In this document: piece after piece, positions 1 through 64,000 of the stretch
Numbering within the stretch: position 1 is the stretch's first letter
Layout: each line of letters starts with the position of its first letter
Origin: Hymenobacter busanensis
GTDB lineage: Bacteria; Bacteroidota; Bacteroidia; Cytophagales; Hymenobacteraceae
DNA length: 64,000 nt
Assembly (NCBI RefSeq): GCF_008727865.1
Contig: NZ_VTWU01000002.1
Location: 124,001-188,000, forward strand
Direction of reading: 5' to 3'
The notes under the pieces: model-generated
Told to the model about the DNA's origin: nothing
The model's input: only the letters and a program-made list of their open reading frames with translations
Database searches by the model: none
Translations under genes and position numbers: made by a program

Positions 1-1292
1 CCACGCCGCCCACCATTCCGCCGCCCCTGCCCGCCGCGCCTGCCGACTGGCTGCTGCGCGAGCTGGAAGCCTCGCCCGTGCTGCGCCAGCACCACGCCGG
101 CCTGCAGCTCACGGCCGTAGCCACCGGCCAAAGCCTGCTGAGCTGGCACGCCGAGCAGTATTTCACCCCGGCCAGCACCCAGAAGCTGCTCACGCTCTAC
201 GCTGCGCTGCGCATCCTGCCCGACTCGGTGCCCAGCCTGCGCTACCTCGTGCGCGGCGACACGCTCCTGTTTCGCGGCACCGGCGACCCTACCCTGCTGC
301 ACGGCGACGTGCCCTCGGCGCGGGCCTACCAGTTTCTGCGGCAGTGGCCCGGTCCGCTCGTGCTGTGCCCCACGCCCTACGCCGAGCCCGCCTACGGCCC
401 CGGCTGGACCTGGGACGACTACCCCTACTATTTCCAGCCCGAGCGCGGCGCGTTTCCCATCTACGGCCACACGGTGCGCTTCTACGCCCGCCAGCCCGGC
501 CGCGCCCCGTTGGTGCTGCCCCGCGTGTTTCGGCCCTGGGTAACGCCCGCCCCGCCCGGTGCCACCAGCCCCGACCACATCCGGCGCGACCTGGAAGCCA
601 ACCGCTTCCAGTGGTTTGCCTCACCAAAGGCCTGGGTCGATGAAACGCCCTTCCGCACCAGCCCCGAGTTGCTGCTCACGCTGCTGCGCGACACCCTGCA
701 CCGCCCCGACGTGCAGCCCGGCCGCTGGCGCCTGCGCCCCGGAGAGCAGGCCCGCGTGCTGCACGGCCTGCCCGTCGATTCGCTCTACCGCCGCACCATC
801 CGCGTGAGCGACAATTTTCTGGCCGAGCAAACCCTGCTGCTCTGCTCGGCCCAGCTCGGCCACGATACCCTCAGCGCCGGCCGCGTCATCCGGTACGTGC
901 GCCGGCAGGGCTGGCTGCGCGACCTGCCCGACTCCACCGCCTGGGTCGACGGCTCGGGCCTCTCGCGCCTCAACCTGACCACCCCGCGCAACCAGGTGGC
1001 CCTGCTGCTGAAGCTGCACCAGCTGGTGCCCGAGCCGCGGCTGCTGAGCTTGCTGGCGGCCGGCGGCGGGCAAGGCACCCTGCGCCGCGTGTACCGCCCC
1101 ACCGACCGGAAAGCGTGGCTGTGGGGCAAAACCGGCACGCTCAGCAACAACCACACGCTCTGCGGCTACCTGCGCACCACCTCGGGGCAGCTGCTGGCCT
1201 TTAGCTTCATGAACAACAACCACTTGGCCGAAACCACCGTGGTGCGCCGCGAGATGGAGCGGCTGCTGACGCTGGTGCACGAGCGGCTCTAG
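1..1292 (+). CDS. dacB: D-alanyl-D-alanine carboxypeptidase/endopeptidase, PBP4 (S13) family, 5' end outside window
   Basis: The reading frame is already open at base 3 and continues upstream, so the N-terminus and any signal peptide are missing; the first ATG-like start at 78 is internal. The three penicillin-binding motifs occur in order: SxxK as STQK (in FTPASTQKLLTLYAA), SxN as SDN (VSDNFLAEQTLL) and KTG (WGKTGTLSNNHTLCGYL). Their spacing and the flanking sequence fit the S13/PBP4 family, periplasmic enzymes that trim the terminal D-Ala of peptidoglycan side chains or cleave cross-links. It ends 220 bp before parB on the same strand. In related genomes I would expect parA immediately upstream of parB, so this neighbour is unusual. 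Confidence 0.9.
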   Translation, partial: TPPTIPPPLPAAPADWLLRELEASPVLRQHHAGLQLTAVATGQSLLSWHAEQYFTPASTQKLLTLYAALRILPDSVPSLRYLVRGDTLLFRGTGDPTLLHGDVPSARAYQFLRQWPGPLVLCPTPYAEPAYGPGWTWDDYPYYFQPERGAFPIYGHTVRFYARQPGRAPLVLPRVFRPWVTPAPPGATSPDHIRRDLEANRFQWFASPKAWVDETPFRTSPELLLTLLRDTLHRPDVQPGRWRLRPGEQARVLHGLPVDSLYRRTIRVSDNFLAEQTLLLCSAQLGHDTLSAGRVIRYVRRQGWLRDLPDSTAWVDGSGLSRLNLTTPRNQVALLLKLHQLVPEPRLLSLLAAGGGQGTLRRVYRPTDRKAWLWGKTGTLSNNHTLCGYLRTTSGQLLAFSFMNNNHLAETTVVRREMERLLTLVHERL

Positions 1293-1365
1293 ACGGGCCT
1301 TGGGCGGCAACGGCCCAGCACCCAGCCGGTGCCTCACCCAAAGCCCAGGCGAGGCGCAGCAGAAA

Positions 1366-1427
1366 ATGTTCCACGAATAGTTAGTTAACATTCAGCCACT
1401 TAAATACCAGCCGGTCTAATGTTCCAC
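1366..1427. promoter_or_regulatory. Two parS-like half-sites upstream of parB
   Basis: The 9-mer ATGTTCCAC occurs at 1366-1374 and again, in the same direction, at 1419-1427. TGTTCCAC(G) is one half of the canonical chromosomal parS palindrome, TGTTnCACGTGAAACA. Neither copy has the complementary half attached. They may be degenerate ParB sites or ParB autoregulatory half-sites, or chance; no complete parS is visible in the window. Confidence 0.35.
1383..1404. repeat. Degenerate copy of the TGGCTGAA repeat arm
   Basis: The core ATTCAGCCAcTTAA matches the right arm of the palindrome at 6597-6620 (ATTCAGCCAtTTAA), with one substitution in the core and one missing base next to it. No second arm is seen. 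It sits between the two parS-like half-sites. Confidence 0.45.
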
Positions 1428-1460
1428 AAAAACTATAGGTTCTTTCCCGGTGCTTTCTGC

Positions 1461-1468
1461 TATTTTTG
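1461..1468 (+). promoter_or_regulatory. Bacteroidota-type -7 promoter element for parB
   Basis: TATTTTTG matches the TAnnTTTG -7 box of the Bacteroidota primary sigma factor exactly. It lies 44 bases before the parB ATG, leaving a leader of roughly 38 nt. No clear -33 TTG was found at the usual 19-21 bp spacing. Confidence 0.55.
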
Positions 1469-1512
1469 ATTTCCCATCGGCCGCTATTTGGCCGGCAGGT
1501 TCTTGAGCGAGT

Positions 1513-2457
1513 ATGTCAGAGAAGCACGAAGAGAAAACCGCCCCGACGCCGTTGCCGAAGCGCCGCGTAGGCGGCCTGGGCCGCGGGTTGAACGCCCTGA
1601 TCGAAGGCAGCTACGAGAAAAAGGGCGAACGGCTGGTGCCGCACCCCGCCAACTCGGTGGGGCTGATTCCGGTGGAGCAAATCGAAGCCAACCCCTACCA
1701 GCCCCGCACGCACTTCGACCAGGACGCCCTCCAGGAACTGGCCGAAAGCATCCGCATTCAGGGCATCATTCAGCCCGTAACGGTGCGCCAGACCGGTCCC
1801 GCCGCCTACCAGCTCATTTCGGGCGAACGGCGTTTGCAGGCTTCCAAATTGGCGGGCCTGGAGACCATTCCGGCCTACATCCGCAAGGCCGACGACCAGC
1901 AAATGCTGGAAATGGCGCTGATTGAGAACATTCAGCGCGAAAACCTCAACGCCATCGAAATTGCCCTCAGCTACCAACGCTTGGTGAGCGAGTGCAACCT
2001 GAAGCAGGAAGAGCTGGGCGACCGGGTGGGCAAAAACCGCTCGACGGTAACCAACTACCTGCGCCTGCTCAAGCTGCCGCCCGCCATCCAGATTGGCCTG
2101 CGCGACACGCTCATTTCGATGGGCCACGCCCGCGCCCTGCTGAGCGTGGAAGACGGCCAGCAGCAGCTGAACCTGTTTGAGCGCATTGTGGCCGAAGATA
2201 TGTCGGTGCGGCGCGTGGAGCAGCTGGTGCGCCAGGGCCTCTCGCCCGCGCCCAAAGCCACGCCCGGCGTGCAGCCGCAGGGCGAGCAGCCCGTAGTGCC
2301 GCCGGCCGAAATCAAACGGGCCGAACGGCACTTGTCCGACCGCTTCGGTTCGCGCGTACAAGTAAAACCCACGGCGCAGGGGCGCGGCGAAATTCGCATT
2401 GCCTTCGACTCGGCCGAAGACATGCACCGCATCCTGAACATACTGCAACCGGCGTAG
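1513..2457 (+). CDS. parB: Chromosome partitioning protein ParB/Spo0J
   Basis: 314 residues. The N-terminus has the ParB signature RRVGGLGRGLNALI. The ParB/Srx CTP-binding domain follows (IPVEQIEANPYQPRTHFD, GIIQPVTVR and the GERR motif at about residues 98-101). Next comes a helix-turn-helix (LGDRVGKNRSTVTNYLRLL, about 166-184) and a short C-terminal dimerisation domain. Members of this family bind parS, spread as CTP-dependent clamps and act with the ParA ATPase in origin segregation. The ATG at 1513 directly precedes the conserved N-terminus. parA is not next to it in this window. DUF5683, dapB and lepB follow closely on the same strand. Confidence 0.95.
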   Translation: MSEKHEEKTAPTPLPKRRVGGLGRGLNALIEGSYEKKGERLVPHPANSVGLIPVEQIEANPYQPRTHFDQDALQELAESIRIQGIIQPVTVRQTGPAAYQLISGERRLQASKLAGLETIPAYIRKADDQQMLEMALIENIQRENLNAIEIALSYQRLVSECNLKQEELGDRVGKNRSTVTNYLRLLKLPPAIQIGLRDTLISMGHARALLSVEDGQQQLNLFERIVAEDMSVRRVEQLVRQGLSPAPKATPGVQPQGEQPVVPPAEIKRAERHLSDRFGSRVQVKPTAQGRGEIRIAFDSAEDMHRILNILQPA

Positions 2458-2474
2458 CCTGCGTTGGGCCAGTT

Positions 2475-3179
2475 ATGAGCAATTCGCGTTTCCATGGCCT
2501 CCCGGTGGCCCCACTGCTGCTGGCGGTGGGGCTGCTGCTTTTCCCGGCGGCCCGCTTGCAGGCCCAAACCGTCACGGCCGGGCCCGACTCCGCTCGGGTG
2601 GCTACGTCCAGCAAAGCCGTGGCCGATTCGCTGCGGCGTACCGAGCGGCTCTTCGGCCTGCGCATGACGCGCCCCACCAAGGCGGCGGTGCTGGCCATGG
2701 TGCTGCCCGGCGCCGGGCAGGTGTACAACCACAAGTACTGGAAACTGCCGCTGGTGTACGGCGCCCTGGGCCTGACGGTGTACGGCGAGGTGTTTTACTA
2801 CGGCCGCTACCTGGAGTTCAAGAAGGGCTACGAGATACGCCAACGGCGCGTGCTGCTGAAAGACCCCACGTTGCTCGATACCGGGCCGAACTCGGGCCAG
2901 TACACCAACACCACCGAGGGCGACGCCACCCAGCAGCGCGTGTTCTACGCCTACCGCAACCGCCGCGACGTGTTTTTTGCCTACATCGGCCTGGCCTATG
3001 GGCTGCAGATAGTGGATGCGCTGGTAGATGGCCACCTGCACGATTTCGACATCAGCGAAGACCTGAGCCTGAACTGCCGGCCCCACCTGATGCTGCCCGG
3101 TGTGGGCCTGCCGCCCACGGCCGGCATGGCCCTTACCTTTACGCTGCACCCGCCCAAGCCGGCGGGGGCACGCCGCTAA
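2475..3179 (+). CDS. DUF5683 domain protein
   Basis: 234 residues, starting 17 bases after parB. A signal peptide is apparent (hydrophobic PLLLAVGLLLFPAARLQAQ, cleavage likely after AQA/Q). The recognisable block is TKAAVLAMVLPGAGQVYN followed by KYWKLPLVYGALG, typical of DUF5683 membrane-associated proteins of Bacteroidota; a second hydrophobic segment lies near FFAYIGLAYGLQIVDAL. Function is unknown. Its fixed place between parB and dapB suggests co-transcription rather than a role in lysine synthesis. Confidence 0.85.
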   Translation: MSNSRFHGLPVAPLLLAVGLLLFPAARLQAQTVTAGPDSARVATSSKAVADSLRRTERLFGLRMTRPTKAAVLAMVLPGAGQVYNHKYWKLPLVYGALGLTVYGEVFYYGRYLEFKKGYEIRQRRVLLKDPTLLDTGPNSGQYTNTTEGDATQQRVFYAYRNRRDVFFAYIGLAYGLQIVDALVDGHLHDFDISEDLSLNCRPHLMLPGVGLPPTAGMALTFTLHPPKPAGARR

Positions 3180-3200
3180 TTCCCCGACGTTTCTTCCCTT

Positions 3201-3920
3201 ATGAAGCTTTTACTGATTGGCTACGGCAAAATGGGCCGTACCATCGAGGCGCAGGCCCTGAGCCGCGGCCACCAGATTGCCGGCATCATCGACCCCTCGC
3301 ACCCCGACGTGAAGCTGGCCGATTTCGGTTCGCACAACGCCGACGTGGCCATTGAGTTTACCCACCCCGACGCGGCTTTTGCCAACGTAACGGCCTGCCT
3401 GCGCCAAGGCCTGCCGGTGGTGTGCGGCTCCACGGGCTGGCTGCACCGCTTCCCCGAGGCCAAGGCCTTGGCGCAGGAAACGGGCGGCTCGTTGTTCTAC
3501 GCTTCCAACTACAGCGTGGGCGTGAACCTGTTTTTCCACTTCAACGAGTACGTGGCGGCCAAAATGCACCAGTTCGGCGGCTACGACGTGCAGGTGCGCG
3601 AAATTCACCACGTGCACAAGGTCGACCAGCCCAGCGGCACGGCCCTGACGGTGGCCGAAGGCATTTTGCGCCACTACCCCGAGAAGAAAACCTGGCGCAA
3701 CGATGCCGCCGAGTCGCCGCAGGAGCTGGCTATTCTGTCGGAGCGCTCGGGCGAGGTCGTGGGCACGCACATCGTCACGTATTCGTCCAGCGCCGACGTG
3801 CTGGAGCTGAAACACGAGGCCTTGTCGCGCGAGGGGTTTGCGCACGGCGCGGTGCTGGCGGCCGAATGGCTGCCCGCGCACCAAGGCGTGTTTGGCATGA
3901 AAGACCTGCTCGGGCTGTAG
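3201..3920 (+). CDS. dapB: 4-hydroxy-tetrahydrodipicolinate reductase
   Basis: 239 residues. The enzyme reduces 4-hydroxy-tetrahydrodipicolinate with NAD(P)H in the diaminopimelate/lysine pathway, in the cytoplasm. Seen: the Rossmann start KLLLIGYGKMGRTIE, the nucleotide-site stretch VVCGSTGW, NYSVGVNLFF, and the catalytic block EIHHVHKVDQPSGTALT with the conserved His-His and Lys. The length is that of the shorter Bacteroidota DapB form. It starts 21 bases after the DUF5683 gene, and lepB follows after about 200 bases. Confidence 0.95.
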   Translation: MKLLLIGYGKMGRTIEAQALSRGHQIAGIIDPSHPDVKLADFGSHNADVAIEFTHPDAAFANVTACLRQGLPVVCGSTGWLHRFPEAKALAQETGGSLFYASNYSVGVNLFFHFNEYVAAKMHQFGGYDVQVREIHHVHKVDQPSGTALTVAEGILRHYPEKKTWRNDAAESPQELAILSERSGEVVGTHIVTYSSSADVLELKHEALSREGFAHGAVLAAEWLPAHQGVFGMKDLLGL

Positions 3921-4084
3921 CTCCGCCGCGGTTGGCGGTTGGCGAGTACCAGCCCTTTGGGGGGCCGCACACGCTTTCGGGCCGGTCGTCGTTTAGGCGT
4001 CGAAGCCGAGCTGCCCAAGGCTGAATGTTGACTCTGGCTACCGAAAAAAACCGGATATTCAGCCGCCTAATTATTCTCTCCCGA

Positions 4085-4092
4085 CATTTTTG
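4085..4092 (+). promoter_or_regulatory. Near-consensus -7 element upstream of lepB
   Basis: CATTTTTG differs from TAnnTTTG only at the first base and lies 30 bases before the preferred lepB ATG at 4123. Confidence 0.3.
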
Positions 4093-4122
4093 CGGACGTG
4101 CTTGTCGTCCTTTTGTTTGCAC

Positions 4123-5280
4123 ATGGCAGTTACCTTCTGGAAGAAAAAAGAAGCCGAGCAACCGGCCAAGCCCAAGAGTTTCTGGCGCGAGTGGGGCGAC
4201 GCTATCCTGTTTGCGGTGGTGGCGGCCACGCTCATTCGCTGGGCCACCTTCGAGGCCTACACCATTCCCACGCCTTCCATGGAGCACTCTTTGCTGGTGG
4301 GCGACTACCTGTTTGTGAGCAAGCTGCACTACGGCCCGCGCACGCCCCAAACGCCCCTGCAGGTGCCCCTGACGCACCAAACCCTGTGGGGCACCACGCT
4401 GCCCAGCTACTCCGACGCCATTCAGCTGCCCTCCTACCGCCTGCCGGGCTTTTCGGAGGTGAAACGCAACGACGTGGTGGTGTTCAACGTGCCTTTTGAG
4501 GACCAGCACCCCGCCGATTTGCGCACCAACTACATCAAGCGCTGCGTGGCCGTGGCCGGCGACGTGGTGGAAGTGCGCAACCAGCAGGTGTACGTGAACC
4601 AGCAGGTGAACCCCACCCCGCCCGAGTCGCAGACGCGCTACTACCTGCAGGTGAGCGAACCGGTGCGCCCCAAGATTTTTCAGGAGCGCGGCGTGGTCGA
4701 CTACAACTCACCCGACGGCACACCCATGCTGGGTGCCCTGCCCGACGGCACGGCCGCCTACATGGCCGACATGACCGCCACCACGGCTGCGTTCTTCAAG
4801 CAGCAGCCCTACGTGAAGGGCATCATCAAGGAAGATTCCGAGGTCGGCAAAGCCGAGCTGGACGTGTTTCCCAACAACCCCGACTACCCGCACAGCACGC
4901 CTTCGCAGGTGGTAGCCTGGAACCGCGACAACTACGGCCCGCTGCAGCTGCCCAAGAAGGGCCAGACCGTGCAGCTGACGGCCCAGAACGTGCCCATCTA
5001 CCAGAAAATCATTCAGCGCTACGAGCACAACGAAGGTATTACGGTAGCCAATGGCCAGATTCTGCAGAATGGCAAGCCCCTGACGAGCTACACCTTCAAG
5101 CAGAACTACTACTTCATGATGGGCGACAACCGCCACGACTCCCTCGACTCGCGTTACTGGGGCTTCGTGCCCGAAGACCACATTGTGGGCAAGGCCGTGC
5201 TCATCTGGATGTCGGTGGACCCGCACGCTTCGTTCCTGAGCAAGATTCGCTGGAGCCGCCTGTTCCACACCATCGACTAG
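4123..5280 (+). CDS. lepB: Signal peptidase I
   Basis: 385 residues from the ATG at 4123; an in-frame start at 4090 would add 11 residues of no evident value. A membrane anchor (DAILFAVVAATLIRWATF) precedes the catalytic Ser motif TIPTPSMEHSLLVGD (Ser about residue 52). The general-base Lys lies in NYIKRCVAVAGD (about 139), and the C-terminal box is MGDNRHDSLDSRYWGFVP. The enzyme removes Sec signal peptides on the outer face of the inner membrane. It has the long insertion between the Lys region and the C-terminal box usual for Bacteroidota SPase I. It ends the parB-DUF5683-dapB-lepB run. Confidence 0.96.
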   Translation: MAVTFWKKKEAEQPAKPKSFWREWGDAILFAVVAATLIRWATFEAYTIPTPSMEHSLLVGDYLFVSKLHYGPRTPQTPLQVPLTHQTLWGTTLPSYSDAIQLPSYRLPGFSEVKRNDVVVFNVPFEDQHPADLRTNYIKRCVAVAGDVVEVRNQQVYVNQQVNPTPPESQTRYYLQVSEPVRPKIFQERGVVDYNSPDGTPMLGALPDGTAAYMADMTATTAAFFKQQPYVKGIIKEDSEVGKAELDVFPNNPDYPHSTPSQVVAWNRDNYGPLQLPKKGQTVQLTAQNVPIYQKIIQRYEHNEGITVANGQILQNGKPLTSYTFKQNYYFMMGDNRHDSLDSRYWGFVPEDHIVGKAVLIWMSVDPHASFLSKIRWSRLFHTID

Positions 5281-5303
5281 GCTGCCCGACCAGGCCCAAG
5301 CCC

Positions 5304-5337
5304 AACGGCCCGCTGGATATGCGTCCAGCGGGCCGTT
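5304..5337. terminator. Bidirectional hairpin terminator between lepB and ung
   Basis: Perfect 14-bp stem, AACGGCCCGCTGGA at 5304-5317 and its complement at 5324-5337, with a 6-nt loop, between the convergent lepB and ung genes. The T tract is weak. Confidence 0.75.
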
Positions 5338-5358
5338 GCTGTTAGCAGCGCCAGCCGC

Positions 5359-6021
5359 CTACCACTGAATTGGCTGTTGCCCGTGCTTTTCGAGGTACGC
5401 GTTGGTTTGGCTGAACGGCCGTGAGCCGAAGAAACCTTTGTCAGCGGCGTAGGGCGAAGGGTGCGCGGCTTTCAGGATGAGGTGCTTCCGGCTGTCGATG
5501 AGTTCGGCCTTTTTCTGGGCGTAGGCGCCCCAGAGGATAAACACCACATGCTCCTTCTGCTCCGAAACCTTGCGAATGACGGCGTCGGTGAACTCCTCCC
5601 AGCCGCGTTTCTGGTGCGAGCCGGCCGTGGCGGCGCGCACGGTGAGCGTGGCGTTGAGCAGAAGCACGCCTTGCTCGGCCCACCGGTCGAGGTTGCCGTC
5701 GGGCGGGCGGGGTGTGCCCAGGTCGCTTTCCAGCTCCTTGAAGATGTTGATGAGCGAGGGCGGCGTGCGCACCCCGTGCTGCACCGAAAACGCGAGGCCG
5801 TGGGCCTGCCCGCGCCCGTGGTAGGGGTCTTGGCCCAGGATAACGACTTTCACCTGATCGAAGGGGCAGGCGTCGAAAGCGTGGAAAATCTGGTTGCCGG
5901 CTGGGTACACCGTTTGGGTGGCGTACTCGTCTTTCACAAACTGAATAAGTTGCTGGAAGTAGGGCTTTTCGAACTCGGGCTGTAGCACCTTGCGCCAGCT
6001 TTCTTCTATCTTTACGGACAT
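5359..6021 (-). CDS. ung: Uracil-DNA glycosylase, family 1
   Basis: 220 residues from the ATG at 6021; the frame remains open 12 codons further up, but the family N-terminus fits MSVKIEESWRKVL. The water-activating motif GQDPYHGRGQAHGLAFSV and the DNA-intercalation motif HPSP (AAHPSPYAADKGFFG) are both intact, as is the uracil-site block LLLNATLTVRA. The enzyme excises uracil from DNA in base-excision repair. It converges with lepB and is divergent from apaG. Confidence 0.96.
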   Translation of the reverse strand: MSVKIEESWRKVLQPEFEKPYFQQLIQFVKDEYATQTVYPAGNQIFHAFDACPFDQVKVVILGQDPYHGRGQAHGLAFSVQHGVRTPPSLINIFKELESDLGTPRPPDGNLDRWAEQGVLLLNATLTVRAATAGSHQKRGWEEFTDAVIRKVSEQKEHVVFILWGAYAQKKAELIDSRKHLILKAAHPSPYAADKGFFGSRPFSQTNAYLEKHGQQPIQW

Positions 6022-6147
6022 ACCTCTGCGGTTTTTGGGGTCGGCAATCAGGGCCAAACGTAGCCCCGTTGCGTACGTAAACCAAAACCGAAAGGCTGCT
6101 GTTAGCCTCCTTGGTATCTTCCTTCCCGCCGTCTACACCCAGCCGTC

Positions 6148-6534
6148 ATGAATTCGACCACCACGCAAGGCGTTACGGTCAGCGTTTCGACCAGCTATTT
6201 GCCCGACTACTCCAGCCCCCAGCAGGAGCACTTTGTGTTTGCTTACAAAATCGACATTCGCAACCGCAGCGAGTACACCGTGAAGCTGCTGCGCCGCCAC
6301 TGGCACATTCACGACGCCAACGGCGTGGTGCGCGAGGTGGAAGGCGAAGGCGTGGTGGGCCAGCAGCCTACCCTCGAGCCCGGCGACGCCCACCAGTACG
6401 TATCGGGCTGCAACCTGAAAACCGGCATCGGCAAGATGCGTGGCACCTACCTGATGGAGCGCGTGGCCGACGGTCGTACCTTTGAGGTCGACATCCCCGA
6501 GTTTACCCTCGTGGTGCCGTTCCGTCTGAATTAA
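6148..6534 (+). CDS. apaG: ApaG domain protein
   Basis: 128 residues, the normal size for this single Fn3-like fold. Seen: HFVFAYKIDIRNRSEYTVKLL, the RRHWHIHDANG block and the glycine-rich GVVGQQPTLEPGDAHQYVSG. Members were linked to cobalt/magnesium phenotypes in enterobacteria, but the biochemical role is unsettled. It is followed after a 100-bp gap, holding a large palindrome, by a methyltransferase on the same strand. Confidence 0.92.
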   Translation: MNSTTTQGVTVSVSTSYLPDYSSPQQEHFVFAYKIDIRNRSEYTVKLLRRHWHIHDANGVVREVEGEGVVGQQPTLEPGDAHQYVSGCNLKTGIGKMRGTYLMERVADGRTFEVDIPEFTLVVPFRLN

Positions 6535-6540
6535 ATCACC

Positions 6541-6620
6541 TGGCTAAATGGCTGAATGGTTGACTGGCTGGTCGTTCTGAAACGTTGGAACGGCTGGCCA
6601 GTCAACCATTCAGCCATTTA
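6541..6620. repeat. Empty palindrome of the TGGCTGAA repeat family
   Basis: Perfect 24-bp inverted arms at 6545-6568 and 6597-6620, with a second short stem (CGTTC 6573-6577, GAACG 6588-6592) inside the loop. The left arm is built from a degenerate 8-bp unit repeated in phase: TGGCTAAA, TGGCTGAA, TGGTTGAC, TGGCTGGT from 6541. The stretch TAAATGGCTGAATGGTT is identical to the left border of the four-helix-bundle cassette near 36.4 kb. It holds no ORF and ends 14 bases before the start of the next gene. Confidence 0.85.
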
Positions 6621-6634
6621 ACAATTCTTCTCCC

Positions 6635-7438
6635 TTGCTTCACCACGCCCTGCGCTACATCCGCTTCTGGCTCCGCTCGGGGAATGCACACGGGTTGCAT
6701 TCCCCGTTTGTTTTTGGTCTCTACACCGACGTGGTGCTGCACACCGGCTCCTTCGCCGCCTTCGAACCCGTTGAGCAGCGCCGCCAGGCGCTGCTCAACG
6801 ACCGGCGCCGCCTGCGCATCACCGATTTCGGCGCGGGTTCCCAAACCGGGGCGGGAACCGAACGCGAGGTGCGCGCCATTGCCCGCTCGGCCGCCAAACC
6901 GCCCCGGCTGGCGCAGCTGCTGTTTCGGCTCGTCAACCGCTTTCGGCCCGCCACCATTCTGGAGCTGGGCACCTCGCTGGGGCTGACGACGGCCTACCTG
7001 GCCGCAGCTTCATCGAAAGCCCGGGTGTTTACGCTGGAAGGCTGCCCGCAAACGGCTGCCGTGGCCCGCGAAACCTTGCAGCAGCTCGGCATCGGCAACG
7101 TGCAGCTCACCGAGGGCAACTTCGACCACACGCTGCCGCAGGTGCTCCGGCAACTACCCGGCCCGCTCGACTTCGCCTTCTTCGACGGCAACCACCGCTA
7201 CGAGCCCACCGTGCGCTACTTCGAGCAGTGCCTCCCCTACCGCACCGACGCCTCCGTGTTCATCTTCGACGACATCCACTGGTCGGCCGAAATGGAGCAG
7301 GCCTGGGCCGCCATCAAAGCTCACCCCGAGGTGACGCTGACGGTGGACTTGTTCTTCATCGGCCTCGTGTTCTTCCGCAAAAGCCAACCGAAACAGCACT
7401 TCACGCTGCGTATCGAAGCGCGCGGGTTGGGCGTGTAA
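6635..7438 (+). CDS. Class I SAM-dependent methyltransferase
   Basis: 267 residues from a TTG at 6635; no ATG suits the conserved N-terminus HALRYIRFWLRSGNAHGLHSPFVF, so TTG is the best visible start. SAM-binding motif I is TILELGTSLGLTTAYLAAA. An acidic motif, FFDGNHRYEPTVRYFEQC, and FIFDDIHWSAEMEQAW follow, as in O-methyltransferase-like (Methyltransf_24) proteins. The substrate is unknown. The start lies directly behind the 6541-6620 palindrome, which may have replaced the native upstream region. It converges with kdsA across another palindrome. Confidence 0.85.
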   Translation: MLHHALRYIRFWLRSGNAHGLHSPFVFGLYTDVVLHTGSFAAFEPVEQRRQALLNDRRRLRITDFGAGSQTGAGTEREVRAIARSAAKPPRLAQLLFRLVNRFRPATILELGTSLGLTTAYLAAASSKARVFTLEGCPQTAAVARETLQQLGIGNVQLTEGNFDHTLPQVLRQLPGPLDFAFFDGNHRYEPTVRYFEQCLPYRTDASVFIFDDIHWSAEMEQAWAAIKAHPEVTLTVDLFFIGLVFFRKSQPKQHFTLRIEARGLGV

Positions 7439-7448
7439 TCAACCTCTC

Positions 7449-7541
7449 CTGTCATCCTGAGCGTGAGCGAAGGACCTTCTCACGTTAGAACAATGGTTGT
7501 TCAGCGGTGAGAAGGTCCTTCGCTCACGCTCAGGATGACAG
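7449..7541. repeat. GTCATnCnGAGC-family palindrome (empty copy 1)
   Basis: Perfect 35-bp inverted arms at 7449-7483 and 7507-7541 around a 23-nt centre, which itself folds (GAACAA 7488-7493, TTGTTC 7497-7502). The outer core is GTCATCCTGAGCG. It lies between convergent genes and could act as a two-way transcription stop. The same family occurs at 29098-29652, 40973-41080 and 53400-54020. Confidence 0.9.
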
Positions 7542-7568
7542 ATAAGTACAGTAACCACCAACAAACGG

Positions 7569-8393
7569 TTAGCGCACGGCGTCGCGCACGCGGGTGAGCT
7601 TCTCGAGCAGGGTTTGCAGGCGGTCGAGCTGGAGCATGTTGGCACCGTCCGACAGCGCCGTGGCGGGCGTGGGGTGGGTTTCGATGAACAGGCCGTCGGC
7701 GCCCACGGCAATGGCGGCTTTGGCAATGGTTTCGATGAGCTGGGGCTGGCCGCCGGTTACGCCGCTGCTTTGGTTGGGCTGCTGCAGGGAGTGCGTCACG
7801 TCCATCACCACGGGCACGCCAAAGGCACGCATGGTGGGCAGGTTGCGGAAATCGACCACCAGATCGGAGTAGCCGAAGGAGTTGCCCCGGTCGGTGAGAA
7901 TCACGTGCGGGTTGCCCGACTGCTGCACCTTGTCAACGGCAAACCGCATCGACTCGCCCGACAAGAACTGGCCCTTTTTCACGTTTACCACCTTGCCGGT
8001 TTGAGCCGCGGCCACCAGCAAATCGGTCTGGCGGCACAGGAAAGCCGGAATCTGCAGCACGTCCACGTACTCGGCGGCCAGGGCAGCTTCATCCGATTCG
8101 TGGATATCGGTGACGGTGGGCACGCCGATTTCGCGGCCGACTTTCTGCAGAATGCGCAATGCGGTTTCGTCGCCGATACCGGTGAAGGAATCCAAGCGCG
8201 AGCGGTTGGCCTTGCGGTACGAGCCCTTGAAAATAAAGGGAATCTGGAGCCGGTCGCAGATGGTGCGTACCTGCTCGGCAATGCGCAGGGCCATGTCTTC
8301 GCCCTCGATGACGCAGGGCCCGGCCATCAGGAAAAACTGGCCGGAATTGGTGTTGCGGAAATGAGGAAGCGCAGTGGCGAGGGTTTCTAGCAT
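7569..8393 (-). CDS. kdsA: 3-deoxy-8-phosphooctulonate synthase (KDO8P synthase)
   Basis: 274 residues from the ATG at 8393; the frame is open 32 codons further upstream, but that part is palindrome sequence. Condenses phosphoenolpyruvate with arabinose-5-phosphate to give KDO8P for lipopolysaccharide core. Characteristic blocks: FFLMAGPCVIEGED, KGSYRKANRSR, VNVKKGQFLSG, DVTHSLQQPNQ and the C-terminal FIETHPTPATALSDGAN. These fit the type I TIM-barrel family at full length. Its presence indicates a Gram-negative outer membrane with KDO-containing lipid. Confidence 0.96.
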   Translation of the reverse strand: MLETLATALPHFRNTNSGQFFLMAGPCVIEGEDMALRIAEQVRTICDRLQIPFIFKGSYRKANRSRLDSFTGIGDETALRILQKVGREIGVPTVTDIHESDEAALAAEYVDVLQIPAFLCRQTDLLVAAAQTGKVVNVKKGQFLSGESMRFAVDKVQQSGNPHVILTDRGNSFGYSDLVVDFRNLPTMRAFGVPVVMDVTHSLQQPNQSSGVTGGQPQLIETIAKAAIAVGADGLFIETHPTPATALSDGANMLQLDRLQTLLEKLTRVRDAVR

Positions 8394-8429
8394 GAGAAAT
8401 TGCGGCGGAAGGCCGGTGAGACGTGGGAT

Positions 8430-8534
8430 GTAGCGCGAGCTTTCAGTTCGCGTGTCGTTGCCAATGCCGCGACGGTTGTCGTTCTGCAATACGCGAACTA
8501 ACAGTTAGCTTCGCTGACCTGCGGTTCGCGCTAC
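8430..8534. repeat. GTAGCGCGA palindrome between kdsA and a methyltransferase gene
   Basis: GTAGCGCGA at 8430-8438 faces its complement TCGCGCTAC at 8526-8534. A second pair, AGTTCGCG (8445-8452) and CGCGAACT (8492-8499), nests inside. The right end includes the stop codon of the TPMT-family gene (8531-8533). It is distinct from the other palindrome families here. Confidence 0.7.
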
Positions 8535-9133
8535 GAAGCTTTGCGCTGTAAACAAATGAACAGCTCCCGGCCGGCGCGGGGCTTGATGGAGTTGTGGGCC
8601 GTATCGAAATGCACGAAGTCGAAGTACGGCGCGAAGTAGGCGCGGTATTCCTCGCGGCTGCCGCCGAAGGGCGGCTCGTTGCCGGGGCCCACGGGCCCGT
8701 CGAACAACAAGCCCACGAGCTTGCCGCCGGGCCGCAACAGCTGGGCGCATTGCCGGGCGTAGGCGGGCCGCTGGCCGGGGTCAAGGGCGCAGAAGAAGGT
8801 TTGCTCCACAATAAGGTCGAATGGGCCTTGCAGGGCGAAGAAATCGGCCAGCAGCAGGTGCTCAGCCGGGAAGTCGGGCACGCGCGCTTGCAGGGCTTCC
8901 AGAGCTTCGGGCGCAATGTCGGCCACGAATACGTGGGGCCAGCCGTGGCGGTGCAGCCACTCGGCTTCGTAGGCGCGGCCGGCGCCCGGAATGAGGATGC
9001 GACGCTGGTCGGGCGCGCCGAGCTGAGCGAAGTACGCCCGGAGCGGTTCGGTGATGGTGCCCACGTCCCAACCGTCGCGGCCGGCGTGGTAGCGGGAGGT
9101 CCAATAAACGGCGTCGAAAGGCTGAGAATCCAT
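8531..9133 (-). CDS. Thiopurine S-methyltransferase-family SAM methyltransferase
   Basis: 200 residues. The TPMT-superfamily pattern is clear: YWTSRYHAGRDGWDVG near the start, then motif I RILIPGAGRAYEAEWL, FVADIAPEAL, VEQTFFCALDPGQRPAYA, and GPFDLI/LLRPGGKLVGLLFDGP. Bacterial members methylate sulfur, selenium, tellurium or halide substrates; which applies here cannot be told. Its stop codon lies within the palindrome at 8430-8534, so the last residue or so may be supplied by the repeat. Probably a single-gene unit. Confidence 0.88.
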   Translation of the reverse strand: MDSQPFDAVYWTSRYHAGRDGWDVGTITEPLRAYFAQLGAPDQRRILIPGAGRAYEAEWLHRHGWPHVFVADIAPEALEALQARVPDFPAEHLLLADFFALQGPFDLIVEQTFFCALDPGQRPAYARQCAQLLRPGGKLVGLLFDGPVGPGNEPPFGGSREEYRAYFAPYFDFVHFDTAHNSIKPRAGRELFICLQRKAS

Positions 9134-9164
9134 GCAGGAAGTGGGCTACCGAGGGCTCCAAAAG

Positions 9165-9194
9165 TTGCCCGGGGATAATATCCGTCTATTTTTG
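9165..9194 (+). promoter_or_regulatory. Bacteroidota promoter (TTG-19-TATTTTTG)
   Basis: TTG at 9165-9167, a 19-bp spacer and TATTTTTG at 9187-9194. This is the best full match to the Bacteroidota -33/-7 consensus in the window, 65 bases before the ATG at 9260. Confidence 0.7.
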
Positions 9195-9259
9195 CCGTAA
9201 AGGTAACGTCGGGGTCCTACTTGAAACAGGCCCGACTTCATTCACTTCTCCCCGTTGCT

Positions 9260-10207
9260 ATGGAACAAGAGCAGGCTCCCGAACGCCGCAATAATAACCG
9301 CATCCTGCTGATTGTGGCGTTGTTTCTCGTGCTGCTGGGCATCAACGGCATTCTGTTCTACATGAACCAGCAGAAGGCCAAGCAAAACGAGCAGCTCACC
9401 ACCGACATCAAGGCCAAAGACCTCAAGCTGGAAGAGCAAATCAAGCAATACGAAACCCTCAAGGGCGATTTTGAACGCCAAAGCCAGGAGCTGCAGGGCA
9501 TGGGCCTGGCCAACGACTCCCTCGAAGCCAAAATTGCCAGCATCAACGCCGATTTGCTGAAGCTGCGCTCCTTCCGGGCCGGCTCGTTCTCTCTATCCGA
9601 TCAGAAACGCTTTCAGCAGCGCGCCCAGAACTTTGAGCGGCAGTTGCGCCAGAAAGACGAGGAAATTGCCCAGCTGAAAAAAGACAACGAGACACTCTTC
9701 ACCGAAACGCAAACGCTGAAGGACCGCCAGAACCGCCTCACCGACACGCTCACGACGGTAGCCAAGTCGAACCAGGAACTGAGCGAGAAAGTGGCCATTG
9801 CCTCGCGTCTGCAGGCCGAAAACATTCGCATTGGCGTGATTAACCGCCGCAACAAAGAGGACTCGGACGACGACAACGAGTTCAAGGCCAAGAAGGTCGA
9901 GAAAATCAAAGTGACCTTCAACCTGAGCCGCAACGACGTGGCGCCCAAGGAAACCAAGCAGATTGTGATGCGCCTGCTGGAGCCCGATGGCTCGGCCCTC
10001 TACAACCTGAGCACCGGCGGCGGCACCTTCATTTCGGAGGGCAACGAGGCCTTCTACACCGCCAAACAGGAAATCGTGTTCGACAACACCCGCCAGGGCG
10101 TGCAGTTTGTGTACGCCAAAGGCGCCGACTACAAGCCCGGCCAGCACACCGTGGAGCTGTACGCCGACGGCTACATGATCGGCAAGGCCAACTTCACGCT
10201 GAAGTAG
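9260..10207 (+). CDS. Membrane-anchored coiled-coil protein of unknown function
   Basis: 315 residues from the ATG at 9260; a TTG 13 codons earlier is in frame but lies in the probable leader. A short polar N-terminus is followed by one membrane helix (ILLIVALFLVLLGINGILF). A long charged, Gln/Lys/Glu-rich coiled coil covers about residues 40-200. The last 100 residues look like a compact beta domain beginning KVTFNLSRNDVAP. The topology suggests a cell-envelope protein with its C-terminal domain in the periplasm. I do not recognise a named family. It is expressed from its own promoter and ends at a shared terminator with cphA. Confidence 0.7.
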   Translation: MEQEQAPERRNNNRILLIVALFLVLLGINGILFYMNQQKAKQNEQLTTDIKAKDLKLEEQIKQYETLKGDFERQSQELQGMGLANDSLEAKIASINADLLKLRSFRAGSFSLSDQKRFQQRAQNFERQLRQKDEEIAQLKKDNETLFTETQTLKDRQNRLTDTLTTVAKSNQELSEKVAIASRLQAENIRIGVINRRNKEDSDDDNEFKAKKVEKIKVTFNLSRNDVAPKETKQIVMRLLEPDGSALYNLSTGGGTFISEGNEAFYTAKQEIVFDNTRQGVQFVYAKGADYKPGQHTVELYADGYMIGKANFTLK

Positions 10208-10241
10208 TAGCCCGCACACAGCCTCCGACGTTTGCTCCCGC

Positions 10242-10277
10242 AAAAAAGCCCCGCCAGAAATCTGGCGGGGCTTTTTT
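10242..10277. terminator. Bidirectional intrinsic terminator
   Basis: A-tract, GC stem and T-tract: 17-nt arms at 10242-10258 and 10261-10277 (AGCCCCGCCAGA core), between convergent genes. The nominal 2-nt loop must open further. Confidence 0.9.
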
Positions 10278-10301
10278 GTGCTTGTTCAGGACGAAAGGGG
10301 C

Positions 10302-12947
10302 CTACACTTTCTCCGGCTGGCGCTGGCCCAGGCTGGCTTCAAAGGCTTCGAGCTTGGCCAGCGTGGCCTTGATGTTTTCGGTGAAAATGGTAATGACCGA
10401 CCCTTCACGCGCGGTTTGCAGCACGTAGTCGATGGCGTCGGGCTCGGTTTCGATGTAGGTGATGGGCAGATCGGGCTTGTCGGTCACGAGGCCGGCGCGC
10501 ATGAGCCCCTCTATTTCGGCGGCCGTTTTGCCGCGCAGGTCCTGGTCCTGGCGCAGCACCACTTCGTCGAAAATGCGGCCGGCCACGCGGGCAAAAGCCA
10601 GCGTGTCTTCGTCGCGCCGGTCGCCAAGGCCCGACACGATGCCGACCTTATGGGTAGCGGGCGTGGCGTCGAGGAATTCGGCGAATTTCTGAATGCCGTG
10701 GGTGTTGTGGGCGTAGTCGACAATGACCTCGAAGCCGGGAAACTTGAAGAGGTTCATGCGGCCCGGCGTTTTGGCCGCCGACGGGATGTAGGTGCGCAGC
10801 GCGGTCTTGATGTCGTCCTTGTCGAAGCCGTAGCAGTAGCAGGCCAGGGCGGCGGCCAGCGCGTTTTCGATGTTGAACTTGGCCCGCCCGCCAAAGGTCA
10901 CCGGCATTTCGGAGGCCCGGTCGATGCGCAGCTTGTAGCTGTTCTTGAAGATGGTCACGTAGCCGTCTTCGTACACCGCGGCCACGCCGCCGCGCTCCAC
11001 GTGCTCCTGAATGCGCGGGCTGTTTTCGTCCATGCTGAACAGGGCCACGCGGCAGTCCACCACGTGGCGCATCTCGTAGGTCAGGTCGTTGTCGGCGTTG
11101 AGCACGGCCCAGCCGCTTTTGCGCACGGTGCGGGGCACCACGCTCTTCACCACCGCCATTTCCTCCACGGTATGAATGTCGCGCAGACCCAGGTGGTCGG
11201 CGGCCACGTTGGTTACCACGGCCACGTCGCAGCTGTGGAAGCCGAGGCCCGAGCGCAGCATGCCGCCGCGGGCCGTTTCCAGCACCGCAAAGTTCACCGT
11301 TGGGTCTTTCAGCACAAACTCGGCCGACACCATGCCGGTGCAGTCGCCCGATTCGAGCTGCTTGCCCTGAATGTAGATGCCGTTGGTGCTGGTGTTGCCC
11401 ACTTTGTAGCCTTTGGAGGCCACAATGTGCGCCAACAAGCCCGTGGTGGTGGTTTTGCCGTTGGTGCCGGTTACGGCAAAGATGGGAATGCGCGCCGTGG
11501 AGCCCTGCGGAAACAGCATGTCGACCACGGGCGCGGCCACGTTGCGCGGCAGCCCATCGGCGGGCGAAATGTGCATGCGGAAGCCCGGGGCCGCGTTTAC
11601 TTCGATGACGGCACCGCGGGTTTCGTTGAGCGGAATGGCAATGTCGGTCGTCAGCACGTCGATGCCGCAAATGTCGAGGCCCACGATGCCGGCGACGCGC
11701 TCGGCCATGAGCACGTTGTAGGGGTCCACCTGATCGGTAACGTCGCTGGCGGTGCCGCCGGTGCTGATGTTGGCCGTGCTTTTGAGGTAGAGCGTTTCTC
11801 CCGCCGGCAACACCGATTTGGCAGTCAACTCTTTGGCCTTCAGAATCTGCTGGGTGTGCTTGTCGATTTTGATCTGGGTGAGCACCTTTTCGTGGCCCAC
11901 GCCGCGGCGCGGGTCCTCGTTCACCTTATCCACGAGCTGCTGAATGGTACTCACGCCGTCGCCCGTAACGGCGGCCGGGGTGCGCTTGGCTGCGGCCACC
12001 AGCTTGCCGTTGATGACGAGCATGCGGAAATCGAAGCCCTCGATAAACTGCTCCACGATGACGGCGCGGGAATACACCTGTGCGGCCTTGAAGCCCGCCA
12101 GTGCTTCTTTCCAGCTGTTGAGGTTGATGCTGGCGCCCTTGCCGTGGTTGCCGTCGAGCGGCTTGGTCACGATGGGAAAGCCTAGTTTTTCGATGGCCTC
12201 GCGCAACTCGTCGGCGTCGTACACTGTGGTGCCGCGCGGCACGGGCACGCCGGCCGCGCCCAGCATGGCCTTCGTGCGGTTTTTATTACCCGCAATTTCC
12301 ACTCCCGCGTGCGAAGTGCTGCTGGTGGTGGTGGCCCAGATGCGCTTCTGATTGACGCCGTAGCCGAGCTGAATAACGTTGCTGTGTTTGAGCTGGATGT
12401 AGGGAATGCCCCGCGACGCGGCTTCGGCCACGATGCTGTAGGTGCTCGGCCCAATGAATTCCTGCTCGCGGATGTCGTGCAACCGGTCGACGAGGCCTTT
12501 CAGGTCGTACTTCTGCTTTTTCACCAAGGCGTTCAGCAGCTCCACGCCGGCTTCCACGGCCACGCGCCCGGCCCGCTCTTCCTGGTACTCGCAGAGCACC
12601 ATTTCCTGGCCCGGTTCGTGGGCCGGCATCGATTTGCCCCAGCGCACGGGCATGCCGGCCATGCGCTGCAGTTCTACGGCTACGTGCTGGAGCACGTGCC
12701 CCCACGGTTCACCGTCGGACAACTGGTCTTCGGTGAGGGGCGGACGCTTGGCGGTTTCGCGCGGGTCCTTGCTGCGCGACTCGGCCAGGCCGGGCATCAG
12801 CTTGAGCAACCGGGCCGCAAACCCAGGTACGGCGTTGCTCCACGTATCGGCCAAATCTTCCAGGTCTACTTTGGCCACGATAAGCTTGGGGTGCTTCACG
12901 GACCAGTAGCTGGGCCCACGCATGGTGCGGAGGTCGATAATCTGCAT
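10302..12947 (-). CDS. cphA: Cyanophycin synthetase
   Basis: 881 residues, the usual size for CphA. The enzyme polymerises Asp and Arg into cyanophycin, using ATP to activate carboxylates. The N-terminal domain (to about 160) starts MQIIDLRTMRGPSYWSV. The ATP-grasp part shows TKPLDGNHGKGASINL and AVIVEQFIEGFDFRMLVING. The Mur-ligase part has the P-loop FAVTGTNGKTTTTGLLAHI, and the C-terminal lobe has VDYAHNTHGIQKFAEFL. No cyanophycinase (cphB) or isoaspartyl dipeptidase gene is adjacent in this window, although cphB often neighbours cphA. The product may be cyanophycin or a related Asp-backbone polymer. Confidence 0.94.
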   Translation of the reverse strand: MQIIDLRTMRGPSYWSVKHPKLIVAKVDLEDLADTWSNAVPGFAARLLKLMPGLAESRSKDPRETAKRPPLTEDQLSDGEPWGHVLQHVAVELQRMAGMPVRWGKSMPAHEPGQEMVLCEYQEERAGRVAVEAGVELLNALVKKQKYDLKGLVDRLHDIREQEFIGPSTYSIVAEAASRGIPYIQLKHSNVIQLGYGVNQKRIWATTTSSTSHAGVEIAGNKNRTKAMLGAAGVPVPRGTTVYDADELREAIEKLGFPIVTKPLDGNHGKGASINLNSWKEALAGFKAAQVYSRAVIVEQFIEGFDFRMLVINGKLVAAAKRTPAAVTGDGVSTIQQLVDKVNEDPRRGVGHEKVLTQIKIDKHTQQILKAKELTAKSVLPAGETLYLKSTANISTGGTASDVTDQVDPYNVLMAERVAGIVGLDICGIDVLTTDIAIPLNETRGAVIEVNAAPGFRMHISPADGLPRNVAAPVVDMLFPQGSTARIPIFAVTGTNGKTTTTGLLAHIVASKGYKVGNTSTNGIYIQGKQLESGDCTGMVSAEFVLKDPTVNFAVLETARGGMLRSGLGFHSCDVAVVTNVAADHLGLRDIHTVEEMAVVKSVVPRTVRKSGWAVLNADNDLTYEMRHVVDCRVALFSMDENSPRIQEHVERGGVAAVYEDGYVTIFKNSYKLRIDRASEMPVTFGGRAKFNIENALAAALACYCYGFDKDDIKTALRTYIPSAAKTPGRMNLFKFPGFEVIVDYAHNTHGIQKFAEFLDATPATHKVGIVSGLGDRRDEDTLAFARVAGRIFDEVVLRQDQDLRGKTAAEIEGLMRAGLVTDKPDLPITYIETEPDAIDYVLQTAREGSVITIFTENIKATLAKLEAFEASLGQRQPEKV

Positions 12948-13161
12948 AAAAGGAAGTGTTGAGGGAGGGAGAATGTAGCCGGTTTGTACGCGCAGTTTAA
13001 ATGTAGGGATATTGTCCGGTTGCCTGCGTATTGTACAGCTTGAAGGGCTTTTTCTTCAACTTCCTGAGCATGTGCTGCCTTGCCCCAAACCGAAAAATTC
13101 CTGCGGTATGAAGCCATACTGTTATTGCCCCACGCACCGCGCAGAAGTCCGCGGTATATCG

Positions 13162-13169
13162 TATCTTTG
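13162..13169 (+). promoter_or_regulatory. -7 promoter element TATCTTTG
   Basis: Exact TAnnTTTG match, 25 bases before the start of a strong hairpin and 108 bases before the gene at 13277. No -33 TTG at standard spacing. Confidence 0.55.
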
Positions 13170-13193
13170 CGCTACCAAAAACTATTCTTTCAG

Positions 13194-13230
13194 CGCCCCG
13201 TTGGCTTCGGCCGGCGGGGCGTTTTGGTTT
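13194..13230 (+). promoter_or_regulatory. Leader hairpin with UUCG loop and U-rich tail
   Basis: Arms at 13194-13205 and 13210-13221 form a 12-bp stem: CGCCCCG and GGC pairs with two central U-G wobbles, capped by a TTCG tetraloop. TTTTGGTTTT follows. It lies just downstream of the TATCTTTG element, so it is either an attenuator for the 13277 gene or the end of a very short RNA. Confidence 0.55.
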
Positions 13231-13276
13231 TACCGCCGACTCGGTACCTTGCTGCTCCCTACAATACTCTTCCAAC

Positions 13277-13672
13277 ATGGCCTCGGAAACCGTTGAACGT
13301 TTCGTGCACGACATGCGCGCCCGTATGGCGCAAGATGCCCACACCGAGCGCGCCACCCAGGTGGTGCTGCTACGGCGGTTACTAGCGGTAGTGCGCGCCC
13401 TGCTGCCCTACGAACCCCAGGCCATTGTGCCCGGCACCGCCCCCTGGACGGAAGCCGCCGCCTTGGAAGCGCGTTGGCGCAACGGCCGTACGCTGGTAAT
13501 AGCCACCCGTTGCCGCCCCTTTTCGCCCGATTCGCGCCTCACGCTCTACAAGTACAACGAAATCAGCCTTTCGCTTTCCGTCGCCCACGAGCAGCTTCCG
13601 GCGGCCTTGGGATTGTGCCTGGGCCCAGCCACGGTGCAGCAGACGACGGAACAAACGACTGGTCCGGCTTAA
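13277..13672 (+). CDS. Hypothetical protein, 131 residues
   Basis: Not recognised. No signal peptide or membrane segment. The N-terminal half is helical and Arg-rich (VERFVHDMRARMAQDAHTER, then a VVLLRRLLAVVRALLPYEP hydrophobic/basic helix). The middle is a beta-like segment with WRNGRTLVIATRCRPF and a YKYNEISLSLSV stretch; the end is short and polar. A cytoplasmic single-domain protein is likely. It has its own promoter and a possible attenuating leader hairpin, and ends at a bidirectional terminator. Confidence 0.65.
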   Translation: MASETVERFVHDMRARMAQDAHTERATQVVLLRRLLAVVRALLPYEPQAIVPGTAPWTEAAALEARWRNGRTLVIATRCRPFSPDSRLTLYKYNEISLSLSVAHEQLPAALGLCLGPATVQQTTEQTTGPA

Positions 13673-13702
13673 CTAATTAGCCCCGGCTTACGAGCGCACA
13701 AA

Positions 13703-13730
13703 AAAAGCCCCGCCAATTGGCGGGGCTTTT
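13703..13730. terminator. Bidirectional intrinsic terminator
   Basis: AAAAGCCCCGCC at 13703-13714, loop AATT, GGCGGGGCTTTT at 13719-13730, between convergent genes. Confidence 0.92.
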
Positions 13731-13766
13731 CGTTGGGCATTGCACGACTGGCGGTCGTGCTACTTG

Positions 13767-16700
13767 CTATTCAACAATGAGGCGCTTCACCAGTAGCCCT
13801 TCGGTGGTCGAAAGTTGCAGCGAGTACATGCCGCGGGGCAGGCTCGTCACGTCAAACGACGCCTTTAGGCCGTTGGCCGCCGCAGGCAGCATACGCGCCT
13901 GCACCTGCTGGCCCAACGCGTTGTAGAGCGTGGCCTGCACTGCTTTGTGCGTCAGGGCTGCGGGTAGCTCTACCCAAAACAGCTGCTGTGCCGGGTTGGG
14001 GTATACCCCAACCTGCTCGGCCAACGCGGTGCTATGGGTAGTACCGAGCACAGTGGTGAACGGCACGTTGGCCGTAGCGGTAGACCGGGTGCCACCGGCG
14101 CAGTTGCTGACGATGCTTACGGTGTAAGGCGTATTGGGCGTCAGTCCCATCAGGGTTAGCGGCGAACCACTCGCCCCAACGCTCTGGGCACTGCCACCGG
14201 CGGGAGTGTACGTTACGGTGTAGTTGGTAGCCGATGCACTGGGCGTGAAGCTCACCGTTGCAGCGGTGCTGCTCACGCTTGTCACCAACACGTTGGTGGG
14301 GGCGGCACACACGGCCGGCAGCGAAGCCGTCAGGAAGTTCAAGCAAACAGGCGTCGTTGAGGTCTGGCTGCCGCAAATGCTGGTCACGCACACGGTATAT
14401 TGCGTGTTCGGCTGCAGACCAGTGATGGTCACCGGCGAGCTGGTCGGGTTCGGCGTCACAATCACCGGCAGGCTACCGCCCGTGGTGATGTACGACACCT
14501 GGTAGCTCGTATTGCCAGCCGCGCCCACAAAGTTCACCTGGGCCGAGTTTGGCGTGATACCCGTTGCCGTTAGCCCGGTGATGGGCGGGCAGGCGGGTGC
14601 CGCAGCCGTGGTAAACGTAGTCGTGGCTGCCGTCGACGTCTGTCCACCGCCGCAGTTGCTCACCACGCTCACGGTGTATTGTGTGCCGGGAGTCAACCCG
14701 CTTAAGGCTACGGGTGAAGCCGTGGGCGCAGGCGTGACGGTGGTAGCCGAACCACCTTGCGGCGTGTACGTTACCGTGTAGCCCGTGCCGGCACTGGCTG
14801 GCGTAAACGTGAGGCTGGCAGAAGTAGACGTAATGCTGCCGGCCGTCAAGTTGGTAACGGGGTTGCAAGGCGCCAGCGTGGTAAAGGTGGTGGTAGCAGC
14901 GGTGGAAGTTTGACCAGCGCCACAGTTGCTCACCACCGACACCGTGTAGGTAGTGCCGGGCAGCAAACCCGTCAGGGCCACCGGCGACGCCGTGGGGTTG
15001 GGCGTGACGGTGGTAGCCGAGCCGCCCGCCGGCGTGTACGTCACCGTATAGCTCGTGCCGGTGCTGGCAGGCGTAAAGCTGAGGCTTGCCGACGTAGTGG
15101 TAATGCTACCGGCCGCCAGGTTCGTTACCGCGTTGCACGGGGCCAGGGTGGTAAACGTAATGGTGCTGGCCGTCGAGTTAAGCCCGTTGGAGCACTGGCT
15201 CGTCACCGAAACCGTGTACGTAGTGCTCGGGGCCAAGCCCGTCAGCTGCACCGGCGAAGACGTGGGTGCAGGCACAATGGTAACCGCCTGCCCAGCCTGC
15301 GACGTGTATGTAACCGTGTACGTTGCCCCACCAGTTGGAGGAGCAAACGTGAGCGTCGCGCTGTTCGTCGTTACGTTGGTAGCCGCTAGGCCCGTTACCG
15401 GGTTGCAGGGCGTGAGTGTAGTGAAAGTAGCCGTTGCCGCCGGGCTCTGGCCACCGCCGCAATTGCTCACAATGCGCACTGTGTAGGTGGTACCCGGTGT
15501 CAGGCCCGTCAGTGCCACCGGCGAGCCAGTAGGATTAGGCGTGACGGTGGTAGCCGAGCCACCAGCCGGGGTGTACGTCACCGTGTAGCTCGTGCCGTTG
15601 CCAGCCCCAAAGCTCACCGTAGCCGACGTAGTAGTAATGGCACTTACCGTGAGCGTCGTCGGCGCTATGCACGTGGTGGTGGTGAAGGTCGTGGTAGCGG
15701 CCGTCGAGGTTTCACCCGGCAGGCAGTTGCTCACCACCGACACCGTGTAGGTAGTGCCGGGCAGCAAACTCGTCAGGGCCACCGGCGACGCCGTGGGGTT
15801 GGGCGTGACGGTGGTAGCCGAGCCACCAGCCGGCGTGTACGTCACCGTATAGCTCGTACCAGCCGTTGGCGGCGTGAAGCTCACGTTGGCCGAAGTGGTG
15901 GTGATACCCGAAACCGCCAGGTTGGTCACGGCCGGGCACGGCGGATCGGTGGTAGCGCATACCGTGAACTGGCCGCCGGCTGCGCTGCCCACTTGCCACA
16001 CGCGGGCGTACACCGTAGCGCCCGGCGTCAGGCCCGTGGCACGCACCTGCGAGAAGTTGTTGGCGCCGAAATTATCGTTGCAGCCCAACGGCGTCAGCGC
16101 ACCGCAGCTGCCCGAATACAGTTGCAGGCCAGTGTCGGTTACCGTGCTGCCACCCACAGCGCCCGTCGCCACCTGCACGATGCCATTGGCGGGTACAGTC
16201 AGGCTAAACCACACGTCGTTGACGGCACCGGTGGTGCAAGTCGGCGCTCCGATGGGAGCCGCAGAAGCCGTAGCGCCTACCGTGGTAGCCGTTACAGGCG
16301 CGCAGGCCGTAGCCACAGTCAACGCCGTAGGTGCAGCGCAGTTGTCGTTGGCCGGCGGCGGCGGGGCGGTCGTCAGCGTCAGCGCCAGCGGCAGGCCCGT
16401 GCCGCTGGGGCAGGTGGCCTGAATGGTGACGGTGTAGGTGGTGCTCGGCGTCAGGCCCGTCAGCACGGCGGGCGAACTGGTGGGGCTGGGCGTGAGAATG
16501 GCCAGGTTGCCACCCTGCGGGGTATAGGTAATCGTGTAGCTGGTGGCACCCGTGGGCGGTGTAAAAGTCAACGAAGCCGTGGTGCTGGTGATGGAGCCCA
16601 CGCCCAGGTTGGTTACCGTACCACAAGGGGCGTCGGTGGTGGCACACACGGTCAGTTCGCTACCGGCCGTAGCACCGAACTTCCACACCCGCACATACAC

Positions 16701-18587
16701 GGTGCTGCCCGGTGTGAGGCCGGTGCGGCGTAGCAGGGAGAAGTTGCCGTTGGGCGAGGCATCGTCGTCGCAGCCCAACAGCGTGAGGCTGCCGCAACTA
16801 CCGGAATACAGAGCCAGGCCGGTATCGTTCACGCTATTGGTGGCGCCTGGGCCCGTTTCTACTTGCAGAACGCCGTTGGCGGGCACCGTCAGGCTGTACC
16901 AGATGTCGGCCGTAGTAGCCTGGAAACCGGCGCAGCCCGGAGCCGGCGCACCTACCGACGAAGTGGCTGCACCCACGCTGCCCGGCACGAGGGCTCCGCA
17001 GGTCCCAATACCAATGCTGGTGATGGGCGTTGCGCCGACGCATTCATCATTGGCCGGGGCACCGCCCAAGTTCGTGTAGGTGCGCGTCAGCACCGAACCG
17101 ACGCCGGCCGGACACACGCTCTGCAGCGTCACGGTGTAAGTAGTGTTAGCCAAAAGGCCCGTCAAGGCAACCGGTGAGCCGGTGGGGGCCGGCGTTACGG
17201 TAGTCGTGGGGCCACCAGCCGCCGTGTAGGTCACAATGTAGCTGGTGGCGTTGCCGCTGGGCGTAAACGAGAGGCTAGCCGTGGTAGCGTTGACGCCGGA
17301 AATGGCAAGATTGAGCGGATCAGGACAGGCCGGAGCGCCGGTGACACAAATTGTAAACGCACCGCGTGGGCTCGTGTCGCTGTAGCCTGCCACCAGGACA
17401 TAGTAGGTAGTGTTGGGCGTGAGCGACGTATAGCTCAGCGGCTGAGCGGGGCCGTTGGGATTCTGCGAACAAGCCAGTTGGGTGAGCGGAGCGCTGCAGG
17501 AAGCGGCCGAAAACAAGCGCACCTGCCCGGCGGCAAAGCCCGTGACGGTGATGGTAGCACTGGTGCTGGCGCCACCGGTGGCCGGCGTCGTAAACTGGTA
17601 CCACACGTCCATCGGGCTCAGGTCGGCGGCGCAACTGGGGTTGGAGTAGCCGTTGGGCGTGGTGGTGCCGGCCCCAAAGGTGGTGCCGGTGGTGGGGTTA
17701 CACGTTGCGCCGACGGGCAGGTTGATGGCCCCGCAAGGGTCGTCGTTCAGCAGCGGCACGGTAAAGCTGAAAAACGGCGACTGCAGCGTGTTGCCACCGC
17801 ACTCTGTGCGCACCGTCACGAAATAGGTGGTACCGGGCGTCAAACCCGAAAAAACCGTCGGAGAAGTAGCATTCGTGACCGTTTGCTGGCCTCCGGCACC
17901 GCCCTGCAGCACCACGGTGAAGGCCGTGTTGCCCGGCCCGGCCGTAAATGCCACCGAAGCCGACGTACCCGTCGGGAAAGTAACGCCCAGCACCGCCGGC
18001 GCTCCGCACGTGGGCGGATCGGTAATGCAGATGGTGAATTGTCCCTGCGTATCGGTGGAGGAGAAACCCGCTACCTGAACGTAGTAAGTCGTGTTGGGCT
18101 GCAGTGCGCCCGTCACCAGGCGAGGCGCCGGCGTATTGGCCGCATTGGAAGCACTGCAGCTCACTTGCGTGAAAGTACCGGTGCACGAAGGCGCCGAAAA
18201 CAGCCGAATCAGACCGGCTGGGTTGCCCGTCACCGTGATGGTGGCCCCGGCGCTACCAGCCCCGGTCGCATCGGTCGTAAACTTGTACCACACGTCCTTG
18301 GGCGTGGGGTTGTTGAACGACCCGCAGGTGTTGGCCACCGTGCCATTCACGGTAGTTGTGGTAGCGCCTACGTTGGTACCCACCGTTGGCACCGTGCAAA
18401 GGCTGCCGTTCAACGACAGTTGCACGGCCCCGCAGGGGTCGTCGTTGGCCGGAATTTGCGCCTGGGCAGCGCCGCTACTCAATAAAAAAACCGCCAGCAA
18501 CAACCCCGTGAGGCGTGTTGTGGCGGTAGCGCCGCGTGTTCGCAGCACCCTACAGAACCATGTAGTGAGGAGTACGGGTGGGTACAT
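13767..18587 (-). CDS. Large secreted Fn3-repeat protein with T9SS type A sorting domain
   Basis: 1606 residues from the ATG at 18587; the frame opens at 18719, but the signal peptide (TTRLTGLLLAVFLLSSGAAQA) fits the later start. The N-terminal half alternates about four beta-sandwich modules, each opening with NDDPCGA/NDECVGA/NDNCAAP, with fibronectin type III modules. The second half is a run of Fn3 modules, about ten in all, each with a Cys-x-x-(V/P)-TNL start and a TSYTVTYTPAGG strand. The end (VYPNPAQQLFWVELP, LPRGMYSLQLSTTEGLLVKRLIVE) is a Por-secretion C-terminal domain. It is probably exported by the Type IX system as an adhesin-like surface protein. Several modules are nearly identical at DNA level. 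Confidence 0.9.
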   Translation of the reverse strand: MYPPVLLTTWFCRVLRTRGATATTRLTGLLLAVFLLSSGAAQAQIPANDDPCGAVQLSLNGSLCTVPTVGTNVGATTTTVNGTVANTCGSFNNPTPKDVWYKFTTDATGAGSAGATITVTGNPAGLIRLFSAPSCTGTFTQVSCSASNAANTPAPRLVTGALQPNTTYYVQVAGFSSTDTQGQFTICITDPPTCGAPAVLGVTFPTGTSASVAFTAGPGNTAFTVVLQGGAGGQQTVTNATSPTVFSGLTPGTTYFVTVRTECGGNTLQSPFFSFTVPLLNDDPCGAINLPVGATCNPTTGTTFGAGTTTPNGYSNPSCAADLSPMDVWYQFTTPATGGASTSATITVTGFAAGQVRLFSAASCSAPLTQLACSQNPNGPAQPLSYTSLTPNTTYYVLVAGYSDTSPRGAFTICVTGAPACPDPLNLAISGVNATTASLSFTPSGNATSYIVTYTAAGGPTTTVTPAPTGSPVALTGLLANTTYTVTLQSVCPAGVGSVLTRTYTNLGGAPANDECVGATPITSIGIGTCGALVPGSVGAATSSVGAPAPGCAGFQATTADIWYSLTVPANGVLQVETGPGATNSVNDTGLALYSGSCGSLTLLGCDDDASPNGNFSLLRRTGLTPGSTVYVRVWKFGATAGSELTVCATTDAPCGTVTNLGVGSITSTTASLTFTPPTGATSYTITYTPQGGNLAILTPSPTSSPAVLTGLTPSTTYTVTIQATCPSGTGLPLALTLTTAPPPPANDNCAAPTALTVATACAPVTATTVGATASAAPIGAPTCTTGAVNDVWFSLTVPANGIVQVATGAVGGSTVTDTGLQLYSGSCGALTPLGCNDNFGANNFSQVRATGLTPGATVYARVWQVGSAAGGQFTVCATTDPPCPAVTNLAVSGITTTSANVSFTPPTAGTSYTVTYTPAGGSATTVTPNPTASPVALTSLLPGTTYTVSVVSNCLPGETSTAATTTFTTTTCIAPTTLTVSAITTTSATVSFGAGNGTSYTVTYTPAGGSATTVTPNPTGSPVALTGLTPGTTYTVRIVSNCGGGQSPAATATFTTLTPCNPVTGLAATNVTTNSATLTFAPPTGGATYTVTYTSQAGQAVTIVPAPTSSPVQLTGLAPSTTYTVSVTSQCSNGLNSTASTITFTTLAPCNAVTNLAAGSITTTSASLSFTPASTGTSYTVTYTPAGGSATTVTPNPTASPVALTGLLPGTTYTVSVVSNCGAGQTSTAATTTFTTLAPCNPVTNLTAGSITSTSASLTFTPASAGTGYTVTYTPQGGSATTVTPAPTASPVALSGLTPGTQYTVSVVSNCGGGQTSTAATTTFTTAAAPACPPITGLTATGITPNSAQVNFVGAAGNTSYQVSYITTGGSLPVIVTPNPTSSPVTITGLQPNTQYTVCVTSICGSQTSTTPVCLNFLTASLPAVCAAPTNVLVTSVSSTAATVSFTPSASATNYTVTYTPAGGSAQSVGASGSPLTLMGLTPNTPYTVSIVSNCAGGTRSTATANVPFTTVLGTTHSTALAEQVGVYPNPAQQLFWVELPAALTHKAVQATLYNALGQQVQARMLPAAANGLKASFDVTSLPRGMYSLQLSTTEGLLVKRLIVE
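14580..15900. repeat. Near-identical Fn3-coding modules
   Basis: The phrase GGCGTGACGGTGGTAGCCGA recurs near 14731, 15001, 15538 and 15802. Longer surrounding blocks, including GTGTAGGTAGTGCCGGGCAG near 14945 and 15745, are close to identical. Spacing is about 270 bp per module. Such repeats can expand or contract by recombination. Confidence 0.75.
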
Positions 18588-18785
18588 AGAAAAGGGTGAA
18601 GGGTGAAATGGAGTGGAAACCACAAGCCGGTTGTTGAAGCATTGGGCCTGTGGCAGTAATGTATTAATTAAATGGAAAACTACAATACCGATTTCCATTT
18701 CTACAGCCCCATTCAGCACCGCTTTTCACGTCTCCCCCGCCGCCCAATTTCACACCCATAGCCTGCTTCCTGCCAGCCCTAAAAG

Positions 18786-18825
18786 CCGAAAGCCCCGCCA
18801 ACCAGGAAGGTCGCGGGGCTTTCGG
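18786..18825 (-). terminator. Terminator downstream of tRNA-Cys
   Basis: 13-bp perfect stem, CCGAAAGCCCCGC at 18786-18798 and its complement at 18813-18825, 9 bases beyond the 3' end of the tRNA gene. The plus-strand AAAA at 18781-18784 gives a T run on the minus strand. Confidence 0.8.
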
Positions 18826-18834
18826 ATTTCTCAG

Positions 18835-18905
18835 AGGTGACGAGCGGATTCGAACCGCTGTAGGAGGTTTTGCAGACCTCTACCTAGCCACTCGGTCACG
18901 TCACC
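18835..18905 (-). tRNA. tRNA-Cys (GCA)
   Basis: 71 nt, read from the minus strand. Acceptor GGTGACG pairs with CGTCACC, followed by discriminator U. The D stem is ACC/GGT, and the anticodon stem GAGGT/ACCTC encloses loop CTGCAAA with anticodon GCA. The T stem AGCGG/CCGCT encloses TTCGAAT. U73 and GCA both identify cysteine. CCA is not encoded. Confidence 0.96.
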
Positions 18906-19044
18906 TTGTTGGGGCTTGGGGGCGCAAACATACGTTATCCTTCTGCTTTTGCCAAACCGACAGGGCTCCTTTCAGCCTCATACAAAGATAAGCCGCTGTG
19001 CATGTGCAGGAAAATAACGCTGCAACGTAGCTAAAAAGGCAATA

Positions 19045-19076
19045 AAAAGCCCCCGACCGAACGGCCGGGGGCTTTT
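19045..19076 (-). terminator. Intrinsic terminator of rpsA
   Basis: AAAAGCCCCCG at 19045-19055 and CGGGGGCTTTT at 19066-19076, with a CCG/CGG inner extension, just beyond the rpsA stop. Confidence 0.9.
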
Positions 19077-19102
19077 GTTACGAAGGCTGAAAGCCAGGCG
19101 AA

Positions 19103-21217
19103 TTACGCCTTGTCTTCTTTCTTCTCGTCAGCGTTTTCGTCGCTCGACGAAGAGGTCAGGTCCTTCACTTTCTCGGTGATGGAATCCACCACGTCGCCAG
19201 CTACTTCTTTGGCCTTTTCGAAAGCGGCCGAGTGCGTAGCGGCTTCCAGTGCGTCGCCGGCTACTTCGGTTACTTTGTCGAGGGCGGCCGAAGCGGCACC
19301 GGTTACGGCGGCGATGATACCACCTTGCGCAGCTTCTTCGGCAGCGGGAGCTTCTTCAGCTTTGCCAGCCTTCGGCGTGCGGTCCGACAGCTTCTGCTCG
19401 GCGTCGGCGCGCTCGGTGCCCATCAGCTTGTCGCGCAGGGCGCTCAAAGCATCCAGGTCGCCCAGGGTCGACTTCTCAGCGGTCTGGTTTTTCTTCAGGT
19501 CGCTGATCTTGCCTTCGCCAGCAGCAGCGGCAGCACCAGCGGCCGGCTTCTTCTTGGCGAATTTCGAAGCACGGTTCGTGTCTTCTTCCTGGCTGTAGGT
19601 AGCGGTGTGCGACAGCACGATGCGACGGTCATCCTTCGAGAATTCCGACACTTTGAAATCGAGCGAGTCGCCAACCTCGGGCTGCGAGCCGTCTTCTTTC
19701 ACCAGCGACTTCGGGTAAGCGAAGCCTTCGATGCCGTAGGGCAGCTCCAGCACGGCGCCGCGGTCCGATTTCTCGGTGATGGTCGCCTTGTGGGTCGAGC
19801 CGGGGGTGAATACCGTCTGGAACGTATCCCAGGGGTTTTCCTCCAGCTGCTTGTGGCCCAGGGCCAGGCGGCGGTTCTGCACGTCCAGCTCCAGAACTAC
19901 TACGTCCAGACGGTCGCCCACCTTCACCATTTCAGAGGGGTGCTTCACCTTCTTGGTCCACGACAGGTCCGACACGTGCACGAGGCCGTCCACACCTTCT
20001 TCCAGTTCTACGAACAGGCCGAAGTTGGTCAGGTTACGCACGAGGCCGTTGTGCTTGGTGCCCACGGCGTACTTGCCACCGAAGTCGGCACGCGTCCAGG
20101 GGTCCTCGCTCAGCTGCTTGATACCGAGGCTCATCTTACGGTCGTCGCGGTCGAGGGTCAGAATCTGCGCCTCTACTACGTCGCCCTGCTTGATGAAGTC
20201 CTGCGGGTTGCGCAGGTGCTGGCTCCACGACATTTCCGAAACGTGGATCAGACCTTCTACGCCGGGTACGATTTCCATGAACGCGCCGTAGTCGGCCACG
20301 TTCACGATGCGACCCTGCACTTTCGAGCCGGGCTGCAGGTCTTGCGGCAGCGAATCCCACGGATGCGGGGTCAGCTGCTTCAGGCCCAGCGAAATACGCT
20401 TCTTGGCTTCGTCGAAGTCCAGAACAACCACGTTGAGTTTCTGGTCGAGCTGCAGCACTTCGCTCGGGTGCGCGATACGGCCCCACGAGATGTCGGTGAT
20501 GTGCAGCAGGCCGTCGACGCCGCCGAGGTCGATGAACACGCCGAAGTTGGTCATGTTCTTGATAACGCCCTCGAGGATCTGGCCTTTCTCCAGGTTGTTG
20601 AGGATGGCTTCGCGCTGCTTCTCGAGGTCTTTCTCGATCAGGACTTTGTGCGAAACAACCACGTTGTCGAAAGCGGCGTTGATTTTCACCACTTTCACTT
20701 CCATGCGACGACCCACGTAGATGTCGAAGTCGCGGATGGGCTTCACGTCGATCTGCGAGCCGGGTAGGAAGGCTTCTACGCCGTCCAGCTCCATGATCAG
20801 ACCGCCCTTGGTGCGGCGCTTCACTACGCCTTCCAGGATGTTGTCGAACTCCAGGGCGTCGTAGATAGCCTTCCAGGCTTGCTTGATCTTGGCCTTCTTG
20901 CGGCTCAGGATCAGCTGCCCGTTGGCATCTTCCTGGTCTTCGATGAATACTTCTACTTCGTCACCGGGCTTGAGGTCGGTCAGGTCGCGGAATTCCGAGC
21001 GCGGAACCAGGCCGTCCGACTTAAAGCCGATGTTCACGATTACGTCGCGGTCGTTTACCGAAACCACCGTGCCTTTTACCACCTGCTCTTCCTCTACCGT
21101 AGTGAGGGTGCCGGCGTACATTTCTTCGAGGCGGGCGCGCTCCTCTTTCGAGTAGTTACCGCCGAAGCTGTTGGCTTCAAGGTTGTCCCAATCGAAGCCG
21201 TCTTGCAAATCTGCCAT
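19103..21217 (-). CDS. rpsA: 30S ribosomal protein S1 with a long C-terminal extension
   Basis: 704 residues; a typical S1 is about 560-600. Six S1 RNA-binding domains are visible, starting near residues 45 (VKGTVVSVNDRDVIVNIGF), 130, 215 (GVIKNMTNFGVFIDLGGVDG), 300, 385 (GLVRNLTNFGLFVELEEGVDG) and 475. S1 binds mRNA on the 30S subunit. From about residue 560 there is an Ala/Lys/Glu-rich tail containing KKKPAAGAAAAAGEG and then helices of a TEVAGDALEAATHSAAF type, ending in SSSSDENADEKKEDKA. The tail resembles LEA/YtxH-like amphipathic helices and is not part of the S1 fold. The gene is alone, with its own promoter and terminator. Confidence 0.95.
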   Translation of the reverse strand: MADLQDGFDWDNLEANSFGGNYSKEERARLEEMYAGTLTTVEEEQVVKGTVVSVNDRDVIVNIGFKSDGLVPRSEFRDLTDLKPGDEVEVFIEDQEDANGQLILSRKKAKIKQAWKAIYDALEFDNILEGVVKRRTKGGLIMELDGVEAFLPGSQIDVKPIRDFDIYVGRRMEVKVVKINAAFDNVVVSHKVLIEKDLEKQREAILNNLEKGQILEGVIKNMTNFGVFIDLGGVDGLLHITDISWGRIAHPSEVLQLDQKLNVVVLDFDEAKKRISLGLKQLTPHPWDSLPQDLQPGSKVQGRIVNVADYGAFMEIVPGVEGLIHVSEMSWSQHLRNPQDFIKQGDVVEAQILTLDRDDRKMSLGIKQLSEDPWTRADFGGKYAVGTKHNGLVRNLTNFGLFVELEEGVDGLVHVSDLSWTKKVKHPSEMVKVGDRLDVVVLELDVQNRRLALGHKQLEENPWDTFQTVFTPGSTHKATITEKSDRGAVLELPYGIEGFAYPKSLVKEDGSQPEVGDSLDFKVSEFSKDDRRIVLSHTATYSQEEDTNRASKFAKKKPAAGAAAAAGEGKISDLKKNQTAEKSTLGDLDALSALRDKLMGTERADAEQKLSDRTPKAGKAEEAPAAEEAAQGGIIAAVTGAASAALDKVTEVAGDALEAATHSAAFEKAKEVAGDVVDSITEKVKDLTSSSSDENADEKKEDKA

Positions 21218-21279
21218 GATGTAGTGCAGTGGCCCTGGTGTACACGTCCGGGGCAGGGCCCACCGTCGGAACGCGTTTT

Positions 21280-21336
21280 TACTTGATTACCAAGGCCAAA
21301 GCCCCGGCCCGCCACCCTGGCGGGGCGGCAAAGATA
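21280..21336 (-). promoter_or_regulatory. rpsA promoter and leader hairpin
   Basis: On the minus strand TATCTTTG (plus 21329-21336) matches the -7 consensus, 112 bases before the rpsA ATG. Directly downstream, CCCGCCA and TGGCGGG fold around GGG, within a longer GC-rich leader. S1 genes are commonly autoregulated through their leader; that this hairpin does so is inference. Confidence 0.5.
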
Positions 21337-21398
21337 CGAGTTTGAAGCCTAATTACCAGCACCATTAGGGTAGTTACTATAAGCTTCAATGGCTCTTA

Positions 21399-21840
21399 TT
21401 ATCTGCTTAACTGTTCGTCTTCTCGCATTTGAATGGCGGCGTCCAGCACTTGAACAAAACGAAGGAATATAGCTTTCAAAACGCTAGCCTCGAATTGGAT
21501 GTGGCTTTCGTACTCCTGCCAAATAGAATAAAGCCTGTAGCGCTGAGTTGGGGTTAGTTCGAATTTTAGGATTGGTCCTTCTCTTTCGTCGTGGTCCATG
21601 GTGAAGTATTCCATGCTCATTTCTTGCCCCGAGTTTTCGGTGTGGGTCAGCCATGCACGCAGCGTTTGTGAAAACTCGAGCAGTAATATGTTTTCATCAC
21701 GGCAGTAATATGTTTTCATCACGGAAGAAGACTTGTTGGTCGATTTTAATAACAAGTAGTCCTTCTAACAAGGCCTGCCAATACTCTCTCCGGTCATCGG
21801 GGGGAAACGAATGAACTGAGAAGTCTACTGTCAAAGCCAT
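21399..21840 (-). pseudogene. Small hypothetical gene broken by a 22-bp tandem duplication
   Basis: From the ATG at 21840 the frame reads MALTVDFSVHSFPPDDRREY and on to QQVFFRDENILL, then hits TGA after about 47 codons. The cause is an exact 22-bp direct duplication (21680-21701 and 21702-21723). Removing one copy joins the frame to LEFSQTLRAWLTHTENSG and gives a continuous protein of about 139 residues ending REDEQLSR. The downstream piece is also open on its own from 21755. The protein is acidic, cytoplasmic-looking and unrecognised. The region (21.4-22.0 kb) is visibly richer in A+T than its surroundings. Slippage could restore the gene. Confidence 0.75.
21680..21723. repeat. Exact 22-bp tandem duplication
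   Basis: Two adjacent identical 22-mers (each begins GCAGTAATATG and ends CATCACG). The length is not a multiple of three, so it shifts the reading frame of the gene at 21399-21840. Confidence 0.95.
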
Positions 21841-22037
21841 ACAGATTGGGGTACGGTGAAGAAATAAAGTGCTAAAATATTCATCTGTTGTAACCGATCA
21901 TTCATCGGGCACTTTCGCCCACTCATCCCAATTATTCGCTTGATAATTCTTGGTTCATCAATAATTCAAACAACCCAAGCGCCCATTAGAAAGTAAGCCC
22001 TACCTCATCCTTTTCCACACCTAACACCTACCCCCTT

Positions 22038-22940
22038 ATGCCTTACCTCAAAGCGGGCCAAGACGCCCAGGGCAACGACGTCAACATCTTTTACCAAGAC
22101 TGGGGCCAAGGCGACCCGGTGGTACTTATTCACGGCTGGCCCGCCGACCACCAGATGTGGGAGCATCAGTCGCATAGCCTGGCGCACTACGGCAAGCGCG
22201 TTATTGCTTACGACCGGCGCGGCTTCGGCAAGTCGGATAAGCCTTGGGGCAAGTACGATTACGACACGCTGGCCGCTGACCTGAACGCCCTGCTCGAAGG
22301 CCTGAACTTGCAGAACGTAACGCTGGTGGGCTTTTCGATGGGCGGCGGTGAAGTGGCCCGCTACATGAGCAAATACGGCGGCGCCCGCGTGAGCCGGGTG
22401 GCCTTGGTGGCGGCCGTGACGCCTTACCTGCTGAAAACCGACGACAACCCCAGCGGTGTACCCAAGGAGGAGTTCGACAAAATCGTGGACGGGCTGCGCA
22501 AGGACCGCCCCGACTTTCTGCAAACCTTCGGCAAGCAGTTCTACGGTGTGGGCGTGGTGAGTCACCCCGTCAGCCAGGCCACACTCGACTGGATGCAGAT
22601 GATGTGCCTGCAAGGCGCACCCCACGCCACCGAAGAATGTGCGCGGGCCTTCAGTGAAACCGATTTCCGCCAGGATTTGCAGCGCATCAACGTGCCCACG
22701 CTCATCATTCACGGCACCAGCGACAAAACAGTGCCCATCGAATCGAGCGGCGACCAAACGGCTAAGCTGCTGCCCAACGCTACCTATATTAAATACGACG
22801 GCGAGCCGCACGGGCTGTTTGCCACCGCCGATGGCAAAGACCGCCTGACACAGGACTTGCTGGATTTTGTGGGCGGCAGCGCCTCTCCCGCTACCGGTTC
22901 CGCCGACGGCTCGGGCCGCTACGGCGTGCGGCCCCAGTAG
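22038..22940 (+). CDS. Alpha/beta hydrolase, chloroperoxidase/esterase-like
   Basis: 300 residues. Alpha/beta-hydrolase fold with the oxyanion segment VVLIHGWPADHQMWEHQ, RVIAYDRRGFGKSDKP, the nucleophile elbow VGFSMGGGEVARY (Ser), an acid region PTLIIHGTSDKTVPIESS, and the catalytic His in YDGEPHGLFAT. This pattern is that of the cofactor-free haloperoxidase/esterase group; the natural substrate is unknown and hydrolysis is more likely than halogenation. The last 25 residues are a low-complexity Ser/Gly tail. It is a single-gene unit behind an A+T-rich gap, converging with the desaturases. Confidence 0.88.
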   Translation: MPYLKAGQDAQGNDVNIFYQDWGQGDPVVLIHGWPADHQMWEHQSHSLAHYGKRVIAYDRRGFGKSDKPWGKYDYDTLAADLNALLEGLNLQNVTLVGFSMGGGEVARYMSKYGGARVSRVALVAAVTPYLLKTDDNPSGVPKEEFDKIVDGLRKDRPDFLQTFGKQFYGVGVVSHPVSQATLDWMQMMCLQGAPHATEECARAFSETDFRQDLQRINVPTLIIHGTSDKTVPIESSGDQTAKLLPNATYIKYDGEPHGLFATADGKDRLTQDLLDFVGGSASPATGSADGSGRYGVRPQ

Positions 22941-22965
22941 TCCCCGGCTGCATTCATCTATCAGC

Positions 22966-23005
22966 AAAAAGCCCCGGCTACGAAGTTTCGTAGCCGGGGC
23001 TTTTT
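22966..23005. terminator. Bidirectional intrinsic terminator
   Basis: Perfect 19-nt arms (22966-22984 and 22987-23005) with A and T tracts at the outer ends, core GCCCCGGCTACGAA, between convergent genes. Confidence 0.93.
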
Positions 23006-23025
23006 GTGATACAGAATGGTGCAGG

Positions 23026-24093
23026 CTACGCGGCGCGTCCCATCTGGCGCAGGAAGAGCACGTGGGAGAGGACGGCTTGGCGCATGCGCGGGAATTCGTT
23101 GTAGGTCACGTTGAACTCGGCGCAGGCCTGCTTGATGATCTTGCTCAGGGCCGGGTAGTGCACGTGCGAAATCTTCGGGAACAAGTGGTGCTCCACCTGG
23201 AAGTTTAAGCCGCCCACGAGCCAGCTAATCACGCGGCTTTCGGTGGCAAAGTTGGCCGTGGTCTTGATTTGGTGAATGGCCCACTCGTCTTCCAGCTTGT
23301 TGGTGGTGGCGTGGGGCACCGGGAAGGCCGTGTGCTCCACGGTGTGGGCCAGCTGAAATACCAAACTCAGCACCAGGCCAGCAAAGCTGGTGACAACGGC
23401 AAAGCCAATCAGCCAGTTGACGAAACCCAGCGTGTAGATCGGCAGACCGATGTAGAGGGCGAGGTTGAGCACCTTGAAGCCCCAGAACACCAGATGGTCG
23501 CTCACCTCCATCTTCTTAATGGCAATGGTGCCGATTTTCCGCTTGAAATACTTCTGGTAATCCATCACGAAAATCCAGGAGATGTAGAGCAGGCAGTAGA
23601 GAAACCAGAAGTACAGGTGCTGAAAGCGGTGCAGCTTGTGGCGCTTCTGCTCCAGGCTCATGCGCATCCAGGGCTGGATGTCGATGTCGTCGTCGGCGCC
23701 GTCGATGTTGGTGTACATGTGGTGTACTAGGTTGTGCTTGGCGTTCCACATATAGCTGCTGCCGCCCAGCACGTTCAGGGTGAAGGCGGCCACGTTGTTG
23801 AGCCACTTGTGCTGCGAAAACGAGCCGTGGGCGCCGTCGTGCATCACGTTGAAACCGATGGCGGCAATAGTGCCGCCCAGCACCACGGCTTCGAGTAGGG
23901 CCCACATGGGAGCAGGCGTGAAGAACACCAGATGCACATAGAGCACCACAAAGCCCAGCAGCAGAATGGCGGCCTTGCTGAGCAGACCGGTGCTGCCAGT
24001 GGTGGACTTACCGGTTGCTTCGAAGTAGTGGTTAATGCGGTTTTTCAGCTCCACGTGGAAGGAGCGGGTGGCGGCAAACTTGGGAAGGGACAT
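23026..24093 (-). CDS. Fatty acid desaturase (front-end type His boxes), paralogue 1
   Basis: 355 residues from the ATG at 24093 (MSLPKFAATRSF); the longer open frame adds non-homologous sequence. Three histidine boxes bind the di-iron centre: HDGAHGSF, HNLVHHMYTNIDG and QVEHHLFPKISH. Gln at the start of the third box is typical of front-end (delta-5/6) and related acyl desaturases. Several membrane helices lie between boxes. It introduces a double bond into acyl lipids or acyl-CoA in the inner membrane. A close paralogue lies 247 bp upstream; the final 60 or so residues of the two are identical. Confidence 0.9.
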   Translation of the reverse strand: MSLPKFAATRSFHVELKNRINHYFEATGKSTTGSTGLLSKAAILLLGFVVLYVHLVFFTPAPMWALLEAVVLGGTIAAIGFNVMHDGAHGSFSQHKWLNNVAAFTLNVLGGSSYMWNAKHNLVHHMYTNIDGADDDIDIQPWMRMSLEQKRHKLHRFQHLYFWFLYCLLYISWIFVMDYQKYFKRKIGTIAIKKMEVSDHLVFWGFKVLNLALYIGLPIYTLGFVNWLIGFAVVTSFAGLVLSLVFQLAHTVEHTAFPVPHATTNKLEDEWAIHQIKTTANFATESRVISWLVGGLNFQVEHHLFPKISHVHYPALSKIIKQACAEFNVTYNEFPRMRQAVLSHVLFLRQMGRAA

Positions 24094-24272
24094 CAATGGC
24101 TGTGTAAAAAATGAGTCCCGGCGGCAGTGAAGCACCGAAACGAAGCCAAAGAACCTACCTCGGCAACCGACTTGCCGCAGAGCATAAGCCACGCCGCAAG
24201 TATACCTACCCCAACGGCGTCACCGCTTGGCTGGTTCAGTGCGGCTGGCTGTGCCACCCGGCCAGACACGAC

Positions 24273-24315
24273 AAAAGGGCCAACCCAGGCAATGAGTACC
24301 TGTATTGGCCCTTTT
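24273..24315 (-). terminator. Terminator downstream of desaturase 2
   Basis: AAAAGGGCCAA at 24273-24283 and TTGGCCCTTTT at 24305-24315, between the two tandem desaturase genes, so they are probably transcribed separately. The rest of the 247-bp gap shows no ORF. Confidence 0.75.
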
Positions 24316-24340
24316 ATATTTTTACCGGGTTGGTAGCGTT

Positions 24341-25417
24341 TTACGCGGCGCGCCCCATCTGGCGCAGGAAGAGCACGTGGGAGAGGACGGCCTGGCGCAT
24401 GCGCGGGAATTCGTTGTAGGTCACGTTGAACTCGGCGCAGGCCTGCTTGATGATCTTGCTCAGGGCCGGGTAGTGCACGTGCGAAATCTTCGGGAACAAG
24501 TGGTGCTCCACCTGGAAGTTCAGCCCGCCGAGCAGCCACGTTACCACCTTGTTGTTGGTGGCGAAGTTGGCGGTGGTTTTCAGCTGGTGAATGGCCCATT
24601 CGTCTTCCAGCTTGTTGGTGGTTTCGTGCGGCACGGGAAAATCGGGGCCTTCCACGGTGTGCGCCAGCTGAAACACGAGGCTAAGCGAAAAACCGGCCAC
24701 GGCGGCAAAAATCAGAAACCCGATAAGCCAGGGCGTGAAGCCGACGATATAGATAGGCAAGGCCACGAACAGCGCCAAGTACAGCGCCTTGAACCCCCAG
24801 AACACGAACTGGTCACTGGTTTCCATCTTCTTGATGGGCACCGAGCCGATGCTGCCCTTGAAGTATTTCTGGTAGTCCATCATGATGACCCAGGCCAGGT
24901 AGAACAGGGCGTACAGAAACCAGAAATAGTAGTGCTGGTAGCGGTGCAGCGCGCGGCGCGGCTGCGTGGTGCTCAGGCGCAGCCAGGGCTGGGCGTCGAT
25001 GTCGTCGTCCACGCCGTCGATGTTGGTGTACATGTGGTGGATGAGGTTGTGCTTCATGTTCCACATGAACGAGTTGCCGCCGAATACATTCAGCGTGAAG
25101 GCGGCGGCCTGGTTCAACCATTTGTGCTCCGAGAACGAGCCGTGGGCGCCGTCGTGCATGATGTTGAAGCCGATGGCAGCCCCTACCCCACCCATCAGCA
25201 CGCACTCCAGCATGGCCCAGCCGGCCGAGGGCGTGAAAAACACGAGGTGGATGTAGAAGAACAGCAGTGCGCCGGTGAGCAACGCGGCTTTGGTGAACAG
25301 CGTGGCGTTGCCGGTGGTGGCTTTGCCGGTTTCGTCGAAATACTCGCCAATGCGGCGCTTCAGCTCAGCGTGGAACGACTGGTTGTGCCGGACAGCGGCA
25401 AACTTGGGTACAGACAT
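24341..25417 (-). CDS. Fatty acid desaturase (front-end type His boxes), paralogue 2
   Basis: 358 residues. Same architecture as its neighbour: HDGAHGSFSEHKW, HNLIHHMYTNIDGVDDD and QVEHHLFPKISHVHYP. The proteins differ throughout the first 290 residues (for example FWGFKALYLALFVALPIYIVGF against FWGFKVLNLALYIGL), but the C-terminal stretch from GGLNFQVEHH to the end is the same. At DNA level the last 175 bp differ at only a few positions. That pattern suggests recent gene conversion. It has its own -7 element (25443-25450) and terminator. Confidence 0.9.
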   Translation of the reverse strand: MSVPKFAAVRHNQSFHAELKRRIGEYFDETGKATTGNATLFTKAALLTGALLFFYIHLVFFTPSAGWAMLECVLMGGVGAAIGFNIMHDGAHGSFSEHKWLNQAAAFTLNVFGGNSFMWNMKHNLIHHMYTNIDGVDDDIDAQPWLRLSTTQPRRALHRYQHYYFWFLYALFYLAWVIMMDYQKYFKGSIGSVPIKKMETSDQFVFWGFKALYLALFVALPIYIVGFTPWLIGFLIFAAVAGFSLSLVFQLAHTVEGPDFPVPHETTNKLEDEWAIHQLKTTANFATNNKVVTWLLGGLNFQVEHHLFPKISHVHYPALSKIIKQACAEFNVTYNEFPRMRQAVLSHVLFLRQMGRAA

Positions 25418-25442
25418 GCAATCGGGGAAAACAAGCGGGGTG

Positions 25443-25450
25443 CAAAGGTA
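25443..25450 (-). promoter_or_regulatory. -7 promoter element for desaturase 2
   Basis: Reads TACCTTTG on the minus strand (plus CAAAGGTA), matching TAnnTTTG, 26 bases before the ATG at 25417. Confidence 0.5.
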
Positions 25451-25605
25451 GACCGCAGCCGCCGATTGATGCTATGGGTGCTCAACCAAGCCGGAGGCGG
25501 CATAATTCATCTACGCAGAAACCGGGCGACGCAGCGCACTATCGGTGCTCTAATCGACACCGCACCACCCCGAAACGTTCAGCTCAGGGGAAAAACAGCA
25601 CCGCA

Positions 25606-25650
25606 TTTATGTAAAATAAACTTGACTTTATGTCGCGTTTGCTTTACAAT
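25606..25650 (+). promoter_or_regulatory. Sigma70-like promoter with a direct repeat
   Basis: TTGACT (25622-25627), 17-bp spacer, TACAAT (25645-25650), in an A+T-rich patch 25 bases before the ATG at 25675. TTTATGT occurs at 25606-25612 and 25627-25633, 21 bp apart, about two helical turns. The repeat could be an operator for the XRE regulator encoded downstream. Confidence 0.4.
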
Positions 25651-25674
25651 TGCTTAACCCAATTCTGAACCCTC

Positions 25675-26148
25675 ATGAATACACGCTTTCTTTTTCCGCA
25701 CCGCTACAAGGCCACCGGCTGGGTGCTTTTTGCCGCTGGTGCGGTATTGGGCCTTGCCGCCTGGAATTTTGAGTGGCAACCGTCTTGGCTGACGTTTCAG
25801 ATACCCCCTTTTGTGCTGCCCCATCCCACGCTCGGCAAAGACGGCATGCCTACCCCGCACAATTTTCTGCCCGAGCTGAGTGCGGTGCTGTGCATCATCG
25901 GGGCCTTGCTGGCGGCCTGTTCCCGCGAGCGGTACGAGGACGAATTCATCATGCGCCTGCGCCTCGACTCGCTGCTGTGGGCCGTGTACATCAACTACGG
26001 CCTGCTCATTCTGGCCTTGCTGTTCACCTACGAGCTGGTGTTTCTGAATATGATGGTTTACAGCATGTTCACGCCGCTGGTGCTGTTTCTGCTGCGCTTT
26101 CACTACGTGCTCTACCGCACCACCCGCGCCGCCCGCTATGCTGAATAA
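25675..26148 (+). CDS. Four-helix inner-membrane protein, paired with an XRE regulator
   Basis: 157 residues. Membrane segments appear at about 12-30 (GWVLFAAGAVLGLAAW), 68-84 (LSAVLCIIGALLAAC), 102-118 (LLWAVYINYGLLILALLF) and 122-142. Between the second and third, RERYEDEFIMRLRLDSL is a conserved-looking charged segment. I do not recognise a numbered family with certainty. The 3' end overlaps the start of the XRE gene by 11 bases, a tight translational coupling. Pairs of a small membrane protein and a short XRE protein are common in Bacteroidota, but the role is unknown. Confidence 0.75.
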   Translation: MNTRFLFPHRYKATGWVLFAAGAVLGLAAWNFEWQPSWLTFQIPPFVLPHPTLGKDGMPTPHNFLPELSAVLCIIGALLAACSRERYEDEFIMRLRLDSLLWAVYINYGLLILALLFTYELVFLNMMVYSMFTPLVLFLLRFHYVLYRTTRAARYAE

Positions 26149-26338
26149 GCTGAAACTGGCCCGCGTGGCGTTGGGCCTCACGCAGGAAGACGTAGCCCGC
26201 CGCATTGGCGTAAGCCGGCAAACCGTCAACGCCATGGAATCGGCTAAATACGTGCCCTCCACGGTGCTGGCCCTGAAAGTGGCGCGGCTGCTGGGCAAGC
26301 CGGTGGAAGAGCTGTTTGTGCTGGAAGCCGACGACTGA
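26138..26338 (+). CDS. Short XRE-family transcriptional regulator
   Basis: 66 residues, almost entirely one Cro/C1-type helix-turn-helix: LKLARVALGLTQEDVARRIG then VSRQTVNAMESAKYVPS, and a last helix ALKVARLLGKPVEELF. It matches the compact YgzD-like XRE group. It overlaps the preceding membrane-protein gene, so the two should be made together. It may control its own operon through the TTTATGT direct repeat near 25.61 kb (inference). Confidence 0.88.
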   Translation: MLNKLKLARVALGLTQEDVARRIGVSRQTVNAMESAKYVPSTVLALKVARLLGKPVEELFVLEADD

Positions 26339-26377
26339 ACCGTCCAAAAGCGTCCGGCCTTCGGAATCGACGCCCAC

Positions 26378-26407
26378 AAAAAAACCGGGCAGCTGTTGCT
26401 GCGCCGG
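26378..26407 (-). terminator. Terminator of the HNH gene
   Basis: CCGGGCAGC (26385-26393), loop TGTT, GCTGC-G-CCGG (26398-26407, one bulge), with a seven-A run at 26378-26384 that reads as T on the minus strand. It abuts the stop codon. Confidence 0.75.
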
Positions 26408-26902
26408 TCAGTTGAGGTACGCGTGCCAGGTGTGGTCGATGGAGCCGGCCGAGAGCTTGAGGAAACTGGCCAACGTGGGTTTTTTGGGCTTTTGCCTGAC
26501 GGTGAGGCCAGCCTCCTCGGGGGTTCGGTGGCCCTTGGCGTGGTTGCAGCGGGCGCAGGCGGTCAGCAGGTTCACCCAACTCGAGTCGCCGCCGCGGGAG
26601 CGGGGCATCACGTGGTCGAGGGTCAGGTTTTTGGTCGAGCCGCAGTACTGGCACTCAAAATGGTCGCGCTTCATGATGTTGTGGCGGCTGAGGGCAATGC
26701 CTTTGTAGGGCACGCGCACGTAGCGCTGCAACTTGATGATGCTGGGCTTGGGGTAGGCGCGCGACACGGTACGCAGGAACGCACCTTCCTTGTTGGCCAC
26801 CAATTCGGCTTTGTCGAGGTACAGGAGCACAAACGCTTTCTGCACGCTGCACAGGGTAATGGCGGAGTAGTCGCCATTCAAAACGAGCACTTTCTGATCC
26901 AT
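26408..26902 (-). CDS. HNH endonuclease
   Basis: 164 residues from the ATG at 26902 (MDQKVLVLNGDYSAITLCSV). The HNH core is complete: FECQYCGSTKNLTLDHVMPRSRGGDSSWVNL, then TACARCNHAKGHRTPEEAGL, with two zinc-binding CxxC pairs and the Asp-His catalytic pair. This chromosomal type, with the N-terminal VLVLNGDY module, is widespread in Bacteroidota and cyanobacteria; its role is unknown, possibly repair. No methylase or toxin partner is adjacent. It converges with the XRE gene. Confidence 0.92.
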   Translation of the reverse strand: MDQKVLVLNGDYSAITLCSVQKAFVLLYLDKAELVANKEGAFLRTVSRAYPKPSIIKLQRYVRVPYKGIALSRHNIMKRDHFECQYCGSTKNLTLDHVMPRSRGGDSSWVNLLTACARCNHAKGHRTPEEAGLTVRQKPKKPTLASFLKLSAGSIDHTWHAYLN

Positions 26903-27099
26903 ACGAGCTTGAGGCGGAAGCATGCGGAACTAGCGGTAAGCTAGGGGTTTCCGGCTGCTTACGCAACTCCAATGCCCGGTGGTTGGTTCACGCCGATTGG
27001 GCGGGCGTGGCAACCAGACAACTCGTGGCGCTTGCTGTGGCGGCGCTGCCGCCGCCGAGGCGTTCGGCTGGCCCTGTTTGCAGCCCCGGCGGGAGGGGT

Positions 27100-27906
27100 T
27101 TATTCCGGCAGCAGGCGCTTGATGAGGCGCAGCTTGTGGGTGTATTTCTGCCGCTGGCGGTTGTAAATACCGTTGTGGTCGAGCGGGTCGATGCGCACCT
27201 CGCCGCTGGCGTGCAGAATCTGCTGGTCGTCGAGCAGCATGCCCACGTGCACGATGTTGCCCTCGGCGTTGTCGAAAAAGGCCAGGTCGCCGGGCTGGGT
27301 TTGGGCCACGAAGTGTACGGGGCGGCCGTGGTCGATTTGCTGGCGGGCGTCGCGCGGGAGCTGCTGGCCGATGAGCCCGTAGAGCTGCTGCATGAGGCCC
27401 GAGCAGTCGATGCCGAACAGGGTTTTGCCGCCCCAGAGGTAGGGCGCTTTCAGGAACAGCTGGCCCGCTTTCAGCAGCAGGGCCTGGCGCTTGTCGGTGG
27501 GGCCGTGCAGGCCGTGGCCGTTGAGCGGGTTGGTGGCGGCCCCGTTGTAGAAATACGTGTCGTTGTCGCCCAGGCGCAGGCTCATGCCGTCGAAAAACGG
27601 CAGGCGGGCGCCGAGGCTGACGGGAATGCGCACGTCGGCGTTGCTCACCATTTGCACCACGTCGAGGCTGCGCGGGTGGTCCTGGGCGCTCCAGGCGGCC
27701 AGGTACTCGGCCGACACGGGCTGGTGCTGCTTGAAATCGATCCAGCCCACGTACTGGTCGGCGGCGAGGCGCACCTGCAGCCAGTTGCCTTGCGCGAGCA
27801 GAATGCTGTAGCACTCCCCGAAAATCAGCTGGGTAACGATTTCGGCTCTATCGGTGGGTTCGGCGCGCACCGGCACGACGCTCAGGGCGCAAATTCCGTG
27901 TTCCAA
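27100..27906 (-). CDS. C40 family peptidase (SH3b plus NlpC/P60)
   Basis: 268 residues. The N-terminal part (about 1-140) has bacterial SH3-like segments (VVPVRAEPTDRAEIVTQLIFG, NWLQVRLAADQYVGWID). The C-terminal NlpC/P60 domain has the catalytic Cys in FGIDCSGLMQQLYG, His in GNIVHVGMLLDD and the third residue in ILHASGEVRIDP. Such enzymes cut gamma-D-Glu-diamino acid bonds in peptidoglycan peptides. No signal peptide is evident, so it may act on recycled muropeptides in the cytoplasm, as do related dipeptidyl-peptidase VI enzymes. Confidence 0.9.
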   Translation of the reverse strand: MEHGICALSVVPVRAEPTDRAEIVTQLIFGECYSILLAQGNWLQVRLAADQYVGWIDFKQHQPVSAEYLAAWSAQDHPRSLDVVQMVSNADVRIPVSLGARLPFFDGMSLRLGDNDTYFYNGAATNPLNGHGLHGPTDKRQALLLKAGQLFLKAPYLWGGKTLFGIDCSGLMQQLYGLIGQQLPRDARQQIDHGRPVHFVAQTQPGDLAFFDNAEGNIVHVGMLLDDQQILHASGEVRIDPLDHNGIYNRQRQKYTHKLRLIKRLLPE

Positions 27907-28033
27907 GGGGTAATTTGAAATAAATCAGGCAGCAAGGTACGCAAGGAAACCTGCAGGCAGGTGGCATTACGGGAAGGCACGGCATTCCGCGCCTCAAGCA
28001 GTGCCAATCGGTCCGGGCCGGTGGCGGAAACGC

Positions 28034-28079
28034 AACGAGCCTGACGAGCCGAATCCAGTTTCGGTTCATCAGGCTCATT
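28034..28079. repeat. 20-bp palindrome downstream of smpB
   Basis: Arms AACGAGCCTGACGAGCCGAA (28034-28053) and 28060-28079 pair except at three sites, all of which become G-U wobbles in RNA. It may serve as the smpB terminator, though a T tract is lacking. Confidence 0.65.
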
Positions 28080-28137
28080 CGGCTGGGGCTTGGCGAAGGA
28101 CCGGTTGCGCCGGCTCGCGCCTCGCAACGGCAGCGGG

Positions 28138-28608
28138 CTAGTACTGGGCGCGGTCCATTTCGCGCTTCTGGTCTTTGGCTTTCAGGTCTTCGCGCTTGTC
28201 GTAGAGCTTTTTGCCGCGGGCCAGCGCAATGTCGACCTTGGCAAAGCCCCGGTCGCTGATGAAAATATGGAGCGGAATGATGGTGAGGCCCTGCTCCTGG
28301 CTTTTGTCGTGGAGCTGGCGCATCTCCTTTTTGGTGAGCAGCAGCTGGCGCGGGCGGGTGGGCTCGTGGTTGTTGTAGGTACCCTGGGTGTACTGGGCAA
28401 TGGTGACGCCGTGCAGCCAGAGCGTGCCGTTCGAGCCAAAAGTGCAGTAGCCCTCGGTGATGTTGGCGTTGCCCACGCGCAGGCTCTTGATTTCGGTGCC
28501 CACGAGCACCATGCCGGCCGTGTACTTGGCCAGGAAGGAATATTCGTAGCCGGCGCGGCGGTTCTGGATGTGAATGGCGCGCGGGGCGGTGTCTTTGGCT
28601 TTGGCCAT
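28138..28608 (-). CDS. smpB: SsrA-binding protein SmpB
   Basis: 156 residues from the ATG at 28608 (MAKAKDTAPRAIHIQNRRAGYEY); the frame runs further up without homology. The OB-fold blocks AGMVLVGTEIKSLRVGNANI, LHGVTIAQYTQGTYNNHEPTRPR and RGFAKVDIALARGKKLYDKRE, followed by the basic tail, identify the tmRNA partner that brings SsrA RNA to stalled ribosomes. Length is normal. No ssrA gene was found in this window. Confidence 0.96.
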   Translation of the reverse strand: MAKAKDTAPRAIHIQNRRAGYEYSFLAKYTAGMVLVGTEIKSLRVGNANITEGYCTFGSNGTLWLHGVTIAQYTQGTYNNHEPTRPRQLLLTKKEMRQLHDKSQEQGLTIIPLHIFISDRGFAKVDIALARGKKLYDKREDLKAKDQKREMDRAQY

Positions 28609-28685
28609 GAGGAGAAAAGAGTCGCGGGGGAAGCAGCGGGCGGCAGGAGCAGCCGTTGCGTCACGAAAATAGAGCGGAAAACAGG

Positions 28686-29093
28686 TTAGGCAGACGCTTG
28701 CAGCGCGGCAAACCGGGCCGCCAGCTTGGCCTGGTCGACGATGCGTTGGCCGGTGCGGCCGGTAGCTACCAGCCGCGGGCCCACGCGGGCTTCTACGGTG
28801 CAGGTCAGTTCGCGGCCGTGCAGGGCGGCAAAGGTAGCAGTCAGCGTCAGGGTTTCGCCCGCAAAGGCGGGGGCGTGGTGCTGCACCTCCAGCATCGTGC
28901 CGATGCCCTCCTCCCCTGCCTCGCGCATCTGGAGCACGAACAGGCGGCCGGCCCACTCCATTTCGCGGGCCAGGGCGAAGGTGCTCAGAACCGGATGCAC
29001 CAAGCCACCGCCGGCGTCGAAAGCGGCGAAATCGGCTGGCACGACGGTGTAGCGGTGGGTTTGCTGGTCGCCTAGGTGAAAGGGGTTGGTCAT
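28686..29093 (-). CDS. Hotdog-fold thioesterase-like protein
   Basis: 135 residues, the size of a single hotdog domain. The helix-containing segment GGLVHPVLSTFALAREMEWAG is followed by strand-rich GTMLEVQHHAPAFAGETLTL and ELTCTVEARVGPRLVATGRT. This resembles the FlK-like/4HBT acyl-CoA thioesterase group, with a His near the hydrophobic helix. The substrate is unknown. Its start lies 5 bases from the left arm of the bracketed element at 29098-29652, which separates it from tsaD. Confidence 0.75.
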   Translation of the reverse strand: MTNPFHLGDQQTHRYTVVPADFAAFDAGGGLVHPVLSTFALAREMEWAGRLFVLQMREAGEEGIGTMLEVQHHAPAFAGETLTLTATFAALHGRELTCTVEARVGPRLVATGRTGQRIVDQAKLAARFAALQASA

Positions 29094-29097
29094 ATTA

Positions 29098-29652
29098 GAA
29101 CGTCATGCTGAGCTTGCCGAAGCATCTCTACTGCTTCGTTGCAGAGTCTAGTTATTTGCCTAGAACCAAACCTGAACGAGAAAAAACGCGGGCGCGCATG
29201 CCCAAAACCACATAAAAGCCCGCTTGATGGTTTCTTGGTTTCGCAGCAGCCACTGGAGAGGCGGGCGGTGCACATTCTCCTTGTTGTAATTCAGGTGGAA
29301 CCACACCTGCAAATCGACCATTAGCCGGGAGCCTCGACTCATGAGAGCTACCGTTACAAGAAGCCACGCTGTTTCACGGAGCTGCCCAGCAAGCAAGTTG
29401 GTCGTAGGAAGATACGGCCACAAAGCATCCGTCACTAAGAGCAAGCAAATGCCGCCAACTATCAAAAGCCATAAGGTCATTTCGGAGACTTTGGCTGGCA
29501 AAACCATTACGGCCCCGTAGTTCAGCACAATAGCAACGAGGCAAGAAAGTATGGAAACTACAATCACTGATTCTCTATTACAGCAGGACTTAATAAGCAG
29601 CTTGCCTAACGAAGCGGTAGAGATGCTTCGGCTGCGCTCAGCATGACGTTCT
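29098..29652. repeat. GTCATnCnGAGC-family element with passenger gene (copy 2)
   Basis: Left arm about 29098-29140 (AGAACGTCATGCTGAGC start) and right arm about 29608-29652 are inverted copies differing at few sites. They include matching AGAACG/CGTTCT outer ends and share GAAGCATCTCTA and GCTTCGTT. They enclose the minus-strand ORF 29160-29567. The same arms, closer in sequence still, occur at 53400-54020. Confidence 0.85.
29160..29567 (-). CDS. Passenger membrane protein inside an inverted-repeat element
   Basis: 135 residues from a GTG at 29567. Two membrane helices at the N-terminus (VVSILSCLVAIVLNYGAV and LWLLIVGGICLLLVTDAL), one near 65-78 (TAWLLVTVALMS) and one at the C-terminus (FMWFWACAPAFFLVQVW), separated by a polar NYNKENVHRPPLQW loop. 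I recognise no family. It is visibly richer in A+T than its neighbours. It sits alone within the bracketing inverted arms, between a thioesterase gene and tsaD. Confidence 0.55.
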   Translation of the reverse strand: MIVVSILSCLVAIVLNYGAVMVLPAKVSEMTLWLLIVGGICLLLVTDALWPYLPTTNLLAGQLRETAWLLVTVALMSRGSRLMVDLQVWFHLNYNKENVHRPPLQWLLRNQETIKRAFMWFWACAPAFFLVQVWF

Positions 29653-29660
29653 GATAAAGC

Positions 29661-30671
29661 CTACCCCAGCTTCAACCGTGGGTCGGGGCTGGCTAGCTGG
29701 GTGGCAAAATCCCCAGCTTCGTACTGGAAATGCGCGGTCATGGCAATCATGCCGGCGTTGTCGGTGCAATACTGGAAGGCCGGGATGAACACCTGCCAGC
29801 CCAGCTCGTCGGCCAGGCGCTGCAGCTCGGCGCGCAGACCGGAGTTGGCGGCCACGCCGCCGGCAATGGCAATGTTGGTGAGGCCGTACTCGGCGGCGGC
29901 GCGGCGCAGCTGGCGCATCAAGGTCTGAATGATGGTGTGCTGAATGCTGGCGCAGAGGTCGGCCAGGTTTTCTTCGATGAAGGCCGGGTTCTGCTGCGTT
30001 TGCTGGCGCAGGAAGTACATCACGGCGGTTTTCACGCCGCTGAAGGAGAAGTCGTAGCCGGGCATCTGGTTGACGGGGAACGGGAAGCGCAGCGGGTTGC
30101 CTTGCTGGGCCAGCTTGTCGAGGCGGGGGCCGCCGGGGTACGGCAGGCCCAGCAGCTTGGCGGTTTTGTCGAAGGCTTCGCCGGCGGCGTCGTCCTGGGT
30201 CTGGCCGATGATGTCCATCTCGAGCGGGCTGCGCACCACCACGAGCTGGGTGTGGCCGCCGCTCACGGTGAGGCACAGAAACGGAAACTGCGGCCGCGGC
30301 TCTTCAATGAAGTGCGCCAGAATGTGGGCCCGCATGTGGTTGACGCCGATGAGCGGTTTGTCGAGGGCCAGGGCGAAGCTTTTGGCGAACATGCCGCCCA
30401 CCAGCAACGAGCCGAGCAGGCCGGGGCCCTGGGTAAAGGCCACCGCGTCGAGGTCGTTTTTGCTGATGCCGGCTTTTTGCAGGGCCGCCTGCACCACCGG
30501 CAGCAGGTGTTGCTGGTGGGCGCGCGAGGCCAGCTCGGGCACCACGCCGCCGTATTGTTCGTGCACTTGCTGGCCGGCCACGATGTTGGCCAGAATCTTG
30601 CCCCCGGCCATGACGGCGGCGCCGGTGTCGTCGCACGACGACTCGATGGCCAGAATGATGGGGTGTTCCAT
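29661..30671 (-). CDS. tsaD: tRNA N6-adenosine threonylcarbamoyltransferase TsaD
   Basis: 336 residues from the ATG at 30671 (MEHPIILAIESSCDDTGAAV); the longer frame upstream is not homologous. Transfers threonylcarbamoyl to A37 of ANN-decoding tRNAs with TsaB and TsaE. Seen: the nucleotide-binding ESSCDDT, the metal-binding NHMRAHILAHF, LTVSGGHTQLVVV, AFDKTAKLLGLPYPGG and IAGGVAANSGLR. Complete and of normal length. It is divergent from tamB. Confidence 0.96.
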   Translation of the reverse strand: MEHPIILAIESSCDDTGAAVMAGGKILANIVAGQQVHEQYGGVVPELASRAHQQHLLPVVQAALQKAGISKNDLDAVAFTQGPGLLGSLLVGGMFAKSFALALDKPLIGVNHMRAHILAHFIEEPRPQFPFLCLTVSGGHTQLVVVRSPLEMDIIGQTQDDAAGEAFDKTAKLLGLPYPGGPRLDKLAQQGNPLRFPFPVNQMPGYDFSFSGVKTAVMYFLRQQTQQNPAFIEENLADLCASIQHTIIQTLMRQLRRAAAEYGLTNIAIAGGVAANSGLRAELQRLADELGWQVFIPAFQYCTDNAGMIAMTAHFQYEAGDFATQLASPDPRLKLG

Positions 30672-30837
30672 ACGCTCGTATAAGCTAGGCTGAGAGGCCG
30701 AAGTGCCGGCAATCAGCTTTTTTTGTAGAAATTCCGCCGATCGGGAATGCACAAGCATCCTCCGATTCGGCGTTTACGTCTTGCAGTCGGGCCGATTGCC
30801 GTCGGCTCCACCGCTTTTCTTCCCTCCCGACAACCGC

Positions 30838-33800
30838 GTGCAAGTTATAAAGGCCATTCTGAAGGTGCTGCTGGGGCTGCTGCTCCTGCTCGGCCTGTTG
30901 CTGGGCGCGGCAGTGCTGGCCCTGCGCATTCCGGCCGTGCAAACGAGCGTGGCGCGCAAAACGGCCGCCATTCTTTCCGACAAGCTCGGCCACCAGGTTA
31001 CCATCGGGCGCGTGGACGTGCGCCCTTTCACCCGCGTGGTGCTCGACCAGGTGCACGTGCTCGACCGGGCCGGCAACGAACTATTCCATATCGGCCGCAC
31101 CGATGCCACCATCAGCGTCTTCTCCATTTTCTCGCCCAACAAGCTTTACATCAGCAAGGCCACGCTCACCGAGCCGCGCTTTTCGCTGGTGACTTACGCC
31201 GGGCAGCCCGATTCCACCAACCTCGACCAGTTTCTGGGGGCGGTAAAAAAGCTGCTGGGCGCACCCGATACCACGAAAGCCAAGACACCCTTCGACTTCA
31301 AGATTGAGGCCGTGGACCTGCGCAACGCCCGCTTCGTGCTCAACCGCCAGAACCGGCCCAAGGAGCCGTACTACGGCAAGTCGATGGACTACGCGCACAT
31401 GGACATCGACAGCGTGTACGCCGACTTGTCGCAGATCTGGTTTCGCGGCGACACCATCCATGCCCGCATTGCAGGCATGCGCGCCGTGGATATTCCGTCG
31501 AAAACCCGCCTGAAAGAGCTGGCGGCCGACATGACCTTCGCCACCCATTTCTGGGAGTTCGACCAGCTGAACCTGCGCGTGGGCAACAGCCGCCTGCGCG
31601 ACTACGTGAAGTTTGAGTACGCGCACTTCCTGAACTTCGTCGACTTCAACGACTCGGTGAAGGTGACGGCGCGCCTCAAGCCCAGCCGCGTGTATTCCAG
31701 CGACATTGCGCTGTTTGCCCCGCAGCTCAACGGCTGGAACGAGCAGGTGCTGATTTCGGGCGAGGCCAAGGGCTACGTGCGCAACTTCACGGCCAAAAAC
31801 CTCGACCTGCGCTACAGCACCGGCGGCACCCACATCATCGGTAACATCACGGCCGAGGGCCTGCCCGAGTGGAAGGAAACCTTTGCCGAGCTGCGCCTGC
31901 GGCCCGGCACCGTGCTCAACCCCGTGGACCTGAAGCCCATGCTGCCCAAGGACGTGTACACGTACTTCGACCGCGTGGGCACGCTGAAGCTGAACGGGCA
32001 GTTTCTGGGCTTCTACAACGACTTTGTGGCCAACGGCGACTTTGAGACGCGCCTCGGCAACGTGACGTCCGACGTCAACCTCAAGTTCAAGAACGACGCG
32101 CGCTTCTCGTCCTACGAAGGCACCGTGCGCACCAGTAATTTCCAACTGGGCAAGCTGCTCGGCGACGAATCCATCATCCGCGACGTGGCCGTGAACGGGC
32201 GCGTGAAAGGCCAGGGCTTCACGCCCGAAGGCGCCCGAGCCCGCGTAACGGCCACCATCCCGCACATTTGGGTGAAGGGCTACCGCTACCAGAACATTCA
32301 GGTAACCGACGGGCAGCTCAGCCGACAGTCGTTCGACGGCAAGGTGCGCGTGCAGGACCCCAACCTGCAAGTGAGCGGCGAGGGCACCATCAGCTTCGGC
32401 CGCCAGCAGGCCTTCGATTTGATAGCCAACGTGCAGAAAGCCAACCTGCAGGCCCTCGGCATTATCAACCAGCCGCTCACCGTTTCGGCGCGGGCCGACG
32501 TGAAGTTTCAGGGCCTGACGCTGGACGCGCTGCTGGGCCGCATTCACCTGCGCGATGCCCGCCTGGCCCTGCGCGGCCGCACCGTGCACCTCGATACCCT
32601 CGATTTGCTGGCCACGCGCCGCAACGGAGAGCGGCTGCTGGCCATGCGCTCCGATGCCTTTAACCTGCGCGCCCAGGGCAACTTCGAGTTTACCCGCGTG
32701 ATTCGCGACGTGCAGCAGCTGGCCGACGAGTACCTGCTCAACTTCCAGGGCGACGCCGCGGCCACGGCCGCCTACTACCGCCGCAAGCGCCGCCTGCCCA
32801 CACCCGACTACAACATTGCCCTCAACCTGTACCTGAAGCGCCCGAACCCGCTCATTCACGTGTTCTTGCCGCAGCTCACCGTCAGCGACTCGACGCGCAT
32901 CGAGGGCTCGTTCCGCAACGGCAACACGTCCATTCTCAACTTGAGCGGCAGTGTGGCCAAGGTGCAGTACGACAGCATTCGGGTGGAAAAAGCCACGTTT
33001 GACCTGCTCACTTCCAAGCTGCCCTACGAGCCCACGGTGCTGGCGCAAACCAGCGTGACTTCGCAGCGGCAGCGGCTGCCGCTGCTGGGCGCCACCGAGC
33101 AATTTTACGTGGAAGGCGTGTGGGACCAGGACAAAATCAACTTCTCGTCGTCGTTGGCCCAAACGGGAACCACCAACCGCGCTCAGATCAACGGGGCGCT
33201 GGATTTCCTGCCCGGCGCGGTGCAAATCGTGTTCCGCCAGTCGGGCGTGAACCTGCTGGGCCGTGAATGGACCATTGCCCAGGACAACGCCATTACCATC
33301 CGGGGTGGCGGCCGTGAGGTAGACGTGCAGAACTTCACCCTCTCCAACGGCGGGCAGCGCGTGAGTGCCGTGGGGCAAGTATCGGAAGACCCGTCGCGCA
33401 CGCTCCACCTGGAAGTGAAAGACCTGGAGCTGGCCACCCTCAGCAGCCTCACCCGCCAGAACATGACCGGGCGCGTGAATGCCGTGGGCGACGTGCGCGG
33501 CGTGTTTGGCAAGCTCGTGGCTTCGGCCCGCCTGAACGTGGACTCGCTCTACTTCGACAAGGTGCTGATTGGCAACGTGGCGGGCGTGTCGGACTGGGAC
33601 AACCAGGCCAGCCGCCTGGGCGTGAACCTGAACGTGGTGCGCGACGGGCGCAACGTGCTGAGCGTGGCCGGCACCATTGCGCCCGGCGCCGCGCAGGAAC
33701 AGCTCAACCTCACCGGCGTGCTCAACGATGCGCCCATTAAGCTGGCCGAGCCGTTTCTGGCCGGTGTGCTCAAGGACCTCGGTGGCACCGGGCGCGGCAC

Positions 33801-35397
33801 GCTGCGCCTCACCGGCAAGTTTGCCTCCCCCAGCCTGCGCGGCGACGTGGCCGTGCGCAACGGGCAGCTCACGTTTGCCTACCTGAACACCACTTACACC
33901 TTCGAGGACCGCATCCGGTTCTTCGAGGACCGCATGGTGTTCCGCAACATCAAGCTGCGCGACATGCTGGGCAACAACGGCACCCTCGACGGCACGATTT
34001 ACCACAGGGGTTTCGACGACATGCGCCTGGACCTGAAGGCCTCGTTCCGGCGCATGCAGGTGCTCAACACCACCCGTCGCGACAACGACCTGTACTTCGG
34101 CACGGCCTTCGCCACGGGCACTGCCACCGTTACCGGCCCCACCGACAACCTGGTGGTGAACGTGCGCGCCCGCAGCGAAGCCGGCACCCGCCTCTCGCTT
34201 CCGCTCGACAACGCCGCCACGGCCACGCAGGCCAGCTACATCCGCTTCGTCAACCGTAACCCGGCGCTGCAGGACACCACCAAAACCGCCACCGGCCCGG
34301 TGCGGCCGAAGGTGGACCTCTCGGGCATCTTGCTCAACTGCGTTTTCGACGTGACCCAGGACGCCTATATGGAGGTGATTCTGGACGAGAATACCGGCGA
34401 CGTGATTCGCGGAGCCGCCGCTGGGCAGCTGCGCCTGAACATCGACACCCGCGGCGACTTCAACATGTACGGGCAGCTGGAAATCGTGCGCGGGGCCTAC
34501 AACTTTACCTTGCAAGGCCTTGTGAACAAAGAGTTTCAGGTGCGGCCCGGCGGCACGCTCACCTGGAACGGCGACCCGTTGGCCGGTGAAATGGACGTAA
34601 CGGCCACCTACACCCAACGCACGCCGCTGGGTCCAGCCCAGGGCTTCAGCAGCAACTACACCGCCTCGGTTACGGCCGTGATGAACCTGACCGGCGACAT
34701 GCTGCTGCCGCGCATTCAGCTCGGGCTGGAGTTTAACGATTCGCCCTCGGCCGCCGAGGGCGAAATCATTTCCTTCCTCTCCAACATCCGCAACGACGAG
34801 CAGGAGCTGAATCGGCAGGTATTTTCGCTGCTGCTGTTCCGGCAATTGGCGGCCGTGGGCGGCGTGGGCGGCGGGGCTTTGGGCGGCACCACCGGCACGG
34901 TGCAAAACAGCCTGGGCCAGATTCTGTCGACGCAGCTGGGGTTGCTTACCTCGCAAATCGACCAGAATCTGGAAATCAACTTCAACCTCGACGGCGTGAC
35001 GGCTGAGGAACTGCAACGGCTGCAAGTGCGCCTGAGCTACAGCCTGCTGCAAGGGCGCCTGCGCTTTACCCGGCAAGGCGGCATCAGCAACACCACGACC
35101 ACGCCCGACGGCGGCGTGGCTACCAGCCAAACCTCCTTGGTGGGCGACCTGAGCCTGGAATACTTCGTGCGCAAAGACGGCAAGTTCCGGGTGCGCCTGC
35201 GCTACGAAACCACCCCCCGCGACCTGGGCCAGACGCTGGTGAACCAGCAGCGCGCCGGCCTCAGCTTCGTGCACACCGAGCAGTTCGACAACCTCACCGA
35301 GCTCTTTGCCCGTAAGCGCCTGCGCCGCCGCGAAGAAGCCGCCCGCAAAGCCCGCGAGCAGCTCACCATCGACGACGACCCGCGCACCTCGCTGTAA
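30838..35397 (+). CDS. tamB: Translocation/assembly module TamB (AsmA-like, DUF490)
   Basis: 1519 residues from a GTG at 30838, which begins directly before the signal-anchor IKAILKVLLGLLLLLGLLLG; the frame runs 45 codons further up without a plausible signal. The body is a very long series of amphipathic beta strands (AsmA/TamB type). The C-terminal 350 residues carry the DUF490 signature, including GDFNMYGQLEIVRGAYNFTL, KEFQVRPGGTLTWNGDP and LEFNDSPSAAEGEIISFLSN. Such proteins bridge the periplasm and move phospholipid or assist outer-membrane protein assembly. It opens a strand-consistent run into ftsX. Confidence 0.92.
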   Translation: MQVIKAILKVLLGLLLLLGLLLGAAVLALRIPAVQTSVARKTAAILSDKLGHQVTIGRVDVRPFTRVVLDQVHVLDRAGNELFHIGRTDATISVFSIFSPNKLYISKATLTEPRFSLVTYAGQPDSTNLDQFLGAVKKLLGAPDTTKAKTPFDFKIEAVDLRNARFVLNRQNRPKEPYYGKSMDYAHMDIDSVYADLSQIWFRGDTIHARIAGMRAVDIPSKTRLKELAADMTFATHFWEFDQLNLRVGNSRLRDYVKFEYAHFLNFVDFNDSVKVTARLKPSRVYSSDIALFAPQLNGWNEQVLISGEAKGYVRNFTAKNLDLRYSTGGTHIIGNITAEGLPEWKETFAELRLRPGTVLNPVDLKPMLPKDVYTYFDRVGTLKLNGQFLGFYNDFVANGDFETRLGNVTSDVNLKFKNDARFSSYEGTVRTSNFQLGKLLGDESIIRDVAVNGRVKGQGFTPEGARARVTATIPHIWVKGYRYQNIQVTDGQLSRQSFDGKVRVQDPNLQVSGEGTISFGRQQAFDLIANVQKANLQALGIINQPLTVSARADVKFQGLTLDALLGRIHLRDARLALRGRTVHLDTLDLLATRRNGERLLAMRSDAFNLRAQGNFEFTRVIRDVQQLADEYLLNFQGDAAATAAYYRRKRRLPTPDYNIALNLYLKRPNPLIHVFLPQLTVSDSTRIEGSFRNGNTSILNLSGSVAKVQYDSIRVEKATFDLLTSKLPYEPTVLAQTSVTSQRQRLPLLGATEQFYVEGVWDQDKINFSSSLAQTGTTNRAQINGALDFLPGAVQIVFRQSGVNLLGREWTIAQDNAITIRGGGREVDVQNFTLSNGGQRVSAVGQVSEDPSRTLHLEVKDLELATLSSLTRQNMTGRVNAVGDVRGVFGKLVASARLNVDSLYFDKVLIGNVAGVSDWDNQASRLGVNLNVVRDGRNVLSVAGTIAPGAAQEQLNLTGVLNDAPIKLAEPFLAGVLKDLGGTGRGTLRLTGKFASPSLRGDVAVRNGQLTFAYLNTTYTFEDRIRFFEDRMVFRNIKLRDMLGNNGTLDGTIYHRGFDDMRLDLKASFRRMQVLNTTRRDNDLYFGTAFATGTATVTGPTDNLVVNVRARSEAGTRLSLPLDNAATATQASYIRFVNRNPALQDTTKTATGPVRPKVDLSGILLNCVFDVTQDAYMEVILDENTGDVIRGAAAGQLRLNIDTRGDFNMYGQLEIVRGAYNFTLQGLVNKEFQVRPGGTLTWNGDPLAGEMDVTATYTQRTPLGPAQGFSSNYTASVTAVMNLTGDMLLPRIQLGLEFNDSPSAAEGEIISFLSNIRNDEQELNRQVFSLLLFRQLAAVGGVGGGALGGTTGTVQNSLGQILSTQLGLLTSQIDQNLEINFNLDGVTAEELQRLQVRLSYSLLQGRLRFTRQGGISNTTTTPDGGVATSQTSLVGDLSLEYFVRKDGKFRVRLRYETTPRDLGQTLVNQQRAGLSFVHTEQFDNLTELFARKRLRRREEAARKAREQLTIDDDPRTSL

Positions 35398-35482
35398 GTT
35401 GCGGATTGCCAGTTGCTAGCTTGCCTGGGGCAGCCTGTTTTACCTCAATTGCCGGGCAACTGGTAACTGGCAACTCGCAACT
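35397..35482. repeat. AACTGGCAACT-family palindrome between tamB and ftsX
   Basis: Left AGTTGCGGATTGCCAGTT (35397-35414) continues to about 35428. It pairs with the inverted right side 35451-35482 (AACTGGCAACTCGCAACT core) with a one-base bulge and several G-U wobbles, over about 31 positions. It starts in the last base of the tamB stop codon and ends just before the ftsX -7 element. Confidence 0.75.
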
Positions 35483-35485
35483 GCC

Positions 35486-35493
35486 TATTTTTG
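35486..35493 (+). promoter_or_regulatory. -7 element TATTTTTG immediately before ftsX
   Basis: Exact TAnnTTTG match whose last base is 9 bases before the ftsX ATG at 35503, implying a leader of only a few nucleotides or a leaderless mRNA. Confidence 0.55.
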
Positions 35494-35502
35494 CCCTCCC
35501 CT

Positions 35503-36396
35503 ATGCCGCAATTCCGCCCCGTCCGCAAAAAGAAGCTTGGTAGCTACCCCCACACGATGGTGGTGTTCAGCATCACGCTGGCGTTGCTGGTCATTGGGCT
35601 GTTTGGGCTACTGCTGGTGCACGCGCACAAGCTTTCGGAAGCGGTGAAGCAGAACCTGGAGGTGCAGGTGTACCTAGAGCGCGACCTGCCCGAAACCCAG
35701 TTGCTGGCCTTGCAGCGCACGTTTGCGCAGAAGCCCTACATTGCTTTCAAAGGCAGCGAGCCGCAGGTGCGGTTCCTCTCGAAAGAGGAAGGCGCCCAAG
35801 AATTCGTGCAGCTCACCGGCGACGACTTTCAGCAGTTTTTGGGCGACAACCCCCTGCGCGACGCCTACATCCTGAAAATCAACCCCGAGTTTGCCGACTC
35901 CGTAAGTTTGCGCCGCCTCAGCCAGGATTTGCGCCAGCAGCCGGGCGTGTTCGAGGTCAGCTACGTGCAGAGCCTGATTACTTCCATCAACCAGAACGTG
36001 CGCAAGGTGAGCCTGTTGCTGCTGGGTTTTGCGGCCTTGCTGGTGGTGGTGGTGTCCATTCTCATCAACAACACCATCAAGTTGGCGCTGTTCTCGCAAC
36101 GCTTCCTCATCCGCTCGATGCAGCTGGTGGGCGCCACGTCGTGGTTTATTCAGAAGCCGTTCCTGCGTCGCGCTACCTGGCAGGGCGTGGTGAGCGGCGC
36201 CTTGGCGAGCCTGCTGCTGTTGGCCCTGCTCCAATACGCCTACCTGCAGGTTACCGAGCTGCAGCTGCTGCGCGACGAACGCCTGATTGGGGCCGTGCTC
36301 GTCGCATTGGTGGTACTGGGCGGTGTCATTGGCTTTTTCAGTTCCTACCGCGCCGTGCGCAAGTACCTGCGCATGTCGCTCGACGACTTGTACTAG
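35503..36396 (+). CDS. ftsX: Cell division permease-like protein FtsX
   Basis: 297 residues from the ATG at 35503; a TTG at 35491 overlaps the promoter element. First membrane helix near 20-42 (VVFSITLALLVIGLFGLLLV). A periplasmic domain follows (EVQVYLERDLPETQL to FEVSYVQSLITSIN). Three C-terminal helices (LLLLGFAALLVVVVSILINNT; SGALASLLLLALLQYAYL; IGAVLVALVVLGGVIGFFSS) form the MacB/FtsX-type permease core. With FtsE it forms the complex that activates cell-wall hydrolases at the septum; ftsE is not adjacent. It heads the block ftsX-DUF3098-uppP-truB-ribF, here split by a small cassette. Confidence 0.93.
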   Translation: MPQFRPVRKKKLGSYPHTMVVFSITLALLVIGLFGLLLVHAHKLSEAVKQNLEVQVYLERDLPETQLLALQRTFAQKPYIAFKGSEPQVRFLSKEEGAQEFVQLTGDDFQQFLGDNPLRDAYILKINPEFADSVSLRRLSQDLRQQPGVFEVSYVQSLITSINQNVRKVSLLLLGFAALLVVVVSILINNTIKLALFSQRFLIRSMQLVGATSWFIQKPFLRRATWQGVVSGALASLLLLALLQYAYLQVTELQLLRDERLIGAVLVALVVLGGVIGFFSSYRAVRKYLRMSLDDLY

Positions 36397-36398
36397 CG

Positions 36399-36830
36399 TT
36401 AAATGGCTGAATGGTTATATGGCTGAGCAACCCTTTCCGGCACCGAAGTATCTACGCCTCGGCGACATCGAGTGCTACCGGGTTAGTTTTGCCCTCAGCA
36501 ACGTGGTGTGGCAGCAGGTGAAAGGCTGGCCGGCCATGGCTCAACGCACGGTTGGCGAACAGTTCGTGCGCGCCACCGACAGCATCTCCGCCAATATTGC
36601 AGAGGGTTTTGGCCGCTATGGCAAGAAAGATAAGATCAAGTTTTACCGCATTGCCCAAGGCTCCCTATTCGAGGCGCTGGATTGGAATGAAAAGTCCAAA
36701 ATTCGCCAACTGACTACCCCCGAACAGTACGAGCACGTTTTTCACGAACTTCAGCGGCTACCCAAAATGATCAACGCACTGGTGAAATACACCAACAGCC
36801 ATCTGACCATTTAGCCATTTGACCATTTGA
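36399..36830. mobile_element. Four-helix-bundle cassette bounded by TGGCTGAA-type inverted arms
   Basis: Left arm 36399-36423 and right arm 36798-36822 match inversely at 21 of 25 positions. Three of the four differences become U-G pairs in RNA, leaving one mismatch. The right side continues with the same 8-bp-phase repeat to 36830. The start codon of the enclosed gene is in the left arm and its stop in the right arm. The left arm shares TAAATGGCTGAATGGTT with the empty palindrome at 6541-6620. It interrupts the otherwise tight ftsX-DUF3098 junction. Confidence 0.7.
36419..36814 (+). CDS. Four-helix-bundle protein, 23S rRNA intervening-sequence protein family
   Basis: 131 residues from the ATG at 36419; the same frame is open upstream through the end of ftsX, but that part is a shadow. 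The family core is plain: FVRATDSISANIAEGFGRYG, then IKFYRIAQGSLFEALDW, a short LTTPEQYEHVFHELQRLPKMINALV helix, and an end in the repeat. It matches the S23/IVP four-helix-bundle family (TIGR02436), first seen inside 23S rRNA intervening sequences. Biochemical function is unknown. Start and stop codons both fall in the inverted repeat arms, so gene and repeats form one unit. Confidence 0.9.
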   Translation: MAEQPFPAPKYLRLGDIECYRVSFALSNVVWQQVKGWPAMAQRTVGEQFVRATDSISANIAEGFGRYGKKDKIKFYRIAQGSLFEALDWNEKSKIRQLTTPEQYEHVFHELQRLPKMINALVKYTNSHLTI

Positions 36831-36834
36831 CTTT

Positions 36835-37146
36835 ATGCAACCCACGCGCTTTGCCTTCGGGCCCCGCAACTACCGGCTGATGTTCCTCGGTCTGGGCGTA
36901 CTGGCCGCCGGCTTCATTGCCATGTCCCTCGATTCGGCCCCCTACGGCGAAGGCGTTCTGGGCCTGACCGTCGGTCCGCTGCTGCTGCTGGCGGGCTTCA
37001 TCATCGAGTTCTTCGCCATCATGGTGCGCTCGGGCCACCCGACCAATACGGCCCCAACGCCCGCGGCTCCGGTAGCCGGCCAACCCACCCCTGCTGCCCC
37101 GGTGCCGGCCGTGCCGGTGACGCCGCCCACCTACCAGCGCCGCTAG
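36835..37146 (+). CDS. DUF3098 membrane protein
   Basis: 103 residues. Two membrane helices (YRLMFLGLGVLAAGFIAMSL and LGLTVGPLLLLAGFIIEFFAI) form the DUF3098 unit, with the conserved FAFGPRNYRLM start. The last 35 residues are a Pro/Ala-rich tail (NTAPTPAAPVAGQPTPAAP) reaching into cytoplasm or periplasm. Function unknown; in Bacteroidota it is regularly found between ftsX and uppP, as here, and ends 3 bases before uppP. Confidence 0.9.
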   Translation: MQPTRFAFGPRNYRLMFLGLGVLAAGFIAMSLDSAPYGEGVLGLTVGPLLLLAGFIIEFFAIMVRSGHPTNTAPTPAAPVAGQPTPAAPVPAVPVTPPTYQRR

Positions 37147-37149
37147 CCG

Positions 37150-37950
37150 ATGACGTACTGGCAAGCCCTGCTCCTGGCCATCGTCGAGGGGCTGACCGAG
37201 TTTCTGCCCATTTCCAGCACCGGGCACATGATTATTGCCTCGGCGCTGGTGGGCATCGAGCCCACGGCCTTTACCAAGCTCTACAGCGTGGTCATCCAGC
37301 TCGGGGCCATTGCCTCGGTGTTTGTGGTGTACTGGCGCCGCTTTTTCCAGAGCCTCGACTTTTACTTCAAGCTCATCGTCGGCTCGTTGCCCGTCATTGT
37401 GGTGGGCCTGTTGCTCGACGATTTCATCGACCAGCTGCTGGGTTCGGTAGCCGTTATTGCCACGGCCCTGCTGCTGGGCGGCATCGTGCTCATGTTCATC
37501 GACAAGTGGCTGCCCCAAACGCCTCCGCAGGAAGGCGGCCACCCCGTGACCACGCCCAGCTACCGGCAGTCGTTTATCATCGGTGTGTTTCAGTGCCTGG
37601 CGGTGCTGCTGCCCGGCACCAGCCGCTCGGCGGCCACCATCATCGGCGGCCTCACCCAGCGCCTCACCCGCCAGTCGGCGGCCGAGTTTTCGTTTTTTCT
37701 AGCCCTGCCCGCCATGGCCGGCGCTACGGTGCTGAAGGTGTACAAGAACTTCCACCTGATTCAGGCTCAGGACATCAAAATCATCCTGTTTGGCAACGTG
37801 GTGGCCTTTGTGGTGGCGCTGCTGGCCATTCGGCTGTTCGTCGGTTTCGTGGCCAAGTACGGCTTCCGCGCCTTCGGCATCTACCGCATCATCGTGGGCG
37901 GCTTGCTGCTCATCATGCTGGCCCTGGGCATTGATCTGCGCCTGATATGA
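37150..37950 (+). CDS. uppP: Undecaprenyl-diphosphate phosphatase
   Basis: 266 residues. Polytopic membrane enzyme that converts undecaprenyl diphosphate to the monophosphate carrier for peptidoglycan and other glycans; also named BacA. Both catalytic regions are present: VEGLTEFLPISSTGHMIIAS near the start and VLLPGTSRSAATIIGGL near residues 153-169. Seven or so hydrophobic segments. Its stop overlaps the truB start (ATGA), indicating co-translation. Confidence 0.96.
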   Translation: MTYWQALLLAIVEGLTEFLPISSTGHMIIASALVGIEPTAFTKLYSVVIQLGAIASVFVVYWRRFFQSLDFYFKLIVGSLPVIVVGLLLDDFIDQLLGSVAVIATALLLGGIVLMFIDKWLPQTPPQEGGHPVTTPSYRQSFIIGVFQCLAVLLPGTSRSAATIIGGLTQRLTRQSAAEFSFFLALPAMAGATVLKVYKNFHLIQAQDIKIILFGNVVAFVVALLAIRLFVGFVAKYGFRAFGIYRIIVGGLLLIMLALGIDLRLI

Positions 37951-38843
37951 ACGAAGAACAAGCGGACGTTCATCCGTCTGAGCAAAACCAGCCTACCCCG
38001 CCGCCTGCCACCCACAGCCAGCAGCCAACAGCTAATGAGCTGCTGACGCCCGAGCGCATTGCCGAGGGCGCGGTGCTGCTCATCGACAAGCCGCTGACGT
38101 GGACCTCGTTCGACGTGGTGAAGAAAACCAAGTACCTGCTCAAGGCCAAGAAAATCGGCCATGCCGGTACGCTCGACCCCTTGGCTACCGGCCTGCTGAT
38201 TTTGTGCACCGGCAAGCAAACCAAGAGCATCGACCAGATTCAGGCGCAGGAAAAGGAGTACACCGGCACGTTTCGCCTCGGCCAGACCACGCCGAGCTTC
38301 GACCTGGAAACGCCCGTCGACCACGAGCTGCCCACGGCGCACCTGACCGAAGAAGCCGTGCGGGCTGCCACCGCGCCCTTCGTCGGCCTGATTGAACAGA
38401 CGCCGCCGCTGTTTTCGGCTGTGAAGGTGAACGGCGAGCGGGCCTACGAGGTAGCCCGCCGCGGCGCCGAGGCCGAAATCAAAAGCAAGCAGATTACCAT
38501 CAAGGCCTTCGACATCACCGCTGTGGCCCTGCCCGACGTGCATTTTCGGGTGGTGTGCTCCAAGGGCACCTACATCCGCAGCCTCGCCCGCGACTTTGGC
38601 GCGGCCTTGAGCTGCGGCGCGCACCTCACCAAACTGGTCCGCACCCGCATCGGCGAGTACCGGCTGGCCGATGCCCTGAGCATTGCCGACCTGGAAGCCC
38701 ACCGCGCCCCGCGCCCCGAGGGCGAAGCCACGCGGCCGCAACGCCCGCGCCGGGAACGGCAACCCGAGCGCCGCGCTGGTCTGGAGTACTACAATGCCCG
38801 GAACAGCGCCCCGACCGCACCCGAAGCGCCCGAAACGGCGTAG
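37947..38843 (+). CDS. truB: tRNA pseudouridine(55) synthase
   Basis: 298 residues. Isomerises U55 in the T loop of tRNAs. A variable polar leader of about 35 residues precedes the conserved start AVLLIDKPLTWTSFDVV. The catalytic motif is IGHAGTLDPLATGLLILC, with Asp near residue 77. Further blocks are KEYTGTFRLGQTTPSFD, PPLFSAVKVNGERAYEVAR and CSKGTYIRSLARDFG. The C-terminus has a basic Arg-rich tail of about 40 residues. It overlaps uppP by 4 bases and is followed by ribF. Confidence 0.96.
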   Translation: MNEEQADVHPSEQNQPTPPPATHSQQPTANELLTPERIAEGAVLLIDKPLTWTSFDVVKKTKYLLKAKKIGHAGTLDPLATGLLILCTGKQTKSIDQIQAQEKEYTGTFRLGQTTPSFDLETPVDHELPTAHLTEEAVRAATAPFVGLIEQTPPLFSAVKVNGERAYEVARRGAEAEIKSKQITIKAFDITAVALPDVHFRVVCSKGTYIRSLARDFGAALSCGAHLTKLVRTRIGEYRLADALSIADLEAHRAPRPEGEATRPQRPRRERQPERRAGLEYYNARNSAPTAPEAPETA

Positions 38844-38907
38844 GAAAAGCGGCGCATACAGCGCGGACGCTACCTTCGCGGCCGCCACTCACCGAAATCA
38901 GTGCCCC

Positions 38908-39861
38908 ATGCAAGTTGTTCGTGACCCCGCCGCGTTTCCGCACCTGACCAATGCCGTGGTAACCAGCGGCACCTTCGACGGCGTGCACGTGGGCCACCAG
39001 CGCATTTTGCACCGCCTGCAGGAAGTGGCCCGGCAATCGGGCGGGCCGAGCGTGGTGATTACCTACTGGCCGCACCCGCGGCTGGTGCTGGCCCCGCCGG
39101 CCGCGCACCCCGAGCCCTTGCAGCTGCACTTGCTCAACACCCTGGAGGAGCGCATCGACAAGCTTGAATCTTTCGGCGTCGATTACCTGCTCATCGTGCC
39201 GTTCACGCGGGAGTTTTCGGAGTGGACTTCTGAGCAGTACATCCGCGAGCTGCTGCTGAATACCGTGGGCACGAGCAAACTGGTCATTGGTTACGACCAC
39301 CGTTTCGGCAAAAACCGGGAAGGCGGCTTCGACTACCTCAGCCAGAACGCCGACCGCTACGGCATGAGCGTGGAGGAAATTCCGCGCGAAGACGTGGACG
39401 CCGTGGGTGTGAGCAGCACCCGCATCCGCCGCGCCCTGGAAGCCGGCGACGTGGCCACCGCCAACCGCTACCTCGGCTACAATTACCCCTTCACGGGCAC
39501 CGTGGTGCGCGGCAAGCAGCTGGGCCGCACCATCGGGTTTCCCACCGCCAACATGCAGCAGCCCGAGGGCCTGAAGCTGGTGCCGGGCCGCGGCGTGTAC
39601 GCCGTGCTGGCCACTACGGCCGCCGGCACGCACCACCAGGCCATGCTCAACATCGGCGTGCGCCCCACCGTGGGCGGCGACCTGCAGCAAACCGTGGAAG
39701 CCCACCTGCTCGACTTCGACGGCGACCTGTACGACCAGCCGCTGACCGTGGAATTCATTGCCCGCCTGCGCGACGAGCAGAAGTTCGACGGCCTCGACGC
39801 CCTGAAAGCCCAGCTGGCCAAGGATGCCGACGCGGCCCGTCAGCACTTGGTAGGCGGCTAG
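38908..39861 (+). CDS. ribF: Bifunctional riboflavin kinase/FAD synthetase
   Basis: 317 residues from the ATG at 38908; the frame stays open into truB but lacks homology. FAD synthetase (nucleotidyltransferase) domain: VTSGTFDGVHVGHQRILHRL, IVPFTREFSEWTSEQYI, VIGYDHRFGKNREGG and the VSSTRIRRALEAGDV motif. Riboflavin kinase domain from about 190: GTVVRGKQLGRTIGFPTANM, YAVLATTAAGTHHQAMLNIG and HLLDFDGDLYDQPLTVEFI. It makes FMN and FAD from riboflavin. Last gene of the ftsX-uppP-truB-ribF block. Confidence 0.96.
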   Translation: MQVVRDPAAFPHLTNAVVTSGTFDGVHVGHQRILHRLQEVARQSGGPSVVITYWPHPRLVLAPPAAHPEPLQLHLLNTLEERIDKLESFGVDYLLIVPFTREFSEWTSEQYIRELLLNTVGTSKLVIGYDHRFGKNREGGFDYLSQNADRYGMSVEEIPREDVDAVGVSSTRIRRALEAGDVATANRYLGYNYPFTGTVVRGKQLGRTIGFPTANMQQPEGLKLVPGRGVYAVLATTAAGTHHQAMLNIGVRPTVGGDLQQTVEAHLLDFDGDLYDQPLTVEFIARLRDEQKFDGLDALKAQLAKDADAARQHLVGG

Positions 39862-39900
39862 AGTTCCGGCCAGCCAATGGTGCCGGAGCGCGAGAAAACG

Positions 39901-39908
39901 TAGGTTTG
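39901..39908 (+). promoter_or_regulatory. -7 element TAGGTTTG abutting a start codon
   Basis: Exact TAnnTTTG match ending 3 bases before the ATG at 39912, so transcription would start at or inside the start codon. Either leaderless, or the motif is fortuitous. Confidence 0.4.
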
Positions 39909-39911
39909 TGC

Positions 39912-40241
39912 ATGGCCGTCATTCGCCCCGCTCGCCCGTTGCCTTCGCTCGAAGCCCTGCTCATCGAGCTGGAAGACCAATTGCCCCAGTATTCCTACCG
40001 CCTGCGGCGCTACGTGCACGGCACCTGCATTTTGGCGTGGCGCAGCACCCGGCCGGGCGCCGAAATATGGGTGAAGGCCGGCGGGCTGCTGGTGGAAGAA
40101 GCCGTGCCCGATAACTGGACGGCGGCGCTGTCGGGGCGTTTCGGCTTGCTGGGCTTGCTGGTGATGCGCCTCTTCAACCGCCGCGTGGGCGAAGCGCGGC
40201 GCGTCATTGCGCGCTATCTTGCGCTGCGCTACGGCGCCTGA
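39912..40241 (+). CDS. Hypothetical protein, 109 residues
   Basis: Not recognised. An acidic amphipathic helix ([18 protein letters not shown]) is followed by a short beta region ([32 protein letters not shown]), then a hydrophobic segment ([15 protein letters not shown]) and an Arg-rich C-terminal helix. It may be peripheral to the membrane. It lies between ribF and scoA with 50 and 26 bases on either side, all on the same strand. Confidence 0.6.
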
Positions 40242-40267
40242 CCCTCCTCAACTTTCCCCTTCGTTTC

Positions 40268-40966
40268 ATGATCAACAAAGTGGTAGCCGATGCCCAGGCC
40301 GCGCTCCTGGGCATTACCGACGGCATGACGCTCATGCTCGGCGGCTTCGGCCTGTGCGGCATTCCCGAAAACTCGATTCAGGAGTTGCTGCGCCTGGGCG
40401 TGAAGGACCTGACGTGCATTTCCAACAACGCCGGCGTCGACGATTTCGGTATTGGGCTGCTGCTGCAGCGGCGGCAGGTGCGCAAGATGATTTCCTCCTA
40501 CGTGGGCGAAAACGCCGAGTTTGAGCGGCAGCTGCTGGCCGGCGAGCTGGAAGTGGAGCTGATTCCGCAAGGCACTTTGGCCGAACGCTGCCGCGCGGGC
40601 GGCGCGGGCATTCCGGCCTTCTACACCCCGGCCGGCTACGGCACCGAGGTGGGCGAAGGCAAAGAGTCGCGCGAGTTCAATGGCAAGATGTACCTGCTGG
40701 AAACCGCTCTGCACGCCGACTACGCCCTGGTGAAAGCCTGGAAAGGCGACACGGCCGGCAACCTCATCTACAAAGGTACGGCCCGCAACTTCAACCCGAT
40801 GATGGCCACGGCCGGCAAAATCACGGTGGCCGAAGTGGAAGAGCTGGTGCCCGCCGGCGAGCTGGACCCGAACCAGATTCACACGCCCGGCATCTTCGTG
40901 CAGCGCATTTTCGAGGGCAAAAACTACGAGAAGCGCATCGAGCAAAGAACGGTTCGGCAAGGCTAG
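40268..40966 (+). CDS. scoA: 3-oxoacid (succinyl/acetoacetyl) CoA-transferase subunit A
   Basis: 232 residues. Transfers CoA between succinyl-CoA or acetyl-CoA and acetoacetate-type acids, working with subunit B. Characteristic: [62 protein letters not shown] and [18 protein letters not shown]. Full length. The partner scoB follows after a 135-bp gap that holds a palindrome. Confidence 0.93.
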
Positions 40967-40972
40967 GCCAGC

Positions 40973-41080
40973 ACGTCATTCCGAGCGCAGCCGAGGAATC
41001 CCGCGTGTTTACCTCAGTAGTAAAATTACTCTTGAGCATCAGCACGCGAGATGCCTCGCTCACGCTCTGCATGACGTTCT
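40973..41080. repeat. GTCATnCnGAGC-family palindrome (empty copy 3)
   Basis: Left side 40973-41007 (ACGTCATTCCGAGCGCAGCC start) and right side 41043-41080 (ending ATGACGTTCT) are inverted, with about eight differences over 35 positions. Loop of 35 nt. It lies between scoA and scoB. Confidence 0.8.
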
Positions 41081-41101
41081 AACCCTCAACTTCAGCACAT
41101 C

Positions 41102-41761
41102 ATGTTAGACAAACACGGCATTGCCCGGCGCATCGCGCAAGAAGTAAAAGACGGCTACTACGTCAACCTCGGCATCGGCATTCCCACGCTGGTGGCCAAC
41201 TACATTCCGCAGGGCATCAACGTAGAGCTGCAAAGCGAAAACGGCCTGCTGGGCATGGGCCCCTTCCCCACCGAGGCCGAAGTCGACCCCGACCTGATTA
41301 ACGCCGGCAAGCAGACGGTGACCACGCTGCCGGGCTCCAGCATCTTCTCCTCGGCCGATTCGTTCGGCATGATTCGCGGCGAGCATGTGGACCTCACCAT
41401 CCTCGGCGCCATGGAGGTGTCGGAGCGCGGCGACATTGCCAACTGGAAGATTCCGGGCAAGATGGTGAAGGGCATGGGCGGCGCCATGGACCTCGTGGCC
41501 TCGGCCAAAAACATCATTGTGGCCATGCAGCACGTAGCCAAAGACGGCTCCTCCAAGCTGCTGCCCAACTGCACGCTGCCCATTACGGGCCTGCACTGCG
41601 TGAAGAAAATCGTGACCGAGCTGGCCGTGCTCGACGTGACGCCCGACGGCTTCGTGCTGCGCGAGCGGGCCCCGGGCGTATCGGTGGAGCAAATTCAGGC
41701 GGCTACCGCCGGCAAGCTGGTGATACCCGCCGAAGGCGTGCCGGAAATGACGGGCGTATAA
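41102..41761 (+). CDS. scoB: 3-oxoacid CoA-transferase subunit B
   Basis: 219 residues. The catalytic Glu is in the [12 protein letters not shown] motif, the residue that forms the CoA thioester. Other blocks: [38 protein letters not shown] and GGHVDLT-like [27 protein letters not shown]. Forms the enzyme with ScoA for ketone-body or branched-chain degradation in the cytoplasm. Transcription from scoA must pass the intervening palindrome. Confidence 0.94.
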
Positions 41762-41783
41762 GCTCCTCCGCTGCTAGTAGCGC

Positions 41784-41826
41784 AACGCCGCGCGGCTGCC
41801 GGGTTTTCCGGGCGCCGCGCGGCGTT
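41784..41826 (+). terminator. Hairpin terminator of the sco genes
   Basis: Perfect 13-bp stem, AACGCCGCGCGGC at 41784-41796 and its complement at 41814-41826. The outer arm abuts the -7-like element of the next gene. Confidence 0.75.
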
Positions 41827-41827
41827 G

Positions 41828-41835
41828 TATCTTTC
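41828..41835 (+). promoter_or_regulatory. Near-consensus -7 element TATCTTTC
   Basis: One mismatch from TAnnTTTG, 32 bases before the ATG at 41867 and directly after the sco terminator. Confidence 0.4.
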
Positions 41836-41866
41836 CGGCCCGTTTGGTTCACTAGCTCAGCTTTCT

Positions 41867-42994
41867 ATGCTCCGACACTTCTACGCCCTGGTTCTGCTGC
41901 TGAGCTTGCCCCCCACTGCGGCCGTGGCCCAGTCGCCCAGCATCGACCGTACTGACATGCCCATCATCGGCGACTCGCTGCGGCTGAGCCAAGCTGCGGC
42001 GCAGCTGCCGGCCACGGCCCCGCCCCTCTCGCGGCGCGGGGCCAACCAAACCTGGAACTACACAGGTCTGCAGCCGGTGAGCCAGCGCGTGGAGCGCTAC
42101 GCCAATGTGAACACCACGGCCCTCACGCTGCAGTTCACGTTCGGCCCGACGGGCGGCGTGAACCGCGCCACGCTGGTGTCGCCCCAAAACCTGCCCGTGC
42201 CGCCCGGCGTGCCCGTGCCCTTCACCGACCCGGTGGAGTTCTACAACCTCTCGAACGCCGATTTTCGTTCGGTGGGCTTCGGGGCTTTGGTCAGCGGCTT
42301 CGGGCTGCCTGCTACCTACCAAAGTCAGGCGCAGCAGGATGTTATCTACCGTTTTCCGCTGAGCTACACCAGCGCCCCCGATTCCAGCAATTCGTACTTT
42401 CAGATCAGCGTGCCGGGCACGGGCTTCCTCTCGCGCAAACGCAAACGCGTGAACCGCCCCGATGCCTGGGGTACGCTTACCACACCCTTTGGCACGTTTC
42501 AAACGGTGCGCCTCGTCACGCGCCTCGAAGACCACGACAGCGTGGCCGTGGGCGCCGGCGCTGGGCAAGGGCTGACGCTGCCCGTGCAACGCGAATACAA
42601 GTGGCTGGCGAAAGGCATTCACGTGCCCGTGCTGACGATTACCACGGCCGTGGTGGCCGGCCAGGAAACCATTACCGGCGTGGAATACCGCGACGTGTAC
42701 CGCCGCATTGTTACGGCCAACCGCGAAGCCGCAGCCCTGGCAGCGGTAACGGCCTTTCCCAACCCCATTTCGGCGGGGTCGGCCCTACAGCTCACCGGCT
42801 TTGCCTCTTCCGACAGACGGATACGCGTATCGGCTACCGACCTGACCGGCCGGCTCTTGTTCGACCGCGCAGCACTAGTGCTACAGGGCGTGGCTACGGT
42901 TCCAGCCGAAGCGTTTGGCCGCTTCCGCGGCGTGGCGGTGCTTCGCCTTCAAACCGACCAAGGCGTGGCGGTGCGACGGGTGGTGCGGCAATAG
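41867..42994 (+). CDS. Secreted protein with T9SS type A sorting domain, unknown function
   Basis: 375 residues from the ATG at 41867, where a signal peptide begins (MLRHFYALVLLLSLPPTAAVAQ). The middle shows no recognisable catalytic motif; it reads as a beta-rich domain with NQTWNYTGLQPVSQRVERY and VEFYNLSNADFRSVGFG segments. The last 80 residues, AVTAFPNPISAGSALQLTG to RFRGVAVLRLQTDQGVAVRR, are a type A C-terminal sorting domain. Likely exported through Type IX secretion to the surface. Single gene unit. Confidence 0.8.
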   Translation: MLRHFYALVLLLSLPPTAAVAQSPSIDRTDMPIIGDSLRLSQAAAQLPATAPPLSRRGANQTWNYTGLQPVSQRVERYANVNTTALTLQFTFGPTGGVNRATLVSPQNLPVPPGVPVPFTDPVEFYNLSNADFRSVGFGALVSGFGLPATYQSQAQQDVIYRFPLSYTSAPDSSNSYFQISVPGTGFLSRKRKRVNRPDAWGTLTTPFGTFQTVRLVTRLEDHDSVAVGAGAGQGLTLPVQREYKWLAKGIHVPVLTITTAVVAGQETITGVEYRDVYRRIVTANREAAALAAVTAFPNPISAGSALQLTGFASSDRRIRVSATDLTGRLLFDRAALVLQGVATVPAEAFGRFRGVAVLRLQTDQGVAVRRVVRQ

Positions 42995-43221
42995 CGGCAC
43001 CGGACGCATAGATTACGACGGGCCGTTTGGGCTGGCGCACCCCAGGCCAGACCGCTCAACTGCCCGCGGTGAAGCCTCGGGGAACCTCTCGGCTGCGGCG
43101 GCGCTTTGTAACGGATGGGGCTTGCTGCTGGCCGAGGTCAGCAAAAAGTGCTGCTGTAACGTATGCATAGCGGGAAACGGCACGGCGCGGTCCGAAGCTG
43201 TACCGCTGCTGCCCCATTCCC

Positions 43222-43229
43222 TACTTTTG
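43222..43229 (+). promoter_or_regulatory. -7 element TACTTTTG
   Basis: Exact TAnnTTTG match, 24 bases before the ATG at 43253. The rest of the 258-bp gap from 42995 shows no ORF or repeat. Confidence 0.6.
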
Positions 43230-43252
43230 ACTTCTCCATTTCGCCTTTTCCT

Positions 43253-44962
43253 ATGGCTACCAACTCGCATGCTACCAAAACCGGTGGCACGGCCAAGAAA
43301 AATACCCTGCCGGGCATGCCTCAGGCGCCCGAGCTGCTGACGCCCACGGCTGTGCCGGCCCACAAGCTGGTGCTGCGCACCCTGCGCCGCTCCGACTTCA
43401 AGGCCGTCAAGAACATCATGGACAAGGTGTATTCCAACATGGAAGGCGCCTGGGCCCAGGACGAATACAACAACCTGCTCCGCAAATTCCCCGAGGGCCA
43501 GATCTGCATCGAAGACAACGGGCAGGTGGTGGCTGCGGCGCTGGCCATCATCGTGCAGTATTCCGACTTCGGCGACCGGCACACCTACTCCAAGATTACC
43601 GGCAACGGCCGGTTCGACACCCACAACCCCGACGGCGACACGCTCTACGGCGTCGACGTGTTTGTGGACCCCGAGTACCGCTCCCTCCGCCTGGGCCGCC
43701 GCCTCTACGATGCCCGCAAGGAGTTGTGCGAAAGCCTGAACCTGCGGGCCATGGTAGCTGGCGGCCGCATTCCTGGCTACGCCCAGTACGCCGGCGAGAT
43801 GACGCCCGCCAAATACGTGGAGATGGTGCGCGCCAAGGAGTTGACCGACCCGATCCTCACGTTCCAGCTCTCCAACGAGTTTCACGTCCGCAAAATCATC
43901 CGTGGCTACTTGCCCTACGACTCCGAGTCGAAGGCCTTTGCCACGCTGCTGGAGTGGATCAACGTGTACTACGACGAAGATTCGGAGAAGCTGATCGGCA
44001 ACGTGAAGAGCAACGTGCGCATCGGCATTGTGCAGTGGCAGATGCGCGCCGTGCGCAGCCTCGAAGACTTCTACCAGCAGATGGAGTTCTTCGTGGACAC
44101 TGTGTCGGGCTACAAGTCCGACTGCGTGCTGTTCCCCGAGTTCTTCAACGCGCCGCTGATGGCCCTGACCGAAGAATCGTCGCCGGCGGTGGCTATCCGG
44201 GCCATGGCGGCCTTCACCGAGCCCATCAAAACCAAGCTCATGGAGTTGGCCGTGAGCTACAACATCAACGTCATTGCCGGCTCGATGCCGGTGTACGAAG
44301 ACGGCAAGCTGCACAACGTGGCCTACCTCTGCCGCCGCGACGGCACCGTGGACGAGCAGTACAAGCTGCACGTGACGCCCGACGAGGCCAGCTACTGGGG
44401 CATGCGTGGCGGCGACAAGCTGCGCTGCTTCGACACCGACTTCGGCAAAATCGGCATTCTGATTTGCTACGACGTGGAGTTTCCCGAGCTGGCCCGCCTG
44501 CTGAGCGAGGAAGGCGTAAAAATCCTGTTTGTGCCGTTCTGGACCGACACCAAGAACGCCTACCAGCGCGTGCGGCTCTGCGCCCAGGCCCGGGCCATTG
44601 AAAACGAATGCTACGTGGCCATTACTGGCTCGGTGGGCAACCTGCCGCGCGTCGAGAACATGGACATTCAGTACTCGCAGTCGGCCGTATTCAGCCCCTC
44701 CGACTTTGCCTTCCCGCACGACGCCATCGTGGCCGAAGCCACGCCGAACACCGAAATGACGCTGATTGCCGACCTCGACCTCGACTTGCTCAAGGACCTC
44801 AACAGCTCGGGCGCCGTGCGCAACCTGCGCGACCGGCGCAAGGATCTGTACTCCATCAGCTGGTCGGTGAAGAAAGCCGAGCGCGACGACGAGCTGCTGG
44901 CCCAGGGCGAAGAGCGCGCCCCGCGCAGCACCAAGCGCAAGCTGATGCACACGGCAGGGTAA
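43253..44962 (+). CDS. GNAT acetyltransferase-carbon-nitrogen hydrolase fusion
   Basis: 569 residues from the ATG at 43253. The N-terminal GNAT domain (about 35-240) shows LRRSDFKAVKNIMDKVYSN, VAAALAIIVQYSDFGD, LYGVDVFVDPEYRSLRLGRR and MVAGGRIPGYAQYAGE. The nitrilase-type hydrolase domain (about 262-545) has its triad: Glu in FPEFFNAPLMAL, Lys in EQYKLHVTPDEASYW and Cys in ILICYDVEFPELARLL. The combined architecture is known in Bacteroidota and Proteobacteria. The substrate is unknown; an amide hydrolase coupled to acetyl transfer is the usual suggestion. Cytoplasmic. Confidence 0.93.
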   Translation: MATNSHATKTGGTAKKNTLPGMPQAPELLTPTAVPAHKLVLRTLRRSDFKAVKNIMDKVYSNMEGAWAQDEYNNLLRKFPEGQICIEDNGQVVAAALAIIVQYSDFGDRHTYSKITGNGRFDTHNPDGDTLYGVDVFVDPEYRSLRLGRRLYDARKELCESLNLRAMVAGGRIPGYAQYAGEMTPAKYVEMVRAKELTDPILTFQLSNEFHVRKIIRGYLPYDSESKAFATLLEWINVYYDEDSEKLIGNVKSNVRIGIVQWQMRAVRSLEDFYQQMEFFVDTVSGYKSDCVLFPEFFNAPLMALTEESSPAVAIRAMAAFTEPIKTKLMELAVSYNINVIAGSMPVYEDGKLHNVAYLCRRDGTVDEQYKLHVTPDEASYWGMRGGDKLRCFDTDFGKIGILICYDVEFPELARLLSEEGVKILFVPFWTDTKNAYQRVRLCAQARAIENECYVAITGSVGNLPRVENMDIQYSQSAVFSPSDFAFPHDAIVAEATPNTEMTLIADLDLDLLKDLNSSGAVRNLRDRRKDLYSISWSVKKAERDDELLAQGEERAPRSTKRKLMHTAG

Positions 44963-44992
44963 AGCGGTTTTATGGCAGTTGCCTAATTTATG

Positions 44993-45020
44993 AAACGGCC
45001 ACCCTACAAGGTGGCCGTTT
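44993..45020 (+). terminator. Intrinsic terminator
   Basis: AAACGGCCACC (44993-45003), loop CTACAA, GGTGGCCGTTT (45010-45020) plus a further T, 30 bases after the fusion gene stop. Confidence 0.85.
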
Positions 45021-45113
45021 TGCATTGAAGTAGCTCCTATGCCTTGCTGGGCAGCTGCAAACCGGGCCATTCCACTCGGGGTACGCGTGTGGTGGTTTCC
45101 ATTCAACTATCTG

Positions 45114-45121
45114 TATTTTTG
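45114..45121 (+). promoter_or_regulatory. -7 element TATTTTTG
   Basis: Exact TAnnTTTG match 77 bases before the GTG at 45198. A second, near match (CATTTTTG, 45187-45194) lies only 3 bases before that start codon. Confidence 0.5.
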
Positions 45122-45197
45122 AACCTACGCTTATCTACTGCGGCCTTTGTTGCTCTGCCCAACGGCAGTCCGTTTTTTCCCCGAACCATTTTTGCCC

Positions 45198-48100
45198 GTG
45201 AGGAAAACCTCTACTCTTCGCCAGCTTGGCCTGGCGGCCCTCGGCTTTTTGCCCCTGACTGCCCTGCACGCGCAGTCGCTCAACCCCCAACAGGCGTTTG
45301 AAAAAGCCCTGGCCGTGCGCGGTCAATGGGCCGCCGGCTACGCGCCTACCGACTTGCGCCTAAGCAACGCCTACGCCGATGCCAACGGTCTGGAGCACGT
45401 GTATGTGCAGCAGGTTTACCGCGGCATTCCGGTGTACAACCGGGTGCAGTCCCTGGCTTTTGCCAAAGGCCGTTTGGCCTCGCACGCGGGTACGTTTGTG
45501 CCGGTTAAAGAACTAATGGCCTTGCCGGCCTCACCGGCTATTTCGGCCGCTACTGCGGTGAGCCGCACCCTGCAGCATCTGGCCGCCAGCACCACCAAGG
45601 CCCCGGCCCTGTTGACGGAAACCGGTGGCCCCGAAGCCCGTCAGACGTTCGACGGCGCCGGGGTGGCCCGCCGCGACATTGTGGCCAGCCTGACCTGGGC
45701 ACAAGACGATGCCGGCAAACCGCACCTGGCCTGGAACGTGAACATCGACCTGCTGAACTCCTCCGACTGGTGGAACGTGCGCGTAGACGCCGGTACCGGG
45801 GCCATTGTGGGGCAAGACAGCTGGACCGTGCACGAAGCCGCCGCCAACCGCCACCGTAGCCGGCCAGCTACCGGCACGACTTCGCAGGTGGGGTTCAATA
45901 CCTACGCGGCCGCGTACCTGCCGCCCACTACCACCACGGGCACATACCTGGTGGTGCCGTACCCGCGCGAAAACCCCTTCGCGACTGGTTTTCAAACCGA
46001 AACCGAGCCGTGGCTGAAAGTGGGCGCCGGCAACAGCGCCACCACCCACGGCTGGCACTTCGACGGCACAACCAACTACGCCTTTACGCGCGGCAACAAC
46101 GTGGCTGCCTACGACGACGTGGCCCGCACCAATGCGCCGGGCAACTACGCCGCTTCGCAAACGCCGGCTCCGGCGCTTAGCTTCGCCTACACGCCCAACC
46201 CGACGGCGGCGCCCAGCACCTCGGCCAACCGCAATGCCGCCATTGTAAACCTGTTTTACTGGAACAACATCGTGCACGATGCGCTGTACCAATACGGGTT
46301 TACGGAGGCTGCCGGCAACTTTCAGAACGACAACCTGGGCCGCGGCGGTAGCGGTGCCGACTACGTGAAGGCCGAAGCCCAGGACGGTGGCGGCACCAAC
46401 AACGCCAACTTCGACACCCCGCCCGATGGCGTGAGCGGCCGCATGCAGATGTTTCTCTGGAGCCCGGCCGACACGCCCCTGATGATTGAAACGCCAACCA
46501 GCATTGCCGGCTCCTACCAGATGGCCGAAGGAGCCTTCAGCACCAACAACCGCTTGGCCAACGTGGGTCCGGTTTCGGGACAAGTGGTGCTGTACACCGA
46601 TGCCGGCAGCAACCCCGTAACCAGCCTGGGCTGCGCCAGCCACGCGGGCGCTTCGCTCGCGGGCAAAATTGCCCTAATCTACCGCGGCAGCACCTGCGGC
46701 TTTGCCGCCAAAGTGAAAAACGCCCAATTGGCCGGCGCGGCGGCCGTTATCATGGTCAACAACGTGGGAGGGGCCATTATAACCATGGGCGGCACCGACA
46801 ACACGGTGACGATTCCGGCCGTGATGGTGTCGCAGGACGATGGCGCCCTCATTGCCGGGCAACTGGCGGCGGGCGTGCAGGTTACGCTGAGCCGCCCCTC
46901 GCCCACCGCTCCGCAGATGGACGGCGACCTGGACAACGGCATCATTGTGCACGAGTACGGCCACGGCGTATCGAACCGCCTGACCGGCGGGCCTTCCAAC
47001 AGCAGCTGCCTCAACAACGCCGAGCAAGGCGGGGAAGGCTGGAGCGACTACCTGGCGCTGATGCTGAACACCGACTGGACGAATACGCCACTGACCGACG
47101 GCCCGCGCCCGCGCCCGGTGGGCAACTACGCCGATGGCCAGCCCGCCAACGGCCTGGGCATTCGTCGCTACGCCTACTCCACGTCGCTCACCACCAACCC
47201 GCTGACGTACGCCAACGTGGCTGCCACGCCCGAGTCGCACGCCATTGGCGAAATCTGGTGCGCGGCCCTGTGGGACATGACGTGGAACATCATTCAGCAG
47301 CACGGCCGCATCGAGCCGAACTTGTTTAACGGCGCCGGCAACGGCGGCAACAACGTGGCCCTGAACCTGGTGATGCAGGGCATGAAGCTGCAGCCCTGCC
47401 AGCCCGGTTTCCTCGACGCCCGCGACGCTATTCTGGCTGCCGATTCGCTGCTCTACCAAGGCCAGTACCACTGCTCCATCTGGCGGGCCTTTGCCCGCCG
47501 GGGAATGGGCTACAGCTCAGTGCAGGGCCGCTCTACCAGCGCCACCGACCAGGTAGCCGCCTTCGATATGCCGCCGAGCGTGACGATGGAGAAACTGCCC
47601 GCCGTGGTGCAGGGCAACACGTTCAACGTGGCCATTAAGCTGAGCTGCAACTGCCAGGTGCCTACCTCGAGCTACACCGTTACCAACGAATTGCCGGCCG
47701 GTATGCAATTCGTGAGCAGCAGCACGGGCGGCACGCTCTCAGGCACCAAAGTGGTGTTCGACAACCTCACTTTCACCACGCCCGGCCAAACGCAGACGCT
47801 GCGCTTTCAGGCCCAGGCCTCGGCCGCGGCCGCCTGTGCGCAGGTATTGCCCGTCAACGACGACCGCGAAGCCAGCACCCTCGGCAGCTTTGTGAGCCAG
47901 CCCATTTCGGGCAGCACCAACTGGTCGGTAAGCACGGCCCACGCCTTTAGCGGCACCCATACCTGGTTTGCGCCGCCGCCCCTGGTGCCGTCGGATTTTG
48001 TGCTGACATCGGCGCCGTTTACTCCCACTGGGCTGTCGGTGCTGTCGTTCTACCACTACTTCGACTTCGAAGCCACGTACGACGGCGGCACGGTGGAGCT

Positions 48101-48758
48101 GTCGACCAACAACGGCACCAGCTGGCAGAACGCGGCCACGTACTTCGTGCAGAACGGCTACAACAGCACGTTCGACGCCAGCACTTCGGCCCCGGGTCAG
48201 CGCTGCTTCTCGGGCCGCAGCGTTTCGGGCAGCACCGGCTTCATCCGCTCGGTGCTCGATTTGCGCTCCTTCGCCGGCACGCCGCTGCGCCTGCGCTTCC
48301 GCACCCGCACCGACACCGACAGCCCCGGCACGTTCGAAGGCTGGTTTATCGATGACATCCAGGTCATCAACGGTTGCGGCGGCACCCAGCGCGTAGAGCT
48401 GCTGGCTGGCAACACCCTGCAAGAGGCCCAGAACGTTCTGACTTATCTGCTACCGGTCACCACCACGGCCCAAAAGCCGTCGTTGGCCCAGGCCAGCCAG
48501 TTTTCGGCCCAGCCCAACCCCTTCGGTGCCGAAGGTGTACGGCTGCAGCTGAACCTGCCCGCCGCGCTGCCCCAGGTAGGCCTCACGCTCTACGACGTAA
48601 CCGGCCGCGTGCTGTTGCGCCGTACGCTGCAGCGCGTAGCCACCGGTACCAGCACCGTGAGTTGGCCCGAAACGGCTGATCTGCCGGCCGGCCTTTACTT
48701 GGTGCGGGTCCAACTGCCCGACGGCAGCGGCACCACGTTGCGCGTAGAGCGGAAGTAA
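45198..48758 (+). CDS. M36 (fungalysin) family metallopeptidase with T9SS sorting domain
   Basis: 1186 residues from a GTG at 45198, which opens a clear signal peptide (RQLGLAALGFLPLTALHAQ); the frame is open 17 codons further up without improving it. An FTP-like propeptide is followed by the peptidase domain with zinc motif HEYGHGVSNRL near residue 585 and a downstream Glu in EQGGEGWSDYLAL. A PA domain (VSGQVVLYTDAGSNPVTSLG to GAAAVIMVNNVGG) is inserted before the zinc motif. After it come a CARDB-like domain and a jelly-roll segment. The end, QFSAQPNPFGAEGVRLQLN to LPAGLYLVRVQLPDGSGTTL, is the T9SS sorting domain. Secreted protease. Confidence 0.94.
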   Translation: MRKTSTLRQLGLAALGFLPLTALHAQSLNPQQAFEKALAVRGQWAAGYAPTDLRLSNAYADANGLEHVYVQQVYRGIPVYNRVQSLAFAKGRLASHAGTFVPVKELMALPASPAISAATAVSRTLQHLAASTTKAPALLTETGGPEARQTFDGAGVARRDIVASLTWAQDDAGKPHLAWNVNIDLLNSSDWWNVRVDAGTGAIVGQDSWTVHEAAANRHRSRPATGTTSQVGFNTYAAAYLPPTTTTGTYLVVPYPRENPFATGFQTETEPWLKVGAGNSATTHGWHFDGTTNYAFTRGNNVAAYDDVARTNAPGNYAASQTPAPALSFAYTPNPTAAPSTSANRNAAIVNLFYWNNIVHDALYQYGFTEAAGNFQNDNLGRGGSGADYVKAEAQDGGGTNNANFDTPPDGVSGRMQMFLWSPADTPLMIETPTSIAGSYQMAEGAFSTNNRLANVGPVSGQVVLYTDAGSNPVTSLGCASHAGASLAGKIALIYRGSTCGFAAKVKNAQLAGAAAVIMVNNVGGAIITMGGTDNTVTIPAVMVSQDDGALIAGQLAAGVQVTLSRPSPTAPQMDGDLDNGIIVHEYGHGVSNRLTGGPSNSSCLNNAEQGGEGWSDYLALMLNTDWTNTPLTDGPRPRPVGNYADGQPANGLGIRRYAYSTSLTTNPLTYANVAATPESHAIGEIWCAALWDMTWNIIQQHGRIEPNLFNGAGNGGNNVALNLVMQGMKLQPCQPGFLDARDAILAADSLLYQGQYHCSIWRAFARRGMGYSSVQGRSTSATDQVAAFDMPPSVTMEKLPAVVQGNTFNVAIKLSCNCQVPTSSYTVTNELPAGMQFVSSSTGGTLSGTKVVFDNLTFTTPGQTQTLRFQAQASAAAACAQVLPVNDDREASTLGSFVSQPISGSTNWSVSTAHAFSGTHTWFAPPPLVPSDFVLTSAPFTPTGLSVLSFYHYFDFEATYDGGTVELSTNNGTSWQNAATYFVQNGYNSTFDASTSAPGQRCFSGRSVSGSTGFIRSVLDLRSFAGTPLRLRFRTRTDTDSPGTFEGWFIDDIQVINGCGGTQRVELLAGNTLQEAQNVLTYLLPVTTTAQKPSLAQASQFSAQPNPFGAEGVRLQLNLPAALPQVGLTLYDVTGRVLLRRTLQRVATGTSTVSWPETADLPAGLYLVRVQLPDGSGTTLRVERK

Positions 48759-48780
48759 AACTTCAGCTATTAAGTCGCAC

Positions 48781-48815
48781 AAAAAGGCCTCGCCGAAATT
48801 CGGCGGGGCCTTTTT
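48781..48815. terminator. Bidirectional intrinsic terminator
   Basis: AAAAAGGCCTCGCCG (48781-48795) and CGGCGGGGCCTTTTT (48801-48815), one wobble, between convergent genes. Confidence 0.9.
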
Positions 48816-48837
48816 GTGTTGGGGCGTTCCTGTGCGC

Positions 48838-49209
48838 TTAGGCGCCTTCGGGGCCGTGGTGGGGGTTGGCCGGCTCGTTGGTGTCGATGTTCTGGGTGCC
48901 GCTCTGGCGGAACCGCTCGTCGCCGCGCTTGGTCTGCGAAGCGTCTTCGGGCGGGGTTTCCTGGCCGTAGCGCGGCTGAAAATTGTTGGCCGTTTCGCCA
49001 ACGACGGCGGTGCCGCCGGGTACGCCGCCAAACTCGCCGTAGTTGGGGCTGCTTTGGTGCGGGGCGTGGGCTTGGCCGGTGGGCTGCTGGGTTTGCTGCT
49101 CGTGGGGCAGGTTATCGGCGTCGGCGGTGCCGCGACGCAGGTTTTCGGCCTCCTGGGAGCCTCGCAGCTCCGAAAATTCGTCGGGGTTTTGGTGTTGTTG
49201 AGTAGCCAT
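48838..49209 (-). CDS. Low-complexity hydrophilic protein, probably disordered
   Basis: 123 residues. No hydrophobic core, no signal, very rich in Gln, Asn, Pro, Glu and Gly: for example EQQTQQPTGQAHAPHQSS and QTKRGDERFRQSGTQNID. No family recognised. Such hydrophilic proteins in related bacteria resemble stress/desiccation proteins, but nothing here proves that. The start has the context MATQQHQNPDEFSEL; a bidirectional terminator ends it. The opposite strand is also open in part, but with a less plausible sequence. Confidence 0.6.
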   Translation of the reverse strand: MATQQHQNPDEFSELRGSQEAENLRRGTADADNLPHEQQTQQPTGQAHAPHQSSPNYGEFGGVPGGTAVVGETANNFQPRYGQETPPEDASQTKRGDERFRQSGTQNIDTNEPANPHHGPEGA

Positions 49210-49521
49210 GGTTGCGGAGCCGGACTATGGGGTCCGGTTCCAAGGCTTACGCGAAACCCGCCCGGCAGGTGACGAAGCCGCCTGTTTTTCGGCTACTCGG
49301 CGCGGCCGGCTGCTTGCTGGGCCAGCTTCTTCGCAACCCGCCCGCAACAGCCCGGCGCTGTGCATGAACAGTTCTTACTCATACCCATTCCGCCTCCAAT
49401 GCCCCAAAGCGGCGTTGCTACGCCCGGCAATCAGATTTAGTGGGCTCCAGCAAATAGCCACTGTAGTCCTTTCGGCAAAGAAATTGCGCGCTGCCGAGGC
49501 ATTTCGCCGTAAACTCGCCTC
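49210..49521. other. Gap between divergent genes
   Basis: A 312-bp stretch upstream of both the disordered-protein gene and the GH20 gene. No exact TAnnTTTG element, no palindrome and no convincing ORF were seen. Confidence 0.5.
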
Positions 49522-51603
49522 ATGCTTCGTCTGCTGATTCTGTTCCTGCTACTGCCCTTCTTGTCTTTCGCCCAAGCCCCGGCCGATACCCGCCAACTCA
49601 TGCCGGTGCCGAATATCGTGCAGTGGGGCAGCGGCCGCCTGGCCTTGCCCGCCGCGTGGCGCGTGCGCATTGCCACGGATACCGACCCGGCCGTGCGCGC
49701 CGGGGTCGAGCGGTTTAATACCTGGCTCAGCACCCAGGCCGGCGGACCCAAGCGGCTCCCATCCAGCTTCGTAACCGGTGGCGCGGCCGAGCTAACCGTG
49801 ACGTATAGTGCGCCGCTGCGGGCCACACTCAGCAACGACGAATCGTACTCGTTGCAGGTTACGTCGGCGGGCGTAGCGCTGTCGGCACCGGCGGGCATGG
49901 GCGTGCTGCGGGGCTTGGCTACGCTGCAGCAGCTGCTCACGCGCGGGCCGAAAAACGCACTATATTTCCCCGAAACCACGATTCTCGACAAGCCCCGCTT
50001 TGCCTGGCGTGGTTTGCTCATCGACGCGGCGCGGCACTTCATGCCGGTGTCGGTCATCAAGCGCAACCTCGATGCCATGGCCGCCGTGAAGCTGAACGTG
50101 CTGCACTGGCACCTCTCCGACGACCAAGGCTTTCGGGTGGAAAGCAAGGTGCTGCCGCGGCTGCACGAGGTGGGCGGCGCCAACGGCTACTACACCCAGG
50201 CGCAGGTGCGCGAAATCGTGGCCTACGCGGCTGCCCGGGGCATCCGGGTGGTACCCGAGTTCGACGTACCCGGCCACACCACGGCCTGGATTGCGGCTTA
50301 CCCCGAACTGGCCTCCAACGACTCGACCTACGGCGTGTCGCCGCGCTGGGGCGTGCTCAACATTGCCATCGACCCCACCCGCGAATCGACCTACCAGCTG
50401 CTCGACAAGGTGCTGACGGAGATGAGCGCGCTGTTTCCCGACGAGTACTTCCACATCGGCGGCGACGAAAACGACGGGCGGCAGTGGCGGCGCAACCCGC
50501 GCATTGCGGCCTGGATGCGCGAAAACGGCTTCGTGAAAGCCGCGGATAACAAGCAGCTCGACAAGCACGCCCTGCAGACCTATTTCAACCGGCGCATGCT
50601 GCAAAAGCTCAACGGCCTGCACAAGAAGATGGTGGGCTGGGACGAAATTCTGGGGCCCGACTTGCCCGAAAGCACGCTCATCCAGAGCTGGCGCGGGCAG
50701 AAGGGCCTCGTGGAAGCCGTGAAGCTCAAGCACCAGGCTTTGCTTTCCAGCGGCTACTACCTCGATCTGAACTACTCCGCCGCCGCCCACTACGCCGTCG
50801 ACCCCATTCCAGCCAACACCACCCTCAGTAAGGAGGAGCAATACCTGGTGCTGGGCGGCGAGGCGGCCATGTGGGCCGAGTTTGCCGATTCCGTCATCGT
50901 CGATTCGCGCATCTGGCCCCGCGCCGCGGTGGTAGCCGAGCGGCTTTGGTCGCCGGCTTCGGTTACCAACGTGCCGGATATGTACCGCCGCATGGCCTTG
51001 GTGTCGGCCGAGCTGGAAACGCTGGGCCTGCAGCACCGCCGCGCGCCCGAGCAGCTGCTGACGATGATGGCCGCCGGCCACGACGTAGCGCCGCTGCGCA
51101 CCTTGGCCAGCGTGCTGGAGCCGGTGAAAGACTACAAGCGCCACTTTCAGGGCTTCAAGTACACTACCAGCACCCCGCTCAACCGTTTGGTCGACGCGGC
51201 CCCGGCCGAATCGGAGGCGGCCCGGCAGTTTAGCGTCACGCTCGACAGCCTGCTGCGGCAGCCGCGCGCGGCGCAGGGCCGGCTGTCCAGCGCGCCCGAG
51301 GCCCGGCGCCTGTTGCGGCGCGTGCAGGCGCAGCTGAAAACCTGGCAGCAGAACGACGCCCGCGTGCAACCGCTGCTCAAAGCCAACCCAAGCCTGCAGG
51401 AGTACGCCCCGCTGTCGGCGCAGCTGAAAACCGTGGCCACGCTGGCCCTGCAGCGCCTCGACCAGCTCGAAAAAGGCCAGACGCCGCCCGCCGATTGGCT
51501 GGCCGCCGCCCAGAAGCAGCTGGACGCCGCCAAACAGCCCGCCGGGCAAACCGAATTGGCCCTGGCCACCAAGCTCGGCAAGCAGCTGCTGATGCTGCCG
51601 TAG
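49522..51603 (+). CDS. Beta-N-acetylhexosaminidase, GH20
   Basis: 693 residues with a signal peptide (MLRLLILFLLLPFLSFAQ). A non-catalytic N-terminal domain (MPVPNIVQWGSGRLALP on) precedes the GH20 barrel: FAWRGLLIDAARHFMPVSVI, LHWHLSDDQGFRVE, VPEFDVPGHTTAWIAAYPEL, the catalytic DEYFHIGGDENDGRQW with Asp-Glu near residue 315, and a late LGGEAAMWAEF. A helical C-terminal region follows. It removes terminal beta-GlcNAc or GalNAc from chitin fragments or glycans by substrate-assisted catalysis. Periplasmic or outer membrane. Nothing next to it looks like a SusCD or chitinase locus. Confidence 0.94.
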   Translation: MLRLLILFLLLPFLSFAQAPADTRQLMPVPNIVQWGSGRLALPAAWRVRIATDTDPAVRAGVERFNTWLSTQAGGPKRLPSSFVTGGAAELTVTYSAPLRATLSNDESYSLQVTSAGVALSAPAGMGVLRGLATLQQLLTRGPKNALYFPETTILDKPRFAWRGLLIDAARHFMPVSVIKRNLDAMAAVKLNVLHWHLSDDQGFRVESKVLPRLHEVGGANGYYTQAQVREIVAYAAARGIRVVPEFDVPGHTTAWIAAYPELASNDSTYGVSPRWGVLNIAIDPTRESTYQLLDKVLTEMSALFPDEYFHIGGDENDGRQWRRNPRIAAWMRENGFVKAADNKQLDKHALQTYFNRRMLQKLNGLHKKMVGWDEILGPDLPESTLIQSWRGQKGLVEAVKLKHQALLSSGYYLDLNYSAAAHYAVDPIPANTTLSKEEQYLVLGGEAAMWAEFADSVIVDSRIWPRAAVVAERLWSPASVTNVPDMYRRMALVSAELETLGLQHRRAPEQLLTMMAAGHDVAPLRTLASVLEPVKDYKRHFQGFKYTTSTPLNRLVDAAPAESEAARQFSVTLDSLLRQPRAAQGRLSSAPEARRLLRRVQAQLKTWQQNDARVQPLLKANPSLQEYAPLSAQLKTVATLALQRLDQLEKGQTPPADWLAAAQKQLDAAKQPAGQTELALATKLGKQLLMLP

Positions 51604-51668
51604 CCAAGCCGCGCCAAACTGCGTAGGTATGGCAGCCACCTTGCCGCCTTCGGGTGCTGTTATCTGCT

Positions 51669-52535
51669 ATGCCGTTTTCTGCCCGCCGCTGCGCCGCCGC
51701 GCTGCTCCTGTTTTTTCCCCTGGCCTGCCAACGCGGCGAAACCGAACGCGACGGCCCGACCGAAACCGTAGCGCCTACCGAAACGGCCGCCGTGCTGGCC
51801 CGCCGTCTCAGCCCGCTGCTGCGCGGCGTGTGGGTGCGCGCCGAGTACCTCGAAACCCTGCAGCGCACCCGTTCGCCCCAGGCCGCCGCCGGGCAGCTGC
51901 GCGATATCGTGGCCCTGGCCATTAACCCCGCTCGCCGGGCCGGCGACAGTTTGCTGGTGGAAACCAACCTCAACAACCACGAGGCCGGGCAATTTATGCT
52001 TTACTTCCGCCCCGGTCGCAAGGCCGCGTCCCTGCCCACCAGCCGCGTCGATTACGACAGGGAAGGCGGGTTCTACGAGCTGGCCTACGTCACGTCGGGC
52101 ACCGATACCACGCTGCAATACCAGCACTTCAATAAGCGCGAGAAGCCGCTCGAAACCCTTTCCTTCCGCCGAGTGCGGGGGCTGACGGCTGCGCCCGGTG
52201 CCACCGCCGAAGCCGTGCAGCGCGTGGCCAACGCGGTGCTGGCCGGCTCCTACACCGCCCTCGATTCGGCCGGACGCCGCAGCCGGGTACGCCTGCGCCC
52301 CGACGGCACCGTGCAGGGCCTGCCGGGCGTGCGCAGTTTCCGCTTAGCTACCGACTTTGCCCAAACCCTGGCCAACGACCGCGACAACCTGCTGCTGAAC
52401 CCCGGCAGCAAGCGTCCGCAACTCTGCACCTACACCCTGCGCGGCGACACGCTGCGCCTCTACGCGGCCCGCATTGTGGAGCCCGAGCTGCGCCAGGGCC
52501 ACCTGCGCTACACCCTGGTGCGCCAGCGGCCGTAG
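51669..52535 (+). CDS. Hypothetical lipoprotein
   Basis: 288 residues from the ATG at 51669. Lipobox: ALLLFFPLACQRGE, with Cys at about residue 20, so it is probably membrane-anchored. The rest has two halves, each beginning with a helix and ending with beta strands; GVWVRAEYLETLQRTRSPQA and AGSYTALDSAGRRSRVRLRP may be the starts of two similar subunits. No family is recognised. Its stop codon touches the palindrome at 52535. Confidence 0.7.
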   Translation: MPFSARRCAAALLLFFPLACQRGETERDGPTETVAPTETAAVLARRLSPLLRGVWVRAEYLETLQRTRSPQAAAGQLRDIVALAINPARRAGDSLLVETNLNNHEAGQFMLYFRPGRKAASLPTSRVDYDREGGFYELAYVTSGTDTTLQYQHFNKREKPLETLSFRRVRGLTAAPGATAEAVQRVANAVLAGSYTALDSAGRRSRVRLRPDGTVQGLPGVRSFRLATDFAQTLANDRDNLLLNPGSKRPQLCTYTLRGDTLRLYAARIVEPELRQGHLRYTLVRQRP

Positions 52536-52562
52536 ATTGAGACGCATATTTGCGTCTCAATC
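52535..52562. repeat. TTGAGACGCA palindrome
   Basis: Perfect 12-bp arms GATTGAGACGCA (52535-52546) and TGCGTCTCAATC (52551-52562), loop TATT. The left arm includes the last base of the lipoprotein stop codon. TGAGACGCA recurs alone near 52608. It may serve as a terminator. The remaining gap up to 52767 shows no ORF. Confidence 0.8.
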
Positions 52563-52767
52563 GTTGAACGACTCACGCTATGATGATTTCCTACACGGGG
52601 CGGCCGCTGAGACGCAACCGAAGGACGGAGTTAGTCAAGTAGGCGTCACTACCACCGGGCGGCTAATTGCGGGCGGCGTTTTTTACCCCGTGGGATTATG
52701 ACTTACTTCGGTTTGGCATTGCCGGCACGTGGCCGTTGTGTGCCCGTATCCGGTACCTACCCGCCCC

Positions 52768-53385
52768 ATGCAGCGCAAGATCCAGCAAGACCTCGACGAG
52801 CTTAACTTCACCGCCATCGACTTTGAAACGGCCACCGAGAAGCGGCACAGCGCCTGCTCCATTGGCATGGTGCAGGTGCGCGGCGGGCAGATTGTAGAGC
52901 AACGGCAGTACCTCATTCGGCCGGTGGAGCTGCGGGTGTCGCCCATGAACTACAGCATCCACCGCATTTCACTGGAGCAGCTGCGCACGGCCCCGCAGTT
53001 GCCGGAGCTGTGGCCGCTCATCGAGCCGTTTCTGCACGAACAGCTGGTGGTGGCCCACAACGCGTCCTTCGACATGAGTGTGCTCGACCACACCCTAGCA
53101 GCCTACCAATTGCCCGCGCCCCGCTGCCACGCGCTGTGCTCGGTGAAGCTGGCCAAAGCGGCGTTTCCCGAGCTGCCGCGCACCCGCCTCAGCGACCTAG
53201 CCGCGCATTTCGGCTTGGAGCTGAACCACCACGACAGCCTCTCCGACGCGGCCGCCTGCGCCGAAGTAACGCTGCGCGCCCTACGCAGCGGCCACCCCTT
53301 CACGTTCTCCTTTGCCCAACGCGAGCTGACAAAGGGCATGGGCACGAAGCCGCGTACGGCGCAAGCTTGGCGCGGGTGGCGCTAA
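52768..53385 (+). CDS. DEDDh 3'-5' exonuclease, DnaQ-like
   Basis: 205 residues from the ATG at 52768. Exonuclease motifs: ExoI FTAIDFETATEKRHSAC (Asp, Glu), ExoII VVAHNASFDMSVLD (Asp), and ExoIII HHDSLSDAAACAE (His, Asp). All five residues are present. It could be a polymerase-III epsilon-like proofreader or a stand-alone repair/RNA exonuclease; the short size and lack of other domains favour the latter. It is followed by the second repeat-bracketed passenger element. Confidence 0.9.
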   Translation: MQRKIQQDLDELNFTAIDFETATEKRHSACSIGMVQVRGGQIVEQRQYLIRPVELRVSPMNYSIHRISLEQLRTAPQLPELWPLIEPFLHEQLVVAHNASFDMSVLDHTLAAYQLPAPRCHALCSVKLAKAAFPELPRTRLSDLAAHFGLELNHHDSLSDAAACAEVTLRALRSGHPFTFSFAQRELTKGMGTKPRTAQAWRGWR

Positions 53386-53399
53386 ACGGCAGGCGGCCT

Positions 53400-54020
53400 C
53401 TCGCCCGTCATGCTGAGCTAGTCGAAGCATCTCTCCCGCTTCGTTGAATGTCAGAAATCTTTCGCAGGACTTTTGGGCTTTGAATATGGATAAATAGGCT
53501 CTGAAGTAGGGGTGTATCTTTACCTCTCTCCACATCTATATCCACCTCAATTCGTGAGTCTATTCTTTCGCGCCATTGCGTTTTTCGCTCAGGTTTTACG
53601 AAAACTTGGTGCCCGTTCCCCCTTGATTCAGCTATTGCGGTGGTCTGCACGATACAGATTTCCTTGCTGCTTCTGATACTCACAGTCATCAGCATCGCCC
53701 GGCAGCATAGGATGGTCAGCAAGCCGCAGTTCATTCTGTTGACCTGTGTGCTGATAGTGTGCAATTATTATTACTTCGGGAAACGCAAAAAACGAATTCG
53801 AACCTATCAAATAGAAACCTTCGACGGCTTGCATGTGGCTGTTGGCATCGCGCTTTACTTTGCTCTAACGGTTGGAGTGCTAGCTCTAATAATACCGATC
53901 GGGAAGCTTCTCACTGCCGAATAAGCTATGGGTGGAGGACAGATTGGCGCAGGTAAAATAGTTTCTAAAGCTCCAACGAAGCGGTAGAGATGCTTCGACT
54001 AGCTCAGCATGACGGGCGAG
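53400..54020. repeat. GTCATnCnGAGC-family element with passenger gene (copy 4)
   Basis: Arms 53400-53446 and 53974-54020 are inverted copies of 47 bp with one mismatch, core CTCGCCCGTCATGCTGAGC. The right arm shares GAAGCGGTAGAGATGCTTCG and GCTCAGCATGACG with that of the element ending at 29652. They enclose the broken gene at 53554-53924. The right arm ends 8 bases before the stop codon of the barrel gene. Confidence 0.9.
53554..53924 (+). pseudogene. Passenger membrane protein gene with a one-base frame break
   Basis: A GTG at 53554 gives VSLFFRAIAFFAQVLRKLGA, then the frame closes. A second frame, open from before 53640, continues with AVVCTIQISLLLLILTVISI and ends GVLALIIPIGKLLTAE at 53924. 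Adding one C to the run of five (53618-53622) joins them into about 123 residues with at least three membrane helices. Either a frameshift pseudogene, a switchable tract or a sequence error. Unrecognised family; A+T-rich relative to neighbours; near-consensus -7 TATCTTTA upstream at 53514-53521. Confidence 0.65.
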
Positions 54021-54027
54021 TTACCAC

Positions 54028-57000
54028 TTAAAACAGCACCGACACCTGCATCCGGCCGGTGTGCACCACGCCCAGGCCGTTGGCTTTGCGGCCGTCGTAG
54101 TTCAGGGCTAGGTTCAGGCCGTTGCTCAGGCGCTGCTCCACGCTCAGGTTCCAGGTGAGGTTGTTGCCGGGGCGCAGGGCGTTGAGGATTTCGAGGCCCA
54201 CCACCGAGGCCGGGTCGCCTTGGAAGGCCACGCGGGTAAAGCGCGTGGCGGCCGAGAGGGTGCGCTGGCTCACCTGGCTGATGCGGGTTTCCAGGCCCAG
54301 CTCGTCGAAGGTGCCGCGGGTATCGGCCTCGGCGCCGCCGGCTAGGGTGTTTTTCTTGGTGGTGCGCAGGTAGGTGCCCGTGAAACGGAACACGCTGCCG
54401 GGCTGGTAGCTCAGCTCGGGCGCCCACTCGTACTGCTCGATGCGGAAGTTGCGCGGGATGAGGTAGGTGCTCTGGCTTTCCCGGATGCTGCGCGTGCCGG
54501 TGAGGCGGCTGGTGAACGACTGCGAGAGGTTGCGGCGCAGCAGCACGCTTTGGCTGGCCAGGTTGCGGGTGTCGGTGCCGGTGGAGAGCAGGCTTTTCTG
54601 CTGGGCCTGCTGCACCGTGAATTCGGCCCCGAAGATGGGGTTCGAGCGGTTGAAGTACACGGTGTTGCGCAGCAGCTTGTTGAGCGAAAGCAGCGTGGCC
54701 TCGTCGGTTTGGTAGGCGAAGGGGTTGAGGCGGGCGCTCAGGCTTTTGTCGGTGGTGCGGCGGTCGAGCGTGACGGTGCTCAGGGTGCTGAGGCGGGCCA
54801 CGGCGGCGCGCCAGCCGGTGCCCTCGCGCCAGCCACGCGGGGCCGCCACCGTCAGGCGGTAACCGAAGCGGTTGGTGAAGGCAATGATATAGTCGTCGGT
54901 GGGAATGAACACCTTGATGTGGGTGCGGTAGACGGCGTCGGGCGTTTGGGCCTCGAAGAACTCGTCTTTCTGCTGCTGCCCGTCGAAAGGGGCCGCGTCG
55001 CGCCAGTAGTGGGTGCCGCCGTAGGGCACTGGCACGTAGGAGTAGTCGCGGCGCAGCTCGCGGCCGGTGGCCACGCTGTAGGTCAGCTCCGAGCGAACCT
55101 GCTTGTTGAGCAGCGAGGCATTCCAGCCGATTTGGCCGAGCACGGTACGCTGCCGGGCCGAGTCGCGGGCGGCCAGGTCGCGGTAGGTGGCCAGCAGGTT
55201 CAGGTCCTGGTTCGGGCCGAGGCGGGTGGTGAGCGTGCCCTGCACGGTTTGGGCCTGGGCGCGCGGGCGCAGCTGGGTTTGCTCGGCGTTGGGCGTCTGG
55301 TCGCGGCGGTAGGTGTAGTCGAGGCGGTAGTGGGTGCGGGCCGTGTCCTGGCTCTGGATGAACACCGCGTGCTCGTCGAAGTAGTTGGCCGACTGGATGG
55401 AGTCGCCGGAGGGCAGCTGCACCCGGTTTTTGTCGAAACGGTAGGCGTAGCCGGGTACGATACGGCCCCTGGTGTAGCGCACGGCGGTTTCGCCGCGGGC
55501 CCAGGTGCTGCGCTTGCGGCCGGCGTCGGCGGCCAGCACAAACAGGGAGCCGCGCAGCTCCACGTCGCCGATTTTCTGGGCCGCATCCAGCCAGTGCTGC
55601 AAGCCGCTGACCTCGCCCGCCCGGTAGCGCCGGCTTACGCGGTAGCCGAAGTTGTTGTCGGCATCCTTGATGGCGCCCACGGCGAAGTTGAGGATGTTGT
55701 CTTCGCGCGGCGTGCGGGTATTACCCACACCCAACTGGCTGTTGCCGGTGCTCCAGTTGCGGTCGAACTCAATGTCGCGGTACCGGTCGATGGGCGCAAA
55801 CCGGGCACTGGTGTACTCGTAGTCGAGGGCCGAACGCAGCTTGTAGCCCTGCACCACTGGCAGGTTGCCCAGCTTCGACCCGAGGACCTGGCTCAGGGGC
55901 CGGTCCTGCACTACGTAGCCCACGCGCAGGGCGCGGCCCTGGTCTTGCTCGGGCGAGAAACGGTTGAGGTCGAGCTGCGAGGCGGCCAGGTCCACGAATA
56001 CCGAGGCCGTAGGGTCGAGCCGGTAGCTGGCGCCGGCCGTTACCAGCTGCTTCTGCAGGGGCGTGGGCAGCTGCCGCTCGGCGCGGTAGCGGCCCTGGCG
56101 CACGCCGTTCTGCGGCGCCCGGTACTCGTACACCCGCCCGTTGGCTGACTGGTAGGTGGCGCTCAGCACGTAGTCGCCGTTGCCCTGCCCCACGTCGGTA
56201 AAGCGGGCTCCGTATACCTGCCCGCTCAGCGAATCGGTGGCGTACACGAAGATGTCCTGGCCGGTAATGGGGTCGGTCCGGCGCAGGTACTGCACCTGGC
56301 GGCGGTCGTAGGTGACGGGGGGCGCGCCGGGCACCGACACGAGGCTCACGTTGGCGGGCGTGTTGCGCAGCAGCTCCTTGTCGTCGTCGCTCAGGTTGAG
56401 GTTGGGCGAGTTGTCAGGGTTGTCGGCTTCGCGGTAGAAGTTGGCGTGCAGCTGCAGGCGGCCGGCTTCCTGGTAGTGGCTCAGGTGGTAGAGCGAGCGG
56501 GAATAGTTGAAGTCGGAATACTCGAAATCGATGCGGATGCGCGAGTTGCTGGTGATGAGGTGGCGGGGCGAAAACGTAACTTCGGCCGTGTTGTAGTCGA
56601 TGACGTAGTCGTTGTCGAAGCCGCGCAGCAGCAGGCGGCCGTCGAGATACACCCGCTCGGAGTTGGCCAACACAATGATAAACTGCTCCCCATTGGGCCC
56701 GCGCAGTCGGTACGGCCCCTGCACGTTTTCGATGGGCGGCACGACCAGACTGGCAAACTTGCCCTTGGCCACGCCGGCCGCCACCGTGGTGCTGCTGCGC
56801 AGCGGCCGCAGCCCGCGCACCTCGGTTTGCACCGTCTGCTCCCCGGCCCCGCCCGCGGCCGGCTGCGTCACGTTCACCGATGGACTTCCCCCCTGCTCCG
56901 GCGACAACGGCGGCGTGCCCACCCCGGGCGTGCCGAGCGTTGGGGCGAGAGGGTAATACGGATTGGGCAGCGTGACGCCGGGCTGCGCGGCCCCGGCGGC

Positions 57001-57828
57001 GGTGCTCATCAACCCCAGCTTCACACCGGTATTCACTTCCACGGCCGCGCCCTGCACGTTTTTGTAGAAACGCAGGAAGTAATCGGGCTTGTTGCGCAGC
57101 ACCACGTCGCCGGCCGTCAGCGTCCAGTTCGGGTGCGTGAGGGTGATGAAAATACGGTCGAACTCCTGCAGTTGCTGGGTGTTGCCCTCGGGCTGAAAGG
57201 GCACGTTCTGGTCCGAAATGTTGGCCGTGAGGTTGATGTTGTCGGTGAGCTTGCCTTCGAGCTGCAGGTTTAGGGCCGAGTTGACGAATACGTTCTGGGC
57301 ATTGCCGAAGGAAATGCCGCGGGTGAGGTTGCCGGTTTTGTTGATGCCCGGCGTGGCCAGAATCTGCTCTTTCTGAGTGAAGTCGCCAAAGCCGAAATCG
57401 GGCCGGGCGTGGAAACCCACGGAGTCCATGAGGCTGCGCGGCCGCCGCGCCACCGTGGCCGACAGCCGCAGCGGCAGCACGCGGTAGCACACCAGTACCG
57501 AGTCGGGCCGGTTGGTGGCCAGCCGCACGTCGGCCTGCCCCGCCTCGGGCGAAGCCACCCGGCTGCTGGGCCACACGATGCGGTAGCGTCCCGTGCGCGC
57601 ATCGTAACCCACTGCGCGGCCGTCGACAGCCACCGACGACGGCACGACCGTGAGCGTGTCGTTGAGCACAAAATCGGTAGTGTCGCGCCCCGCTGGCACC
57701 CGCACCCACGCGCACCGGCGCGACGACGGCACCGTGCCCGGCCGTACCTGCCCGAATGCCCGCACGCCCGCCGCCAGCAACGCCAGCAGCAGCACGGAGC
57801 AGACGAAACGGGGTAAGCGGTGCGGCAT
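54028..57828 (-). CDS. Large outer-membrane beta-barrel/surface protein
   Basis: 1266 residues from the ATG at 57828, where a signal peptide begins (FVCSVLLLALLAAGVRAFGQ). The body consists of long amphipathic strands with turn sequences, typical of barrels: DNINLTANISDQNVPFQPEG, FDRIFITLTHPNWTLTAGDV, RIRIDFEYSDFNYSRSLYH. It ends in Phe (GVVHTGRMQVSVLF), the BAM-recognition type of C-terminus. The N-terminal third has LMDSVGFHARPDFGFGDFTQ and KTGNLTRGISFGNAQNVFVN. It resembles large gliding/surface-associated Bacteroidota proteins, but I cannot place it in a named family. It lies beside the kinase gene on the same strand. Confidence 0.75.
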   Translation of the reverse strand: MPHRLPRFVCSVLLLALLAAGVRAFGQVRPGTVPSSRRCAWVRVPAGRDTTDFVLNDTLTVVPSSVAVDGRAVGYDARTGRYRIVWPSSRVASPEAGQADVRLATNRPDSVLVCYRVLPLRLSATVARRPRSLMDSVGFHARPDFGFGDFTQKEQILATPGINKTGNLTRGISFGNAQNVFVNSALNLQLEGKLTDNINLTANISDQNVPFQPEGNTQQLQEFDRIFITLTHPNWTLTAGDVVLRNKPDYFLRFYKNVQGAAVEVNTGVKLGLMSTAAGAAQPGVTLPNPYYPLAPTLGTPGVGTPPLSPEQGGSPSVNVTQPAAGGAGEQTVQTEVRGLRPLRSSTTVAAGVAKGKFASLVVPPIENVQGPYRLRGPNGEQFIIVLANSERVYLDGRLLLRGFDNDYVIDYNTAEVTFSPRHLITSNSRIRIDFEYSDFNYSRSLYHLSHYQEAGRLQLHANFYREADNPDNSPNLNLSDDDKELLRNTPANVSLVSVPGAPPVTYDRRQVQYLRRTDPITGQDIFVYATDSLSGQVYGARFTDVGQGNGDYVLSATYQSANGRVYEYRAPQNGVRQGRYRAERQLPTPLQKQLVTAGASYRLDPTASVFVDLAASQLDLNRFSPEQDQGRALRVGYVVQDRPLSQVLGSKLGNLPVVQGYKLRSALDYEYTSARFAPIDRYRDIEFDRNWSTGNSQLGVGNTRTPREDNILNFAVGAIKDADNNFGYRVSRRYRAGEVSGLQHWLDAAQKIGDVELRGSLFVLAADAGRKRSTWARGETAVRYTRGRIVPGYAYRFDKNRVQLPSGDSIQSANYFDEHAVFIQSQDTARTHYRLDYTYRRDQTPNAEQTQLRPRAQAQTVQGTLTTRLGPNQDLNLLATYRDLAARDSARQRTVLGQIGWNASLLNKQVRSELTYSVATGRELRRDYSYVPVPYGGTHYWRDAAPFDGQQQKDEFFEAQTPDAVYRTHIKVFIPTDDYIIAFTNRFGYRLTVAAPRGWREGTGWRAAVARLSTLSTVTLDRRTTDKSLSARLNPFAYQTDEATLLSLNKLLRNTVYFNRSNPIFGAEFTVQQAQQKSLLSTGTDTRNLASQSVLLRRNLSQSFTSRLTGTRSIRESQSTYLIPRNFRIEQYEWAPELSYQPGSVFRFTGTYLRTTKKNTLAGGAEADTRGTFDELGLETRISQVSQRTLSAATRFTRVAFQGDPASVVGLEILNALRPGNNLTWNLSVEQRLSNGLNLALNYDGRKANGLGVVHTGRMQVSVLF

Positions 57829-57949
57829 AGAACGGGCGTGGGCGCGCGGCAGAAGCAAATAACGTTCGGCAAGCTAACGTCGTGTACGACCGGAAAAGTC
57901 CCCGCAGCGGCCGGTGGCTACCTCCTGGCCTTTGGCACCGTTGGCTGCA

Positions 57950-60900
57950 TTACTGCGGAGCCAGCGGCAGGTCAATGCAGAAAGTGGTGCCGACGTCTTC
58001 CTTCGTCTCAAACCAGATGGTCCCGCCGGCGCTTTCGATGCCGCGGCGCGCCACAGCCAAGCCGATGCCCGAGCCTTTTTCCTTGGTGGTAAAGTTCGGC
58101 CGGAACACCTTCTCGCGCACGTCGTCGCTCATGCCCGCGCCGTTGTCTTGGATGCAGATGCGCACGTAATCGGGCTTGGGCAGCTCGATGCGGGCCACCA
58201 CGTGAGGCTTGCGGCCCTCGGGAATTGCCTGCAGGGCGTTTATGAGCAGGTTGTTGAAGGTGCGCACCAGCAGGTTTTCATCGGCGTACACAATGAGGTG
58301 CTCCGCATTTTCGGGCAGCTCCAGCGCCACGTGCTGGTGCAGGGCCACGCAGCGGCGCAGCACCTCGGCCACGGCCAGCTTCTCAGGGCGCATGGCGGGC
58401 AGGTTGGTGAAGTTCGAAAACGAGGTGGCAATGTCCGTCAGCACGTCAATCTGCGTGATGAGCGTCTGGGCAATGCGGCCGATGAGGTCTTCGAGGTTGT
58501 CGCGCTTTTCTGTGAGGGCCCGCTGCAGAAACTGCAGACTCAGCTTCATGGGCGTGAGCGGATTCTTGATTTCGTGGGCCACTTGCCGCGCCATTTCGCG
58601 CCAGGCGGCCTCTTTTTCCTGCATGGCCAGCTCCCGCTTGCTGTCTTCCAGCTTGTGGAGCATGGTGTTGTACTCGCGCACTAGCAGCCCAATCTCGTCG
58701 TTCGACTCGTAGCCCAACGGCTCGTTCTGGCCCGTGAGGGTGGTATGGCGCAGCTTTTCGGTGATGACCTTGAGCGGGCGCGTGAGAAAGCGCGAGGCCA
58801 CAAACGACAACACCAGAAACAGGATGAACATCACGGTGAAGATGTTCAGGATGGTCGTCGTCAGCTCCGTGAGCTTGGTGTTCAGCTCCTTGGCCGAGTC
58901 GAAGAACGGAATGCCCACGTAGCCGATAACGGCCCCTCCGCCCGGCGACGCCGACTCGGCCCGCAGCGGCAGGTACAGCGCGTTGAAGGAAAGCGTGCCG
59001 GCCCGCTCGGTAAGCAGGATGCGCGGCTGGCCGTGCTCGGCCAAAGCCACTACGGCCTGCGGGTTCATCAGGCTGCTCAGCAAGCCGGCCTCGAAGATGA
59101 GCGGCTGGCTGCTCACCAGCAGCTGCCCCTGCTCGTCGTAGAGGTTCAGGTCGGTTTCGGTGAGGGTCGAGACATTTTCGGCCAGTTCGGTAAGGCGGTT
59201 ATGCTTGGTCGAGTCGGCCAGAAAGGCGCGGTTCTTCAGTAGGTTCTGCTGGGCCAGCTGCCCGCGCCGCTCGTAGCTGCGGCGCAGGTCGCGCTTGTAG
59301 GTGTCGGTGAACAGGCTGGCCGTGGCCAAACTCACCACCAGCAGCGGCACCACAATCCCGATGTTGAGAAACAGCTGAATCTTGGTGCTGAAATTGGTGC
59401 GCAGCACCGTCAGGCGCGGGCCGCGGGCGAAGAGCAGGTAGAGCAAAGCCGCCACGAGCATCCCCGCTAGATGCAGCAAAAACCAAAACGAGAAGTTGGC
59501 CAGCCACTCGGCCGCCGCATATGTGGCCGACGACACCACCACCACGCGCTGCTGCGGGCCGCGCACGCCCAAGTGGTGTACTTTGTTGACAACCACCCCG
59601 GTTGTGTAGAGGCGCGCATCCGCAAACTGCGCCAAGGGGAAATTATTGGTGTAGTCGAAGTCGCCTTCGCTGTACACCAGGCGCTGGTCTTCGTAGCCGG
59701 CGTAACTCAAATCGGAGCTTACCGTCGGCTGGAAGTATTTCTGGTCGACGAGCAGTTCGGGCACAACGCTGTTGGCGGTCAGCTTCTTCAGCGCCAGTTC
59801 CAGCAGCACCGTCGATACGGTTCCGTTCACGGTGCGCACCGGCACGAAGGCGGCGTAGCGCCGGGTATCGAAAGAGCCGCCCGAGCGCAACAGGTAGACA
59901 TTGGGCAGGTCGGTGGCCGAGGCTTGCCGCAGCAGCCGGGCCCGCACCTGGGCCAGCTTCGGGGCGGCCGCATCGGCGTTCATTTCGTTGCCCGCCGGGT
60001 CGTAGAGGGTGGTGCGGGCTTCGTACTTGTTGAAGTAGCCGCGCAGGTAGTACTTCACGATTTTCTGCCGCACCACGTCTTGGTTGTCGAAGGCGCTGGC
60101 CAGCTTGGTCCGAATGAGCGGATCGGCGGCAATGTCGCGGGCACTTTCCGCCAACAGAAACTCGCCTTGCAGGTCGTTGTCCACGAGCAGGTTGCCGGCC
60201 AGCCGCTGCTTGTTGAGCAGCAGTTGGTGGTCGAAGTGTTCGTAGAGGGCCACCGCTCCGGTGGTGGCGCTCAGCCCGAGTAACAGAAAGAAGAACAGGT
60301 ACAACTGGTACGGCAACACCGCTCCCGCCGGTCGCAGCCCCGTCAGTCGGATAACCAGAAAAAACAGCAGCGTAAGGCCCAGCAAACCCGAAGCCGCTTG
60401 ATCGTTCCAGAAGCCCAGCAGCGCGAACAACACCCCGAAAGTCGCCAGCGCCAACGCCCCGATCAAGCGCGTGCGCGGGCGCACCGCCGCTTCAAATACC
60501 TGGGCCAGAATCCAGAAGCCAATCATGTAGCTGCCCGTGTGCAACACAATGGCCAGGCACAGCAGCAACTTGAAGCCGGAGAACTGCGTGTTCTGCGTGA
60601 TGTCGAGCACCAGTTGCGAGTTGCTCACGCAGCTGAGGTAGAATTCGTAGAGCGTGACCAACAACCCGTAGAACGTTAGCACGGCCACGGCCCCTACCGC
60701 CACCCACCGGCTCGGCTGCCCCAAGCGCCGGATGTAGCGCACCACCCCGTAGCGCCGAAACAGCAGCAGCGCATACCACGCGACGGTGAGCAGGTAACAG
60801 GCGTTGATGAGCAAGTCGCCGAGCGACGGCGACACCCACGAAGCGGCAAACACCCGCGGATCGAACAACGGGAGTTCGATAAAGGAAAACGGTAGCCCGA

Positions 60901-61654
60901 AGTACAGCAGCACTGCCCGAAACACGGTGAGTGGCACCACCATGGCCAAAGCCCCCAACAACGGCTGCCCCTGCAGAAACTCCTGCCGGGCCAGCCGCAA
61001 CCACCCCACCACCGACAATACGAGCCCTAGAATGAGCAAGCCCAGCGGCACGTATTTGCCGGCTACGGGGTCGGGTTGGAGGTCGTCGAGGTACAGCAGC
61101 AGCTTTCCATCGGAGCTTTGAAGCTGCGGCAGGCCAGTGTAGCTCTTGCCCGCTGCGGGCGGCACTACGTGCAAGCCCTTAAAAAGAGCCCGCTCAGAGC
61201 CTTCGCGCAAGTAGCGGTTGCTGATGCCGTAGCGGCGCTCCAACGGAATATAGGTCAGGATGACGTACGGGCCCACGGGCTGGCGCAGGGCCAGGTAGTA
61301 GCCGAAGCGCATTTCCACCAGCTTCTCCCGAAACGGCTGCGTCACGTTCTCCGGCTCGGGCTGAATCGTATGGTCGGACCAATACAGCAGCCGCTCGCCT
61401 CGAAAAACGAAGGTAGGATAGGCACACTCCTGCAAGTCCTGAAAACTGCCGGCGCCTTTTCGCAAGCGAATTGCCAGCGTGTCGGCGTCGCGTCGGGCAT
61501 CCTGCGTGGCGTTGTGCAACAGCTGTTGCAAGGCTGTTACATCGGAACGCTGCAGAACTCCTTCTCCCGCGGCGTAGCGGTTGCTCACGTAGGCCCCGAC
61601 AAAGCAGAGCAACGCCAGCAACAGTAACACGATGGGAAAACGGGTTGATTTCAC
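57950..61654 (-). CDS. Multi-pass sensor histidine kinase, NtrY-like core
   Basis: 1234 residues, long for a histidine kinase. A first membrane helix (RFPIVLLLLALLCFVGAYVS) precedes a periplasmic segment. A cluster of about ten helices (from PLGLLILGLVLSVVGWL to YLFFFLLLGLSATTGAVAL) follows. Then come a second sensory region, a last helix pair (LLHLAGMLVAALLYLLF; IVVPLLVVSLATASLFTD) and HAMP (SRFLTRPLKVITEKLRH). HisKA: ARQVAHEIKNPLTPMKLS, His near residue 1025. HATPase: NNLLINALQAIP and IQDNGAGMSDDVREKVFRPNF, GSGIGLAVARRGIES. No response regulator is adjacent. Confidence 0.9.
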   Translation of the reverse strand: MKSTRFPIVLLLLALLCFVGAYVSNRYAAGEGVLQRSDVTALQQLLHNATQDARRDADTLAIRLRKGAGSFQDLQECAYPTFVFRGERLLYWSDHTIQPEPENVTQPFREKLVEMRFGYYLALRQPVGPYVILTYIPLERRYGISNRYLREGSERALFKGLHVVPPAAGKSYTGLPQLQSSDGKLLLYLDDLQPDPVAGKYVPLGLLILGLVLSVVGWLRLARQEFLQGQPLLGALAMVVPLTVFRAVLLYFGLPFSFIELPLFDPRVFAASWVSPSLGDLLINACYLLTVAWYALLLFRRYGVVRYIRRLGQPSRWVAVGAVAVLTFYGLLVTLYEFYLSCVSNSQLVLDITQNTQFSGFKLLLCLAIVLHTGSYMIGFWILAQVFEAAVRPRTRLIGALALATFGVLFALLGFWNDQAASGLLGLTLLFFLVIRLTGLRPAGAVLPYQLYLFFFLLLGLSATTGAVALYEHFDHQLLLNKQRLAGNLLVDNDLQGEFLLAESARDIAADPLIRTKLASAFDNQDVVRQKIVKYYLRGYFNKYEARTTLYDPAGNEMNADAAAPKLAQVRARLLRQASATDLPNVYLLRSGGSFDTRRYAAFVPVRTVNGTVSTVLLELALKKLTANSVVPELLVDQKYFQPTVSSDLSYAGYEDQRLVYSEGDFDYTNNFPLAQFADARLYTTGVVVNKVHHLGVRGPQQRVVVVSSATYAAAEWLANFSFWFLLHLAGMLVAALLYLLFARGPRLTVLRTNFSTKIQLFLNIGIVVPLLVVSLATASLFTDTYKRDLRRSYERRGQLAQQNLLKNRAFLADSTKHNRLTELAENVSTLTETDLNLYDEQGQLLVSSQPLIFEAGLLSSLMNPQAVVALAEHGQPRILLTERAGTLSFNALYLPLRAESASPGGGAVIGYVGIPFFDSAKELNTKLTELTTTILNIFTVMFILFLVLSFVASRFLTRPLKVITEKLRHTTLTGQNEPLGYESNDEIGLLVREYNTMLHKLEDSKRELAMQEKEAAWREMARQVAHEIKNPLTPMKLSLQFLQRALTEKRDNLEDLIGRIAQTLITQIDVLTDIATSFSNFTNLPAMRPEKLAVAEVLRRCVALHQHVALELPENAEHLIVYADENLLVRTFNNLLINALQAIPEGRKPHVVARIELPKPDYVRICIQDNGAGMSDDVREKVFRPNFTTKEKGSGIGLAVARRGIESAGGTIWFETKEDVGTTFCIDLPLAPQ

Positions 61655-61775
61655 GCAGCAAACAAACTAATATGACAGCCTTCAGCCGCAAAAGAGCCTT
61701 GACCGGACCGCTTTAAAAGCAAAAATGCCGCCAGCAGGCAGCATATACGCAAATAGCAAGCGGGGAATCGAGAAG

Positions 61776-62165
61776 CTACTGCTCTCGACCGGCGTACTTG
61801 GGGTCGTAGCACGTTCCGCCAAACCAATACAGCATCAGCGCACGGGCGTACCGAAACAACACCGGCGTGAGCAGCACTACTACGCCCGCCACGGCCGCAA
61901 TGTACACCCACACCGCCGGATCGTGGGCTAGAAAATACACCAGGATTCCGGTAAGAACGACTACGCCCACAGACAGACCGTAGCTGATGTACATGGCGCC
62001 CCAGTAGAAACCCACTTCCGGTTCGTAGTGCAGCCCGCACACGGGACAAGCCGTAGGCATGTCATCGAAATGCTGCAGGTTGAGGGCGCTGTGGGTGAAT
62101 AGCCGACCACGGCGGCAACGCGGGCACTTCAGGCGTAGCAGCGCCAACGGCGCAGACATGGCCAT
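61776..62165 (-). CDS. DUF983 protein, cytochrome oxidase cluster
   Basis: 129 residues. Two CxxC pairs (KCPRCRRGRLF and ACPVCGLHYEPE) form a small zinc ribbon, followed by two membrane segments (GAMYISYGLSVGVVVLTGILV and VWVYIAAVAGVVVLLTPVLF) and YWFGGTCYDPKYAG. This is the DUF983 pattern. It is common beside cytochrome oxidase genes in Bacteroidota. Part of the run with the small CxxC protein, DUF420 and SCO. Confidence 0.9.
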   Translation of the reverse strand: MAMSAPLALLRLKCPRCRRGRLFTHSALNLQHFDDMPTACPVCGLHYEPEVGFYWGAMYISYGLSVGVVVLTGILVYFLAHDPAVWVYIAAVAGVVVLLTPVLFRYARALMLYWFGGTCYDPKYAGREQ

Positions 62166-62169
62166 TGCC

Positions 62170-62424
62170 CTAACGAGCGGCCGCCTGTCGCTTTTTCAAC
62201 TGGCTGTTGCGGTACCAGAAATACCCCACCGAACCAATGAGCACATAGGGCACGGCCATTAGGTACAGAATACCCGAGTTCAGCCCCGAAAAATCGTAGG
62301 CCTTTTCCTCCGAAGTACGACCCGACTCCACGTTGGTTTTGCACATGGCGCACTGGGCGGCGGCCAGTTGCGGCGCGGTGCTAAGCGTGAGGGCGAACCA
62401 TGCAGCTACGAACGACTTTCTCAT
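62170..62424 (-). CDS. Small secreted/membrane CxxC protein of the oxidase cluster
   Basis: 84 residues. Signal peptide (MRKSFVAAWFALTLSTAPQLAAAQ), a CAMC pair directly after it, then one membrane helix (ILYLMAVPYVLIGSVGYFWY) and a basic end. The Cys pair next to the signal peptide and the position in a cytochrome oxidase cluster suggest a copper or haem assembly role, which is unproven. It is separated from DUF983 by 4 bases. Confidence 0.8.
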   Translation of the reverse strand: MRKSFVAAWFALTLSTAPQLAAAQCAMCKTNVESGRTSEEKAYDFSGLNSGILYLMAVPYVLIGSVGYFWYRNSQLKKRQAAAR

Positions 62425-62474
62425 CCCTTTTGAAACACCTTTTGGGCAGTTAAGTTTCCTGCAGACCGCGCTGG

Positions 62475-63035
62475 TTAGTGCTGGTAGTACGGTGAAATCA
62501 TGAGGTACACCACTACCCCGGTTACCGATACGTAAAGCCAGATGGGAAACGTCCAGCGGGCAATGCGGCGGTGGCGGGCAAACTGATTGGTCAGGGCGAA
62601 GTACAGCGTAAATAACACCAGCCCCACCGTTACAGCCGCCAGCACAATATGCGTCAGCAGCACGAAGTAGTAAATGCCGCGCATCAGTCCCTCGCCGCCG
62701 TAGCGCGTGGTTTGGGCCTGCGAGTGGTACACCACATACGACACCAGGAACAGCGCTCCGAGCACGAAAGCAGTACCCATCATGGCCCGGTGCTGCGCCA
62801 CTTTTTTCTGCCGAATGAACACGTAGCCGATGACCAGAACCAAGGCCGTCAGCGAATTCAGCACGGCATTCACGGCGGGCAGATAGCTCACGTCGAGGCC
62901 TGCTACGCGAAACACCTGCGGGAAGTAATACAGAACGGCCACAGCAACCGGAATAATAAGGCCTAGGGCCAGCATTCCAATTTTGTAGGCCTGCGGCGTG
63001 GCCGGCGCGGCAACGCCGGAGTTAGTCGTGGTCAT
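62475..63035 (-). CDS. DUF420 membrane protein
   Basis: 186 residues from the ATG at 63035; the frame is open further up, but that part overlaps the SCO gene. Five membrane segments, including IGMLALGLIIPVAVAVLYYF, VLNSLTALVLVIGYVFIRQK and VLAAVTVGLVLFTLYFAL. The conserved AQHRAMMGTAFVLGALFLVSYVVYH block identifies DUF420, a CtaM-like family linked to haem-copper oxidase assembly. It overlaps the SCO gene by 14 bases. Confidence 0.9.
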   Translation of the reverse strand: MTTTNSGVAAPATPQAYKIGMLALGLIIPVAVAVLYYFPQVFRVAGLDVSYLPAVNAVLNSLTALVLVIGYVFIRQKKVAQHRAMMGTAFVLGALFLVSYVVYHSQAQTTRYGGEGLMRGIYYFVLLTHIVLAAVTVGLVLFTLYFALTNQFARHRRIARWTFPIWLYVSVTGVVVYLMISPYYQH

Positions 63036-63696
63036 AAGTGTAAAGCAGTACGCGGATTTCAGTGATGAGCCGGTCCACCTCGCGCGCATCCAAGCCGTCA
63101 TAGATGCCGCGAATGTGCTGGTCGCGGTCGACGAGCACGAGGCGCTGGCTGTGTACGGAACCGGCAGCCGGCCCAATGGTTGCGGGGCCGGGCTCCCCCA
63201 CGCGGTACTCATGCAGTGCCAAATGGCGGATGCTGTCTTGCGGACCGGTCAGAAAAAACCACTTACCCGCAATGGCCCCGTATTCCTCGGCGTAGCGCGC
63301 CAGTACCGGCACCGAGTCGTGCTGCGGATCGATGGAGTACGACAGCAGCTTGACGCGCGGCTCGGCGCGGTATTTCTCCTGCACGCGCTGTAGCTGCGCA
63401 TTCAGGCGCGGACACACCTGCGGGCAGGTAGCAAAGAAAAAACTGGCGACGTACACGCTGCCCTTCAGGTCGCCGGGGGCCAAGCTGCGTCCCGACTGGG
63501 TTTGCAAACTCCCCGGCGCGACCCGATGAAAAACAGTATCGCGCTGCCACTTACCTCCCGCCTGCGTGGAATCCACACGACTGGGATAGTAAGTGCGTAG
63601 CGCGAAACGGTTGGTGCCGAACGTGGTTAGAAACACGAAGGCCAGGACCGGCACAAGCAGAATGAGGCCCAGAACGAGAACTTGCTTGGGCCGCAT
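63022..63696 (-). CDS. SCO family copper chaperone
   Basis: 224 residues. One N-terminal membrane anchor (VLVLGLILLVPVLAFVFLTT), then a thioredoxin-like domain with the copper motif CPQVCPRLN (Cys-x3-Cys). The conserved His is probably in LRHLALHEY or the downstream SVHSQRLVLVD segment. SCO proteins deliver copper to the CuA site of cytochrome oxidase, in the periplasm. It follows the COX4-like gene by 3 bases. Confidence 0.92.
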   Translation of the reverse strand: MRPKQVLVLGLILLVPVLAFVFLTTFGTNRFALRTYYPSRVDSTQAGGKWQRDTVFHRVAPGSLQTQSGRSLAPGDLKGSVYVASFFFATCPQVCPRLNAQLQRVQEKYRAEPRVKLLSYSIDPQHDSVPVLARYAEEYGAIAGKWFFLTGPQDSIRHLALHEYRVGEPGPATIGPAAGSVHSQRLVLVDRDQHIRGIYDGLDAREVDRLITEIRVLLYTYDHD

Positions 63697-63699
63697 TCG

Positions 63700-64000
63700 C
63701 TATTTGTAGGCGTTGAAAATAGACTCGCCGACGAAGCTACCTTCCGAAATCAGTGCCACCAGCAGCCAGATGAGCAAAGCCATCGGTACCAGAATGGTCC
63801 AGATCAGTCCTTTGGTTTCGTGGCGCAAGTGCATAAACTCGGCAACGATAAAGAAGGCTTTGAAGATGGTCAGGATGATGAAGATGCTGTTGCGCAGCGT
63901 GCTCGAGGGCATGGTGAAAGCCAGCAAGAACTCGAAAGCGGTAATGCCGACAATCCAAGCCAGAGCCTTCAGAATGGGCTTTACGTTCGGCTTGCCGTGG
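63700..64000 (-). CDS. Cytochrome c oxidase subunit IV-like protein, 5' end outside window
   Basis: At least 100 residues; the frame is open to the window edge, where it reads GKPNVKPILKALAWIVGITA. The TTG at 63927 is therefore internal. Three helices (about ALAWIVGITAFEFLLAF, SIFIILTIFKAFFIVAEF and IWTILVPMALLIWLLVALI) and the MHLRHETKG loop fit the Bacteroidota COX4 subunit of aa3-type oxidase. The other oxidase subunits should lie just beyond the window end. Confidence 0.88.
   Translation of the reverse strand, partial: HGKPNVKPILKALAWIVGITAFEFLLAFTMPSSTLRNSIFIILTIFKAFFIVAEFMHLRHETKGLIWTILVPMALLIWLLVALISEGSFVGESIFNAYK

Follow-up and report, generated by a model that had tools for sequence, protein, structure and literature searches.

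REPIN/RAYT systems combine dispersed short palindromes with a dedicated small protein gene that is flanked by them, and the lineage of the protein tracks the repeat. Avd is a homopentamer that binds a reverse transcriptase (RT) and RNA. The likeness of PF05635 proteins to Avd is remarked on in the available part of PMC10053308, while the accessible portion of PMC4990558 records the function of the S23/IVP family as unknown and describes an intervening sequence (IVS) with a 28-bp terminal stem. In the P6b stems of the Nostoc trnL intron, according to the available excerpt of PMC4476775, one repeat class was swapped for another at one site.

The window analyzed here is a contiguous stretch of 64,000 nt from Hymenobacter busanensis. 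Within it, a PF05635 four-helix-bundle (4HB) gene is enclosed by inverted arrays of an octamer, ATGGYTRA (Table 1). An earlier note on this sequence had described the arms as an inverted repeat, and indeed positions 36399-36423 and the reverse complement of 36798-36822 are identical at 21 of 25 sites. A recount from the sequence likewise agreed that the four differences comprise three compatible with G.U pairing and one U/C, and that the ATG (36419-36421) lies within the left arm and the TAG (36812-36814) within the right. By repeat search, the match comprises 28 nt at 86% (36398-36425 versus 36796-36823). The arms are therefore real, but each consists of tandem octamers rather than one 25-nt repeat: the left array reads ATGGCTGA ATGGTTAT ATGGCTGA, and the right one is a TRF array of period 8. 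Profile matches upheld the identity of both neighbors, ftsX and the DUF3098 gene, and of the S23-type gene between them. The protein of the latter matched PF05635 (E 1.8e-23; 83.2 bits, curated cut-off 33.8) and TIGR02436 (E 7.2e-26; 90.5 bits, curated cut-off 24), and the domain search at E 0.001 returned PF05635 alone, with no transposase, nuclease or Y1 (HUH) domain. No Rfam family exceeded its gathering score within 35000-38000.

Table 1 Features of the window, numbered from its first nucleotide
Feature	Position	Strand	Remarks
Gene-less octamer hairpin	6541..6620	+	Member of the dispersed family; arms align at 6545-6577 and 6588-6620
Gene-less 7-nt-repeat hairpin before ftsX, after the preceding gene	35397..35482	+	Aligned arms 35397-35428 and 35452-35482
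ftsX, upstream neighbor	35503..36396	+	Profile search
Left arm	36398..36426	+	Three tandem octamers at 36403-36426; begins 1 nt past the ftsX stop codon
4HB gene, 131 aa	36419..36814	+	PF05635/TIGR02436; predicted fold similar to 2GSC and 2RLD, more weakly to Avd (4DWL)
Right arm	36796..36831	+	About four tandem octamers of CCATYTRA type, 36799-36831; inverse match to left arm, 28 nt
DUF3098 gene, downstream neighbor	36835..37146	+	Start 4 nt beyond the end of the right array

The flanks of the window gene reached a local alignment score of 20, which none of 5000 first-order Markov simulations of both flanks attained. Among 1057 pairs of the same spacing across the 64 kb, seven scored at least 20, one of them the 4HB unit and six lying elsewhere; the window pair alone is thus not compelling, and the case rests on comparison. 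Period-8 repeats by themselves are unremarkable across the window, which also holds a tandem array of ~270-nt units (14607-15857; 4.7 copies, 68% matches).

For this comparison, the left flank of each locus was aligned to reverse-complemented right flanks, its own as well as those of all other loci, applying a score cut-off of 16 that was picked once the scores were known. A set of 111 genus and family loci—all 23 from the genus, 28 further ones from the family and 60 hand-chosen among the family matches listed—reached the cut-off with 107 own flank pairs, as compared to 1328 of 12210 cross pairs (11%), the median scores being 24 and 11. In a set of 80 named loci, the best 80 of at least 422 confirmed ones and many of them metagenome bins whose phylum labels depend on binning, 68 own pairs and 1822 of 6320 cross pairs did so, this high cross rate being due to a word common to many of these loci. 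Thirty further phylum loci yielded 25 own pairs against 124 of 870 cross pairs; below the cut-off remained four, twelve and five loci of the three sets, respectively. The flanks of a control gene, DUF3098, scored 16 or more in 1 of 50 cases. RAYT-like Y1-transposase genes of the genus, a rough positive control, did so in 9 of 13 cases; their palindromes are of other kinds, and the cross-pair 95th percentile was 22. The suggestion that gene and arms form a recurring unit is hence borne out by matched flanks in all three sets. That the codons sit inside the arms, as the earlier note had pointed out for the window gene, proved incidental, and as a design feature it was dropped: an in-frame ATG fell in the left arm at 15 of 149 loci and the stop codon in the right arm at 56 of 165.

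While the window's own genome (G000) has a single PF05635 gene, the genus has 23, spread over seven of eight genomes; at least one is present in 90 of 100 genomes of the family, and sampling across the phylum turned up matches in 157 of 198 genomes. Ratios of dN/dS of the 4HB genes were low, ranging from 0.03 to 0.10 in seven hand-picked pairs, of which L001/L183 is near synonymous saturation.

Inspecting the arms revealed a period of 7 or 8 at 165 of 191 loci (123 and 42, respectively) and at 24 of the 30 further phylum loci, with a median of 4.4 units per paired block. Both arms of one locus use one word, which varies from locus to locus; a single fixed arm sequence for all loci is ruled out, the arms being arrays with locus-specific words. 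Arm identity was 0.85 in register and 0.73 when shifted (101 of the 111 genus and family loci), a gap largely built in as the register had been selected as the best. Permuting the order of units left a best-register identity of 0.829, versus 0.843 observed (150 loci, of which 91 exceed their own permuted mean; Wilcoxon p 3e-5), and with only this slight effect remaining, the notion of arms as position-by-position copies was dropped. The two arms match mainly because the word is common to both, and a unit-by-unit match is doubtful.

We define the window subfamily by a protein at least 46% identical to that of the window, which covers 40 of 191 loci (the sets of 111 and 80 reused). ATKGYTNNATKGYT was present in the left flank or the reverse-complemented right flank of 35 of these 40—the exceptions being L190, L197, L207, L213 and L236—as opposed to 0 of 151 other 4HB loci and 0 of 73 control segments elsewhere within those loci. 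The contigs of the subfamily loci that carry it are labeled as Bacteroidota, Ignavibacteria, Planctomycetota and Patescibacteria groups. A second word, GTCATTNGTCATT, adjoins 14 of the 191 loci, in Mucilaginibacter, Nostoc, Planctomycetes, Verrucomicrobia and others, and its polarity is identical in all nine loci of this group for which polarity was determined. Across the 165 of 191 loci that passed filtering by score and period (the other 26 being dropped), and counting pairs that are non-independent and compared without a tree, word similarity at unrelated sites was 0.46, 0.46 and 0.45 at protein identities of <20, 20-35 and 35-45%, and 0.48, 0.59 and 0.65 at 45-55, 55-65 and 65-80%; sites were called unrelated when their flanks lacked a blastn match, as those of distant orthologous sites also do. 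Similarity in opposite polarity at unrelated sites was flat (0.38-0.42). A fixed polarity together with a word that changes with the protein is the pattern expected of a recognition site. Judging from these sequence comparisons, protein lineage and word go together, which makes a protein recognizing its own word the most likely mechanism.

Copies of the unit occur in differing surroundings, as the earlier note had envisaged. On one contig of Mucilaginibacter rigui, two loci ~19 kb apart (L245 and L246) share a 483-nt stretch at 90% identity that runs from the 5' array to the gene's end, and outside it they resemble each other only in array words. The right array follows the gene directly in L246 and lies ~300 nt further on, past extra sequence, in L245. 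This extra stretch of ~300 nt between 4HB gene and right array (~2795-3127 of L245) perhaps contains a small open frame. Two Nostoc loci have 530 nt in common at 80%, flanks unmatched, and among the 1091 pairs of loci whose proteins are at least 60% identical, 725 match in neither flank. No target-site duplication was definable, the flanks of the compared genomes being too diverged and the 3' ends of L245 and L246 being different.

The unit was also said to split a normally tight junction between ftsX and DUF3098, and this held: in 50 comparison genomes examined of 100, the spacer measured at most 14 nt in 27 (two overlap), and a 4HB gene at this place was observed solely in the window, H. gummosus (L183) and one congener (L169, the same place as L023), whose gene is of another subfamily with another word. 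Other junctions, assessed by eye, contained gene-less 7/8-mer hairpins with differing words (7 of 50) or longer spacers without a recognized element (10 of 50). GTCAT-type palindromes were seen by eye at five of the 50 (L164, L165, L166, L171, a variant, and L176), implying that several element types use that junction. Between the window and H. gummosus, the unit at the ftsX site looks inherited.

Searching the window's own genome for the octamer-pair pattern returned 21 hits, as compared to none for the reversed pattern. They fall at 13 places, namely eleven gene-less hairpins, the window unit and an isolated match not forming a hairpin, and most of the gene-less hairpins have a common inner stem, GGTCGTTCT..AGAACGACC, that is absent from the gene-bearing unit. 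With at most 40 candidates scored per genome, which makes place counts lower bounds, the matches listed for a hairpin query occupied at least 14 places in G000 (including the query itself), at least 13 in G001, at least 17 in G002 and at least 13 in G005; in each of the other four genomes of the genus, they occupied at most one. A gene of the window subfamily is present in G000 and G001, with none among the 4HB hits of G002 and G005. These latter two being rich in octamer hairpins, the coupling of gene and hairpin is loose, and a strict one was not found within the genus. Arms occurring randomly without the gene family had been named as evidence against a unit. Arms without the gene do exist, but rather than being random sequence, they constitute a dispersed hairpin family that shares the octamer.

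One hairpin position is common to the genus. The spacer after the gene for ATP synthase alpha and before that for gamma (families confirmed by profile) harbors a hairpin in all eight genomes (L293-L300), as judged by eye, with octamer arms in G000, G001 and G005 and GTTGTCA heptamer arms in the other five. The octamer hairpin is identical at 93 of 93 positions in the three genomes, compared to 84-92% for its flanks. It seems that one hairpin family replaced another at this atpA-atpG site.

We give a somewhat better than even chance to the window unit being one copy of a mobile-type, REPIN/RAYT-like element, whose 4HB protein recognizes its own word in the inverted arrays that bracket its gene. 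Such an element would comprise the 4HB gene (relatives of whose product are homopentamers) between inverted arrays in which a word of 7 or 8 nt is repeated ~3-6 times. The protein would bind its word in the arms, perhaps folded as a single-stranded DNA hairpin, and, once bound, would guide the copying or insertion of the armed segment by a host enzyme or another one acting in trans. Gene-less hairpins with the same arms would be dispersed in trans by the same protein. This movement would presumably be an active process.

The main alternative, to which we assign a minor though real share of the probability, operates at the RNA level: the arms would form a stem in the mRNA, the 4HB protein would bind this stem as well as the gene-less hairpins of other operons, host RNase III would cut, and the hairpins would be post-transcriptional regulatory sites whose spread is secondary. 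Consistent with this, the unit transcript is predicted to fold with a long terminal stem (z -3.4; none of 100 shuffles was as stable), Avd, a relative in fold, is an RNA and RT binder, and the atpA-atpG hairpin is kept in all eight genomes despite the difference between octamer and GTTGTCA arms. In addition, RNase III cuts IVS stems (PMC4990558, available part). Covariation of the arms, put forward as a check in the earlier note, was seen to some degree. In 40 non-overlapping pairs of loci at the same site, double changes numbered 79 versus 36.9 expected, and 53 of the 79 keep pairing, but one-sided changes were commoner (184); the full set of 317 overlapping pairs gave 832 versus 444.9, with 623 that keep pairing and 1686 one-sided ones. 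Pairs with fewer than 15 positions or more than 40% change in an arm were omitted from these counts, and some of those included hold different units (L001/L023).

The U-G differences between the window arms had been taken as a sign of pairing in RNA. Selection on RNA should give an excess of such differences, yet G.U-type (124) and A.C-type (120) sense-strand differences were balanced over 101 loci (p = 0.85), and with no asymmetry to be seen, RNA-level selection via G.U pairs was rejected. The near-identical copies in differing surroundings, 5' array included, likewise tell against the RNA-level system. The absent G.U excess thus speaks against selection for pairing in the sense RNA, and the kept position of the atp hairpin for some role there. 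Taken together, the unit proposed in the earlier note is supported as a recurrent gene-plus-arms element, whereas its RNA argument and the codons within the arms are not.

Less probable again, and in our view distinctly unlikely, is that the hairpin is primary and the 4HB gene a passenger inserted into existing heptamer or octamer hairpins, with hairpin-templated repair or array turnover maintaining the likeness of the arms. The eleven gene-less hairpins beside a single PF05635 gene in the window's own genome fit this account, as do the gene-less hairpins with other words at ftsX-DUF3098 in other genera and the word replacement at atpA-atpG. Yet insertion into resident hairpins does not predict that the word tracks the protein subfamily across unrelated sites and contigs assigned to different phyla.

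The predicted structure of the window protein (pLDDT 94.5), a four-helix fold, resembled the S23 proteins 2GSC and 2RLD in a structure search and, more weakly, Avd, both by itself (4DWL; TM to its chains 0.66-0.70) and in the DGR reverse-transcriptase complex; over 4DWL alone, the DGR ribonucleoprotein 8UB7 and others, TM was 0.62-0.71 at E >= 0.0056. This similarity, together with the PF05635-Avd resemblance remarked on in the available part of PMC10053308, might suggest a retro-element in which the 4HB protein would partner a trans-acting reverse transcriptase much as Avd does, with spread via an RNA copy. We regard this as very improbable: RVT_1 (PF00078) gave no match in six of eight genus genomes, including G007 with its eight 4HB copies and G000, in which the profile search matched no candidate partner. 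Finally, that short intergenic repeats are simply common and the gene lies among them by chance is barely credible given the DUF3098 control (1 of 50), the octamer distribution (35 of 40 versus 0 of 151) and the other kinds of palindrome that flank Y1-transposase and small GIY-YIG genes in this genus, even though gene-less arrays are frequent and six other window pairs equal the unit's score.

If the mobile-element reading is correct, its scope may be wider. As a tentative proposal, which we would sooner expect to fail than to hold, the unit could represent an undescribed class of mobile element in several phyla, in which a 4HB protein that has no known nuclease domain and is homopentameric in solved relatives would recognize a 7/8-nt word specific to its lineage, perhaps with one unit per subunit, and would disperse its own gene along with gene-less hairpins; the most familiar special case would then be the 23S IVS, and Avd would be a relative that was recruited. 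A literature search of incomplete coverage found no paper that connects PF05635 genes with arms of heptamers or octamers, which is weak evidence of novelty. For the 4HB genes, the arms provide a candidate partner, a flanking word of predictable sequence, and they may tie 23S intervening sequences, Nostoc heptamer stems and the heptamer arrays of several phyla to one protein family. They also raise the question of how a protein without a known catalytic domain could spread DNA.

With respect to the described systems, the unit has in common with the 23S IVS the S23/IVP protein family and an open reading frame within a segment whose ends form an inverted repeat. It differs in its location between ftsX and DUF3098, with no rRNA match in 35000-38000, in its gene-less dispersed relatives and probably in its arms of tandem 7/8-mers with lineage-specific words. 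Stems of 7-nt repeats and the replacement of one repeat class by another, as at atpA-atpG, are features of the Nostoc trnL intron P6b, where no such gene is named in the available excerpt (PMC4476775). Heptamer arrays of TAACTGA type likewise occur in Cyanobacteria and Bacteroidetes; according to the available part of PMC4679880, in which a search for the terms 'S23' and 'helix bundle' found no mention, these repeats are direct, apart from one inverted case. A fold similar to that of Avd links the unit to DGRs, from which it differs in that no reverse transcriptase was matched in the window's genome.

Other small genes of the genus have repeat flanks of their own. The flanks of the RAYT-like Y1-transposase genes L353-L365 often contain palindromes, for instance GTAGCGCGGACTTTGTAGTCCGCG, unlike those of the 4HB and GIY-YIG kinds. 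Small dispersed GIY-YIG genes (L263-L276, L279-L281, L287 and L288) have inverted palindrome copies as flanks, GTCATTGCGAGG..GCAATC or GTCATGTCGAG..CTCGC; the flank score was at least 16 for 15 of 19 small genes (and for 30% of cross pairs, the palindromes being common), as compared to none of the five scorable among eleven long ones. GIY-YIG genes and their palindromes may form a further pairing of REPIN/RAYT-like type, built on a different protein. As a partner of the 4HB unit, a Y1/RAYT protein was rejected, since Y1 matches were present in six of eight congeners with other palindromes in their flanks. Nor was an IS/MITE-type transposase matched within the unit, and the two Y1 genes of the window's own genome lack octamer arms in their flanks.

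The 4HB system resembles REPIN/RAYT in that dispersed palindromic copies share the sequence flanking the gene and in that the repeat word goes with the protein lineage, the latter as compared without a tree-based control. It differs in that the protein is a four-helix bundle without a Y1 (HUH) match, in that each arm consists of tandem 7/8-mers, not of one palindrome, and in that the palindromes around Y1 genes of the genus are of other, mostly GC-rich kinds. The unit thus fails a defining feature of each of these systems—the location of an IVS, the enzyme of REPIN/RAYT and the reverse transcriptase of a DGR—and of the three, it is REPIN/RAYT that it works most like.
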